This document shows positions 1-42,606 of a stretch of DNA of 42,606 bases, piece by piece. Every line of letters begins with the position of its first letter. Positions within the stretch are counted from its first letter, which is position 1. The position numbers and the translations under genes were made by a program. The notes below the pieces were generated by a model. It was not told the DNA's origin and did not search any database. It saw only the letters and a program-made list of their open reading frames with translations. Source of the stretch: Clostridia bacterium (GTDB lineage Bacteria; Bacillota; Clostridia; Oscillospirales; CAG-272); NCBI GenBank assembly GCA_017461385.1, contig JAFTXZ010000005.1:1-42606 (forward strand), read 5' to 3'.

Positions 1-345
1 CATCTAGCTCCTTGTGCGTAGCTTCCTGTAGGTGTAACTTTTTCTACACCTTTCATAGCCTTGTGGTCTTTGAAATCAGGTCGTATTTGTAGAAGGTGTT
101 ACTTCTTATGTGTAACTTCTTACATCTAGCTTCTTACATCTAACTTCTTATGTGCAACTTCTTACATCTAAGAAGTCTCATATTTAGCTAAAATATCTCG
201 TTTTTGTCTAACCCTCTGTCAGAAGTGATAGATAGGAAGTGATAGGGGAAAAGTGATAGATAGTAAGTGATAGATAGTAAGTGATAGATAGGAAGTGATA
301 TATCACCGGTGATATATAACAATTGATAGATAAGAAGTCTCAATT
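1..345. repeat. Family A short tandem repeat array (AGAAGT / AGTGATAGAT)
   Basis: This gene-free stretch holds two sub-arrays. Roughly 90-175 alternates short units ending in ACTTCTTA (the complement of TAAGAAGT) with ATGTGTA or CATCTA. Roughly 220-340 repeats a 14-bp unit, AAGTGATAGATAGG or close to it, about six times and ends in the palindromic stretch ATATCACCGGTGATAT. The same vocabulary recurs near 4.9, 7.6, 17.9, 32.7 and 42.0 kb, so this is an interspersed family. No coding sequence is seen. Bases 346-433 are AT-rich with no recognised feature. Confidence 0.85.
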
Positions 346-433
346 CCCCTCCAACAAGCACACATATTTGTCAATGAATATCATATAGTATTGAGCTGGG
401 TTGAAAATTTTTGGAAAAATTTCGAAAATGCTC

Positions 434-462
434 TTGACAAATGGGGTGGGTGGTGCTACAAT
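434..462 (+). promoter_or_regulatory. Sigma-A type promoter of the feo operon
   Basis: TTGACA at 434-439 and TACAAT at 457-462 are separated by exactly 17 bp, close to the housekeeping consensus. The predicted transcription start, near 469, lies beside the inverted repeat at 472-489, so a bound regulator would block the promoter. Confidence 0.85.
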
Positions 463-471
463 ATGTGTGTC

Positions 472-489
472 AGTTAGCCTAGACTAACT
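472..489. promoter_or_regulatory. Putative iron-responsive operator 1 (AGTTAG-N6-CTAACT)
   Basis: Perfect 6-bp inverted repeat arms with centre CCTAGA sit at the predicted transcription start of feoA. The half-site GTTAGCCTA resembles the DtxR/IdeR operator consensus (TTAGGTTAGCCTAACCTAA) more than a Fur box. A second copy of the same architecture lies at 748-765. Binding by a DtxR/IdeR-like metalloregulator is inferred; no regulator gene is in the window. Confidence 0.6.
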
Positions 490-511
490 CACATAGAAGG
501 AGATATACACA

Positions 512-730
512 ATGACACTTAACGAAGTTAAAATCGGTAACACGGTTAAGGTTGCTTCCATAAATGGCGAGGGTGCTATCCGTCGCAGAATTATGGATAT
601 GGGCATTACCAAGGGCGTTGAGATTTACGTGCGAAAGGTTGCTCCATTGGGAGATCCTATTGAGTTAACCGTGCGTGGCTTTGAGCTTTTCTTAAGAAAG
701 CAGGACGCCAAAATGATAGTTGTTGAATAA
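512..730 (+). CDS. feoA: Ferrous iron transport protein A (FeoA)
   Basis: A 72-residue SH3-like FeoA-domain protein, the cytoplasmic accessory subunit of the FeoB ferrous iron transporter. The family signature is visible: a RRRIMDMGITKG turn at about 24-35 and the C-terminal strand set APLGDPIELTVRGFELFLRK. Length is typical. The ATG is preceded by AAGGAG at good spacing. It is first in the operon and followed 62 bp later by feoB, with an inverted repeat in the gap. Transcription probably starts at the strong promoter ending at 462 and is likely shut off by iron through the adjacent operator. Family assignment is secure; the regulation is inferred. Confidence 0.95.
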   Translation: MTLNEVKIGNTVKVASINGEGAIRRRIMDMGITKGVEIYVRKVAPLGDPIELTVRGFELFLRKQDAKMIVVE

Positions 731-747
731 TTTATTTTTTAGGCTCA

Positions 748-765
748 GGTTAGGCAAGACTAACC
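748..765. promoter_or_regulatory. Putative iron-responsive operator 2 (GGTTAG-N6-CTAACC)
   Basis: An inverted repeat in the feoA-feoB gap with the same GTTAG-N6-CTAAC core as the site at 472-489. It could allow independent control of feoB or roadblock repression. No clear promoter hexamers are seen in the short gap, so an internal start is unproven. Confidence 0.5.
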
Positions 766-792
766 GCATGTCAGACAGAAATGGAGAATTAA

Positions 793-3135
793 ATGAACAT
801 TGCATTAGTGGGTAATCCCAACTGTGGCAAAACCACACTGTTTAACGCATTGACAGGTGCAAACCAATACGTTGGCAACTGGCCAGGCGTTACAGTTGAA
901 AAGAAAGAGGGCAAGGCAAAGCTTAACAAGGAGGTTACTATTACCGACCTACCTGGTATCTATTCTCTTTCCCCCTATTCACCAGAGGAGCTTGTGGCAA
1001 GAAGCTTTCTTGTAAACGAAGCCCCTAACGTTATTTTGAACATTCTTGACGGCACTAATCTGGAAAGGAATTTGTACCTTACAACCCAGCTTGCAGAGCT
1101 TGGTATTCCTATGGTAATTGCTATCAATATGATGGACGTTGTTCGCAAGAGCGGTCTTGATATTGACAAGGACAATCTTTGTAAGACCTTAGGTGTTGAG
1201 GTTGTTGAAATTTCAGCGGTTAAGGGTCAAGGCACTACGGAGATTTTAGAGGGCGCAATTCGTGCTTATGAAAACAAAACTCTTTGCAAAACCGTCAAGT
1301 ATAACAGCGCAATTGAGGACGCTCTTGTGGAGATTGCAGATATTACAAAATCCTCCCTACGCTTCCAGCTTGTTAAGCTATTTGACCGTGATGAGGAAAC
1401 GAAAAAGCAATTTTCTCAAATTGAGCTTGGCGCTATTGAAAACGTAATAGCAAAAACCGAAAAAATCCTTGACTCCGATAGCGAAAGCGCAGTTATCAAC
1501 GAAAGATACGACTTTATTACAAATAAGGTAGTAAAGGGCACTAAGATAAAGGGCGAGAGCAAGGTTTCAACCTCTGACAAGATTGACAAGGTTTTAACTC
1601 ATAGAATTTTTGCTTTGCCTATTTTTGCAGTAATTATGTTTCTCGTTTACTTTATTGCAATGGCTCCTAACTTCATTGGCACAGCCTTAACCGACTGGGC
1701 AAACGACGGTGTCTTTGGCGATGGCTACTTCCTTTTTGGAATAGGTCAAGAAAAGTACGAGGAAGCTCTTGATGAATATACCTTAAATCAAGAAATTCTT
1801 GAAAATCTGCCCGATGGCTACGCTACTGAGGACTTTATCCTTGAAAGAGAGGATGAGGAGGGTAATACCTACACAGTAACTGTAACCTACGAAATGGTTA
1901 AAAATGCTATGGCAAATAAGGATCAAGAGGAGCCAGACGTTGGTAACTTCGGTCCATACATAGTAGGCGTTCCAACAGTTATCGGCTGGTGGCTCGATAG
2001 CGCACAAGCGCCTGAGTGGCTGTCCTCTCTCTTGCTTGATGGTATAATCGGTGGTGTGGGCGCTGTTCTTGGCTTTGTGCCACAATTAATTATTTTGTTT
2101 ATTCTTTTGTCCTTGCTTGAGGACTGTGGATATATGTCCCGTGTAGCCTTTATTCTTGACAGGCTATTCAGACGCTTTGGATTAAGCGGTAAATCCTTTA
2201 TTCCAATGCTTGTTGCAGTTGGCTGTGGCGTGCCTGGCATTATGGCTAGCCGTACCATTGAGCAAGAAAGGGACAGACGCTTAACAATTATGACAACAGG
2301 CTTTATTCCTTGCTCTGCTAAGATGCCAATCGTTGGTCTTGTAGCAGGTGCGCTATTTGGTGGCAATGCCTTGATTGCAACTGCCTCCTACTTTATCGGC
2401 ATCGGCGCTGTTGTTGTATCTGGCATTATTCTAAAGAAAACTAAGCTATTCTCTGGCAAGCCTGCTCCATTTGTAATGGAATTGCCTGCTTACCACTTGC
2501 CTGTTGCCTCAAACGTATTCAGAACAACGTTTGAGAGGGCTTGGTCCTTTATTAAGCGTGCAGGTACTGTAATTTTTATTGCAAGCGTAATTATTTGGGT
2601 GCTTAACTCTCTATCCTTTGAGGGTGGCTTCCACTACATAACAGATGAGCTAGGTGGCGCTTCAATTCTTGAAAATATCGGTAGCGCAATTTCATTCCTG
2701 TTTATTCCGCTTGGCTTTGGCTCATGGCAAGCAACCGTTGCAACCTTCCTAGGCCTTGTTGCTAAGGAGGAGGTTGTAGGCTTCTTTGGAGTTTTAGGTC
2801 AAGACGTTGGACTTGAAATCTTTGCAGGCTCTCAGCTTTGCGCATTCTGCTTCCTTGTTTTCAATCTACTCTGCGCTCCTTGCTTTGGCGCAATGGGTGC
2901 TATCAAAAGAGAAATGAATAGCCCTAAGTGGACTGCCTTTGCAATCGGCTATATGACGTGCTTTGCATACCTTGTAACACTTTGCATTTATCAAATCGGA
3001 ATACTTTTCCGTTGGGGACATTTCGATTTCTTTACAGTAGTTGCACTACTCATAGTAGCAGTTGTAATTTACTTGCTTGTAAGACCGGAAAGGTTTTCCT
3101 TAATCGACAAAATTAAGGCAAAAATTAAGAAGTAA
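793..3135 (+). CDS. feoB: Ferrous iron transporter B (FeoB), GTPase-coupled
   Basis: 780 residues, an inner-membrane Fe(II) transporter with an N-terminal G domain. Visible motifs are G1 GNPNCGKT (7-14), the G2 region VGNWPGVTVE (27-36), G3 DLPG (52-55), G4 NMMD (112-115) and G5 SAVKG (about 141-145). A helical GDI-like spacer follows, then the membrane part with the conserved Gate segments around CGVPGIMASRTIE and GFIPCSAKMPIVG. Unusually, a roughly 75-85-residue acidic hydrophilic stretch (about 310-395) sits between the first membrane helix and the VPTVIGWW/LGFVPQL segment, where E. coli FeoB has only a short loop. Start chosen at the ATG after a GGAG motif. It is followed 26 bp later by the Cys-rich partner gene. 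Confidence 0.97.
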   Translation: MNIALVGNPNCGKTTLFNALTGANQYVGNWPGVTVEKKEGKAKLNKEVTITDLPGIYSLSPYSPEELVARSFLVNEAPNVILNILDGTNLERNLYLTTQLAELGIPMVIAINMMDVVRKSGLDIDKDNLCKTLGVEVVEISAVKGQGTTEILEGAIRAYENKTLCKTVKYNSAIEDALVEIADITKSSLRFQLVKLFDRDEETKKQFSQIELGAIENVIAKTEKILDSDSESAVINERYDFITNKVVKGTKIKGESKVSTSDKIDKVLTHRIFALPIFAVIMFLVYFIAMAPNFIGTALTDWANDGVFGDGYFLFGIGQEKYEEALDEYTLNQEILENLPDGYATEDFILEREDEEGNTYTVTVTYEMVKNAMANKDQEEPDVGNFGPYIVGVPTVIGWWLDSAQAPEWLSSLLLDGIIGGVGAVLGFVPQLIILFILLSLLEDCGYMSRVAFILDRLFRRFGLSGKSFIPMLVAVGCGVPGIMASRTIEQERDRRLTIMTTGFIPCSAKMPIVGLVAGALFGGNALIATASYFIGIGAVVVSGIILKKTKLFSGKPAPFVMELPAYHLPVASNVFRTTFERAWSFIKRAGTVIFIASVIIWVLNSLSFEGGFHYITDELGGASILENIGSAISFLFIPLGFGSWQATVATFLGLVAKEEVVGFFGVLGQDVGLEIFAGSQLCAFCFLVFNLLCAPCFGAMGAIKREMNSPKWTAFAIGYMTCFAYLVTLCIYQIGILFRWGHFDFFTVVALLIVAVVIYLLVRPERFSLIDKIKAKIKK

Positions 3136-3161
3136 TCATAAACAAAAGGAGGACTTATAAT

Positions 3162-3329
3162 ATGAATCCAGCATCAATAGTAATTTTGTGCGTAGTGGGA
3201 CTTTTGTTTGTCCTTGCGGTTGCAAACGAAATAAGAAAGAAAATTCAAAAAAAGTCCTCTGGCTGCTCCGGCTGTTGCGGAGACTGCAAGAGCTGTCATT
3301 CCTGCCACACGGACAAAACTGAGGAATAA
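3162..3329 (+). CDS. FeoB-associated small Cys-rich membrane protein
   Basis: A 55-residue protein preceded by AAAGGAGG. It has one N-terminal hydrophobic helix (about residues 5-21), a basic stretch (RKKIQKK) and a tail dense in Cys and His: C35, C38, C39, C42, C45, H46, C48, H49. This matches the FeoB-associated Cys-rich membrane protein family that follows feoB in many Firmicutes and may take the place of FeoC. The Cys/His tail suggests metal or Fe-S binding near the transporter; that role is inferred. It is the last gene of the feo operon, before the terminator at 3361. Confidence 0.88.
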   Translation: MNPASIVILCVVGLLFVLAVANEIRKKIQKKSSGCSGCCGDCKSCHSCHTDKTEE

Positions 3330-3360
3330 ATTCCTTTATAATAAATTTTTAAGCAAAAAA

Positions 3361-3385
3361 GCGAGCAGAATGCTCGCCTTTTTTG
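3361..3385. terminator. Bidirectional rho-independent terminator
   Basis: Stem GCGAGCA/TGCTCGC with a GAA loop (3361-3377), an A-run on the left and a T-run on the right. It ends the feo operon on plus and the lipoprotein gene (stop at 3387) on minus. Confidence 0.9.
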
Positions 3386-3386
3386 T

Positions 3387-4565
3387 TTAGTTTTTCTCTG
3401 TTACTGTCAAGGTAAAGTCCTTTAGGTTGATTTCCAAAATGTAGGTTGTGCCGTTTCCAAAAAGTGAATCTCCACCCTCGACAAGTCCTTCCTCGTCGAT
3501 AATTTCAAGCACGTAGCTAAAGCCTAGCTCTGGGTAGAAGCTTGGTATTATTGCGTGTTTGTTTTCTACCTCTGGTAAAAATTCGTATCTAAACAGATAT
3601 GGGGTATCCTGACTTACAGGGCTTAAAACCACGTCCTCACCAAAGCCAACCTGACAAAAGTAGCTAGCAGTGTCTGGATTCTGTAGCTCGAAGCGTACCT
3701 GATATGTCTTTGCATTGATATAAACCTTGTACGTACCTCCTACGTTTGCATACATTAAGTCAGGGCTAATATCGTGGTAATAAATAGTTTTGTTTACAAT
3801 GGAGCTATCAACTATAACCTTATAACGGCTATTGTGCGATGCGCTGAAAAAGCCAAGGGACGCACCCCGTGGAATTTGAGTCTCCAAATAATACTCGTTT
3901 GTTTCCTTATAAAATGCCATTTCCGTGTAGGTGTAGTCGTTTAGTGAATTGTGAATATACAATTCACAGCTTTTTATGGTTTCATAGACAGGAGTGTCGA
4001 TATTTCCCACTCTTACCATATCAATTTCAAGAGTCGTAACGTCTAAAATCAAGTCGTAAATACCCGATTTTATAATGTTTATCTGAAGTGGATTTCCGCC
4101 GTCGGTATATTCAACCTCTGCATATTCACTATCATTTTCATCGCTTAGCATTGCGTAAACGTGGCTTATCGGACTGCCATTCTTAAAATAAAGAAGCTGG
4201 AAATAGTCCTCCTCATAAAAATAAATATTCTTGTAAATACGCTTTGTGTCGTCGCTTTCGTCTAGCATAAAGGGTCTTTCAATGGAATAATTTCCACGAA
4301 TCTCGGTTACCAGGTCAATCGCCTTTGATAGGTAGTAGTCCTCGTCAGGCGCATAATTGTCCTCCTCAAGACCTGGCACATACTCTATCAAATCCTTTGA
4401 ATTGTCAATTGATTCAATAGAATCATCATACAAGCCACCAAGTCCACCAGCTCCACCTGTACCTCCTAAATCGCCTAGAGCTCCTAGCAAATCACAGCTG
4501 GTAAGGGATAAGGACAAGGCGGTAGCTATTGCTAATACAGCTAGCACGCTTAGTATTTTTCTCAT
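3387..4565 (-). CDS. Lipoprotein of unknown function (392 aa)
   Basis: The N-terminus MRKILSVLAVLAIATALS leads to a lipobox LTSC at about 21-24, so the protein is predicted to be lipid-anchored outside the membrane. The mature start is a flexible Gly-rich segment (GDLGGTGGAGGLGG). The rest is acidic, rich in Tyr and Asp, beta-strand-like and ends in alternating hydrophobic strands. No catalytic motif or family is recognised. The ATG follows AAGGAGAG. Probably monocistronic: own promoter at 4614-4642, terminator shared with the convergent feo operon. Confidence 0.8.
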   Translation of the reverse strand: MRKILSVLAVLAIATALSLSLTSCDLLGALGDLGGTGGAGGLGGLYDDSIESIDNSKDLIEYVPGLEEDNYAPDEDYYLSKAIDLVTEIRGNYSIERPFMLDESDDTKRIYKNIYFYEEDYFQLLYFKNGSPISHVYAMLSDENDSEYAEVEYTDGGNPLQINIIKSGIYDLILDVTTLEIDMVRVGNIDTPVYETIKSCELYIHNSLNDYTYTEMAFYKETNEYYLETQIPRGASLGFFSASHNSRYKVIVDSSIVNKTIYYHDISPDLMYANVGGTYKVYINAKTYQVRFELQNPDTASYFCQVGFGEDVVLSPVSQDTPYLFRYEFLPEVENKHAIIPSFYPELGFSYVLEIIDEEGLVEGGDSLFGNGTTYILEINLKDFTLTVTEKN

Positions 4566-4613
4566 AACATTCTCTCCTTCCGTGTTGTCGCAGTCAACGA
4601 TGCTTGCACCTTC

Positions 4614-4642
4614 ATTTTATCACAGCTAGGGTTATTTTGCAA
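4614..4642 (-). promoter_or_regulatory. Probable promoter of the 3387-4565 lipoprotein gene
   Basis: On minus, TTGCAA (4642-4637) and TAAAAT (4619-4614) are 17 bp apart, 49 bp upstream of the start codon. Confidence 0.6.
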
Positions 4643-4689
4643 GACTTGTTCTCCGTTATGAACAGCATTTGCAAAAATCTCACTAAGGT

Positions 4690-5040
4690 TTTGAAAAATA
4701 GGGGGGTCAATGTACCGTTTTTGGTACATAGCTTTTTGTGGGAATTAAGATTTATCAACTAAAAGTAGTCAATCGTCAACTAAAAGTGGACAAAAGTAAA
4801 CTAAAAGTAGTCAATCGTCAACTGAGAGTGGACAAAAGTAAACTAAAAGTAGTCAACAGTCAGCCCCCGTGGGGGTGGGGTGTAACTTCTTAGATGTAAG
4901 AAGTTGCACATAAGAAGTGCCACGTATAAGAAGTTATGTGTAAGAAGTTGCACATAAGAAGTGCCACGTATAAGAAGTTATGTGTAAGAAGTTGCACATA
5001 ACAAGTGCACTTTTCAGAGGCTAGATGCAAGAAGTTGCAA
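4690..5040. repeat. Composite repeat E-B-A (no R unit)
   Basis: Three blocks fill this gap. The first is an E block: TTTTGAAAAATAGGGGGG, then a hairpin TGTACC/GGTACA (4711-4728). The second is a B array of 21-bp units at 4766-4849 alternating TAGTCAATCGTCAACTAAAAG with TGGACAAAAGTAAACTAAAAG. Then a CCCCCGTGGGGG hairpin and an A array of AAGAAGT units (about 4880-5035) follow. The block is almost collinear with 7130-7640, which additionally contains an inserted R unit. Confidence 0.85.
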
Positions 5041-5055
5041 TTGTTTGTTAAAAAA

Positions 5056-5079
5056 AGCGAGCATTTCTGCTCGCTTTTT
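5056..5079 (-). terminator. Terminator in a duplicated 3' cassette
   Basis: Stem AGCGAGCA-TTTC-TGCTCGCT (5056-5075) with T-runs on both strands. Together with bases 5080-5130 it forms a cassette of about 80 bp that recurs nearly unchanged at 7845-7925 behind an unrelated gene. Confidence 0.85.
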
Positions 5080-5137
5080 ATTAATCCTTGATTTGCAAGG
5101 GCTTCCTCGCTAGAGGATTTCATTGCAAAGCCTTGCC

Positions 5138-6955
5138 CTACGCTAGTGGGTCTGTGGCTAATCCACCTGACGAGCCACTTTGTGTTTGTGCGCCACCTTC
5201 TATGTAATCTGGATATATTGTACCTGTTACTACTCTGTCGTGTGTTATGGTTTGAGCATCAACAGTAATTTCGCTATTGTGCTCAACCTCTCTCAATATG
5301 ATAACAAGGTTCTTGCCAGTTGATGTTAATGCTCTTATAATGCACATATCATCATAATTGCCAACACTTACTGTTGCGTTACCAAACGCTTTATAGCTTG
5401 TCAAAAGCTCACCGTTTGCATTATAGATCATAACGTTTCTTGAAATGTCAAAGGAATAATCATCAGCTACTACTATGCAACTCTTATTTACTGATACCAC
5501 TTCATATCCGTAAGGTATATCAACCGTTTTTATGCCCTCAGTGCTTACTATAGCAAAGCTAGAGCTATCTGGGAATCCTACTACGTAGGAGCTCTCTGTG
5601 TAACCTACAATCTCACCGCTGTCGTCAACCTTGTAAACAAGCTCCATATCCTGACTATAAATTGTGTCGTCAACTCTGATAAGTCCCTCAACCTCAATGT
5701 TGCCCATTGGGAATTCAGCAACGATGTTGTACTTGTTGTCAACGATGTAGTAGCCATGCTTGTAAATCGCTACGTATCTGTCGCTTGAAAGTGGCATCAT
5801 GCTTATAACGCCCGCTGGAATGTCAATTCTTGAAAGTGTGCCGTCGCTTAGCACGCAACCTAGCACGCCCTTGTTTCTGTCAATCATTTGATTAGCTATC
5901 TCGTAGCCTGTAAAGCTTGCAAGATACTCACTATCCTGATCTGCAATATTGAAAATATCTCCAACAACGTAGCCTGATGCGTCAAGCTTCTTAGCGCTTG
6001 CGCTTTGTGGGTCGATGCTGTAATATTCATAGGTCGTGCCGTAGCCGTTTTCAACGAGCTGATATTTTGCCTTGTTTGCCTCGTATTCCTCACAGGTGGT
6101 CTCACAGCTATCGCAGCTTAGCTCCTCGCTGTATATGTATTTGAACACTACCACGCCGTTATCAAACATGAAAAAGTCCTCAAGGGAAATTTCCTGCTCT
6201 GCGTGTGGGCTATTTGACTTATATTCCTTAACTGGGAAGTCGACAGCTACTGGGCTTGAAAGCTTATCGTTGTAGATAAGCACGTAGTCGTCCATCAAGG
6301 CTACGTATTTACCATTTGCATAAACAACCTTTTCTGCCTGTGATAATACTCCAGCAACTGACGTAAGCTTTAGGCTTTTAACCTCTGTAAGCTCACAATT
6401 GTCCTCGATTCTATAAAGAATGCTATCGTAAACGAAGTGGCTTTCTCCAAAGAATGCAGGAGATAGAGCGCTGTCGTTTGTTTCCTCTTCAAACACAACC
6501 TTGCCACCACGGCTTAGTATGGTGTGCTTATAGGTATCATTCACAGTAGTTGTTTTAATGTAGAGATAATCCTCACAAGCCATTGAATAAATACAGTTAG
6601 TTATCTCATCATCCTCTGAATACTTCATAGCAGGGTCAACTCTTACGGAAATTGTTTTTTCAAGAGCTTGATCAAGAGTTCTGTAAAATCTGTAATCAAC
6701 GAATTCCTTTGTGTAGGTCAAGCCAGTGTCGCCAAGGCTCAAAACCTCTTTTCTGTTGGTCTCTACAACGATGTAAGCGTCGTTTGCAAGCTTAACTGTG
6801 CCGTCAAACTCAAGCTTAGTTACGTCGTTAAGCATTTTTGCCTCGTCCCTATCACCAATCAAATCTCTTACTGTCAAGCTACTTGAGCAGGACGCAAGAA
6901 TTAGTGGTAGGCACATGCAAGCAATAAGCACTAGTGCTAATACTTTTTTCTTCAT
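5138..6955 (-). CDS. Large lipoprotein, beta-rich, unknown function (605 aa)
   Basis: Start chosen at the ATG at 6955, after GGAGAAAGG, although the frame stays open further upstream. The N-terminus MKKKVLALVLIACMCLPLILASC is a type II signal peptide with lipobox LASC. The mature protein is a long series of short beta-strand pairs (patterns such as YVALMDDYVLIYNDK and YVAIYKHGYYIVDNKY) suggesting a beta-propeller-like fold. One Cys cluster, CDSCETTCEEY, lies near the middle. The C-terminus is Gly/Ser-rich. No enzyme motif is seen. Own promoter at 7054-7082; terminator cassette right after the stop. Function unknown. Confidence 0.82.
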   Translation of the reverse strand: MKKKVLALVLIACMCLPLILASCSSSLTVRDLIGDRDEAKMLNDVTKLEFDGTVKLANDAYIVVETNRKEVLSLGDTGLTYTKEFVDYRFYRTLDQALEKTISVRVDPAMKYSEDDEITNCIYSMACEDYLYIKTTTVNDTYKHTILSRGGKVVFEEETNDSALSPAFFGESHFVYDSILYRIEDNCELTEVKSLKLTSVAGVLSQAEKVVYANGKYVALMDDYVLIYNDKLSSPVAVDFPVKEYKSNSPHAEQEISLEDFFMFDNGVVVFKYIYSEELSCDSCETTCEEYEANKAKYQLVENGYGTTYEYYSIDPQSASAKKLDASGYVVGDIFNIADQDSEYLASFTGYEIANQMIDRNKGVLGCVLSDGTLSRIDIPAGVISMMPLSSDRYVAIYKHGYYIVDNKYNIVAEFPMGNIEVEGLIRVDDTIYSQDMELVYKVDDSGEIVGYTESSYVVGFPDSSSFAIVSTEGIKTVDIPYGYEVVSVNKSCIVVADDYSFDISRNVMIYNANGELLTSYKAFGNATVSVGNYDDMCIIRALTSTGKNLVIILREVEHNSEITVDAQTITHDRVVTGTIYPDYIEGGAQTQSGSSGGLATDPLA

Positions 6956-7053
6956 ACCTTTCTCCTTTTTTGCACATAGTGGGTTGAAAGAAGCCACTAT
7001 TGCAGATGAATTTTCGGGATTGCTCCCTTTTTCAATGTTACCATTGTGCTTAT

Positions 7054-7082
7054 ATTTTAACACACGCGCGCGAGATTTTCAA
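7054..7082 (-). promoter_or_regulatory. Promoter of the 5138-6955 lipoprotein gene
   Basis: On minus, TTGAAA (7082-7077) and TAAAAT (7059-7054) with a 17-bp spacer. It leaves a 5' leader of about 90 nt. Confidence 0.65.
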
Positions 7083-7129
7083 TAATTATGGAAAAATTAT
7101 AAATTTTTTCTTGAAAATATAAGCAACTT

Positions 7130-7745
7130 AGCTTCAGGTTTTGAAAAATAGGGGGGTCAATGTACCATTTTTGGTACATAGCCTTTTGTGGGAATTAAAA
7201 TTTATCAACTAAAAGTAGTCAACCGTCAACTGAGAGAACAGCCTTCCCCTTTGTTCGGAGGGGAAGGGGGCGATTCCCCTGTGAGGGGAAATGTCGCAAA
7301 GCGACAAAAGGGTTGCGCCCTGCCAAAGGGACGCTCTGCTGGTGGATGAGGTGTAGCCTCTAAAGAGGCGTCTACACAACGCAAAGTAGTCAATCGTCAA
7401 CTGAGAGTGGACAAAAGTAAACTAAAAGTAGTCAACCGTCAACCGAGAGTGGACAAAAGTAAACTAAAAGTAGTCAATCGTCAGCCTCCCGTGGGGGTGG
7501 GGTGTAACTTCTTAGATGTAAGAAGCTACACATAAGAAGTGCCACGTATAAGAAGTTATGTGTAAGAAGTTACACATAAGAAGTGCCACGTATAAGAAGT
7601 TATGTGTAAGAAGTTGCACATAAGAAGTCCTTTATTTGCTAAAAATCCTGTCAACCCCTATCTGCCCTCTCTGTCAGAAGTGATAGATAGGAAGTGATAT
7701 ATCACTAGTGATAGATAAGTAGTTATCTATAAGAAGTGATATGGA
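7130..7745. repeat. Composite repeat E-B-R-B-A
   Basis: Same order and nearly the same sequence as 4690-5040: E hairpin (7161-7178), B units, GTGGGGG hairpin and an A array (7508-7640), continued here by GATAGAT units and an ATCACTAGTGAT palindrome to about 7740. An R unit interrupts the B array at about 7240-7386. Bases 7746-7850 are AT-rich with no recognised feature. Confidence 0.85.
7240..7386 (+). repeat. R mosaic stem-loop unit, inserted in a B array
   Basis: Begins AGCCTTCCCC and ends GGCGTCTACACAACGCAAAG. Internal small stem-loops: GATTCCCC/GGGGAA, TGTCGC/GCGACA and GCCTC/GAGGC, plus the constant GGTGGATGAGGTGTAG. The matching position at 4.77 kb has an uninterrupted B array. Confidence 0.8.
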
Positions 7746-7855
7746 TTTCCTAGTGAAATTAAGCTTGCATTTTATAAAAGGTGTTGCTTATTTTTGGGAA
7801 AACGCTTGCTTGTTTTTGTAAACGCTTTATCAATTCCATAAAAAAAGCGAGCATT

Positions 7856-7875
7856 TCTGCTCGCTTTTATTATTC
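7856..7875 (-). terminator. Terminator of the EF-G-like gene (duplicated cassette)
   Basis: Stem AGCGAGCA-TTTC-TGCTCGCT, flanked by A and T runs. The cassette 7845-7925 is nearly identical to 5045-5130. Confidence 0.85.
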
Positions 7876-7931
7876 CTTGATTTGCAAGGACTTCCTCGTT
7901 AGAGGATTGCATTGCAAAGCCACGCGTTGTT

Positions 7932-9971
7932 TTACTCTCTAGGTGCTACCTTGGAGGCGATTTGTGCTGGTACCTCCTCGTAACGAACAAAGTGGAACGT
8001 GAAGCTTCCACGGCCTTGAGTCATTGCACGAAGTGAAATTACGTAATCGGTCATCTCTGCCTTTGGCACCTCTGCCTCTACTACTGTATATTTTGGATGG
8101 GTTGCGTCTGGCTCCATACCTAAAACTCTGCCACGGCGCTTATTAAGATCACCCATTACGTCACCAACCATAGCCTCGGGCACGCTAACCTTAAGTGTGC
8201 CAATTGGCTCAAGCAATACAGGAGATGCGTTTACCAGCTCCTTATACGCTAGCCTTGCTGCAAGCTTAAAGGAAAGCTCGTTAGAGTCAACGTCGTGGTA
8301 TGAGCCACCTGTTAAATCTGCCTTCAGGTTAACCATTGGATAGCCAAGAAGCACGCCCTGAAGCATAGCCTCCTGTAGTCCCTTTTCAACTGCTGGGAAG
8401 TAGCCCTTTGGAACCTCACCGCCTACAACTGAAGTTGTAAAGGTAAGTCCCTCCTCCTCACCGCGGGAGAAGGTAATCTTAACGTGACCGTACTGACCTG
8501 CACCGCCAGATTGCTTTTTGTGCTTGCCCTCAACGGAAATTGTCTTTCTTATCGTTTCTCTATATGCAATCTTAGGCTGAACCAGTGTAACGTTTACGCC
8601 ATAACGGGACTTTAGTCTTGCAACTATAACGTCAAGATGAACGTCACCAACGCCCTTTAGGAGCAATTCGCCTGTTTCTGCAAAGTTTTCGTATTTCAAG
8701 GTCTTATCCTCGTCAAGCATCTTGGAGATTGCGTTAGCAACCTTATCCTCATCCTTGGAGTCAACCTTAATTGCCATTGTCATATTTGCCTCTGGGAATA
8801 CTATTTTTGCGTACTCTGTGTCGGATTTTTCACAAAGAGTATCGTTTGTATTAGTATTTTGAAGCTTAGAAATTACACCGATATCACCACAAGCTAAGGA
8901 GTCAACCTCGGTTTGCTTCTTACCGCAAATTGTGTAAATCTTTGCAAACTTCTCAACCTGTCCTGTAGTAACGTTTTTAAGAGTCATATCCTTCTTAAGC
9001 TCGCCATTCATAACCTTATAGAAGGAAACTCTGCCAACGAATGGGTCAGCAATTGTCTTGAATACGAATAGCTTACACTCGCCCTCACGCTCGATAGCAA
9101 CATCGTCGCCGTTTACGTCCATTTCAACCTTTTTAGCTGTGTGTCTTGGGAAGGACTTTGCAATAGAGGTAAGGATTGAATAAATACCTCTCATATTGGA
9201 AGCACTACCTGCCCAAACCGGAACGATTGAGCCTGTAATCATACCCTCGTGGAGAGCATTTTCGCACTCCTCCTGAGAAAACTTTTCACCCTCGAAGAAC
9301 TTTTCAAGAAGCTCCTCGCTTGTCTGCGCAACCGCCTCCATAAAGATTTCCTCATACTTTTGGGCAATTTCAAGACGGGACTCAGTCATTTCCTCCTCTT
9401 GTCTTTCGCCGTTAGGCAGATAACGGAAGCAGGTCATGGTCATCAAATCAACCATCATTGTGCCTGTTGCTTCCTTAATAGGAATAAATACAGGACAAAG
9501 ATTCTTACCAAACTCATCTCTTAATTGATTGAACACCTTGTCGTAATCTGCATCAGGGTCATCACATTTATTGATAAAGAAGGCTCTTGGAAGTCCTGCC
9601 TGAAGTGCGTTGTACCAGCCGATTTCAGTACCAACCTCCATGCCTGATTTTGCGTCAACGTTAATAAGAACTGCGTCAGCAACTCTTAATGCGCTCTTAA
9701 CCTCGCCAGCAAAGCCCAGGAAGCCAGGACAGTCAAACAAATTGATTTTTGTACCCTGCCACTCAAGATTGAGCACAGACGTACCGATTGAAATGCCTCT
9801 CTTTATTTCCTCGCTATCATAGTCAGAAACTGTGTTACCGTCGCATACACGACCTAAGCGGTCAGTAGCCTTGGCACGCCATAGCATAGCCTCTACTGTT
9901 TCAGTTTTACCACTTCCACTGTGACCTAGAATAGCCACGTTTCTAATGTCATTTGTAACATACTTCGCCAT
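7932..9971 (-). CDS. EF-G-like translational GTPase (EF-G-2 / FusA2 type)
   Basis: 679 residues with EF-G domain order. G1 is GHSGSGKT (16-23), G3 DCPG (80-83) and G4 NKCD (134-137); domains II-V follow, with the EF-G-type domain IV stretch GGAGQYGHVKITF. It differs from canonical EF-G in G1 (GHIDAGKT is usual), in switch I (SEEIKRGISI rather than QERGITI) and in G4 (NKMD is usual), which fits the second EF-G paralogue known from Thermus and many Firmicutes and actinobacteria. A role on the ribosome is expected, but whether it translocates or does something else is not known from sequence. ATG preceded by AGAGGAAA. Own promoter at 10040-10068. Confidence 0.88.
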   Translation of the reverse strand: MAKYVTNDIRNVAILGHSGSGKTETVEAMLWRAKATDRLGRVCDGNTVSDYDSEEIKRGISIGTSVLNLEWQGTKINLFDCPGFLGFAGEVKSALRVADAVLINVDAKSGMEVGTEIGWYNALQAGLPRAFFINKCDDPDADYDKVFNQLRDEFGKNLCPVFIPIKEATGTMMVDLMTMTCFRYLPNGERQEEEMTESRLEIAQKYEEIFMEAVAQTSEELLEKFFEGEKFSQEECENALHEGMITGSIVPVWAGSASNMRGIYSILTSIAKSFPRHTAKKVEMDVNGDDVAIEREGECKLFVFKTIADPFVGRVSFYKVMNGELKKDMTLKNVTTGQVEKFAKIYTICGKKQTEVDSLACGDIGVISKLQNTNTNDTLCEKSDTEYAKIVFPEANMTMAIKVDSKDEDKVANAISKMLDEDKTLKYENFAETGELLLKGVGDVHLDVIVARLKSRYGVNVTLVQPKIAYRETIRKTISVEGKHKKQSGGAGQYGHVKITFSRGEEEGLTFTTSVVGGEVPKGYFPAVEKGLQEAMLQGVLLGYPMVNLKADLTGGSYHDVDSNELSFKLAARLAYKELVNASPVLLEPIGTLKVSVPEAMVGDVMGDLNKRRGRVLGMEPDATHPKYTVVEAEVPKAEMTDYVISLRAMTQGRGSFTFHFVRYEEVPAQIASKVAPRE

Positions 9972-10039
9972 TGTAAAATTTCCTCTTTTCTTATGTAGTC
10001 AAGCCGTCCGGAATGCGCCTTGCTTATTTTTATATAATG

Positions 10040-10068
10040 ATTGTAGCATAATTTTTTTGCCCTTTCAA
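10040..10068 (-). promoter_or_regulatory. Promoter of the EF-G-like gene
   Basis: On minus, TTGAAA (10068-10063), 17-bp spacer, TACAAT (10045-10040), with TG one base upstream of the -10 (TGCTACAAT, extended -10). Confidence 0.75.
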
Positions 10069-10213
10069 TATTTTTTGTGCATTTTGTGTAATATTTTTCG
10101 TAAATGTCAAAAACTTTGTGCAATATCAACAAAAAAGCGAGCAAAATTATTAGTTATCGGCAAGAGTATTTTATTCGCAAATGAGCCAAAGAGTGAAAAT
10201 TTTTGAAAAATTA

Positions 10214-10242
10214 TTGTATGCCGATGTGGTTTGTGGTAAAAT
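10214..10242 (+). promoter_or_regulatory. Probable original promoter of the HD-domain gene
   Basis: TTGTAT (10214-10219), 17-bp spacer, TAAAAT (10237-10242). It leads into the duplicated gene head at 10272; the intact gene now starts about 480 bp further on. Confidence 0.6.
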
Positions 10243-10271
10243 ATAGAAAGAATAAAAAAGGAGAAATCTCA

Positions 10272-10337
10272 ATGATTACCTACAACGATATAAAGCACAA
10301 TGAAAAAGAAGAATGGGTTTTGGGGTTCTCGTGTTGA
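10272..10337 (+). pseudogene. Duplicated, cut-off head of the HD-domain gene
   Basis: An ATG with AAAGGAG upstream opens a 21-codon frame whose first 36 bp (10272-10307) are identical to the first 36 bp of the intact gene at 10720. It then runs into repeat DNA and stops at TGA. The ribosome binding sites also match partly. It looks like a remnant made when the repeat block 10308-10719 was inserted with duplication of the target. Confidence 0.8.
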
Positions 10338-10719
10338 CTTCATCCGTTGAAAACGGATTTCATTGCAAAGCAATTTCATAACCGAAAATACAAACGCCTC
10401 TTTTAGAGGCTACACCTCATTCACCGTCTTTAGACGGTTCCCCTTCTGCACAAGGCACGCCCTAAAGGGTGCCCTCAAGGGGAAGGCTGTTCTCTTAGTT
10501 GACGGTTGACTACTATTAGTTGACGATTGTCTACTCTTAGTTGACGGTTGTCTACTCTTAGTTGACGGTTGTCTACTATTAGTTGACGGTTGTCTACTAT
10601 TAGTTGACGGTTGTCTACTTTGCGTTGCGTAGACGCCTCTTTAGAGGCTACACCTCATCCACCGTCTTTAGACGGTCCCCCTTGCCCCTCGAGGGGAAGG
10701 CTTAAGAAAGGAGATTTCT
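10308..10719. repeat. R-B-R repeat block between two copies of a gene head
   Basis: Contents in order: short stem-loops (CCGTT/AACGG, TTGC/GCAA), R unit in minus orientation (10395-10488), six 21-bp B units such as CTATTAGTTGACGGTTGTCTA (10492-10617), then a second R unit (about 10618-10702) ending GAGGGGAAGGCT just before the new ribosome binding site. The block lies between promoter and coding sequence, so it would be transcribed as a long structured leader. Confidence 0.85.
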
Positions 10720-11382
10720 ATGATTACCTACAACGATATAAAGCACAATGAAAAAATCAGAGCCTACATAAAAAAGGCAGACGAATCCCTTTTGGCTCTT
10801 GGCTTTACTGAGCATGGCTTCGCCCACGTTACATTAGTTGCCGAAAGAGCTGGGAAAATTCTTCAGGCGCTGGGCTATGACGAAAAGACAATTGAGCTTG
10901 CAAAAATTTCTGCCTTTATGCATGATATTGGAAATATAGTTAACCGTCGTGAGCATTCACAAAGCGGTGCAGTTATGGCTTTCAGAATACTTGATAATCT
11001 TAACCTTGAGCCAAACGATATTGCCGACATAGTAACTGCCATTGGCAATCACGACGAGGGCACGGGCGAGGCAGTTAACCCAATTTCAGCCTCCCTTATC
11101 ATAGCCGATAAAACTGACGTTAGACGCACTCGTGTTCGTGTGAAGCCAACTGATGCGTCCTTTGATATTCACGACAGAGTCAACTACTCCGTTTACGAAT
11201 CTCACCTGGACGTAGACAAAGAAGCAAAAACTATTACCCTGTGTCTGAAAATTGACACCGAAATCAGCGACGTAATGAGCTACTTTGAAATTTTCACGGA
11301 ACGAATGCTAATGTGCAAAAAGGCTGCTAACGCCCTTGGCACGCATTTCAAATTGACTATAAACGACCAAGCGATTATGTAA
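10720..11382 (+). CDS. HD-domain metal-dependent phosphohydrolase
   Basis: 220 residues. HD-superfamily ligands are visible: H32/H36 in EHGFAH, the HD pair 68-69 in FMHDIGN, later His residues in RREHS (H79) and GNHDEG, and an Asp in LIIADKTDV near 137. It probably hydrolyses a phosphate ester or nucleotide; the substrate cannot be read from sequence. ATG preceded by AAAGGAG, now supplied at the edge of an R repeat. The first 12 codons are duplicated at 10272, so the present start is a rebuilt one. Transcription ends at the bidirectional terminator 11471-11494. Confidence 0.85.
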   Translation: MITYNDIKHNEKIRAYIKKADESLLALGFTEHGFAHVTLVAERAGKILQALGYDEKTIELAKISAFMHDIGNIVNRREHSQSGAVMAFRILDNLNLEPNDIADIVTAIGNHDEGTGEAVNPISASLIIADKTDVRRTRVRVKPTDASFDIHDRVNYSVYESHLDVDKEAKTITLCLKIDTEISDVMSYFEIFTERMLMCKKAANALGTHFKLTINDQAIM

Positions 11383-11470
11383 AGCCCCCCACCTTGCCTC
11401 TCTATGACGAGGAAGGCAAGCAACAAATCACGTGCGTAGCACATTTCATTAAACAAAATAGACAAAGAAA

Positions 11471-11494
11471 AAGCCTTCCAATAACGGAAGGCTT
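11471..11494. terminator. Bidirectional terminator
   Basis: AAGCCTTCC-AATAAC-GGAAGGCTT between the convergent HD-domain and LRR genes. Confidence 0.85.
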
Positions 11495-11513
11495 TTGTCT
11501 GTATGCTTTTTAT

Positions 11514-13115
11514 TTATTCCCAAATTGTAACTTCGTCATCTACGTAGTGCCAATAATTGCCACTTGTACTTGGCTCGTTTTCACTGTACCAATATACAGG
11601 ACAATCTGAATAGTTCCATTTACTCTCCCAACCACTTGGCTTGCTTTCAGCCTCGCAGTAAATTGTAAGGTTTGTGCAGCCATCAAAGGCATAGTTTCCA
11701 ATTGTGGTTACACTATTTGGAATTACTACACTTGTAAGTCCTATGCAAATAGCAAAGGCAGAGCTTCCAATTGTGGTTACTTCATTTCCAATTGTTACAC
11801 TTGTAAGTCCTGTGCACTCAAAAAAGACAGAGTTGCCAATTGTGGTTACTTTATTTCCAATTGTTACACTTGTAAGCCCTGTGCAGCCCTCAAAGGCATA
11901 GCCTCCAATTATGGTTACACTATTTGGAATTTCAACACTTGTAAGACTTGTGCAATGTCTAAAAGCATAGTCTCCAATTGTTGTTACATTATTTGGAATT
12001 TCTATACTTGTAAGCCCTGTGCAATCATCAAAGGCACTTTTTCCAATTGTGGTTACTCTATCCCCAATTGTTACGCTTGTAAGACTTGTGCAATATCTAA
12101 AAGCATTGTCTCCAATTGTGGTTACGCTATCCCCAATTGTTACACTTGTAAGGTTCTCACAATGATAAAAGGCAGAGGAGCCGATTGTGGTAACTGTATA
12201 TTCATTACCCTTATAGCTTATCTTTCCCTTTATATTTGATGTAGTAATAGCTGCGCTTTGTCTTTCAACAGTAGTTTTTCCTTCATAAATACTGTATCTT
12301 ACACCATCATCTACAAGATAAATCTTGCCATCGCTTGCTACATCATTATTTTTACAATTCCAAACAACAGGGCAACCAGAGCGATTCCACAAACTATCCC
12401 ATCCACTTGGTAGGCTTTCTGCCTCACAGTAGATAGTAAGTCCTGTGCAACCATAAAAGGCAGAGGAGCCAATTGTTGTTACATTATTTGGAATTTCTAT
12501 ACTTATAAGTCCTGCGCAACCACTAAAGGCATAGTCTCCAATTGTGGTTACTTTATTTCCAATTGTTATGCTTGTAAGTAACGCGCAATCCCTGAAGGCA
12601 TCATTGCCAATTGTAGTTACACTATTTGGAATTTCTATACTTATAAGTCCTGTGCAACCACTAAAGGCACCATTGCTAATTGTAGTTAATCCCTTTGGAA
12701 GTGTAATACTTGTTAGATTCAAGCAATCCTTAAATCCATTTTCAACTATTTTCGTAACAGGTGCGCCCTTATACAAGGTTGGAATAACTATATTGCTTAG
12801 TTGAGTTGCATTACCGACACCTACGCCATAGGTGCCGTCGTCAAGAGGATAAAAATCAAGCTCGGCTGTTGCCTCCTCGCTCTCTTGTGAGCCATTTTCA
12901 AGCTTGCCAAGGTTTTGGCTTGTGCCGTCGGTGTAGTAAATAATAAGCTCACCGTCGACTATTTCAAAGCGCTCAACACCTCTTCCCGTCTCACCTTGCT
13001 CGCCCTTTTCGCCTTGTATTCCTTGCTCGCCCTTTTCACCTTGAGGGCCTTGCACACCCTGTCCGCAGGAAGCAAAGATAACGCAAATTAGAGCAAGACT
13101 CAATAATAAAATCAA
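11514..13115 (-). CDS. BspA-type LRR lipoprotein with collagen-like stalk; stop at codon 2
   Basis: After a hydrophobic signal and lipobox FASC comes a collagen-like Gly-X-Y run (GPQGEKGEQGIQGEKGEQ), then LRR_5 repeats of about 23 residues (consensus VTTIGxxAFxxCTxLTSVxIP) in two blocks split by a spacer (about GKIYLVDDGVRYSIYEGK). Such proteins are surface-exposed and may bind host or matrix ligands. The natural start is at 13127: a strong AAGGAG lies 7 bp before that ATG, but codon 2 is TAA where AAA is expected, since ATG-AAA-AAA-ATA-TTG would encode a normal MKKIL signal. The coordinates given start at an in-frame TTG (13115) with no good ribosome binding site. Operonic with the gene upstream, whose stop lies one base before the ATG. 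Probably weakly expressed or silenced unless rescued. Confidence 0.78.
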   Translation of the reverse strand: MILLLSLALICVIFASCGQGVQGPQGEKGEQGIQGEKGEQGETGRGVERFEIVDGELIIYYTDGTSQNLGKLENGSQESEEATAELDFYPLDDGTYGVGVGNATQLSNIVIPTLYKGAPVTKIVENGFKDCLNLTSITLPKGLTTISNGAFSGCTGLISIEIPNSVTTIGNDAFRDCALLTSITIGNKVTTIGDYAFSGCAGLISIEIPNNVTTIGSSAFYGCTGLTIYCEAESLPSGWDSLWNRSGCPVVWNCKNNDVASDGKIYLVDDGVRYSIYEGKTTVERQSAAITTSNIKGKISYKGNEYTVTTIGSSAFYHCENLTSVTIGDSVTTIGDNAFRYCTSLTSVTIGDRVTTIGKSAFDDCTGLTSIEIPNNVTTIGDYAFRHCTSLTSVEIPNSVTIIGGYAFEGCTGLTSVTIGNKVTTIGNSVFFECTGLTSVTIGNEVTTIGSSAFAICIGLTSVVIPNSVTTIGNYAFDGCTNLTIYCEAESKPSGWESKWNYSDCPVYWYSENEPSTSGNYWHYVDDEVTIWE

Positions 13116-13121
13116 TATTTT

Positions 13122-13127
13122 TTACAT
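13122..13127 (-). other. Start codon followed by in-frame stop (ATG TAA)
   Basis: On minus, ATG (13127-13125) is followed directly by TAA (13124-13122), then AAA ATA TTG in frame with the LRR protein. One base change, A to T, separates it from a standard MKKIL lipoprotein start. Confidence 0.85.
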
Positions 13128-13128
13128 T

Positions 13129-13833
13129 TTAACTCTCCTTCACCATCTTATCAATATACATATTCATAAGCTCGTTATAATCAAGACCGTTTTTATCAAC
13201 ACCAAGCTGAAAAACAGACACTTCCTCATCTTTTTTAGTGATTTTGGAAAGTCGCTCATCAGTTGGCAAAAGGTCAAGAAGTACACTTGCCTGTGCTTCG
13301 TTAATTTGGAAATAATAAAAGGTCTCGTTCAAATAATCAATTATTTTTTCCTTTACCTCTTTCGCTACTGTAATTTCAAAGGCAGGGGATTTTTCCTCGT
13401 CAAAGTCGGAAAAGCTATCTAGTCCAAAGCCGTCGGTTGCCATTTTTTTATGGCACCAAGGGCATTGATAGTCTCTTTCCCACTCTGCATTCTCCACTAA
13501 ATCCTCGCACTCCTCACAGTATGCAAAATGAGTAGCAGGATTAAAGGGAGATAGCTCCATAAGGTAAGCCATATAGCTTCTGCCTACCTCACCGCTTACG
13601 TACATAGGATGGCCTAAGCTATTTGAAAAGTCTTTAATTTCCATCATCAAATGAAAGCAAAGGGCAACCTCTTTTCCCCTTATCAAATCAAGCTCCTTGT
13701 CAAGCTCACTGTCGCAATGAGGGCACTCCTTCATTTGCTTTGCAAGACTGCACCATTCAAGCATGTTAAGGGAATTTAGCTCTGGCTCCGGAATTTTTAC
13801 AAGTTTTCTTAATTCATATATAAAGCTATTCAT
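13129..13833 (-). CDS. Stand-alone PolC-like palm/zinc-ribbon fragment, catalytic Asp pair absent
   Basis: 234 residues from the ATG at 13833, chosen because AAAGGAG lies just upstream (an in-frame GTG at 13848 is upstream of that site). Residues about 45-150 follow Gram-positive DNA polymerase III PolC from the region before YLVGSRGSVGSSF through the zinc-binding segment: here MYVSGEVGRSYMAYLMELSPFNP, then C106/C109 and C124/C127, then DGFGLDSF in place of PolC's DGHDIPFETF. Where PolC has the catalytic PDIDLNFS, this protein reads SPAFEITVA, so it cannot polymerise by that mechanism. The last 70 residues are not recognised. The resemblance is from memory of the family, so it is a moderate call. 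Cotranscribed with the LRR gene; an R-unit end abuts its ribosome binding site. Confidence 0.6.
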   Translation of the reverse strand: MNSFIYELRKLVKIPEPELNSLNMLEWCSLAKQMKECPHCDSELDKELDLIRGKEVALCFHLMMEIKDFSNSLGHPMYVSGEVGRSYMAYLMELSPFNPATHFAYCEECEDLVENAEWERDYQCPWCHKKMATDGFGLDSFSDFDEEKSPAFEITVAKEVKEKIIDYLNETFYYFQINEAQASVLLDLLPTDERLSKITKKDEEVSVFQLGVDKNGLDYNELMNMYIDKMVKES

Positions 13834-13848
13834 AGTTGCTCCTTTCAC

Positions 13849-14342
13849 AGCCTTCCCCTTGAGGGGAAGGGGGACCAGCTCGGCTGGTGGATGAGGTGTA
13901 GGACCACTAATCTATCCTTTTTTCGATTTCCTCAAGTATTGCCGTACAAACTCCCTTGAAGTTTTCAAGCAATTCTAAGTTGGAAAAGCGAAGCACCTTT
14001 ATATCCATTTCACCTAAATATTGGTCTCTCTCTTTGTCCTTTTGTTTATTTTCTTCCTCGTAGTGTTGTGAGCCGTCAAGCTCTACTACAAGCTTTGCCT
14101 TTGAGCAGTAAAAATCTGCTATATACTTGCCTATTACTTTTTGACGATTGAATTGATACGGTATTTTCTTTAAGAAATCATACCAAAGGTGTTTTTCTTC
14201 CTTCGTCATATTTTTCCTAAGTCCTTGAGACAAAGGGGTTAAGTGTTTATTATTTGTTTCATTCATGTTATTACGCCTCTTTTAGAGGCTACACCTCATC
14301 CACCGTCTTTAGACGGTCCCCCTTCCCCTCAAGGGGAAGGCT
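13849..14342. mobile_element. Inverted-repeat element carrying a DUF559 endonuclease gene
   Basis: A 494-bp unit. The left end is AGCCTTCCCC, a stem-loop, GGTGGATGAGGTGTAG; the right end is the inverted version, CTACACCTCATCCACC, a stem-loop, GGGGAAGGCT. Between them is a single gene (DUF559). The end sequences equal the R units scattered through the window. A truncated second copy is at 24995-25262. No clear target duplication is visible beside this copy. Mobility is inferred. Confidence 0.65.
13907..14266 (-). CDS. DUF559 / Vsr-like endonuclease-domain protein
   Basis: 119 residues, full length for the family (about 110-130). The PD-(D/E)XK-like core is intact: IADFYC with D51, then VVELDGSQH with E62, D64 and H68; an N-terminal E/K-rich helix (TKEEKHLWYDFLKK) precedes it, as in related proteins. 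DUF559 proteins are related to the very-short-patch repair nuclease fold; their substrate is mostly unknown. It is the only gene between inverted R-repeat ends, and a near-identical broken copy exists at 25.1 kb. No good ribosome binding site lies before the ATG, which sits right beside the right-hand repeat. A role in moving the repeats is an inference. Confidence 0.85.
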   Translation of the reverse strand: MNETNNKHLTPLSQGLRKNMTKEEKHLWYDFLKKIPYQFNRQKVIGKYIADFYCSKAKLVVELDGSQHYEEENKQKDKERDQYLGEMDIKVLRFSNLELLENFKGVCTAILEEIEKRID

Positions 14343-14427
14343 ATTCGTTTTTTCACCGCCTTGTCGGTATTTCTTTTTTTAATTATACCACCTATATAAT
14401 AAAAAGGGAATATATTTTCGAAAATTA

Positions 14428-14456
14428 TTGACTAAAAATGGTCAGGGTTGTATAAT
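14428..14456 (+). promoter_or_regulatory. Promoter of the alpha/beta hydrolase gene
   Basis: TTGACT (14428-14433), 17-bp spacer, TATAAT (14451-14456), 18 bp before the start codon, so the leader is very short. Confidence 0.8.
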
Positions 14457-14473
14457 TGCTTTGAGGTGATTTT

Positions 14474-15424
14474 ATGGAATGGTTATATATTACTTTAGGC
14501 GTTTTAGCGTTTTTGGTGATTGCTATATTCGTTCTTTCCTACGTTTGCTTCAGAATGTGCTTTTATTCAAAGCCGAGAAAGATTCTTAACGAGGACGAAA
14601 TCGAGCTTCCCTTAGGCGAGCTTTACGATAAATACTCCGAGGACATTAAAAGATGGATTCGTGAGGCGCGTGCCCTAAACCCCCGTGAATTCACAATTAA
14701 ATCCCACGACGGGCTGACTCTTTGTGGCAAATACTACGAATGCAACCCCGGTGGAATTATAGAAATACTTTTTCACGGCTATCGAGGAAGTGGCGAAAGA
14801 GATCTGTCTGCCGGTGTGGAAAGGTGCTTTGCACTTAATCGAAACGCCTTAATCGTTGACCAGCGCGCCTGTGGTACAAGTGATGGCAATACGATTACCT
14901 TTGGCATTTTAGAAAGGCTTGATTGCCTTAAGTGGATTGACAAGGTTATAGAGGAATTTGGCAAGGACACAAAAATTATTCTTACAGGAATTTCAATGGG
15001 TGGCGCTACCGTTATGCTTGCAAGCGGTATGAGCTTGCCCGAAAACGTTCTTTGCATTCTTTCCGACTGTGGATATTCCTCAAACAAGGAAATTATTTGC
15101 AAAATTATCAGAGAAATGAAATTGCCCCCACGTCTTGCCTACCCGCTTTTGAAGCTGGGCGCAAGGGTCTATGGCAAATTTTCCCTTGACTGCGACTCCC
15201 CCGAAAGGGCAGTTTCGCGGGCTTGTGTGCCAATTATCTTTATTCACGGAGACACCGATGATTTCGTACCCTACTATATGAGCGAAAAATGCTACAACGC
15301 TTGCTCATCAAAGCACAAAAGGCTAGTTAAGATAACAGGCGCAGGGCACGGCGTTGCTTATCCTGTTGATAAGGAATTGTACGTTAATTCTCTTAGGGAA
15401 TTTCAAAAAGAATGTGGGTTTTAA
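14474..15424 (+). CDS. Membrane-anchored alpha/beta hydrolase
   Basis: 316 residues. One N-terminal membrane helix (about 4-25) is followed by a serine hydrolase fold: oxyanion region HGYRG (101-105), nucleophile elbow GISMGG (S174), acid in HGDTDDFVP (D262 or D263) and His in GAGHG (H292). The layout matches YqkD/BAAT-type single-pass hydrolases of Bacillota with unknown esterase or acyl-transfer substrates. The ATG follows GAGGTG. Stands alone between its own promoter and the terminator at 15471. Confidence 0.88.
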   Translation: MEWLYITLGVLAFLVIAIFVLSYVCFRMCFYSKPRKILNEDEIELPLGELYDKYSEDIKRWIREARALNPREFTIKSHDGLTLCGKYYECNPGGIIEILFHGYRGSGERDLSAGVERCFALNRNALIVDQRACGTSDGNTITFGILERLDCLKWIDKVIEEFGKDTKIILTGISMGGATVMLASGMSLPENVLCILSDCGYSSNKEIICKIIREMKLPPRLAYPLLKLGARVYGKFSLDCDSPERAVSRACVPIIFIHGDTDDFVPYYMSEKCYNACSSKHKRLVKITGAGHGVAYPVDKELYVNSLREFQKECGF

Positions 15425-15470
15425 CATAAAAAAGGCTTGATAAAGACAGCTACTCATAAAGATATTAAAA

Positions 15471-15489
15471 GCCTCGATTAAATCGAGGC
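15471..15489 (+). terminator. Terminator of the alpha/beta hydrolase gene
   Basis: GCCTCGATT-A-AATCGAGGC followed by TTTG, with A-rich sequence before it. Confidence 0.75.
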
Positions 15490-15509
15490 TTTGTCATTTA
15501 TATAGTAAA

Positions 15510-15770
15510 AATGAGGCAAATGATATTCTTTGCCTTGCAAAGAGTGATATTTTCACTTCGTAAAAGTGATATTACTCCCTTTGGTCGTAGTGATATTTTA
15601 TTCGCCTTAAACTGTCCATAGGACAATATCACTATGCGAAAGCATAATATTACGACTCGCTTCGCTCCCATGCATAAGTTCTGTCAAGCCAATCGCACTT
15701 CGGCAAGCCTTGTGTTCTTGGGACATCACTTAAACTGCGTAGCAATATAACTCGCCTTTGGCGAATAAAA
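15510..15770. repeat. Array of small hairpins joined by GTGATATT
   Basis: Short hairpins alternate with the constant octamer GTGATATT: CTTTGC-CTT-GCAAAG, then segments built on TTCACTTCGT, CTCCCTTTGG and TATGCGAAAGCATA. The inverse CAATATCAC appears near 15633. Further hairpin-like pieces (CGACTCGCTTCG, CTCGCCTTTGGCG) continue to 15764. No coding sequence. This family is seen only once here. Confidence 0.7.
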
Positions 15771-15772
15771 CT

Positions 15773-15799
15773 GCGAGACTTCCTTATGAGAAGTCTCGC
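15773..15799 (-). terminator. Probable terminator of nnr
   Basis: GCGAGACTT-N9-AAGTCTCGC five bases beyond the nnr stop on minus; the T-tract (AGTTTTATT) is imperfect. Confidence 0.6.
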
Positions 15800-15803
15800 A
15801 AAC

Positions 15804-17321
15804 TCAAGCCTTTTTTTGCATATTATAGCGAATTATATCCTCAATAGCCAGGGGCACGTATTTTACAGTATCTCGCGGTGTTGCAGTAATTTGAGAGTGG
15901 GCAAGCTCTGCCATTTCTCCAGCCAAGCCGTTTACGTAAGCGCCAAGATAAGCGCTTTCAAGGGCAGTACGACCCTCGGTGCTTGCTAAAAAGGCAGTTA
16001 TAATTCCACTTAATACGTCGCCACTGCCTCCCTTAGCCATAGCAGGCGACCCTGTGTCTGAAAAATACACATTTTCTCCATCTGTAATTACGGTGGTAGG
16101 CCCCTTAAGAAGCACTACTACACCATATTCCTTAGCAAAATCCTTGGCAATTTTGACAGGATTTTGCTCAATTTGCGAGGCTTTTACTCCACAAAGCCTT
16201 TCCATTTCCTTTAGGTGAGGCGTCAAAACCACCTCTGCCTTAGTTTTTTTAAGTAAATTAAGATCTAAAAGAGAAAGAGCATTCAAGCCGTCTGCATCTA
16301 TTAAAAGCTTTCCCTCATAGCCTTTCAAAAGGTATTCGACAATTTTCTCCGCATCCTCAGTATGCCCGATTCCCATGCCAACGCCTACTGCCCTTGTGCC
16401 TCTTGTAAGAGCGTCAAGCTCATCCTTATTAAACCTGATATGCCCGTCGGAATAATCCTCAAGGGGAAACAGAGTGCTTTCCAAAAGATAGGGTGCAACT
16501 GCCCTTGCAAGGCTCTCTGCCACTGCCAGCTTAACAACTCCTGCACCACAGCTAACAGCCGAGGCAGAAAGGTTTGCCAGCTTAATTGCTCCACTGTATT
16601 CAAGGGAGCCACCTATAAGCGCCATATAGCCATAGGTGCCCTTGTGGGAATGATGCAGTCTTTTGAAAAGAAGCGCCCCTGTGTCGCATTTTTCAACTAA
16701 ATAATAGGGCGTGTCTACTATTTCTATGCCAATATCACAGCGCTTAAGCTGACCTATATAGTCCTTAGCCTGACCTAAGAAATGCCCCGCCTTATATTCG
16801 CCGATAGCTACGGTTAAGTGGCTAATGACTGCTGTATCGCAAAGCCCGCTATCTCCGTTTAAGCCACTGTTTATGTCTGCTGACACAACGTAAGCACGAG
16901 AGTTATTTATCTTTTCAATGGCAGTTTTGTAAGGCTCCTGCACCTGCCCACTAAAGCCTGTGCCAAAAATGCAGTCTACTATTACGTTATACTGGCTCAG
17001 AGGTGTGCTTCGTTCAAGGGCTTTTATAGAAATCCCCATTTCTTTGCATTTGTCATGGTAATATTTTCCGTCAGCCGTGGCAGGAGGCTCTACCATATAA
17101 ACCTCAACCTCAAAGGATTTTTCCTTTAGAATTGTAGCTAAGGCGTATCCGTCGCCACCATTGTTGCCCTTGCCACAAATGATAGCTATTTTGCCCCACC
17201 ACTTAACAGAATCAAAAATCCCCTGTGATGCCCTTAGCATCAGCTCTCTTGATGGCACGCCATTTTCAATGGTGTGCTTATCACTTTTACGCATATTGTC
17301 TGTACTAACAACTTTTTTCAT
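15804..17321 (-). CDS. nnr: Bifunctional NAD(P)HX epimerase / ADP-dependent NAD(P)HX dehydratase
   Basis: 505 residues, the usual length of the fused YjeF-type repair enzyme that restores damaged hydrated NADH and NADPH. The N-terminal epimerase domain shows CGKGNNGGDGY (49-59) and the D-C-I-F-G-T-G-F-S-G motif near 112-121. The C-terminal dehydratase (ribokinase-like) domain shows DADGLNAL near 340 and the signature GSPAMAKGGSGDVLSG near 430-445. ATG preceded by AGAGGAG. Upstream is a long repeat block with no clear promoter. Confidence 0.95.
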   Translation of the reverse strand: MKKVVSTDNMRKSDKHTIENGVPSRELMLRASQGIFDSVKWWGKIAIICGKGNNGGDGYALATILKEKSFEVEVYMVEPPATADGKYYHDKCKEMGISIKALERSTPLSQYNVIVDCIFGTGFSGQVQEPYKTAIEKINNSRAYVVSADINSGLNGDSGLCDTAVISHLTVAIGEYKAGHFLGQAKDYIGQLKRCDIGIEIVDTPYYLVEKCDTGALLFKRLHHSHKGTYGYMALIGGSLEYSGAIKLANLSASAVSCGAGVVKLAVAESLARAVAPYLLESTLFPLEDYSDGHIRFNKDELDALTRGTRAVGVGMGIGHTEDAEKIVEYLLKGYEGKLLIDADGLNALSLLDLNLLKKTKAEVVLTPHLKEMERLCGVKASQIEQNPVKIAKDFAKEYGVVVLLKGPTTVITDGENVYFSDTGSPAMAKGGSGDVLSGIITAFLASTEGRTALESAYLGAYVNGLAGEMAELAHSQITATPRDTVKYVPLAIEDIIRYNMQKKA

Positions 17322-17339
17322 ACTTGCTCCTCTAACCCT

Positions 17340-18046
17340 TGCACGGCAAGGATTCCATCTATGCTTCGCCCACTCTTAGTTGACAGTTGTCCTCTTTGCA
17401 TTGCGTAGACGCCTCTTTAGAGGCTACACCTCATCCACCGTCTTTAGACGGTCCCCCTTCCCCTCAAGTGGAAGGCTGTTTCTTAGTTGACGGTTGACTA
17501 CTTTCCGTTTACTTTTGTCCACTCTTAGTTGACGATTGTCTACTTTGCGTTTACTTTTGTCCACTATTAGTTGACGGTTGACTACTTTCCGTTTACTTTT
17601 GTCCACTATTAGTTGACGGTTGTCTACTTTGCATTGCGTAGACGCCTCTTTAGAGGCTACACCTCTGCGACTCACTTTGTTCCCGTGCATAAGTTCCACT
17701 AACGAAAACAAGTTTTCGAGTGTCACTTAATCCACCAGCAGAGCGTCCCTTTGGCAGGGCGCAACCCTTTTGTCGCTTTGCGACATTTCTGCACAAGGCA
17801 CGCCCTAAAGGGTGCCCTCCGAACAAAGGGGAAGGCTGTTCTCTTAGTTGACAATTGTCTACGTAAGTGGGTACTTATTATCTATCACTTCTTATAGATA
17901 ACTACTTATCTATCACTAGGTATCTATCACTAGTGATAGAGGTATATCTACAAAAAGCTCTTATGTGTTACTTCCTATGTGTTACTTCTTATGTGTTACT
18001 TCTTACATCTAACTTCTTATGTGTTACTTCTTAGATCTAAGAAGTA
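17340..18046. repeat. Composite repeat R-B-R-B-A upstream of nnr
   Basis: In minus orientation: R unit (about 17395-17476), B array of 21-bp units alternating CTATTAGTTGACGGTTGACTA with CTTTCCGTTTACTTTTGTCCA (17477-17626), then a long R unit (17627-17836) with the most modules seen in this window (CGAAAAC/GTTTTCG, ACC-less variant, TGTCGC/GCGACA, GGGCGTGCC), one B unit, and an A array of GATAGAT and TTACTTCTTA units (17872-18046). No gene is supported in this span; open frames here are only repeat translation. Confidence 0.85.
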
Positions 18047-18055
18047 ACACGCGAG

Positions 18056-18715
18056 TCATTTACAAATGAGGTTTTTAAGCGCCTTGATAACCTCGTATGC
18101 GATAACTGCATGTCCTGCCTCGGTCGGATGCACTCCGTCCCAAATCCAATATTTTGGGTTGGGTGAGTGGCGCCTTTCGTCAAATAAATGCTGAAGCGGT
18201 ACAAAGGTTGCGCCCTGTTTTTCTGCAATTTCTCCACATGCAATTTGTATATTTTTTAGCTTTCTTCCAACAAAATCTTGACTTATATTTTCCTGTGGTG
18301 CTTGGTCGTCAATATAGGCAAAGGGCTCTAAAATTATTATCTTTAGCTTTGGATTTTGTTCTCTTGCCATTTGGAGCAATTTTTCGTATCTTTCACGGTA
18401 GCCGATTGCTTCCCCGTCGTATTCGCACCCTGCGTAGCCACATCTTGAATCGTTTGTGCCGATTAGCATAATCAAAACGTCGGGCTTTTCTAAAAGGGTG
18501 TCAGCTTCCCATCTTTCAAGCAATTCCTCAGTGCGATTTCCGCTAACACCTCGGTTAATAAACTCAAGTCCGCGGTCGTTATATTCAAGCCCTAAAAGTC
18601 CTGTTACTATGTAAGGGTACGCGTGTCCTATTTGATGATTTTTGTCCCATCGGGACTCTATTTCCTTGTATCTGTTTCCATCTGTGATGGAATCTCCCTG
18701 AAATAAAATTCTCAT
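18056..18715 (-). CDS. SGNH/GDSL-family esterase
   Basis: 219 residues, intracellular (no signal peptide). All four SGNH blocks are visible: GDSIT with S9, the Gly block GVSGNRTEE, GTND (Asn block) and DGVHPTEAGH carrying the catalytic Asp and His. This family removes acyl groups from lipids or carbohydrates; the substrate is not defined. The ribosome binding site is weak (GAAAGG). Own promoter at 18739-18767. The stop lies next to the A array, and no classical terminator is seen. Confidence 0.9.
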   Translation of the reverse strand: MRILFQGDSITDGNRYKEIESRWDKNHQIGHAYPYIVTGLLGLEYNDRGLEFINRGVSGNRTEELLERWEADTLLEKPDVLIMLIGTNDSRCGYAGCEYDGEAIGYRERYEKLLQMAREQNPKLKIIILEPFAYIDDQAPQENISQDFVGRKLKNIQIACGEIAEKQGATFVPLQHLFDERRHSPNPKYWIWDGVHPTEAGHAVIAYEVIKALKNLICK

Positions 18716-18738
18716 ATTGCGACCTTTCGTTTTTCTTT

Positions 18739-18767
18739 ATTTTAGCACAGTTGACTTTCTTTTGCAA
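18739..18767 (-). promoter_or_regulatory. Probable promoter of the SGNH esterase gene
   Basis: On minus, TTGCAA (18767-18762), 17-bp spacer, TAAAAT (18744-18739). Confidence 0.6.
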
Positions 18768-18866
18768 TAGTCTTTAGAAGCTCGTTTTTTAACCTGTTTG
18801 ATAATAATTTGACCAATTTTCTTAATTTATGATTATATCTCGCGTATTTATGAGCCGTTTTTTCTG

Positions 18867-18895
18867 TTGACAACCCACCACTTGTATGTTAAAAT
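18867..18895 (+). promoter_or_regulatory. Promoter of the secreted LRR protein gene
   Basis: TTGACA (18867-18872), 17-bp spacer, TAAAAT (18890-18895), followed by AAGGAG 9 bp before the ATG. Confidence 0.8.
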
Positions 18896-18929
18896 TAATA
18901 TGTAAAAATATTCTTATAAGGAGATTATT

Positions 18930-20483
18930 ATGAAAAAGAAACTAATATTATTCGTAGCAATTGTTTCCGTTATGCTTTTTGCTTTAGCATTTACCTCTCT
19001 TGCAGTTGAGGTTGATGGTATTTACTACTCACTTAACGGAAGCGGCGAAAACGCTTATGCCACAGTTACCGCAGAAAACAGAGGTAATTGTAAGGTTGTT
19101 GACGTTGTAGTTCCTGCAACAATTACAGTTGGTGACGTTACTTACAAGGTTACCAGTATTGCTGAAGAAGCATTCGGTTGCGTCAGCGGAACCCCTAACC
19201 AAGCAATCAAGACTCTTAAAATCGGTGCCTATGTTCAAAGCGTTGGCAACCATGCTTTTAGAAGCTTGCCTAATCTTGAAAGTGTAGAGTTCAACAACAC
19301 TAAGGCTGCCGCATACGTTGACTTCAAGAACGCTCAATTCTACAATTGCGGAGCATTAACAACAGTAAAATGTAGCAAGGACGCTAAAATTTCAAACTAC
19401 GGTGATAACTGCTTCTGGTATTGCTCTGCTCTTTCCTCAGTTGAGTTTCCTACAGAGCTTACAAGCCTAGGTGCTTCCTGCTTTAGAGATTGCGACTCAC
19501 TTGTTAACGTTGACCTTTTGAACACAAAGGTGGCAAGCCTAGGTGGCCATTGCTTCCGTTCCTCAGGCTTAATGTCAATTAAGCTTCCTAACACGCTTAC
19601 CTCAATATCCAGCAACTGCTTCCAGGATCTTAGCATTACCTCAATGGTATTTCCTCACTCAATCACATCTCTTTCCAGTGCTGTTTTTGCACAAGTTCCA
19701 AGCCTTAATTTTCTAGTTCTTCCCGCCCTTGATGAAAGCGACTCTATCAACTCAAGCGCACTTTGGGACCGCACCCCTAACGTAGTTATTTATGCAGGCG
19801 ACAACCCTGATTATATTAAATCCGCATTTTCAAAGCTTTCTGGTTGCGAAGTAAAGCCATTTAGCGAATACGTTGCAGGTACAACTTATGCAAAGAATAC
19901 TATTTTCTACGGTGCAGATACCTGCCAGAAATGTAACGGTTTGGTAGGCGAAAGAGAGTTCGTATTTACCTCACTTGCTGAGGTTATGAAGGACCAAGCT
20001 CTTTGCACAAACTGTGGCGCAGGCGACGTTACAACCTACCCTGCAGTATTCACAAATCTTGGCTACTCCAAGTTTGACGGAACCTACACATTGCTTCAAG
20101 GCTTTGCAATTTGCAAGAGCTCCCTTGAGCTTTACACTGAAAAGTTCCCAGAGCAAAAGATTGAGGCTTATGGACTTTTGGCAGTAGCAGAATCAAGAGT
20201 TGATTCTGAGGGCACTGCATTTAATTCCGATGGCACTGCTAAGGCTGGAGTTAACTACGTTAAAATGTCAGATCGTAATTATGACCTAATCGAAATGCGC
20301 CTGACAGGTCTTAACCCTGACTCTTACACAGATGAAACAAACACAACCTCATTTGCAGACGTTAAGGTTTACCTCTGCGCATACATTGTAGTTGGCGATA
20401 CAACCTACTACATGAGCAACGGTCAGGTTTCACAAACCCTTGTAAACTCCGTAAGCTACAATTCAGTAAACACACTTAACTAA
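18930..20483 (+). CDS. Secreted BspA-type leucine-rich repeat protein
   Basis: 517 residues. A signal peptide with a cleavable SLA-VEV end (about residues 1-25) is followed by LRR_5-type repeats (about 60-290; motifs such as NHAFRSLPNLESVEF and ASCFRDCDSL). The C-terminal part has two Cys pairs (CQKC near 331, CTNC near 358) that could bind a metal, then a non-repetitive beta-rich domain. No lipobox or sortase motif is seen, so how it is retained at the surface is unclear. Its own strong promoter and terminator make it monocistronic. Confidence 0.85.
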   Translation: MKKKLILFVAIVSVMLFALAFTSLAVEVDGIYYSLNGSGENAYATVTAENRGNCKVVDVVVPATITVGDVTYKVTSIAEEAFGCVSGTPNQAIKTLKIGAYVQSVGNHAFRSLPNLESVEFNNTKAAAYVDFKNAQFYNCGALTTVKCSKDAKISNYGDNCFWYCSALSSVEFPTELTSLGASCFRDCDSLVNVDLLNTKVASLGGHCFRSSGLMSIKLPNTLTSISSNCFQDLSITSMVFPHSITSLSSAVFAQVPSLNFLVLPALDESDSINSSALWDRTPNVVIYAGDNPDYIKSAFSKLSGCEVKPFSEYVAGTTYAKNTIFYGADTCQKCNGLVGEREFVFTSLAEVMKDQALCTNCGAGDVTTYPAVFTNLGYSKFDGTYTLLQGFAICKSSLELYTEKFPEQKIEAYGLLAVAESRVDSEGTAFNSDGTAKAGVNYVKMSDRNYDLIEMRLTGLNPDSYTDETNTTSFADVKVYLCAYIVVGDTTYYMSNGQVSQTLVNSVSYNSVNTLN

Positions 20484-20491
20484 ACAATAAA

Positions 20492-20513
20492 AAGGCTTGA
20501 CACGTCAAGCCTT
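20492..20513 (+). terminator. Terminator of the secreted LRR gene
   Basis: AAGGCTTGA-CACG-TCAAGCCTT followed by TTT. Confidence 0.9.
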
Positions 20514-20567
20514 TTTGCTTTCGATAACTAGCGAAACGGGAGAATGTGTAGTTGTATTTCATAAAAA

Positions 20568-20592
20568 AGGCTTGATTTCAAATCAAGCCTTT
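20568..20592. terminator. Second terminator-like hairpin
   Basis: AAGGCTTGATT-TCA-AATCAAGCCTT with A-run before and T-run after; it could serve either strand, including read-through from citrate synthase. Confidence 0.65.
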
Positions 20593-20599
20593 TTGTTTT

Positions 20600-20835
20600 A
20601 TTGCAGCAGCCCAGGGCTAGCGAAACGAGTGCAGAAGATGTGATTGCGTAGTCCCGTAGATAGGGGTTCCCCGAAGCGAAGAATGAGCTTTTGGGGTTTC
20701 CGTAAACGTACTAGTGTACGAAAGACCCAATTCCTTAAAAAGTCTTCGACTTTTAATGGGACCTTGGGGAGTAGCAATCGCAACTAAAAAGCAGATATAA
20801 AAAGAAGAGATTTTGCATTTTTGCAAAATCTCAAC
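20600..20835. repeat. Family F-related repeat (interior part only)
   Basis: Shares GGGGTTCCCCGAAGCGAA, then AATGAGCTTT and GGGGTTTCCGT, with the F unit at 36.4 kb, but lacks the 35-bp boundary repeats. It ends with the hairpin GAGATTTTGCA/TGCAAAATCTC (about 20807-20831), which may end citrate synthase transcripts. Confidence 0.65.
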
Positions 20836-20920
20836 CTTACGTATTTGTTTTATTACTTAGTAAAACGTTTGTTTTTGAAACAGTTCCTGCTTTTGTTCTG
20901 TGCTCATTGCATCAGCCCTA

Positions 20921-22297
20921 TTACTTTCTCTTGTCCATTGGAATATATTCATGCCTTGGGCAAACGTGCTGATAGCCAGGACGTATAATTTTGCCATTGA
21001 GTAGCAATTCCTCAAGACGGTGCGCGCTCCAGCCTGCAATTCTTGCAATTGCAAAGATTGGTGTAAATAGCTCCGTTGGAAGACCAAGCATATTGTAAAC
21101 AAAGCCACTATAAAAGTCAACGTTTGCGCTAACGCCCTTATAGATTTTTCTCTCCTTTGCAATAACCTCAGGTGCAAGTCTTTCAATAGAAGCGCAAAGC
21201 TCATATTCCTTAACAAGTCCCTTTTCCTTAGCAAGCTTTTCAACAAAGGTCTTAAACACCTTTGCACGAGGGTCGCTAAGCGCATAAACTGCGTGTCCCA
21301 TACCGTAAATCAAGCCCTTGCCGTCAAACACCTCTTTGTTGAGTATCTTTGTCAGATAGCCCTTTAGCTCATCCTCATCCTTGTAGTCCTTGACGTTTTC
21401 CTTAATGTTGTTAATCATCTCAACAACCTTAGCATTTGCACCACCATGACGTGGACCCTTAAGTGAGCCCAGAGATGCTGCAATTGCAGAATAGGTATCT
21501 GTTCCCGATGAGGTTACAACGTGAGTTGTAAAGCTTGAGTTATTACCACCGCCATGCTCTGCATGAAGCACAAGCGCAAGGTCGAGGATTTGTGCCTCAA
21601 GTGGTGTAAAGTTACCGTCCTTTCTTAGCATATAAAGAATGTTTTCGGCTGTGGAATACTCAGCCTTTGGACGTCTGATAATCAGTGATTTTTTCTTTTC
21701 ATAGTATAGGTAGCTACGATATGCATAAACTGCCAAAAGTGGCATTTCGGAAATCAATTGCAAGCATTGACGTAGCACGTTAGGAATGCTTGTGTCATCT
21801 GCCTTGTCATCGTAAGCGTAAAGAGTAAGCACGCTTCGAGCAAGCACGTTCATCATATCCTTACCGCTTGCCTTCATAAGCACGTCACGAACAAAGTTGC
21901 GTGGTAACGACCTGTACTTAGTCAAAAGATGTCTGAACTCCTTAAGCGCATCCTTGCTTGGCAAGCTACCAAACAAAAGCAAATATACAGTTTCCTCAAA
22001 GCCCTGACGGTTGTCCGTCAAGAAGCCGTTTACAAGCTCATTTATATTGATACCACGATAGTAAAGCTCACCGTCGCAGGGTGTTCTTGTGCCATCAGGA
22101 TTATCTATAAACGAGTTAATTTCAGATATCTCGGTAAGACCAGCCACAACGCCCTTACCATTCAAGTCGCGAAGTCCACGCTTCACATCGTACTTTATGT
22201 ACATTTCAGGCTCAATGGAGGTAGTGCTGGTGCACATGTCCACGTAGGACATTATTTGTGGGGTGATTTTGGTTAGTTCTTTTTTTACAGTAGCCAT
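20921..22297 (-). CDS. gltA: Citrate synthase
   Basis: 458 residues from the ATG at 22297, chosen because GAAAGGAG lies at good spacing before it; the open frame upstream runs through repeat DNA. Condenses acetyl-CoA and oxaloacetate. Family hallmarks: HAEHGGGNNSSFTTHVV (oxaloacetate-binding His), GPRHGGAN, GMGHAVYALSDPRA (catalytic His) and NVDFYSG (catalytic Asp). It has the extended N-terminus typical of several Clostridia enzymes. No other TCA gene is in the window, so glutamate precursor synthesis is a plausible role. The leader contains a complete F unit and an R unit. Confidence 0.96.
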   Translation of the reverse strand: MATVKKELTKITPQIMSYVDMCTSTTSIEPEMYIKYDVKRGLRDLNGKGVVAGLTEISEINSFIDNPDGTRTPCDGELYYRGININELVNGFLTDNRQGFEETVYLLLFGSLPSKDALKEFRHLLTKYRSLPRNFVRDVLMKASGKDMMNVLARSVLTLYAYDDKADDTSIPNVLRQCLQLISEMPLLAVYAYRSYLYYEKKKSLIIRRPKAEYSTAENILYMLRKDGNFTPLEAQILDLALVLHAEHGGGNNSSFTTHVVTSSGTDTYSAIAASLGSLKGPRHGGANAKVVEMINNIKENVKDYKDEDELKGYLTKILNKEVFDGKGLIYGMGHAVYALSDPRAKVFKTFVEKLAKEKGLVKEYELCASIERLAPEVIAKERKIYKGVSANVDFYSGFVYNMLGLPTELFTPIFAIARIAGWSAHRLEELLLNGKIIRPGYQHVCPRHEYIPMDKRK

Positions 22298-22307
22298 AAA
22301 GGTAGCT

Positions 22308-22607
22308 CCTTTCGTGCGCACATCGTGGTTAGAACAAAAAGCTAGGGAAAAGCCTCAGCTAATTTTAACCTATGTGCTATCTATGTGTTTTGATTATTAC
22401 TTTCGTTTTCTTTTTAAGGTCGAAAGTGGCACCCACTTTCTTCATTTATTCGCTTTTTTAGACGCGCTTGCTACTCTGCCTTACACCAGTAAGGCGACGA
22501 CTACGCAATCGTGCCTTCTACCTCACGATCTGCTTGGTGCTCATCAATGAAGTATGGCGTGTACTTATCGTGCCTTTCGTTCGCACATCGTGGTTAGAAC
22601 AAAAAGC
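22308..22607 (-). repeat. Family F unit bounded by 35-bp direct repeats
   Basis: Boundary copies at 22308-22342 and 22573-22607 read GCTTTTTGTTCTAACCAC then a variable step and GCGNACGAAAGG on minus. The interior matches 36366-36642 (GGCACGATAAGTACACGCC, GAGCACCAAGCAGAT, TCGACCTTAAAAAGAAA). The boundary copy nearest the gene supplies the GAAAGGAG ribosome binding site of citrate synthase. Confidence 0.75.
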
Positions 22608-22609
22608 CA

Positions 22610-22705
22610 AGCCTTCCCCTTTGCTTGGAGGGCACCCTTTAGGGCGTGCCTTGTGCAGAAGGGGGCGATTCCCCTGTGAGAGGAATCGCCTCAAGGGGAA
22701 GGCTT
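22610..22705 (-). repeat. R mosaic stem-loop unit in the citrate synthase leader
   Basis: Ends are inverted: AGCCTTCCCC at the left, AGGGGAAGGCT at the right. Internal stems GGGCACCC-type, GCGATTCCCC/AATCGC. It follows directly on the F unit boundary. Confidence 0.75.
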
Positions 22706-22747
22706 GAGGCTTTACTTTAGTGCGTTAAAGTAATAAAATATACACAA

Positions 22748-22756
22748 ATTGTAGCA
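22748..22756 (-). promoter_or_regulatory. Possible extended -10 promoter for citrate synthase
   Basis: On minus, TGCTACAAT (22756-22748) matches an extended -10. No good -35 is seen. If real, transcripts would carry about 440 nt of R and F repeats as leader. Confidence 0.4.
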
Positions 22757-22861
22757 TAGAATTGTGAACAAAATGTTAACAAATCAAAAATAAATAATTA
22801 TTTACGCACATTTTTATATATTTAGGGTTAATATTCGTTGTATGCATTGATTTTTGAATAA

Positions 22862-24145
22862 TTATTCAAGCGTTATTTTGGTGTATTGGCTGATAAATTC
22901 CCTAACCTTGGCAATAGGAATTGCCATACCATAGCCTCCGTCAGCCTCGCTTGTTCCTGCATAGTTAATGCCAACCAGCTGACAATTTGAATTAAATAGC
23001 GCTCCACCACTTGAGCCGTGGGTAATATCTGCGTCATGCCAAAGCACTTGAAAATCCAGGTTTATCTGCCCCTGAGCCTTTTGGTAGGTAACGCACTCAC
23101 CATAGGTAACGGAGTTTCTAACGCCCTCTGGTGTGCCGACTGCCACAACTGCGTCGCCAATTTGCGGATTGGTGGTTGAAATTTTTACAGCCATTGGCTT
23201 GTCATCAATTAAAGTAAACTCCATAAGTGCCAAATCGTAGCTTGTTTTTATGGCAGAAAGCCCACTTGCATTCTTACTCACCTTGGCTTGATAGGTTCTG
23301 TTAAAGCAATCGGTTATGGTGGCATCCTTTAGCCCCAATCCTGCCGAATGCACCACGTGAGCATTAGTTAAAACGTATGCCGTACTGCCCTCTATTTTTA
23401 CAATAACTCCAGAGCCTTGAGTCATTACCTGCTGATAGCCGTTTATGGTATAGCCCTCTTGCGTTGTATTTATCGTTACAACACAAGGAATCCCCTCCTT
23501 ATGAATTTGGGCACTAACCTTGTTAAGGTCAGGGGTGTATTTTGCATAATAGGTGGTGTCCCTATATATTTTTTGCTTGCTTGGGTCTATTTTATTTTGC
23601 AGAGCCTCATCCTTATACCAGTCGTCAAAATACTCGTTTCCTACCCAGCTCATCTCTGGAAGAATAGGACTTTTGCCAAACTCAATGCTTTGTTCCTCTA
23701 TAACACGTCCACCGTGTCTAAAGGTAACCTTATATTCTGTGTCCTCAAGGCTTGAAAGCCTTTCCTTGGACGTGCCCTGTATTTTTAGCTTGAAGCTTAT
23801 AGCCCTTGTAACCAATTCATTACTTACAACGAAATTGATTTTGAATTGCTCATTTGCAGGAATTTCAACTTCCTTTGTTATGGTGTCGGTTTCGTAAAAT
23901 TCCTGCTCGAACGCGTCCACAAAAATAAGACTCGCCCTGTATTTATAAATAGGTAAAGGACAAGACGAGGTAACACTAAGGGTTGAGGTATCAGCCCCCT
24001 CGCTTCTTTCAACAGAGGCAAATTCAAAATAGCCGGAGTGAACGGTCTCATCGCCAAGAGCCTGCAAAAGGCTACAGCCACTTAGCAAGCACACAAGGGC
24101 AAGCAAGCACACAAGCGTTATTGATAGTATTTTAGCCTTTTTCAT
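22862..24145 (-). CDS. Trypsin-like (HtrA-type) serine protease lipoprotein
   Basis: 427 residues from the ATG at 24145 (ribosome binding site AGGGAG). Signal peptide with lipobox LSGC near residue 23-26. The N-terminal part resembles a beta-sandwich. A Listeria-Bacteroides-type repeat follows (VTFRHGGRVIEEQS to DTTYYAKYTPD), then a chymotrypsin-fold domain with the triad: H in TNAHVVHSA, D in SYDLALMEF and S in HGSSGGALFN. No PDZ domain follows, so it is a shortened HtrA-like enzyme acting outside the cell. Lies 79 bp after rsmG on the same strand and may share its transcript. Confidence 0.9.
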   Translation of the reverse strand: MKKAKILSITLVCLLALVCLLSGCSLLQALGDETVHSGYFEFASVERSEGADTSTLSVTSSCPLPIYKYRASLIFVDAFEQEFYETDTITKEVEIPANEQFKINFVVSNELVTRAISFKLKIQGTSKERLSSLEDTEYKVTFRHGGRVIEEQSIEFGKSPILPEMSWVGNEYFDDWYKDEALQNKIDPSKQKIYRDTTYYAKYTPDLNKVSAQIHKEGIPCVVTINTTQEGYTINGYQQVMTQGSGVIVKIEGSTAYVLTNAHVVHSAGLGLKDATITDCFNRTYQAKVSKNASGLSAIKTSYDLALMEFTLIDDKPMAVKISTTNPQIGDAVVAVGTPEGVRNSVTYGECVTYQKAQGQINLDFQVLWHDADITHGSSGGALFNSNCQLVGINYAGTSEADGGYGMAIPIAKVREFISQYTKITLE

Positions 24146-24224
24146 AGTTTTTCTCCCTTCTTCAACCTTGCCCAGTAAGAATTTCATCAACGCAGTTTAT
24201 TTATTCCGTACACTGCACGAATCT

Positions 24225-24950
24225 TCAAAGTGGTTTTTTCGATATCTGCGAGTTGTTTCTTGGGTAATTCAGCGGTGTTTTATTTACCTTTCTGATTACA
24301 ACAATGGCTCTTTCAAGGCTCTCGCTTCCATTTGTCAAGGTGTAGTTATAAACCCTTTCCACCTTGCCACCTAAAAGAGCAATTGCATTTTCTGCCTCCT
24401 TAAGCTCCTCGCCCGTGGTCTGTGCCTTCATTGAGATGAAAGCGCCACCTACGCTTACAAGAGGCAAGCAAAGCTCACAAAGCAAATTGAGTCTGCCAAC
24501 GGCACGAGCCGTTACGATATCAAAGGACTCTCTGTACAATTTATCCTTGCCAAGCTCCTCGGCGCGACGGCTTGATGTATCAAGCTTCAGATTAAAGAGC
24601 TTGCCCGTTTCCTTTACGTAATTCACCTTTTTTGTAACGCTATCAACTGCAAAAACAGACACGTCATCCCTTAAAATTGAAATTACAAGAGATGGAAAGC
24701 CCCCACCACAGCCTATATCGCAGACCTTGGCGTCCCTTGGTACAAATGGCACACAAGCCGAGGAATCCACAAGGTGCTTTAGTATAATTCCCTCATCATC
24801 TAAAATCGAGGTAAGATTAAGGGTCTTGTTTGTTTCAACAAGTCTATCCCTTAGCATTTCCAGCAATTGCGCCTTTTCCTCGCTTATTAAATCCTTAGTC
24901 GCCTCGTTCATTTGAGCAACCCTAATTAATTCCTTTTGAAATTCTGTCAT
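24225..24950 (-). CDS. rsmG: 16S rRNA (guanine-527-N7)-methyltransferase RsmG (GidB)
   Basis: 241 residues from the ATG at 24950 (GAAAGG before it; upstream in-frame codons are repeat sequence). A class I SAM-dependent methyltransferase with VCDIGCGGGFPSLVISI as motif I, AVDSVTKKV after it and VTARAVGRL, all typical of RsmG. It modifies G527 in the 530 loop of 16S rRNA. The usual partners mnmG and parA/B are absent; it instead follows walJ, separated by a broken DUF559 element. The ribosome binding site lies in a solo F boundary repeat. Confidence 0.95.
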   Translation of the reverse strand: MTEFQKELIRVAQMNEATKDLISEEKAQLLEMLRDRLVETNKTLNLTSILDDEGIILKHLVDSSACVPFVPRDAKVCDIGCGGGFPSLVISILRDDVSVFAVDSVTKKVNYVKETGKLFNLKLDTSSRRAEELGKDKLYRESFDIVTARAVGRLNLLCELCLPLVSVGGAFISMKAQTTGEELKEAENAIALLGGKVERVYNYTLTNGSESLERAIVVIRKVNKTPLNYPRNNSQISKKPL

Positions 24951-24957
24951 ACTTGTG

Positions 24958-24992
24958 CCTTTCGTACGCATATAGTGGTTAGAGCAAAAAGC
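24958..24992 (-). repeat. Solo F-family boundary repeat at the rsmG start
   Basis: GCTTTTTGCTCTAACCAC then TATATGCGTACGAAAGG on minus, the same 35-bp motif that bounds the F units at 22.3 and 36.3 kb, here without the F interior. It carries the rsmG ribosome binding site. Confidence 0.8.
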
Positions 24993-24994
24993 CA

Positions 24995-25262
24995 AGCCTT
25001 CCCCTTTGCTCGGAGGGGAAGGGGGACCGTCTAAAGACGGTGGATGAGGTGTAGGACCACTAATCTATCCTTTTTTCGATTTCCTCAAGTATTGCCGTAC
25101 AAACTCCCTTGAAGTTTTCAAGCATTTCTAAATTGGAAAATCGAAGCACCTTTGTATCCATTTCACCTAAATATTGGTCTCTCTCTTTGTCCTTTTGTTT
25201 ATATTCTTCTTCATAGTGCTAGGAGCCATCAAGCTCCACTAAAAGCTTAGCTTGTGCAGAAA
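24995..25262. mobile_element. Truncated copy of the DUF559 inverted-repeat element
   Basis: Left R end AGCCTTCCCC, stem ACCGTC/GACGGT, GGTGGATGAGGTGTAG, then the 3' half of a DUF559 gene. The right half, including the other inverted end, is missing; the remnant stops beside the walJ stop codon. A trace of the R module TTGTGCAGA is seen at the broken edge. Confidence 0.8.
25060..25260 (-). pseudogene. DUF559 pseudogene (5' truncated, internal stop)
   Basis: The C-terminal part of the 13907-14266 protein, from about its residue 57 to the stop, is matched with only a few substitutions (for example I90 to T, L100 to M). The catalytic segment reads VELDGS-stop-HY: the CAA codon after GS has become TAG. 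The first half, including the D51 motif, is missing. Near identity to the intact copy argues for a fairly recent duplication. Confidence 0.88.
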
Positions 25263-25264
25263 GC

Positions 25265-26038
25265 TTAATCTATTACTTTTACTATGGTGTCTGCGCCTGC
25301 AACTCTTAAAATTATATTGTGCCCTGTTTCCTCAAGGGCTTTTTTTGACGTATTATAGGCTAAATCCGGAGTGTTATTTTCACGGCTCAGGTGAGCAAGA
25401 GTTATCTGCTCAACTCCACATTCTGCAAGATGAACACAAAGCTTCGCGCAAAGCTCGTTTGACAAGTGCCCGCCCTTTGAAAGAATCCTTTGCTTAAGGT
25501 AATAGGGATATGGTCCTTTTTTTAGCATTTCAACGTCGTGATTTGATTCCAAAACGACCCATTTACACAAGGAAAGCTCGCTTGCTATTCTTTCAGTAAC
25601 GTAGCCCATATCCGTGGCAATTCCCACACTCTCCTCGCCCTTTGTGATAATATAGCCCACGTTTTGGGCACTATCGTGAGGAATTGGGAATGACCTTATT
25701 TTAAGCTCTCCGCACTCCACCTGATATACAACGTCCTGTGGCTGAGCCACCCTTGAGAGACATGAGTCCGCCTTAACTAAATTGGCGTACGAGGGCGCAG
25801 TTATGTAAACGGGAATCCTGTGGCATTTGGAAATTACCTCAAGCCCCGAGGTGTGGTCAGAATGCTCGTGAGTCAGAAAAATAGCAGAAACGGACTCAAG
25901 TCCTCTACCTAATGAACAAAGGGCGGTTTGTATCGCCCTTTGACTCTTTCCTGCATCTATTAAAATGCTTGTTTCCCCGTCGCTCACAAAAATACAGTTT
26001 CCACCGGAGCCTGAATAAAGGGTATAAGCCTCCAGCAT
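25265..26038 (-). CDS. walJ: MBL-fold hydrolase, WalJ/YycJ family
   Basis: 257 residues, the usual size. Metallo-beta-lactamase motifs are complete: GSGGNC at the N-terminus, THEHSDHTSG (metal ligands), H in PIPHDSAQNVGY, TDMGYVT and HLSRENN. The family has been linked to coordination of cell division and DNA replication in Gram-positives; the exact nuclease or hydrolase substrate is not set. Its ATG overlaps the preceding kinase stop (TAATG), so translation is coupled. The walK/walR genes usual nearby are not in the window. Confidence 0.92.
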   Translation of the reverse strand: MLEAYTLYSGSGGNCIFVSDGETSILIDAGKSQRAIQTALCSLGRGLESVSAIFLTHEHSDHTSGLEVISKCHRIPVYITAPSYANLVKADSCLSRVAQPQDVVYQVECGELKIRSFPIPHDSAQNVGYIITKGEESVGIATDMGYVTERIASELSLCKWVVLESNHDVEMLKKGPYPYYLKQRILSKGGHLSNELCAKLCVHLAECGVEQITLAHLSRENNTPDLAYNTSKKALEETGHNIILRVAGADTIVKVID

Positions 26039-27318
26039 TATAGCACCTTAATTGCTCCGTCTGGACGGATTCTCAAAACGTGGCACGCACCCTTGCCAAA
26101 GGCAGAATCAATTGAAGCTCTATATTCCTCAACCTGTGTAAATGGCACGAATGCTTGAATAGTACCTGCAAAGCCTCCGCCGTGAACACGGAAGGCACCG
26201 TCGCCCTCACCCAAAACGGAGTCCGTAATAGCTAGTGCAAGGGAAAGTCCCTGCTCCTGCACGTTCTTTGTGGTATATACGTTTTGCAAATACATAAAGC
26301 TGGAGCGACCAGATTTTTTTACGTAATCAAAGAATTTTGAAATGCTTTCAGACTTAAGAGCCTCCCTTTGAACCTCAACTCTTTCATTTTCATTGAAGAA
26401 GTGAATTGCTCTCAAAATTGCTCTGTCGCCAACCGCTTGGCGAAGCTCGCTAGTCTTGGAAAGAACGGTATCCTTATCAAGCTGACGAAGATAGTCCTTG
26501 CCAAAATAGCCGGCAACGCTCTTCATTTCCTTAGGAACTGATGCGTAATCATCGTTTAGGTCGGCGTGGTTTCCGCCTGTATTTACAATACAAAGTGCAT
26601 AGCCCTTTGCGCTTAGGTCAAATGGAATTTTTTCAATAATTGGATTGGTAGTATCCTCAAAATCTATGTAAACAAAGCCACCAACGGCACACGCCATTTG
26701 GTCCATAAGTCCACAGGGCTTGCCAAAAAATACGTTTTCTGAGAATTGAGCCATTTTTGCAATTTCAACGTTTTCAACCTTGCCCTCGTTATAGAAATAG
26801 TTAAGCATATTGCCCACCATAACCTCAAAGGCTGCTGATGAGGAAAGTCCCGAGCCCTTGAACACGTTTGAGGTTGTGTAAGCGGTGTAGCCACCTATCT
26901 TAAGACCTCTTTTTGAAAAGGCGCTCGCCATTCCTGCAATAAGCGCATTGGACTTAAAGAAATCACTTTCTCTTGGTGCGTTATAGGTATTTGTATCAAC
27001 AACGTCCTCTGGGAATCCCTTGGATTTTATTGTGATAACACCGTTTTCCGTTTTGGTTGCCACTGCAATTATATCAAGATTGATAGAGCCTGCGAGCACC
27101 TTACCGTGGTTATGGTCGGTATGGTTGCCAGAAAGCTCACTTCTTCCAGGCACGGAAAACAGGCTAGCCTCAACGTTACCATAAAGTGATATAAACTCGG
27201 AAATTGCCTCAAGGTATCTTTCTCTTTGAGAGGAAACGTTCTCCTCGCCATATATTGTGGCAAATCTTGAATCAAGCTTGCCCTCCTTTACGTAGCTAAG
27301 TAGCTCCTTAGATTTCAT
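26038..27318 (-). CDS. galK: Galactokinase-family GHMP sugar kinase
   Basis: 426 residues from the ATG at 27318, chosen because AGGAG lies 7 bp before it (an ATG at 27324 is too close to it). GHMP kinase motifs: GRSELSGNHTDHNHG, the ATP loop KGSGLSSSAAFEV, CGLMDQMACAVGG with the catalytic Asp, and HGGGFAGTIQAF. The first motif reads GNHTD where classical galactokinases have GEHTD; that Glu contacts the sugar, so a different sugar or a lineage-specific subtype is possible. Coupled to ymdB upstream and walJ downstream. No galT or galE is nearby. Confidence 0.88.
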   Translation of the reverse strand: MKSKELLSYVKEGKLDSRFATIYGEENVSSQRERYLEAISEFISLYGNVEASLFSVPGRSELSGNHTDHNHGKVLAGSINLDIIAVATKTENGVITIKSKGFPEDVVDTNTYNAPRESDFFKSNALIAGMASAFSKRGLKIGGYTAYTTSNVFKGSGLSSSAAFEVMVGNMLNYFYNEGKVENVEIAKMAQFSENVFFGKPCGLMDQMACAVGGFVYIDFEDTTNPIIEKIPFDLSAKGYALCIVNTGGNHADLNDDYASVPKEMKSVAGYFGKDYLRQLDKDTVLSKTSELRQAVGDRAILRAIHFFNENERVEVQREALKSESISKFFDYVKKSGRSSFMYLQNVYTTKNVQEQGLSLALAITDSVLGEGDGAFRVHGGGFAGTIQAFVPFTQVEEYRASIDSAFGKGACHVLRIRPDGAIKVL

Positions 27319-27320
27319 AA

Positions 27321-28106
27321 TCATTCTCCTATTCTAATATTTTTAACTGAAACACAGCACCCTGTGTCTGTATTTACTTCAAAAATCGCCATATCGCAAG
27401 CTATTTTGCCCTGTGCAAAGTCGAATTTTGAGGGAAGCTTATATCTGATTTTTGAAATAATCGCTTCCTTTTTAACTCCCAAAATGCTCTCCTCTGCGCC
27501 ACACATTCCAACGTCAGACAAGTAGCCACATCGACCCAATAATATTTGAGGGTCGTTGGTTTGAACGTGGGTATGAGTACCAAAGCACACAGACAGCCTG
27601 TCTGCAAAGCTATACGCAATAGTCTTTTTTTCACCGGTTGCCTCTGCGTGAACGTCCAGCACACCAACGTCGTATTTATCCTTATTCCTTTCAAGACATT
27701 TTTCAATTGCCTCAAAGGGACAGGAGACGCTCTCCATATAAACCTGACCCAAAACGTTCATTACCAAGACACGATAGCCCTTTACCTTGATAATGCAATC
27801 GCCATGACCAGGGTTGGCGCTTGGAAAATTCAGAGGTCTTAAAACATATTCATTATCGTCTAAAAATCTGTGGGCAGAGCTTTTTCTGTAAACGTGGTTT
27901 CCCGTTGTGATAACGTCAACACCACAGTCGAAAAGCGCCTTGCCGCTGCTTGAGTCAATACCGTTTGGCTCTGCAGAGTTTTCCCCGTTTGCAATAACCA
28001 AATCAATGCCGTATTGCTTCCTTACGCCCCACAAAATTTTCGCAAGACGCTCAAGGGCAAGAGGACCTGCCACGTCGCCAATGGCTAAAATCTTAATTGT
28101 GTTCAA
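27321..28106 (-). CDS. ymdB: YmdB-family metallophosphoesterase (TIGR00282)
   Basis: 261 residues. Motifs GDVAG, ANGENSA, TGNHVY, LDVHAEATGEKK and GTHTHVQTND are those of YmdB, a dinuclear-metal phosphodiesterase; the Bacillus enzyme acts on 2',3'-cAMP and influences biofilm and sporulation choices. The start is TTG at 28106 after AAGAGAAG; no ATG alternative fits. First gene of a coupled run, ymdB-galK-walJ. Confidence 0.92.
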   Translation of the reverse strand: MNTIKILAIGDVAGPLALERLAKILWGVRKQYGIDLVIANGENSAEPNGIDSSSGKALFDCGVDVITTGNHVYRKSSAHRFLDDNEYVLRPLNFPSANPGHGDCIIKVKGYRVLVMNVLGQVYMESVSCPFEAIEKCLERNKDKYDVGVLDVHAEATGEKKTIAYSFADRLSVCFGTHTHVQTNDPQILLGRCGYLSDVGMCGAEESILGVKKEAIISKIRYKLPSKFDFAQGKIACDMAIFEVNTDTGCCVSVKNIRIGE

Positions 28107-28209
28107 ATTTCTTCTCTTTTCTATGCCGATAAACGGCTGATTTTAAGCCCTCATTCAAAAATCCGAAGGCTATTTTTCAAAAAATGCAATAATCTCCTAC
28201 GCTTAGTCA

Positions 28210-28670
28210 ACTAAAGGTAGCCTTCCACTTGAGGCGATTCCCCTGTGAGGGCACCCTTTAGGGCGTGCCTTGTGCAGAAATGTCGCAAAGCGACAAAAGG
28301 GTTCCTGTTTTGGAAAAAAAGGGGGACCGTCTAAAGACGGTGGATTAAGTGACACTCGAAAACTTGTTTTCGTTAGTGGAACTTATGCACGGGAACAAAG
28401 TGAGTCGCAGAGGTGTAGCCTCTAAAGAGGCGTCTACGCAACGCAAAGTTGCGCACCGTCAACTAATAGTGGACAAAAGTAAACGGATAGTTGACAAAAT
28501 GCGAAAATTCCTCTCTACGATTCGTAGAATTTTTCAAGGTTTTGAAAAAATAGGGGGGCAATGTACCATTTTTGGTACATAGCTTTTTTGAAAAAATTAA
28601 TTTTGCTTGCAGGTTTGCTAAAAAACAGACCCCAATGTCCCATTTTTGGTACATTGGAATTTGCAAAAAT
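28210..28670 (+). repeat. Composite repeat R-B-E
   Basis: R unit from AGCCTTCC at 28219 to about 28446, containing GGGCGTGCC, TGTCGC/GCGACA, ACCGTC/GACGGT, CGAAAAC/GTTTTCG and GCCTC/GAGGC modules. A short B part follows (28455-28490), then an E block: GCGAAAATTCCTCTCTACGA, hairpin TGTACCATTTTTGGTACA (28562-28579) and a degenerate second hairpin (28635-28654). Very similar to 42.10-42.58 kb. It lies between ymdB and pncB; bases 28671-28735 show nothing further. Confidence 0.85.
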
Positions 28671-28735
28671 CAAAGCTTTTTACAGCTTTACAAAAAGCGT
28701 GGCTTTTGTCTGTTGCCCTGCTTCAGGATAAGCTA

Positions 28736-30175
28736 TTATCTTTTCTTTAATAGCTCATGCTTTTCATCCCAGAGCCTTTGAGATAGGTCTACGTAATAGT
28801 TATGTGGGTTTTCAAATCTCAAAACCTCGTCCCAAATTGTGGAAAGCTCTCTTTGGCAATTCTCTCTTATTTCCCTTACGCTTGGGGACTCATAAACGCA
28901 TTTGCCATTTTCAAAAATAGGCACAAGCATCTCACGCAAAACGTAATTTTCCATGGTCTTTTTCTTCCAAACGTGCTCAGGGTCAAACAGCTCGTAGGGC
29001 TTAGTATCATCAATAACCTCGTCGTGAACGGTGATAAGGTCAGCCTCTGCCTTGCCTGTGTCCTTGGAATAAAATCTATAAAGCTTCTTAAAATCTGGAT
29101 TTGTAATCTTTGCAATATTTTCGCTTATCTTGATTTTTGGTTGAATCTTACCGTCCCTTTCAACGGCACAAAGCTTGTAAACGCAACCGAAAACAGGCTC
29201 GCTCTTTGAGGTAATCATTCTTTCGCCTACGCCAAAGGCATCAACCTGTGCGCCCTGCATCAAAATATCACGAATAATGTACTCGTCAAGAGAGTTGGAA
29301 ACTGTAATTCTGCACTTTTCCAAGCCTGCTGAGTCAAGCATTTTTCTAATCTTCTTAGTAAGGTAGGTAATATCGCCAGAGTCAAGACGGATTGCACAAT
29401 GCTCCCTTTCCTCATCGCTTAAAACCTCCTTAAATACCTTAATTGCGTTTGGCACGCCTGATTTTAATACGTTATAGGTATCAACAAGCAAGGTAGGATT
29501 CTTTGGGTAAAGCTGGCAGTAGGTCTTAAACGCCTCATACTCGCTATCAAACATTTGCACCCAGGAGTGCGCCATAGTTCCACCTGCCGGCACACCAAAC
29601 ATTATATCTGCCAAGGTGCAGGCGGTTGAGCCACAGCCACCAATATAAGCAGCGCGAGCACCATAAAGCGCAGCGTCAGGACCATGAGCACGGCGTGAGC
29701 CAAATTCCGATACAGCTCTGCCCTGAGCTGCACGAACAATTCTCGACGCCTTAGTAGCCACAAGGCACTGATGGTTAAATATTAACAAAATAAAAGTTTC
29801 AATAAATTGAGCCTCCATTGCGTTGGCGCGCACGGTCATAATAGGCTCACCTGGGAATATTACAGTTCCCTCTGGCACTGCCCATATATCTCCTGTAAAC
29901 TTAAAGGTAGAAAGATACTCAAGAAAGCCCTCGTCAAAAAGATTTTTTGAACGAAGATACTCAATGTCCTCAGAGCTGAACTTAATAGACTTGATGTACT
30001 CGATTATTTGCTCAAGTCCTGCGCAGATAGCATAGCCTCCTCCGTCGGGCACCTTGCGGAAAAACACGTCGAAGTAAGCAATCTTGTCCTTCATTTCTGA
30101 ATTAAAGTAGCCTCTTGCCATGGTAAGCTCATAAAAATCGCACAAAAGCGTTAAATCTCTCTTATCAATGTTCAT
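28736..30175 (-). CDS. pncB: Nicotinate phosphoribosyltransferase
   Basis: 479 residues. Makes nicotinate mononucleotide from nicotinate and PRPP, the entry step of NAD salvage. Recognisable are LLCDFYELTMARGYF at the N-terminus, the EFGSRRAHGPDAA segment, GGTMAHSWVQ with the phosphoenzyme-type His, the LLVDTYNV strand, and the IRLDSGDI phosphate-binding region. Length fits the long Gram-positive type. ATG preceded by AAAGGAG. It is divergent from nadE, the last step of the pathway, across a 112-bp shared promoter region. Confidence 0.96.
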   Translation of the reverse strand: MNIDKRDLTLLCDFYELTMARGYFNSEMKDKIAYFDVFFRKVPDGGGYAICAGLEQIIEYIKSIKFSSEDIEYLRSKNLFDEGFLEYLSTFKFTGDIWAVPEGTVIFPGEPIMTVRANAMEAQFIETFILLIFNHQCLVATKASRIVRAAQGRAVSEFGSRRAHGPDAALYGARAAYIGGCGSTACTLADIMFGVPAGGTMAHSWVQMFDSEYEAFKTYCQLYPKNPTLLVDTYNVLKSGVPNAIKVFKEVLSDEEREHCAIRLDSGDITYLTKKIRKMLDSAGLEKCRITVSNSLDEYIIRDILMQGAQVDAFGVGERMITSKSEPVFGCVYKLCAVERDGKIQPKIKISENIAKITNPDFKKLYRFYSKDTGKAEADLITVHDEVIDDTKPYELFDPEHVWKKKTMENYVLREMLVPIFENGKCVYESPSVREIRENCQRELSTIWDEVLRFENPHNYYVDLSQRLWDEKHELLKKR

Positions 30176-30202
30176 AATTTGTCTCCTTTATGAAAAATAA
30201 TA

Positions 30203-30231
30203 TTGAAATTTCACTTTTATGATTATATAAT
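30203..30231 (+). promoter_or_regulatory. nadE promoter, overlapping the pncB promoter
   Basis: TTGAAA (30203-30208), 17-bp spacer, TATAAT (30226-30231). Its -10 overlaps that of the opposing pncB promoter. Confidence 0.75.
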
Positions 30232-30255
30232 AAAATAAAAGGCGCAAAATTTCAA
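30227..30255 (-). promoter_or_regulatory. pncB promoter, overlapping the nadE promoter
   Basis: On minus, TTGAAA (30255-30250), 17-bp spacer, TATTAT (30232-30227). Both -35 boxes lie in 9-bp inverted arms TTGAAATTT/AAATTTCAA. Confidence 0.7.
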
Positions 30256-30287
30256 GTACTTTTTCATAAATAAAGGAGTAAAACCCA

Positions 30288-32207
30288 ATGAAAGACGGAT
30301 TTGTAAAGATAAAGACTATCTCTCCAGAAATTGAGCTGGGTAATCCAAGCTATAATAAGGAGCTTATTATTGACGAAATGCTCAAGGCGCAAAAGGAGGG
30401 AGTTCAGATTCTTGTTTTTCCCGAGCTTTGTCTATGTGGCGCAACTCTCGGAGATTACGCATATAACGAGGCTATGCTAAAGGGCTGTGAAAATGCTCTT
30501 GAGCAAATTATATCGGTTACTAAGCCCAGCCCACTCACCTTCATCGGATTGCCCGTGGCATATCATTCTCAAGTCTATAGCACGGTTGCAGTCGTTAAGG
30601 ACGGGGAGCTTCTTTGCCTTGTGCCTAAGCGCACCTCCATTAAGGGAGCTAATATGCCTGACAAAACTCATTGTGATTATGCAGATAACACATTCTCAAT
30701 TGATGAATATGCAGGTTGCTTTTCTCCGATAAACGGCGCAGTTTTAGTTCACAGGTGCGAGGAGCTTGAAAATCTTGCAGTAGGCTGTGAAATCGGCATT
30801 GATTCAAGAATCGGTGGCGAGCTTGTTGCCAATGGAGCTACGATTATTGTAAACCCCTGTGCTTGTAAGGAAACGGTTACAAGCGAAAGGGAGCTTGTGG
30901 AATATGCAAAAACAAAAAGTAAAAGACTAAATTGTGGCTACGTAATTTGTAATCCTGCCACCTCAGAGTCAACCTCACAGGCAGTTTACAGCGCCCACAA
31001 TATCATTTGTGAAAACGGTGATGTTTTGGCAGAAAGTAAGCCCTTTGAGAGCAAAAATGGCGAGTGCGTGTCTGAAATTGACGTTAATTACCTAGCCAAT
31101 AAGCGTCGTGCTCTCGGTGTAAATATGGGCTGGGACAACAGGCTTTATGGTGCTTATTTCAAGGTTGATACGGAGCTGGAAACAGCTCTTACAAGAAAAA
31201 TAAATCCTTATCCATTCCTTGAGGAAAATGAAGACGTGCTTTGGGAAAAATGCGACAAAATTTTCAAAATGGAGTCCGTTGCCCTTGCAAGGCGTCTAAA
31301 GACCTCTCGCTCCCGCTGTATGGTAATCGGCATTTCTGGCGGACTTGACTCTACCCTTGCTCTAATTACTTGCGTGAAATGCGCCGAGGAGCTTGGCTGG
31401 GATAGGGAAAAAATTATTGCAGTTACTATGCCATGCTTTGGCACAACAAAGAGAACAAAAAATAACGCAACTGAGCTTTGTACCTCCCTTGGTGTTACTC
31501 TAAAGGAGGTTGACATAACTAAGGCAGTTACCGTTCACTTGTCCGATATTGGACACTCCCTTGAGGATAAGAGCGTTACCTACGAAAATGCGCAGGCCCG
31601 TGAAAGAACACAGGTGCTTATGGATATTGCAAATCGCGAGGGTGGAATTGTTATTGGCACAGGCGATATGAGTGAGGGCGCTCTTGGCTGGAGCACCTAC
31701 AACGGCGACCAGATGTCAATGTATAACGTAAATGCCTCTATTCCTAAAACACTTGTTAGAAAAATGGTTGAGCGCGCTTGTGAGTACTTTGGCTCGCCTA
31801 CCTGCGATATACTAAGAGACGTTTTGGCAACTCCTGTTTCTCCTGAGCTCTTGCCTCATAAGGACGGAGAAATTCAGCAAAAAACCGAGGATTTAGTAGG
31901 TCCTTACGACCTGCACGACTTTTTCCTTTATAACTTCGTGGGCAGAGGCTTCCCACCGTCAAAGGTGCATCGCTTGGCAAACGTTGCCTTCCTTGGCATT
32001 TACGATAGCAACACTATATATAAATGGTTGGAAATCTTCATCAAGCGATACTTCTCCCAGCATTTTAAGCGTAGCTGTTCACCAGATAGCATAGCGCTTG
32101 GCTCCGTGTCCCTTGGAAAGGGCGAGCTTTCAATGCCTGGCGATATGTCCTGCCGTATGTATCTTGAGGAATTGAAATCCGTTCTGGACCCAGAGGATGA
32201 GGACTAG
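30288..32207 (+). CDS. nadE: Glutamine-dependent NAD+ synthetase
   Basis: 639 residues, two domains. The N-terminal nitrilase-like glutaminase has the triad E46 (FPELCLCG), K114 (VPKRT) and Cys167 (VGCEIG). The C-terminal synthetase has the PP-loop GISGGLDSTLAL and GTGDMSEGALGW. It converts nicotinate adenine dinucleotide to NAD using glutamine nitrogen. ATG after AAAGGAG. With pncB across the shared promoter, this gives the two outer steps of nicotinate salvage; nadD is not here. Ends at the terminator 32231-32252. Confidence 0.97.
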   Translation: MKDGFVKIKTISPEIELGNPSYNKELIIDEMLKAQKEGVQILVFPELCLCGATLGDYAYNEAMLKGCENALEQIISVTKPSPLTFIGLPVAYHSQVYSTVAVVKDGELLCLVPKRTSIKGANMPDKTHCDYADNTFSIDEYAGCFSPINGAVLVHRCEELENLAVGCEIGIDSRIGGELVANGATIIVNPCACKETVTSERELVEYAKTKSKRLNCGYVICNPATSESTSQAVYSAHNIICENGDVLAESKPFESKNGECVSEIDVNYLANKRRALGVNMGWDNRLYGAYFKVDTELETALTRKINPYPFLEENEDVLWEKCDKIFKMESVALARRLKTSRSRCMVIGISGGLDSTLALITCVKCAEELGWDREKIIAVTMPCFGTTKRTKNNATELCTSLGVTLKEVDITKAVTVHLSDIGHSLEDKSVTYENAQARERTQVLMDIANREGGIVIGTGDMSEGALGWSTYNGDQMSMYNVNASIPKTLVRKMVERACEYFGSPTCDILRDVLATPVSPELLPHKDGEIQQKTEDLVGPYDLHDFFLYNFVGRGFPPSKVHRLANVAFLGIYDSNTIYKWLEIFIKRYFSQHFKRSCSPDSIALGSVSLGKGELSMPGDMSCRMYLEELKSVLDPEDED

Positions 32208-32230
32208 ACCAAGCAGATATATAAACAAAA

Positions 32231-32252
32231 AAGGCTTTCCCACGAAAGCCTT
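32231..32252 (+). terminator. nadE terminator
   Basis: AAGGCTTTC-CCAC-GAAAGCCTT followed by a run of T. Confidence 0.92.
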
Positions 32253-32308
32253 TTTTTCTTCTTTACCTTTTACAAGGCTTGACTATTCCAATTTATAGTT
32301 CTTGTTCC

Positions 32309-32371
32309 CTTTGCGCAACTCTGCGTTTCCTTTGCGCAACTTTCCGTTTCCTTTGCGCAACTCTGCGTTTC
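32309..32371 (+). repeat. Three tandem 21-bp repeats
   Basis: Units at 32309-32329, 32330-32350 and 32351-32371 of CTTTGCGCAACTCTGCGTTTC; the middle one differs at a few positions. They abut the E hairpin at 32376. The TTTGCG start is shared with B/R junctions elsewhere. Confidence 0.85.
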
Positions 32372-32945
32372 CCAATGTACCAAAAATGGTACATTGAAGC
32401 CTGTTTTTTTACAAGTCCTTGTAGATTCTACGAATAGTAGAGAGGAATTTTCGCATTTTGTCAACTATCCGTTTACTTTTGTCCACTTTTAGTTGACGAT
32501 TGACTACTATTAGTTGACGGTTGTCTACTCTTAGTTGACGATTGACTACTTTGCGTTGCGTAAACGCCCTTTAGAGGCTACACCTCATCCACCGTCTTAA
32601 GACGGTCCCCCTTCCCCTCCAAACAAAGGGGAAGGCTGTTCTCTTAGTTGACGATTGCTTGCGAAAAGGGGTACTTGTTATCTATCATTAGTGATATATC
32701 ATTTCCTATCTATCACTAGATATCTATCACTAGTGAAAGAGGCAGACGTGAAAATGTGGCTTTTTGCGTTGCAAAAAGAACTTCATTCACAACGATGTTG
32801 AGAAGAGGCTTTTTGCTGAGGCAAAAAGAACTTCGGCGAGCCTTATGCTTGCAAGCAGACAACGGCTCTTGCCTCGTTTACGAACTTCATTTGTGGCAAA
32901 GCCACAAAGAGAAGTGAGAATCTCTCAACCCCCGACAAAAAGAAA
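32372..32945 (-). repeat. Composite repeat E-B-R-B-A plus small hairpins
   Basis: Hairpin TGTACC-AAAAAT-GGTACA (32376-32393), the E tail with TACGAATAGTAGAGAGGAAT, B units (about 32465-32545), an R unit (32550-32637), one B unit, and an A array with ATCACTAGTG (32668-32745). From 32755 to 32930 several small stem-loops occur (CTTTTTGC/GCAAAAAG twice, TTGTGGC/GCCACAA) resembling those at 10.31 kb. No gene is supported. Confidence 0.8.
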
Positions 32946-32971
32946 ACCCCGATGGAAATAATCCATCGGGG
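32938..32971 (-). terminator. Terminator of the tRNA-Ser transcript
   Basis: Stem CCCCGATGGA/TCCATCGGGG (32947-32971) followed on minus by TTTTCTTTTTG. Confidence 0.9.
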
Positions 32972-32978
32972 ATTTTCT

Positions 32979-33071
32979 TGGCGGAGTTGAGAAGATTCGA
33001 ACTTCCGCGCCGGTTACCCGGCCTACACCCTTAGCAGGGGCGCCTCTTACAGCCAACTTGAGTACAACTCC
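32979..33071 (-). tRNA. tRNA-Ser (anticodon GCU)
   Basis: 93 nt with encoded CCA. Acceptor GGAGTTG/CAACTCC, D stem CTC/GAG, anticodon loop CTGCTAA with GCT in the centre, long variable arm GCCGG-GTAA-CCGGC as in class II tRNAs, T loop TTCGAAT. It reads AGC/AGU codons. Transcribed from a near-consensus promoter 107 bp upstream, with a structured leader between; terminator directly downstream. Confidence 0.95.
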
Positions 33072-33171
33072 GTATGGTGCAAAATGCACGTGGGCTTGTC
33101 GCAAAGGTGTCTGCTAACCACCTAAGCACCCATACCAAGAATGGTATTGAAAGCTAAAATTTATAGCTTGC
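33072..33171 (-). ncRNA. Structured leader upstream of tRNA-Ser, possibly a separate small RNA
   Basis: From the predicted start near 33171 the minus transcript can form AGCTA/TAGCT, then ATACCA-TTCT-TGGTAT, then a larger element at 33135-33072 closed by GTATGG/CCATAC, with inner hairpins AGGTG/CACCT and GTGCA-TTT-TGCAC. The last base abuts the tRNA 5' end. It does not have the cloverleaf of a tRNA nor the GGAA-loop core of SRP RNA. I do not recognise the family. Confidence 0.45.
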
Positions 33172-33177
33172 TCTACA

Positions 33178-33205
33178 ATTATATCACAAAAAATGTTTTT
33201 GTCAA
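33178..33205 (-). promoter_or_regulatory. Consensus promoter of the leader/tRNA-Ser transcript
   Basis: On minus, TTGACA (33205-33200) and TATAAT (33183-33178), both perfect hexamers, 16-bp spacer. Confidence 0.88.
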
Positions 33206-33243
33206 TAGTTTTTAGTTATTTTGTTCTAATAGGTCCTTGCGCA

Positions 33244-33272
33244 TTGACTTTAAGCGAAAATTAATGTATAAT
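33244..33272 (+). promoter_or_regulatory. Promoter of the DUF6273 gene
   Basis: TTGACT (33244-33249), 17-bp spacer, TATAAT (33267-33272), then AAGGAG before the ATG at 33298. Confidence 0.85.
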
Positions 33273-33297
33273 AAATAAAAAATACCAAGGAGAAAAA

Positions 33298-34686
33298 ATG
33301 GGAAATTTTGATCAATACGTGCCCGGTGCATACTTTACATTTGGCTCATACCCTCAAAGTGCTGGTAGCAAATACAAAACACCGATAGTCTGGAAGGTTT
33401 TGGATAGAAAAGGTGACCACATCTTTGCAATCAGCAAAAATATCTTGGACGTTATGTACTATGAGGGTGACGGTTGGGGGGATAGTAACATCAGAAAATG
33501 GTTAAATAACGATTTTTTGAATACTGCCTTTACCAAAGAGGAGCAAAAAAGAATAATTAATCACCAAACTTATATAGGAGTATGGGACAAGGTTTTTATT
33601 TTAGACTCGTGTGATGTGAAAAAATTTTTTCTAGAGGACTTTGATAGAAGGACAGTTCCTACGGGTTATGCAAAGTCCAAGAGCGCTTTGAACAGATGGT
33701 GGATTAGAGATAGAGATAAAAGAGGTGACCGTGTTTCTGTTGACTATGATGGTTCCTTTGATTCCATCTGGTGCCGTTCATCATCTGGAGGCGTTCGCCC
33801 TGTTATGTGGATTAGCTTGTCAAGTGTTGCTACACCAGCAAAAACCAATATGACTGTCAATGTTAGTAAGACTAACTCGGTTGAAGACGAGGAAGACCTT
33901 GAGGTTGAGGAAATTGACGAGGAAGACCTTGAGGTTGAAGAAATTGACGAGGAAGACCTTGAGGTTGAGGAAATCGACGAGGAAGACCTTGAGGTTGAGG
34001 AAATCGACGAGGAAGACCTTGAGGTTGAGGAAATCGATGATGAAGAGCCTGTCTCCAATGTGAGATCAACTAAGGGCGACAATACTTTTGAGGAGCTTAA
34101 AAAGGGTGACGTTGTGCACTTTGGGTCATATTATCAGGAAAACGACAAGGAGAAGACTCCTATTGAGTGGATTGTACTTCGCAAAACAAAGAACGATAAC
34201 ATCTTGACCTTGATAAGCAAGAATGTTTTGGACGTTGTACCCTTTGATATTACAAAAAAGCCTGTTAAATGGGGTAGCAGTACCGTCAGGCAATGGTTAA
34301 ATAACGAATTTTTGAACACTGCCTTTACCAAAGAGGAGCAAGCTAAAATAGTAGAAAAGGAGGCTCAAACCAAGGATAATTCCCAGTACGGCACGGAGGG
34401 TGAAAAGCCCGGACCCTTTGATAAGATTTGCCTTTTTGCCGAAGCAGGTATAAAAAAGCATTTTCCCTCAAACATAGACAGAATGGCAAAGCCAACGCCT
34501 TATGCAAAATCAAAGGGTGTTGCTTGTGATAGCACTGAAGGAAGCTGCCATTGGTGGACACGCACTCCCGGATTTAATCAGCAGTACGCCTGCGTTGTTG
34601 ATATGCTGGGCAACTTAAATATGTTTGGCGAGCCTGCTTTTGCAGACTTCGTAGGAATAAGGCCGTTTATTTGGATAAAGCTATAA
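33298..34686 (+). CDS. Two-domain DUF6273 protein with acidic tandem linker
   Basis: 462 residues, no signal peptide. Two copies of a domain with the DUF6273 pattern: FGSYPQS, TPIVWKVL, ISKNILDV, WGDSNIRKWLNNDFLNTAFTKEEQ and PVMWISL in the first (about 12-180); FGSYYQE, TPIEWIVL, WGSSTVRQWLNNEFLNTAFTKEEQ and RPFIWIKL in the second (about 275-462). They are joined by five copies of DEEDLEVEEI encoded by a 30-bp tandem repeat. The domain's function is unknown; it is often found in secreted or surface proteins, but this one appears cytoplasmic. Monocistronic with strong promoter and terminator. Confidence 0.85.
   Translation: MGNFDQYVPGAYFTFGSYPQSAGSKYKTPIVWKVLDRKGDHIFAISKNILDVMYYEGDGWGDSNIRKWLNNDFLNTAFTKEEQKRIINHQTYIGVWDKVFILDSCDVKKFFLEDFDRRTVPTGYAKSKSALNRWWIRDRDKRGDRVSVDYDGSFDSIWCRSSSGGVRPVMWISLSSVATPAKTNMTVNVSKTNSVEDEEDLEVEEIDEEDLEVEEIDEEDLEVEEIDEEDLEVEEIDEEDLEVEEIDDEEPVSNVRSTKGDNTFEELKKGDVVHFGSYYQENDKEKTPIEWIVLRKTKNDNILTLISKNVLDVVPFDITKKPVKWGSSTVRQWLNNEFLNTAFTKEEQAKIVEKEAQTKDNSQYGTEGEKPGPFDKICLFAEAGIKKHFPSNIDRMAKPTPYAKSKGVACDSTEGSCHWWTRTPGFNQQYACVVDMLGNLNMFGEPAFADFVGIRPFIWIKL
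33886..34035 (+). repeat. Five in-frame 30-bp tandem repeats (DEEDLEVEEI)
   Basis: Five 30-bp units differing only at a few third codon positions (GTTGAG/GTTGAA, ATT/ATC). They encode a highly acidic linker between the two DUF6273 domains. Copy number may vary between strains. Confidence 0.92.
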
Positions 34687-34690
34687 TAAA

Positions 34691-34711
34691 ATGCTCGGGA
34701 AAACCGAGCAT
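34691..34711. terminator. Bidirectional terminator
   Basis: ATGCTCGG-GAAAA-CCGAGCAT, A-run left and T-run right, between the convergent DUF6273 and esterase genes. Confidence 0.9.
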
Positions 34712-34715
34712 TTTT

Positions 34716-36224
34716 TTATAGTGTTTGTGAAAGTAGCCAATTAAGAATTTGTGGTTCTCTTGAGGCATAGTACCAAGCGCCTGTGTGCCCACCGTAGCCC
34801 TTGCCCTCCTGGTCGGGAGTTTCAAAAATAATGCTTGTGCCACCACGGCTTCTAATTGCATCAACCATTTCCTTTGTGCCCTCGTATGGCACAACGCTGT
34901 CGTTGTAGCAATGCACTGCGTAAATTGGCTTATTCTTTAGTCTTTCAGCCCTTATGGTGTCTGCACCACCGCAGATTGCAAGCATAGCTGCAAAGCGCTC
35001 GTCGTGACGCATCATTAAGTCCCAAGCACCAAAGCCACCCATTGAAATACCGGCTAGGTATAGTCGGCTTTGATTGATAGAGTAGGCTTGGTCTAGATAG
35101 TCAAGAATTTCCATAACTGCCTTGTTTTCGTTTGATTCGGGTACTATGGAAACGTGATAGTTGCCCTCTGCCCAAGGTGTGTCAACCCATTGCTGACCCT
35201 CGGGGCATTGTGGGATTAGAATAATAGTTTTGTAAAGCTCTTCGTTGTCTTGGTTGAATAGGTCCTTGATTACGTGGCAAAGATGCTTTGACCCGTCGTT
35301 TCCTCTCTCGCCGGCACCATGCAGGAAGGTAAGCACAGGATATTCACGGGTGCTATCGTAGTCGAAAGGCATATATAATCTATATGTAAGCTTAGTGCCG
35401 TCGGTGGCCTCAAAAACGTGCTTTTCTAGAATTTTTTCGAGGACAGTGTCGCTAATTGTCGTTTCCTCGCCCATTAAATACTTAGGATAAGGAGTGTCCT
35501 TGTAGTCGGATTTTGAATAAATAAGCGTGTCGTTTGTCCAGGCAGACCAGTTGCCATTTTCAATTGCAGATAAAAAGTCCTTTTCTAAAATATCAAATAG
35601 GTAGTGGTACATTTTGCTGTTAGTTGCTACAAGCACAAGCCTTTGACCTGAAATTCCAATGTGGAAATCTCCTGCACTCTTAAGCTGAAGTAAAATTCTA
35701 CGCACCGTGTTTCTTATGTTGCCTACAAGAATTTCCTTTGAGGTAGAGGTAGTTTCGCTATTTTTCTTAACAGGAATGATAATTCCATACTTGTTTTCCA
35801 TTTTACTTGCAAATTCAAGAGTTAGCTGAGAAATAATAGGGTCGGTGTCGTCGTAAACGATAGTGTATTCACTAGTGCCATTTTTCGCAAGAACAAACTC
35901 AATGTTTGGTGCAGGTGTCTCAGGCTCAGGTGTTGGGTCAGGTGTAGGAGTTGGTGTTGGCTCCTCGGGGTCTGGCACAAGGGTTGAATCGTCACCACCC
36001 GTTGTGGTGGATTCCTCTACCGGTGGCACCTCAGGGTCGGGTGCTAGTGGGGAATTTTGACCATCGCTTGTCAAAACGTCACTAATTAACTCGTCTGTTA
36101 TAATTTGGGAAATTGTGTTACTTTCTGTATCAGTAACAGGTGGCACGCTTGACTGATTGCACCCCATAACAGAGGGCAATAACAAAAGGGTGCAAAGAAT
36201 AATCGAAAGAATTTTAACTCGCAT
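34716..36224 (-). CDS. Lipoprotein esterase/peptidase of the prolyl-oligopeptidase-like hydrolase group
   Basis: 502 residues from the ATG at 36224 (AAGGAG before it). Signal peptide with lipobox VMGC, then a Pro/Thr/Glu-rich flexible linker (PTPTPDPTPEPE) of about 60 residues. A middle domain (about 110-250) of unclear type follows, then a C-terminal alpha/beta hydrolase: HGAGERGND (oxyanion region), GISMGGFGAWDL (nucleophile Ser), HCYNDSVVP (Asp) and GGHTGAW (His). The motif set fits the COG4099-type predicted peptidases/feruloyl-esterase-like enzymes, acting outside the cell on an unknown ester or peptide. Confidence 0.85.
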   Translation of the reverse strand: MRVKILSIILCTLLLLPSVMGCNQSSVPPVTDTESNTISQIITDELISDVLTSDGQNSPLAPDPEVPPVEESTTTGGDDSTLVPDPEEPTPTPTPDPTPEPETPAPNIEFVLAKNGTSEYTIVYDDTDPIISQLTLEFASKMENKYGIIIPVKKNSETTSTSKEILVGNIRNTVRRILLQLKSAGDFHIGISGQRLVLVATNSKMYHYLFDILEKDFLSAIENGNWSAWTNDTLIYSKSDYKDTPYPKYLMGEETTISDTVLEKILEKHVFEATDGTKLTYRLYMPFDYDSTREYPVLTFLHGAGERGNDGSKHLCHVIKDLFNQDNEELYKTIILIPQCPEGQQWVDTPWAEGNYHVSIVPESNENKAVMEILDYLDQAYSINQSRLYLAGISMGGFGAWDLMMRHDERFAAMLAICGGADTIRAERLKNKPIYAVHCYNDSVVPYEGTKEMVDAIRSRGGTSIIFETPDQEGKGYGGHTGAWYYASREPQILNWLLSQTL

Positions 36225-36330
36225 ATTTAAGCTCCTTGTTCGGAAATATATAATAATATTACCATAAATAGTAGCTAAAAGCAAGAAAAACTACTAAAGA
36301 AGGTTGACATTGGTTTTTTGATTTTTCCTA

Positions 36331-36677
36331 GCTTTTTGCTCTAACCACTATATGCGCACAAAAGGCACGATAAGTACACGCCGAGCTTCATTGGTGAGCA
36401 CCAAGCAGATAGTGAGGTAGAATTTGTGAGTGCGTACTCGTCGCCAGGGGTTCCCCGAAGCGAAAAATGAGCTTTGGGGGTTTCCGTCGCCGTACTTTGT
36501 ACTGCAGAGAAGCAGTCGCAAATAAAAAAGCGGAAAATGAGGAGAGTGAGAATCACTCTCGACCTTAAAAAGAAAGCAAGAATAAAGCAAAAATATAATT
36601 GGAAAGCACTAATGCGTATGGCACGATATGGCTAAATTACTCGCTTTTTGCTCTAACCACTATATGCGCACAAAAAA
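36331..36677 (+). repeat. Family F unit bounded by 35-bp direct repeats
   Basis: Boundary copies GCTTTTTGCTCTAACCAC then TATATGCGCACAAAA at 36331-36365 and 36643-36677. Interior motifs are shared with 22343-22572 (inverse orientation) and partly with 20600-20835. Short stem-loops AGAGTGA/TCACTCT lie inside. No gene in the span. Confidence 0.8.
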
Positions 36678-36678
36678 A

Positions 36679-36702
36679 ATACTCCAGCCGAAGCTGGAGT
36701 AT
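36679..36702 (-). terminator. Terminator of the SPFH operon
   Basis: ATACTCCAGC-CGAA-GCTGGAGTAT with T-runs on both strands; GNRA-like loop. Confidence 0.9.
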
Positions 36703-36713
36703 TTTTTTGCTAA

Positions 36714-39359
36714 TTACTTAAGGCAACCGCAACCCTGATTAGCTGGAGCTGGAGCTGCATTGTTAGCGTCGTTAACCTGTGAGTTGAACACTGCACCCTG
36801 GCTAGCAACGTTCTCGCTACGCTTGAACTCGCTCTTATCAGGAACAACACGGTATGTGCTTTCAGCCTCAACCTTCTTGCCGAGACATCCAGACTTAAAT
36901 TCATACTTACCTGTCTTTGGCAAGCCAAGTGAAAGAACTGTCTTAAGCTTTTCGTTGTTCTTGTCAAATGAGAAGTATCTTGTAACAGCGAAGGTCTTGT
37001 ACTCTGTATTAGTTTCCTTAGCGCTGATAGGTGTTGTGATTTCAAACTTAACGTTTTCTTTTCTCATCAAGTATAGAGTATCTCTGTCGTAATCCTTGAA
37101 GCTGTCAACGTTGAAGATAAGCTTCTTAGGATTGTTACCAGAAATATCCATCTTGTAGAGTGAGAACGCCTTCTTACGTGATGTAACGTTTTCTCTACGT
37201 AGGTAGTAGATAACGTCGCTTTCAACGATAACGTTCTTCTTAGACATACCGCTTGCAATAGCTCTGTTGTCCTTACCGTCGTTACGAACAACACGAAGAA
37301 CACTGCTTGTATCGATGTAGTATACGTAGTTACCAACGAAATCAACGATTTCCTTAAGCTGTGTACAAACAACGAAGCGTTGCTTTCCATCAAGGCTAAT
37401 CTTAACAAGAGCAGTATTCAAGCCACTACCCTTGAATGCATATAGCCAGCCCTCGAAGTATGTTAGATCCTCAACGTTCTTCATAATTTCGAGTCTGTCT
37501 GTACCCTCAGTATTGTTAGAGAACAATGGGCAGTAGTCATCGTTACCAACAGTGTAGTAAACTCTACCGTTGATAGCACGGAAGAAGTTGTAAACGTTGG
37601 TTTCAATCAAGGTGTTAACACCTGTCTTGATATCCATTACGTAGAGATCCTTGTTGAAGTCGTTTGGTGTCCAGATTGAGTAAACAACCTTGCCATCAAA
37701 TACAGTGTGAACGTCACAGTTGTCATCAAGAAGTCTCTTTGTTTCAAAGGTTTGAAGGTCGCATACCATGAAGTATGTAGCCTCGCTCTTTGGATCCTTA
37801 TCAGCAGTAACGTAGAATAGGCTGTTGTCGTAGTATTCAGTAATGTCGATAAGCTCGTCAACGATAGTCTTAACCTCGTTAGTAGCCAAGTCGATATAAA
37901 TGATTGAGTAGTTGTCCTTACGAACTGGCTCCTCCTTCTTCTTACCGAAGAGTGATGAGAACATATCCTTAATGCTAGCAAAGCATCCTTCCTTCTTAGC
38001 CTTGAGCTCAAGTCTCTTACGCATGAAGATAGCCTTGCCATCGTTAGCTAGGTATGTATCATACTCGCCACCGATAGTCTGGTAGCACTTATTCTTACCC
38101 TCGTCAAGAACGATTTCCTCATTAGTGTCGATATCGAAGCAACAGATCTTCTTGTTCTTAGAGATATAGAAAATCTTGTTGCCGTAGCACTTCAAGAGCT
38201 GTGATAGACCCTTGAATAGTGGCTTTTCAGCTGGCTCACCACCAACAACCTCATAAAGAGCAAGTGTTGGGCCGTTGCTTTCCTCAGCAGCTGCTGCTTC
38301 AGCGTTATTATTGTTATTGTTGTTAGCACCCTTATCGTTAGGATTGTATGTAGGAGCTGCATCCTCCTTGAAGATGTAGTGCTTTCCAAATACTGAGAAT
38401 AGTGTGTAGTTGTAGTTAAAGTACTTATTGATTCTTTCAACGTAGTCAGCAGAATCAGCATATCTCTTGATAGCCTCAAATAGTGAGAGAGCGCCACGCT
38501 TGTCGCCAGTATCAAAGAGACGAACAGCCTCCTTGTATGTAGCAACTGCGTCAATGCCCTTAGCTGCGAGAGCGCTTGCAACCTTTGCATTGATAGCGTC
38601 CTTAGCCTTAATAACAGCTGGGAATCTGTCAATTGATGATGGAACCGCAACTGTATCAAGAGCTGCCTTTAGAGAAGCAAGTCTTGCAGACATATCTGCG
38701 CACTTAGCAGCGTCTGCACCGTACTTTTCAGCGTACTTAATGTCGCTTTCAAGCTGCTTTACAGCTGAAGCCTTGCAAGCAACAAGTGCACGAGCGATTC
38801 TCTTATAAGCATCAAATAGAGTGAATGCCTTAGTTGTATCAACAGGGTCATATACCTTAACGATATTCTCCTCGATTTCCTTAAGACCCTCTACCTTCTT
38901 TGCAAGTGGAATGGACTTGCTTTCAAAGTCAAGAACCCAAGCAGATGCGTTAGCACCATTCTTAATCTTGTTCTTCTCAACCATTCCATCAACCTCTTCA
39001 ATGCCGATGGTTGATGTTAGCTTATATGCTGTCCAGTTATAGTTCTCAAAGAAGTTTTCAACGTAAACAAGACCTGATTCAGGGCTATCAATTGTCATAG
39101 CTACGCTAGCAACGTTGATGCCTCCACCAAAGGTATCGCCAGCTGTAGCGCTTGCGCCACCCTTTACGATATCGTTAACGTCAACTACTTGGTCACAGCA
39201 GTTACAGGTAACAACCTTCTCTCCTCTCTTATAGAATAGGTTGTTTGAACAGTTTGGACACTTACCTGCACCTGCGATAGCAGAGGTGTTTTCTGCTGGT
39301 GCGCTCTCGCCAGCAGAAGATCCGCCAGTCAAGCTTGATAATAGGTTTTCAAATGCCAT
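36714..39359 (-). CDS. Large zinc-ribbon protein with helical and propeller-like regions (881 aa)
   Basis: An N-terminal low-complexity stretch, then a zinc ribbon CPNC...CNCC (about 34-54). A helical, Ala/Lys-rich region with repeats like SADYVERINKYF comes next (about 150-320), then an Asn/Ala-rich linker with a run of seven Asn, and a long beta-rich C-terminal half whose YYI/LYK repeats suggest a DUF5050-like beta-propeller. No signal peptide or membrane helix is evident. The last residues are NQGCGCLK, an unusual Cys-rich tail. ATG after AGGAGGAAAG. Last gene of the operon, 65 bp after yidD. Function unknown; zinc ribbon and neighbourhood suggest a partner of the SPFH protein. Confidence 0.8.
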   Translation of the reverse strand: MAFENLLSSLTGGSSAGESAPAENTSAIAGAGKCPNCSNNLFYKRGEKVVTCNCCDQVVDVNDIVKGGASATAGDTFGGGINVASVAMTIDSPESGLVYVENFFENYNWTAYKLTSTIGIEEVDGMVEKNKIKNGANASAWVLDFESKSIPLAKKVEGLKEIEENIVKVYDPVDTTKAFTLFDAYKRIARALVACKASAVKQLESDIKYAEKYGADAAKCADMSARLASLKAALDTVAVPSSIDRFPAVIKAKDAINAKVASALAAKGIDAVATYKEAVRLFDTGDKRGALSLFEAIKRYADSADYVERINKYFNYNYTLFSVFGKHYIFKEDAAPTYNPNDKGANNNNNNNAEAAAAEESNGPTLALYEVVGGEPAEKPLFKGLSQLLKCYGNKIFYISKNKKICCFDIDTNEEIVLDEGKNKCYQTIGGEYDTYLANDGKAIFMRKRLELKAKKEGCFASIKDMFSSLFGKKKEEPVRKDNYSIIYIDLATNEVKTIVDELIDITEYYDNSLFYVTADKDPKSEATYFMVCDLQTFETKRLLDDNCDVHTVFDGKVVYSIWTPNDFNKDLYVMDIKTGVNTLIETNVYNFFRAINGRVYYTVGNDDYCPLFSNNTEGTDRLEIMKNVEDLTYFEGWLYAFKGSGLNTALVKISLDGKQRFVVCTQLKEIVDFVGNYVYYIDTSSVLRVVRNDGKDNRAIASGMSKKNVIVESDVIYYLRRENVTSRKKAFSLYKMDISGNNPKKLIFNVDSFKDYDRDTLYLMRKENVKFEITTPISAKETNTEYKTFAVTRYFSFDKNNEKLKTVLSLGLPKTGKYEFKSGCLGKKVEAESTYRVVPDKSEFKRSENVASQGAVFNSQVNDANNAAPAPANQGCGCLK

Positions 39360-39424
39360 TTTGTCTTTCCTCCAAAAAATATTTTTTATTTAATGGGACT
39401 TGCAGTCCCTATCAAATCAGATTT

Positions 39425-39802
39425 TTACGGGTAATCAATGCCCCCGTTTGGTGGCTTACAACGAAGCAATCGTCTTATGCCCTTGAATAAACCGATAAAA
39501 AGCCCATATTTCTTTAGTGCCATTATCATATAGGATGAGCAGGTAGGATAAAACCTACACTTTGCCCTGACCTCAAGCGGTGCGTACGCCTTATAAAGCA
39601 GTACCATACCGATTATAAAATTCTTTGTAAAGTGGATAGTCAAAAGAATAAATACAGGCAAGGTATATAAAATGTTGAAGGGTAACACTCCATAGCCTGC
39701 AAGCAAGCCGTATGTAACCCAGAAAATCGCAATCAAAATGGGTGAGACACCAAAGTAATATATAATGTCAGAAACCCTTATCTCTCGGATTTGCTTTTTC
39801 AT
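39425..39802 (-). CDS. yidD: YidD-family membrane insertion efficiency factor, N-terminally extended
   Basis: 125 residues. The C-terminal 65 (KAYAPLEVRAKCRFYPTC, SSYMIMALKKYG, LLRCKPPNGGIDYP) are a clear YidD core with its conserved Cys residues. YidD helps YidC insert membrane proteins. Usual members have about 70-85 residues; here two hydrophobic helices (about 15-37 and 42-66) are added at the N-terminus. Its ATG overlaps the previous stop (ATGA), so it is translated in tandem with the membrane protein gene. The normal rnpA-yidD-yidC context is absent, which suggests a second, specialised YidD. Confidence 0.9.
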   Translation of the reverse strand: MKKQIREIRVSDIIYYFGVSPILIAIFWVTYGLLAGYGVLPFNILYTLPVFILLTIHFTKNFIIGMVLLYKAYAPLEVRAKCRFYPTCSSYMIMALKKYGLFIGLFKGIRRLLRCKPPNGGIDYP

Positions 39803-40497
39803 TTAAGTATCTTGCACTTATTGTTACGAGAATCAAGCTCTATCTTAGCTCTTGTAACAAGCTCAGGCACAAGCTCCAGCTTGCCAAGAGAAACGCTTGT
39901 AACGATTTCTGTAACTAAATCTTGAATTTTCATTTCACAGCCCTGCAAGGACTCATGACTCATTGGGTCGCTGAAGCGAATCTTTTCAGAAAGGTCGGAA
40001 AGAAGCTTCTTAACCTCTGGGTCAGAAACCTGTGAAACGCAGGTGTCTACGTCTGCCTGTAGTGAACGAATATAGAACACCTTTTTCTTTGTATGCTCAA
40101 TATTACTAGAAAGGTATGACATACCAAATCCGGCATAAAGGGCAACGATAATGTAAATACCTGTAATAATTGCCTCAGTTACCCAAACAGCAACAGAAAT
40201 GTCAAAATTAAAGAATGACATAAATATCAAGCCTGCAACAAGGTAAATACCAAGGAACACGCTTTGTACAATAAACAAAACGGGAGTTTTTACAAGCTCA
40301 GTGCTGGATGAGCGTGTGCAGTAAAGGAATGCAATTACCGTTGTAATAATGTTTAGCGGGAACGTAAAGGACCAAGCAACCCAGAAGGATGGAAGGCTCA
40401 ATCTCTCAGCTGGTACGCAAAGGAACAAGATGAGATTTATTATTCCAAAAGCCACTAAAACGGAAATTAAAGTAACTAAAAAACCTTTTTTCTTCAT
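39799..40497 (-). CDS. Four-helix membrane protein with cytoplasmic helical tail
   Basis: 232 residues. Four predicted membrane helices (about 6-27, 37-60, 72-97, 104-128) in two hairpins, then a hydrophilic helical tail of about 100 residues (IRSLQADVDTC to LVTRAKIELDSR) with coiled-coil-like spacing. The family is not recognised. It follows the SPFH gene by 16 bp with an AGGAGG site and is coupled to yidD downstream. By position it could correspond to the membrane member of YdjGHI-type loci; that is an inference. Confidence 0.82.
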   Translation of the reverse strand: MKKKGFLVTLISVLVAFGIINLILFLCVPAERLSLPSFWVAWSFTFPLNIITTVIAFLYCTRSSSTELVKTPVLFIVQSVFLGIYLVAGLIFMSFFNFDISVAVWVTEAIITGIYIIVALYAGFGMSYLSSNIEHTKKKVFYIRSLQADVDTCVSQVSDPEVKKLLSDLSEKIRFSDPMSHESLQGCEMKIQDLVTEIVTSVSLGKLELVPELVTRAKIELDSRNNKCKILK

Positions 40498-40513
40498 GTT
40501 GTGCGCCTCCTAA

Positions 40514-41731
40514 TTAAAACTTATGGCCACAAACATGGCAGAAGCGAGCCGTACCCTCAAGGCTAGTTCCACAGTCAGGACAATTCTTGTTTACAATCTC
40601 GTCCTTTGTTGACTTAGCAACCCCTGCGCCACAGCCTGAGCAGAAGCGTGCACCGGGTGTAAGCTCAGCGCCACAGGACTCGCAGAATTGCTTCTTAGGT
40701 GCAACGGGTGTTCCACAGCTTGCGCAGAACTTCGCACCCTCGTTAAGCTGTGCGCCACAGCCTGTACAGGTAGCACCGGTAGCGCCTGTGCTTGCCGGAT
40801 TCATAGCTTGACCGGTCATTCTACCAATCTCGCCACCAACGCCAAGACCCATGCCAACGCCCATTCCGGCGCCCATTACGGTTCCTGCAACGCCCTCGTT
40901 TTGAGCAGCAGCCTGCATAACGTCGAATCTTCTCTCGTCCTGATACGTATAGCCCTCAGCTGCACGAGCCGCTGCACGAGCCTGACCCATACGAACCGTT
41001 CTTATGGACTCAATATCAATATCGGTCATAGCCTCCATGCGCTTTTCCTTAGCAGCACGAAGCTTTGTAAGGTCAGAATCGCTAGCCTCTACCTGATTTA
41101 CGTAGAAGTTGTCAAGAATAAGACCGAATGGCTCCAGGTTAGCGTTAAGCTTTGTCTTAATCTCCTCAGAAAGCTCATAAAGCTTTGCAGGAAGCTCAAG
41201 CACGCTCCAGCCTCTGTCGCCGATAGCCTTAGCGATTGTGTCCTTGATAGAAAGCATTGCCATACCCTTGGTTGCCTTCTTGATTGCGTCAAGGCCGAAA
41301 TCGTTCATTTGACCAACAACCTTAACAACAAACTTTCTTGAATCGCTTACGCGAATACCCATCTTACCATTTGCTCTTACGCCAACAATAAGGTTGTATT
41401 TTGGGTCCTCCATAACGATAGGTGCACTTGTGCCCCAATCGAAATCAAGGATTGTTACCTTGTTGATGAAGAATACTTCACATTGGAATGGATTTCTTCC
41501 GCCAAAAACGAATGAGAATATCTTCTTTAGTAAAGGTAGATTTTCAGAGTTTAGGGTGTGTCTACCCGAGCCGAATAGGTCAAGCGCCTGACCGTCCTTG
41601 TAGAACAGCGCCTCTTGGGATTCGCCAACAATCAGCTGGGACTTGGTGTTAAAATCTTGAATACTGTGCTTATGTACGATATTGTTATTGTCGCCCTCGT
41701 ACCTAATCACATCAAGTAAATTATTTGACAT
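40514..41731 (-). CDS. SPFH-domain protein with four C-terminal zinc ribbons (YdjI-like)
   Basis: 405 residues from the ATG at 41731 (AGGAGG before it). The N-terminal part (about 1-230) is an SPFH/Band-7-like domain of the YdjI / virion-core-protein type (LIVGESQEALFYKDGQ, GRHTL, FFINKVTILDFDWGT). A helical Arg/Ala-rich stretch and a Gly/Met-rich segment (VMGAGMGVGMGLGVGG) follow, then four CxxC knuckles pairing as zinc ribbons: CTGC...CASC, CESC...CSGC and CPDC...CHVC with neighbours. In B. subtilis YdjI belongs with YdjG and YdjH and helps place the phage-shock protein PspA at the membrane. No pspA is in the window. First gene of the operon. Confidence 0.88.
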   Translation of the reverse strand: MSNNLLDVIRYEGDNNNIVHKHSIQDFNTKSQLIVGESQEALFYKDGQALDLFGSGRHTLNSENLPLLKKIFSFVFGGRNPFQCEVFFINKVTILDFDWGTSAPIVMEDPKYNLIVGVRANGKMGIRVSDSRKFVVKVVGQMNDFGLDAIKKATKGMAMLSIKDTIAKAIGDRGWSVLELPAKLYELSEEIKTKLNANLEPFGLILDNFYVNQVEASDSDLTKLRAAKEKRMEAMTDIDIESIRTVRMGQARAAARAAEGYTYQDERRFDVMQAAAQNEGVAGTVMGAGMGVGMGLGVGGEIGRMTGQAMNPASTGATGATCTGCGAQLNEGAKFCASCGTPVAPKKQFCESCGAELTPGARFCSGCGAGVAKSTKDEIVNKNCPDCGTSLEGTARFCHVCGHKF

Positions 41732-41767
41732 TGTCGTTCTCCTCCTATAAAATTCCAAGTTAAGATA

Positions 41768-41796
41768 ATTTTAGCACAAATCGTTGCAAAAATCAA
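41768..41796 (-). promoter_or_regulatory. Probable promoter of the SPFH operon
   Basis: On minus, TTGATT (41796-41791), 17-bp spacer, TAAAAT (41773-41768), 37 bp before the start codon. No sigma-W-type sequence was recognised. Confidence 0.6.
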
Positions 41797-41965
41797 TGAT
41801 ATTTATTAAATATATATTAATAAACGCGAATTTTATGCAAGTTGCTAAAAATAATATAAGTTAACTAACAAAAACAGATGCCAAATTTTAGTTAAAAGGT
41901 CAAAAAACTGCTCCACCATAAGAAATTTCGCAAAAGACGCACCCCCAGCCTCCCCCCTGTAATTA

Positions 41966-42606
41966 GTTAGATGTAAGAAGTTACACATAAGAAGCAACAC
42001 CTGTAAGAAACTAGATGTAAGAAGTTACACATAAGAAGTCCCATTTTTTACAAAAAGCCTAATTTCCATGCTTGCCTCTATCACTAGTGATAGGGTAGAA
42101 CAGCCTTCCACTTGAGGCGATTCCCCTAGTAGGGGAAATGTCGCAAAGCGACAAAAGGGTTCCTGTTTTGGAAAAAAAGGGGAACCGTCTAAAGACGGTG
42201 GATTAAGTGACACTCGAAAACTTGTTTTCGTTAGTGGAACTTATGCCCTAAAGGACTAACTTCGTGTCGCAGGGAACAAAGTGAGTCGCAGAGGTGTAGC
42301 CTCTAAAAGAGGCGTCTACGCAATGCAAAGTAGACAACCGTCAACTAAAAGTGGACAAAAGTAAACGCAAAGTAGTCAATCGTCAACTAAGAGTAGTCAA
42401 AAGTAAACGGATAGTTGACAAAATGCGAAAATTCCTCTCTACGATTCGTAGAATCTACAAGGGTTTATTAAAAAACAGGCTTCAATGTACCATTTTTGGT
42501 ACATAGCTTTTTTGCAAAAATCAACCTTTTCTTCAAATTTGCTAAAAATGTAGGGTCAATGTAACATTTTTGGTACATAGGGAAACGCAGAGTTGCATAA
42601 AGGAAA
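41966..42606 (+). repeat. Composite repeat A-R-B-E
   Basis: A array of AAGAAGTTACACAT units (41966-42045) and ATCACTAGTGAT (42080-42092). An R unit follows (42102-42333), with the same modules as 28219-28446 plus an extra CTAAAGGACTAACTTCGTG segment. B units come next (42334-42415), then an E block with CGAAAATTCCTCTCTACGA and hairpins at 42486-42503 and 42560-42577. The window ends inside repeat DNA. Bases 41797-41965 are AT-rich without a clear feature. Confidence 0.85.

Follow-up and report, generated by a model that had tools for sequence, protein, structure and literature searches.

A 494-bp unit at positions 13849–14342 of the window, by which we mean the whole stretch of 42,606 nucleotides that was analysed (contig C14 of a 1.54-Mb Clostridia genome, 75% complete), consists of one intact DUF559 gene framed by two inverted copies of a two-hairpin repeat, here termed R, and is best explained as a minimal mobile element. 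Comparison of related genomes gives good support to the view that R-DUF559-R' units, gene-less R-R' pairs and single R units have moved, as judged from their sequences. All three forms are found bounded by direct repeats of host DNA of about 20–134 bp, and wherever an empty site allowed a test, the repeated segment was present there only once.

R end 1 (13849–13901, plus strand) is composed of hairpin 1 (CCTTCCCC/GGGGAAGG), hairpin 2 (ACCAGC/GCTGGT) and the tail GGATGAGGTGTAG. R end 2 lies on the minus strand at 14267–14342, with its core at 14289–14342, and includes a third small hairpin on the inner side (GCCTCTAAAAGAGGC). The DUF559 (PF04480) nuclease ORF of 119 residues occupies the minus strand between both ends (13907–14266). 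Aligned as inverted repeats, the two ends of the unit score 35.5, against a maximum of 14 for shuffled flanks of the same kind. The nuclease matches PF04480 at 2.4e-31 (108.2 bits, with a curated cut-off of 20.6) over 105 of the 109 profile positions; MTES_1575 is also matched, below the cut-off of that family, and the Pfam search returned no further family at E ≤ 0.001. Neither a Y1 transposase, a DDE transposase nor a reverse transcriptase is encoded in the 494-bp unit according to its ORF list and the Pfam search, DUF559 being alone there. Residues E24, D51, E62, D64, H68 and D77 of DUF559 are invariant in two alignments (A1, 23 rows; A4, 47 rows), and the catalytic residues of a putative Vsr/EDxHD-type nuclease may be among these acidic residues and the histidine. 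The solved relatives found by profile match are the endonuclease-like 3hrl (2.3e-29) and, weakly, 3r3p (6.3e-5), a ‘Mobile intron protein’ by its title that we take to be I-Bth0305I. Among the best 80 kept of the matches listed, the named relatives of the window nuclease come mostly from metagenome-assembled Clostridia of ruminant guts, and the closest protein among the matches listed, from roe deer, is 91% identical.

A second, decayed unit of the window comprises an R end at 24995–25054 (plus strand) and, behind it, a DUF559 remnant at 25055–25262 (minus strand), with 25039–25256 being 93% identical to 13886–14103. The remnant covers profile positions 49–108 and is interrupted by one in-frame TAG. 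The original prediction, which described one intact DUF559 gene between inverse R ends and a truncated second copy, is accurate on both points. No DUF559 locus beyond these two was found in the window's genome at its 75% completeness. The window's own DUF559 unit displays no target duplication, its direct-repeat score of 9.0 being equal to the median of random placements.

The association of DUF559 with paired R ends extends well beyond the window. Inverted ends were called at a score of at least 15, with stricter gap scoring because cheap gaps overran the borders, and the same test displaced by 800–1200 bp served as control. PF04480 is patchily distributed in the relatives (47 of 96 genomes, with 0–8 matches per genome). 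Inverted ends are present at 57 of the 80 DUF559 loci of relatives that hold full or near-full PF04480 matches and at least 200 nt on both flanks, and at none of 64 displaced controls. Similarly, 50 of the 77 usable loci (of 80) from named genomes pass, or 48 of 75 once two loci shared with the former set are left out, against 0/60 controls. Some of the failing loci keep R on one side. The expectation that this DUF559 subclade would occur mostly with R ends is thus borne out by 57 of 80 loci and 48 of 75 further ones. In other groups, represented by 20 loci picked from the matches listed in a plasmid collection, 13 pass and none of 20 displaced controls does (maximum 14.5). Passing loci outside the Clostridia relatives belong to the alpha-Proteobacteria, Deinococcota and Cyanobacteriota; two of four loci titled Chloroflexota also pass, these being metagenome bins in which a misplaced contig is possible. 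Paired ends are missing at the other seven of the 20 loci, in Photobacterium, E. coli, two Synechocystis, one Azospirillum, one Picosynechococcus and Neisseria. At the Neisseria locus (L241) DUF559 lies between two direct 110-bp repeats with other palindromes, rather than between inverted ends.

The build of the R ends was established on 96 ends, belonging to 48 loci at which the inverted repeats are strong, from which ten loci of another build and 12 more ends failing the outer-hairpin/tail pattern were removed, leaving 64 ends, 53 of them distinct, all with a pyrimidine-rich outer strand. The hairpins were parsed sequence by sequence because their position in the alignment shifts from class to class; an RNAalifold consensus, which recovered only part of hairpin 1, was dropped. 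An outer hairpin of 7–9 bp is present in 53 of the 53 distinct ends, a feature favoured by this selection. The inner hairpin, which the selection does not favour, reaches at least 4 bp in 51 of 53, against 46% of shuffled sequences, and its stems display 34 different sequences among these ends, so that it is the pairing and not the sequence that is conserved. Three inner forms recur, namely TGGC..GACGGA, TGTC..GACTGA and GGGACC..GGTGGA; the first is found nearly letter-identical in Novosphingobium and the third in Sphingomonas and Sphingobium. R is not recognised as an Rfam RNA, no Rfam match being obtained in the window at the gathering threshold.

The hairpins are followed by a tail, GGATGAGG or GGAGGG-like, that resembles the 3' strand of hairpin 1 read in reverse. 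Among 16 end types seen at least twice, the agreement between the tail and the reversed strand is 0.684, against 0.492 when permuted, and none of 3000 permutations is as high, with the qualification that related end types are not independent; the direct match reaches 0.495 against 0.449 (p 0.05). Such a mirrored purine tail is what a purine-motif triplex would need, and, as the tail mirrors the hairpin-1 3' strand, it may be a folded structure of three strands by which the R ends are recognised. The tail of the window's R class is closed by GTAG (13898–13901), in most copies ahead of the third small hairpin. Among 40 sampled gene-less R units, 32 have GTAG close to the tail, and the motif is absent at the foot of the outer and inner hairpins. 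Its position at the tail suggests that R may be connected with GTAG repeats and RAYTs.

R class and nuclease subclade vary together, a relation that the original prediction had proposed to test. Both ends of a unit are of the same class at 50 of 64 loci, against a shuffled mean of 19.3 and maximum of 30. On the nuclease tree, which is short (114 columns) and poorly resolved, R class changes 12 times compared with a shuffled mean of 48.7 and minimum of 42 (n = 106); this count leaves out 20 rows of the class ‘other’, and their inclusion gives 23 against 66.4. Between genomes, a shared R class goes with a gain of 11.0 points in nuclease similarity, while shuffling labels within genomes gives a mean of 6.3 and only one of 500 shuffles is as high, a comparison to which only the seven genomes with more than one class contribute. 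Thus, the covariation of end sequence and subclade holds both on the tree and within genomes.

Aligned insertion sites, the comparison proposed with the original prediction, reveal both filled and empty states. The site of the window unit is contiguous in G023, where a short spacer without R is found, and in G005 it is occupied by another repeat, of the kind found at 22493–22607. The latter is part of an inverted repeat of about 115 bp (window 22493–22607 and 36331–36445) that represents a second dispersed repeat family. Duplications were sought at 156 distinct DUF559 loci with 250-nt flanks, requiring a direct-repeat score of at least 20 adjoining both R ends. Direct repeats stand beside both ends at 14 loci and 142 are without them (16/158 before double entries were merged); 35 of the 51 direct repeats scoring at least 20 were tandem R copies or lay off the ends and were excluded. 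Clean duplications measure 39–111 bp (e.g. 39, 42, 67, 94 and 104). The repeats of L017, L029, L044 and L088 (131 bp) contain R-like pieces, the repeat of L006 (56 bp) falls outside the flank filter, and those of L076 (134 bp), L136 (36 bp) and L110 (30 bp) satisfy the rule partly. By eye, no target motif was seen at the duplication borders.

Three of these loci have empty counterparts. The joined flanks of L088 cross the junction in G021 and G014, extending 119 and 182 nt beyond it, and those of L077 and L068 cross it in G010 and G001, extending 28 and 15 nt beyond. No second copy of the duplicated segment exists at the empty sites of L088, L077 and L068, where it is single-copy. The L076 segment is likewise single-copy in five of five relatives, in which the junction is hardly spanned. 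L068, L077 and L078 are apparently one old insertion in three species, with an open DUF559 frame and duplication copies that are still alike.

A gene end compared in five species displays different states of one site. The gene-side flank is common to all five and the far flank is shared only by G013 and G004. In G012 the 42-nt gene end is present once and R is missing; in G001 two 42-nt copies enclose one R; and G010 (L214, contig C34) has four tandem R units alternating with five copies of this host segment. In G013 two copies enclose an R-DUF559-R' unit, beyond which come an R that belongs to a different class, a third copy and once more an R of that different class, and in G004 an R-broken DUF559-R' unit has a copy on each side, the second identified by eye. 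The L214 array looks like one site that was hit or amplified repeatedly.

The same comparisons bear on the reading that DUF559 was domesticated for mismatch repair (Vsr-like) or defence and that the R ends are terminators or attenuators. A precedent for such a role is provided by Caulobacter VsrA, a protein with a DUF559 domain that, in the part of the source available (PMC12907096), is tied to a cytosine methylase and is required for a DNA damage response in methylase-less cells. A domesticated gene is nevertheless difficult to reconcile with 0–8 matches per genome, empty sites, long duplications and decayed copies. Its placement is also against it, since some units sit between genes of one pathway, such as sufB and sufC, paaD and paaZ, or transhydrogenase genes. 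We regard this reading as very improbable.

Apart from the two DUF559 units, the window holds about nine R units or fragments of R that carry no gene, so that the ‘about ten’ of the original prediction was a fair estimate, several of them being interrupted by other repeats. They are located at 7240–7371 (plus strand, interrupted by another repeat), 10394–10488 (minus, with an internal insert), 10632–10702 (minus), 17409–17477 (minus), 17640–17837 (minus, interrupted, by eye), 22610–22704 (no strand assigned; a partial R-like unit, by eye, with outer hairpin sequence and inserts), 28219–28450 (plus, interrupted), 32563–32637 (minus) and 42102–42320 (plus, interrupted). Each looks like one R end and not like paired ends. 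In the window's genome, 34 matches to the R query are among those listed at E ≤ 0.001, a count that takes in fragments as well as both ends of the unit itself. The cluster at 10394–10702 is enclosed by a direct repeat of 53–55 nt on the plus strand, with the left copy at 10253–10307, 86 nt from the first R, and the right copy at 10703–10755, containing the start of the ORF at 10720. This repeat scores 41.5; for random placements the 95th percentile is 13 and the 99th is 73, the latter value being high because the window holds tandem arrays of its own. Arrays of GTCAACTAAAAGTAGTC-like units of about 21/42 nt (4757–4862, 7378–7483, 10498–10669, 17465–17678, 32429–32600 and 42300–42445) often adjoin R units. 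The palindrome AATGTACCATTTTTGGTACAT recurs within larger repeated units at 4695, 7145, 28546, 28620, 42470 and 42544, and the ORF at 11514–13115 (minus strand) contains tandem coding repeats of 69 nt.

Gene-less R units possess duplications of their own. For 40 R units picked among the matches listed, mostly full-length and none at a listed DUF559 place, direct repeats scoring at least 18 within 140-nt flanks were found at 20, of which 13 are close to both sides. The corresponding controls give 2/78 for shifted positions and 7/1560 for mismatched flank pairs. With 200-nt flanks 23 of the 40 reach a score of 18, while in a cluster scan of the DUF559-locus sequences just 2 of 31 gene-less R clusters had long direct repeats. 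The duplications are 20–109 bp long and 81% to 100% identical. On the hairpin-1 side the gap between the repeat and the start of R is 0–7 nt in 19 of the 20, and this side looks like the defined end of R; on the tail side the distance is 0–125 nt, counted from where the BLAST match stops and possibly including part of R. Three of the 20 (L263, L264 and L267) are gene-less two-ended R-R' pairs, and L248 contains a second R. The predicted relation between an autonomous element and its non-autonomous derivatives is therefore upheld in part: the three R-R' pairs with direct repeats speak for it, whereas single R ends that bear their own duplications depart from it.

The regular position of the duplication on the hairpin-1 side also bears on a model without a dedicated enzyme, in which replication stalled at hairpins and template switching would copy R together with a tandem duplication of the target, DUF559 being a passenger. 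Duplications produced by template switching are similarly long and variable, and tandem R-repeat arrays do occur (L214). We consider this model improbable nonetheless: it is one defined module that spreads, with a gap of 0–7 nt to the repeat on its hairpin-1 side in 19 of 20 units, R correlates with the nuclease, and the DUF559 frame is open at most of the places listed.

The duplicated R units are unevenly distributed over the genomes. Of the units sampled, they amount to 5/5 in G005, 7/10 in G016, 3/7 in both G000 and G023, 1/2 in G002 and 1/1 in G019, with 0/5 in G011, 0/2 in G012 and 0/1 in G004. The R matches listed number 34 in G000, 29 in G023, 16 in G005 and 12 in G016, and one repeat of G005 is identical at 50 of 50 positions. 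No DUF559 was found in G005, a genome that is 76% complete; G016 (97% complete) has a single DUF559 gene, L074, whose ends belong to another R class. An abundance of R units in genomes that lack DUF559 had been named as an outcome contrary to the prediction, and G005, with 16 R matches, five of five sampled R units duplicated and 76% completeness, provides such a case in part. G000 and G023 carry the matching nuclease and a Y1 transposase too. In the profile screen, Y1_Tnp is present in 12 of the 29 genomes of the genus, including G000 and G023, and absent from G016 and G005, and RVT_1 is present in three of the 29, including G005, and absent from G000, G023 and G016.

This distribution lends weight to the reading that R is moved by another enzyme, Y1 (RAYT-like) or otherwise, with DUF559 being cargo or a parasite dwelling in R. 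Most of the long R duplications are found in G005 and G016, which have no detected DUF559 and a DUF559 of another class, respectively; single R units possess their own duplications; and Y1_Tnp occurs in the genus, with GTAG preceding the third hairpin of the window's class. Against another enzyme, R class tracks the nuclease subclade, also within genomes, and an inverted R...R' arrangement would not be expected from simple homing into a single R. As to Y1 in particular, the R units of G016 and G005 are not explained by an enzyme that was found in neither genome. On balance we hold this reading to be possible, though rather unlikely.

The endonuclease domain of the R2 retrotransposon is restriction-like. 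According to the excerpted source (PMC3636483), R2 depends on this endonuclease domain of its own. A further reading is a SINE-like process in which R RNA would be copied by target-primed reverse transcription through a host reverse transcriptase. A small structured repeat with long variable duplications would be in keeping with it, and G005 does have an RVT_1 protein. It is opposed by the restriction of RVT_1 to three of 29 genomes, by its absence from the R-bearing G000, G023 and G016, and by the lack of a reverse transcriptase in the window unit, and we judge it extremely improbable. In G016, which is R-rich and 97% complete, a reverse transcriptase and Y1 were both rejected as drivers, each being absent. 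In G000 and G023, where Y1 is present, it may still be the driver.

The reading that we favour is that the DUF559 nuclease drives the movement of R, which on sequence comparison we hold to be probable. The original prediction of a mobile element driven by its nuclease thus stands as regards movement, which in view of the comparison we hold to be nearly certain, and as regards the nuclease as mover it is still something we infer. Our confidence is lowered by the concentration of duplicated R units in G005 and G016 together with the GTAG at the tail, and by the smaller share of duplicated R units (3/7 each) in G000 and G023, which have the matching nuclease. According to the proposed mechanism, the DUF559 protein would recognise its own R end and nick the target strands tens of bp apart; alternatively, a single nick would be followed by repair synthesis switching to a copy of R and back. 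The intervening span would be duplicated when the gap is filled or when the new strand rejoins the target upstream of the nick. Single R units, being non-autonomous, would travel as passengers of the R-DUF559-R' machinery, served perhaps also by nucleases that were later lost or are not yet sequenced. The nuclease by itself does not explain how R is copied. More tentatively, and with a little more doubt than belief, we propose that DUF559-R constitutes a mobile class that crosses phyla, defined by one Vsr-like nuclease, one-ended copying of two-hairpin repeats and target duplications of 20–134 bp.

Hairpin repeats fill the intergenic spaces of many bacteria, and DUF559, with about 120 residues and a distribution over several phyla, is a testable candidate for an enzyme that spreads them. 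The CGTC-tagged REP superfamily (Di Nocera 2013) is described, in the part of the source available, as lacking a dedicated transposase and as having an 8–9 bp stem beginning with AT, a CGTC tag before and a CCA tail after the hairpin (PMC3733652). One R form is similar, its reversed hairpin 2 reading CGTC-stem-loop-stem with CCA within a few bases. Such a CGTC...CCA hairpin lies near 69 of 191 DUF559 genes (three loci counted twice) against 2 of 150 controls, and this is not the R form of the window. In contrast to CGTC-REPs, R stems are mostly of 4–8 bp, few start with AT, an extra outer hairpin is present, and other R forms bear AGTC or CCACCG..CGGTCC; the flanks of the Neisseria DUF559 locus contain no CGTC pair, which counts against the link. 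If the proposal is true, DUF559-R would provide some, at least, of the orphan palindromic repeats of CGTC type with the enzyme that they lack.

The REPtron/REPIN system (RAYT, TnpA-REP) is similar to DUF559-R in its short hairpin repeats, scattered and also found alone, in the enzyme gene lying between inverted copies and in the repeat class following the enzyme class. In contrast, the enzyme here is a DUF559 nuclease and not the Y1 (HUH) transposase by which REPtrons are defined, and R has two hairpins, a purine tail and long direct repeats around its insertions. The GTAG that marks the hairpin foot in REPtrons is located before the third small hairpin in the window's R class and not at the foot of the outer or inner hairpin, a possible correspondence. 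With EDxHD homing endonucleases the window nuclease shares the match to 3r3p (6.3e-5); unlike them, DUF559 units lie between hairpins at many different flanks and not at a single allelic site, and no intron was seen. Gene-less R-R' pairs with direct repeats (L263, L264 and L267) beside gene-bearing copies recall MITEs and their parent IS, from which DUF559-R differs by single R ends with direct repeats of their own, by a unit without a DDE transposase and by variable repeats of 20–134 bp. IS200/IS605 elements similarly have hairpins near their ends and are not known to leave a target duplication, whereas the R unit is without a TnpA Y1 and yet is associated with long direct repeats. Variable target duplications and short non-autonomous units are features of SINEs and LINEs, but the R unit is without a reverse transcriptase and RVT_1 is present in only three of the 29 genomes.

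The nearest link to mobility found in the literature is a segment of Legionella DNA carrying both a transposase and DUF559, described in the accessible part of the source as a recombination hotspot (PMC12308824). A description of DUF559 as a mobile element of its own was not found in the open PMC subset, and within that subset the comparison points to DUF559-R as a categorically new kind of mobile DNA. If true, a nuclease of about 120 residues that places a DNA module of 50–70 nt would be relevant as a tool and to the evolution of genomes. No bacterial transposon known to us makes duplications of such length and variability, and therefore the chemistry behind them should be new or newly combined.
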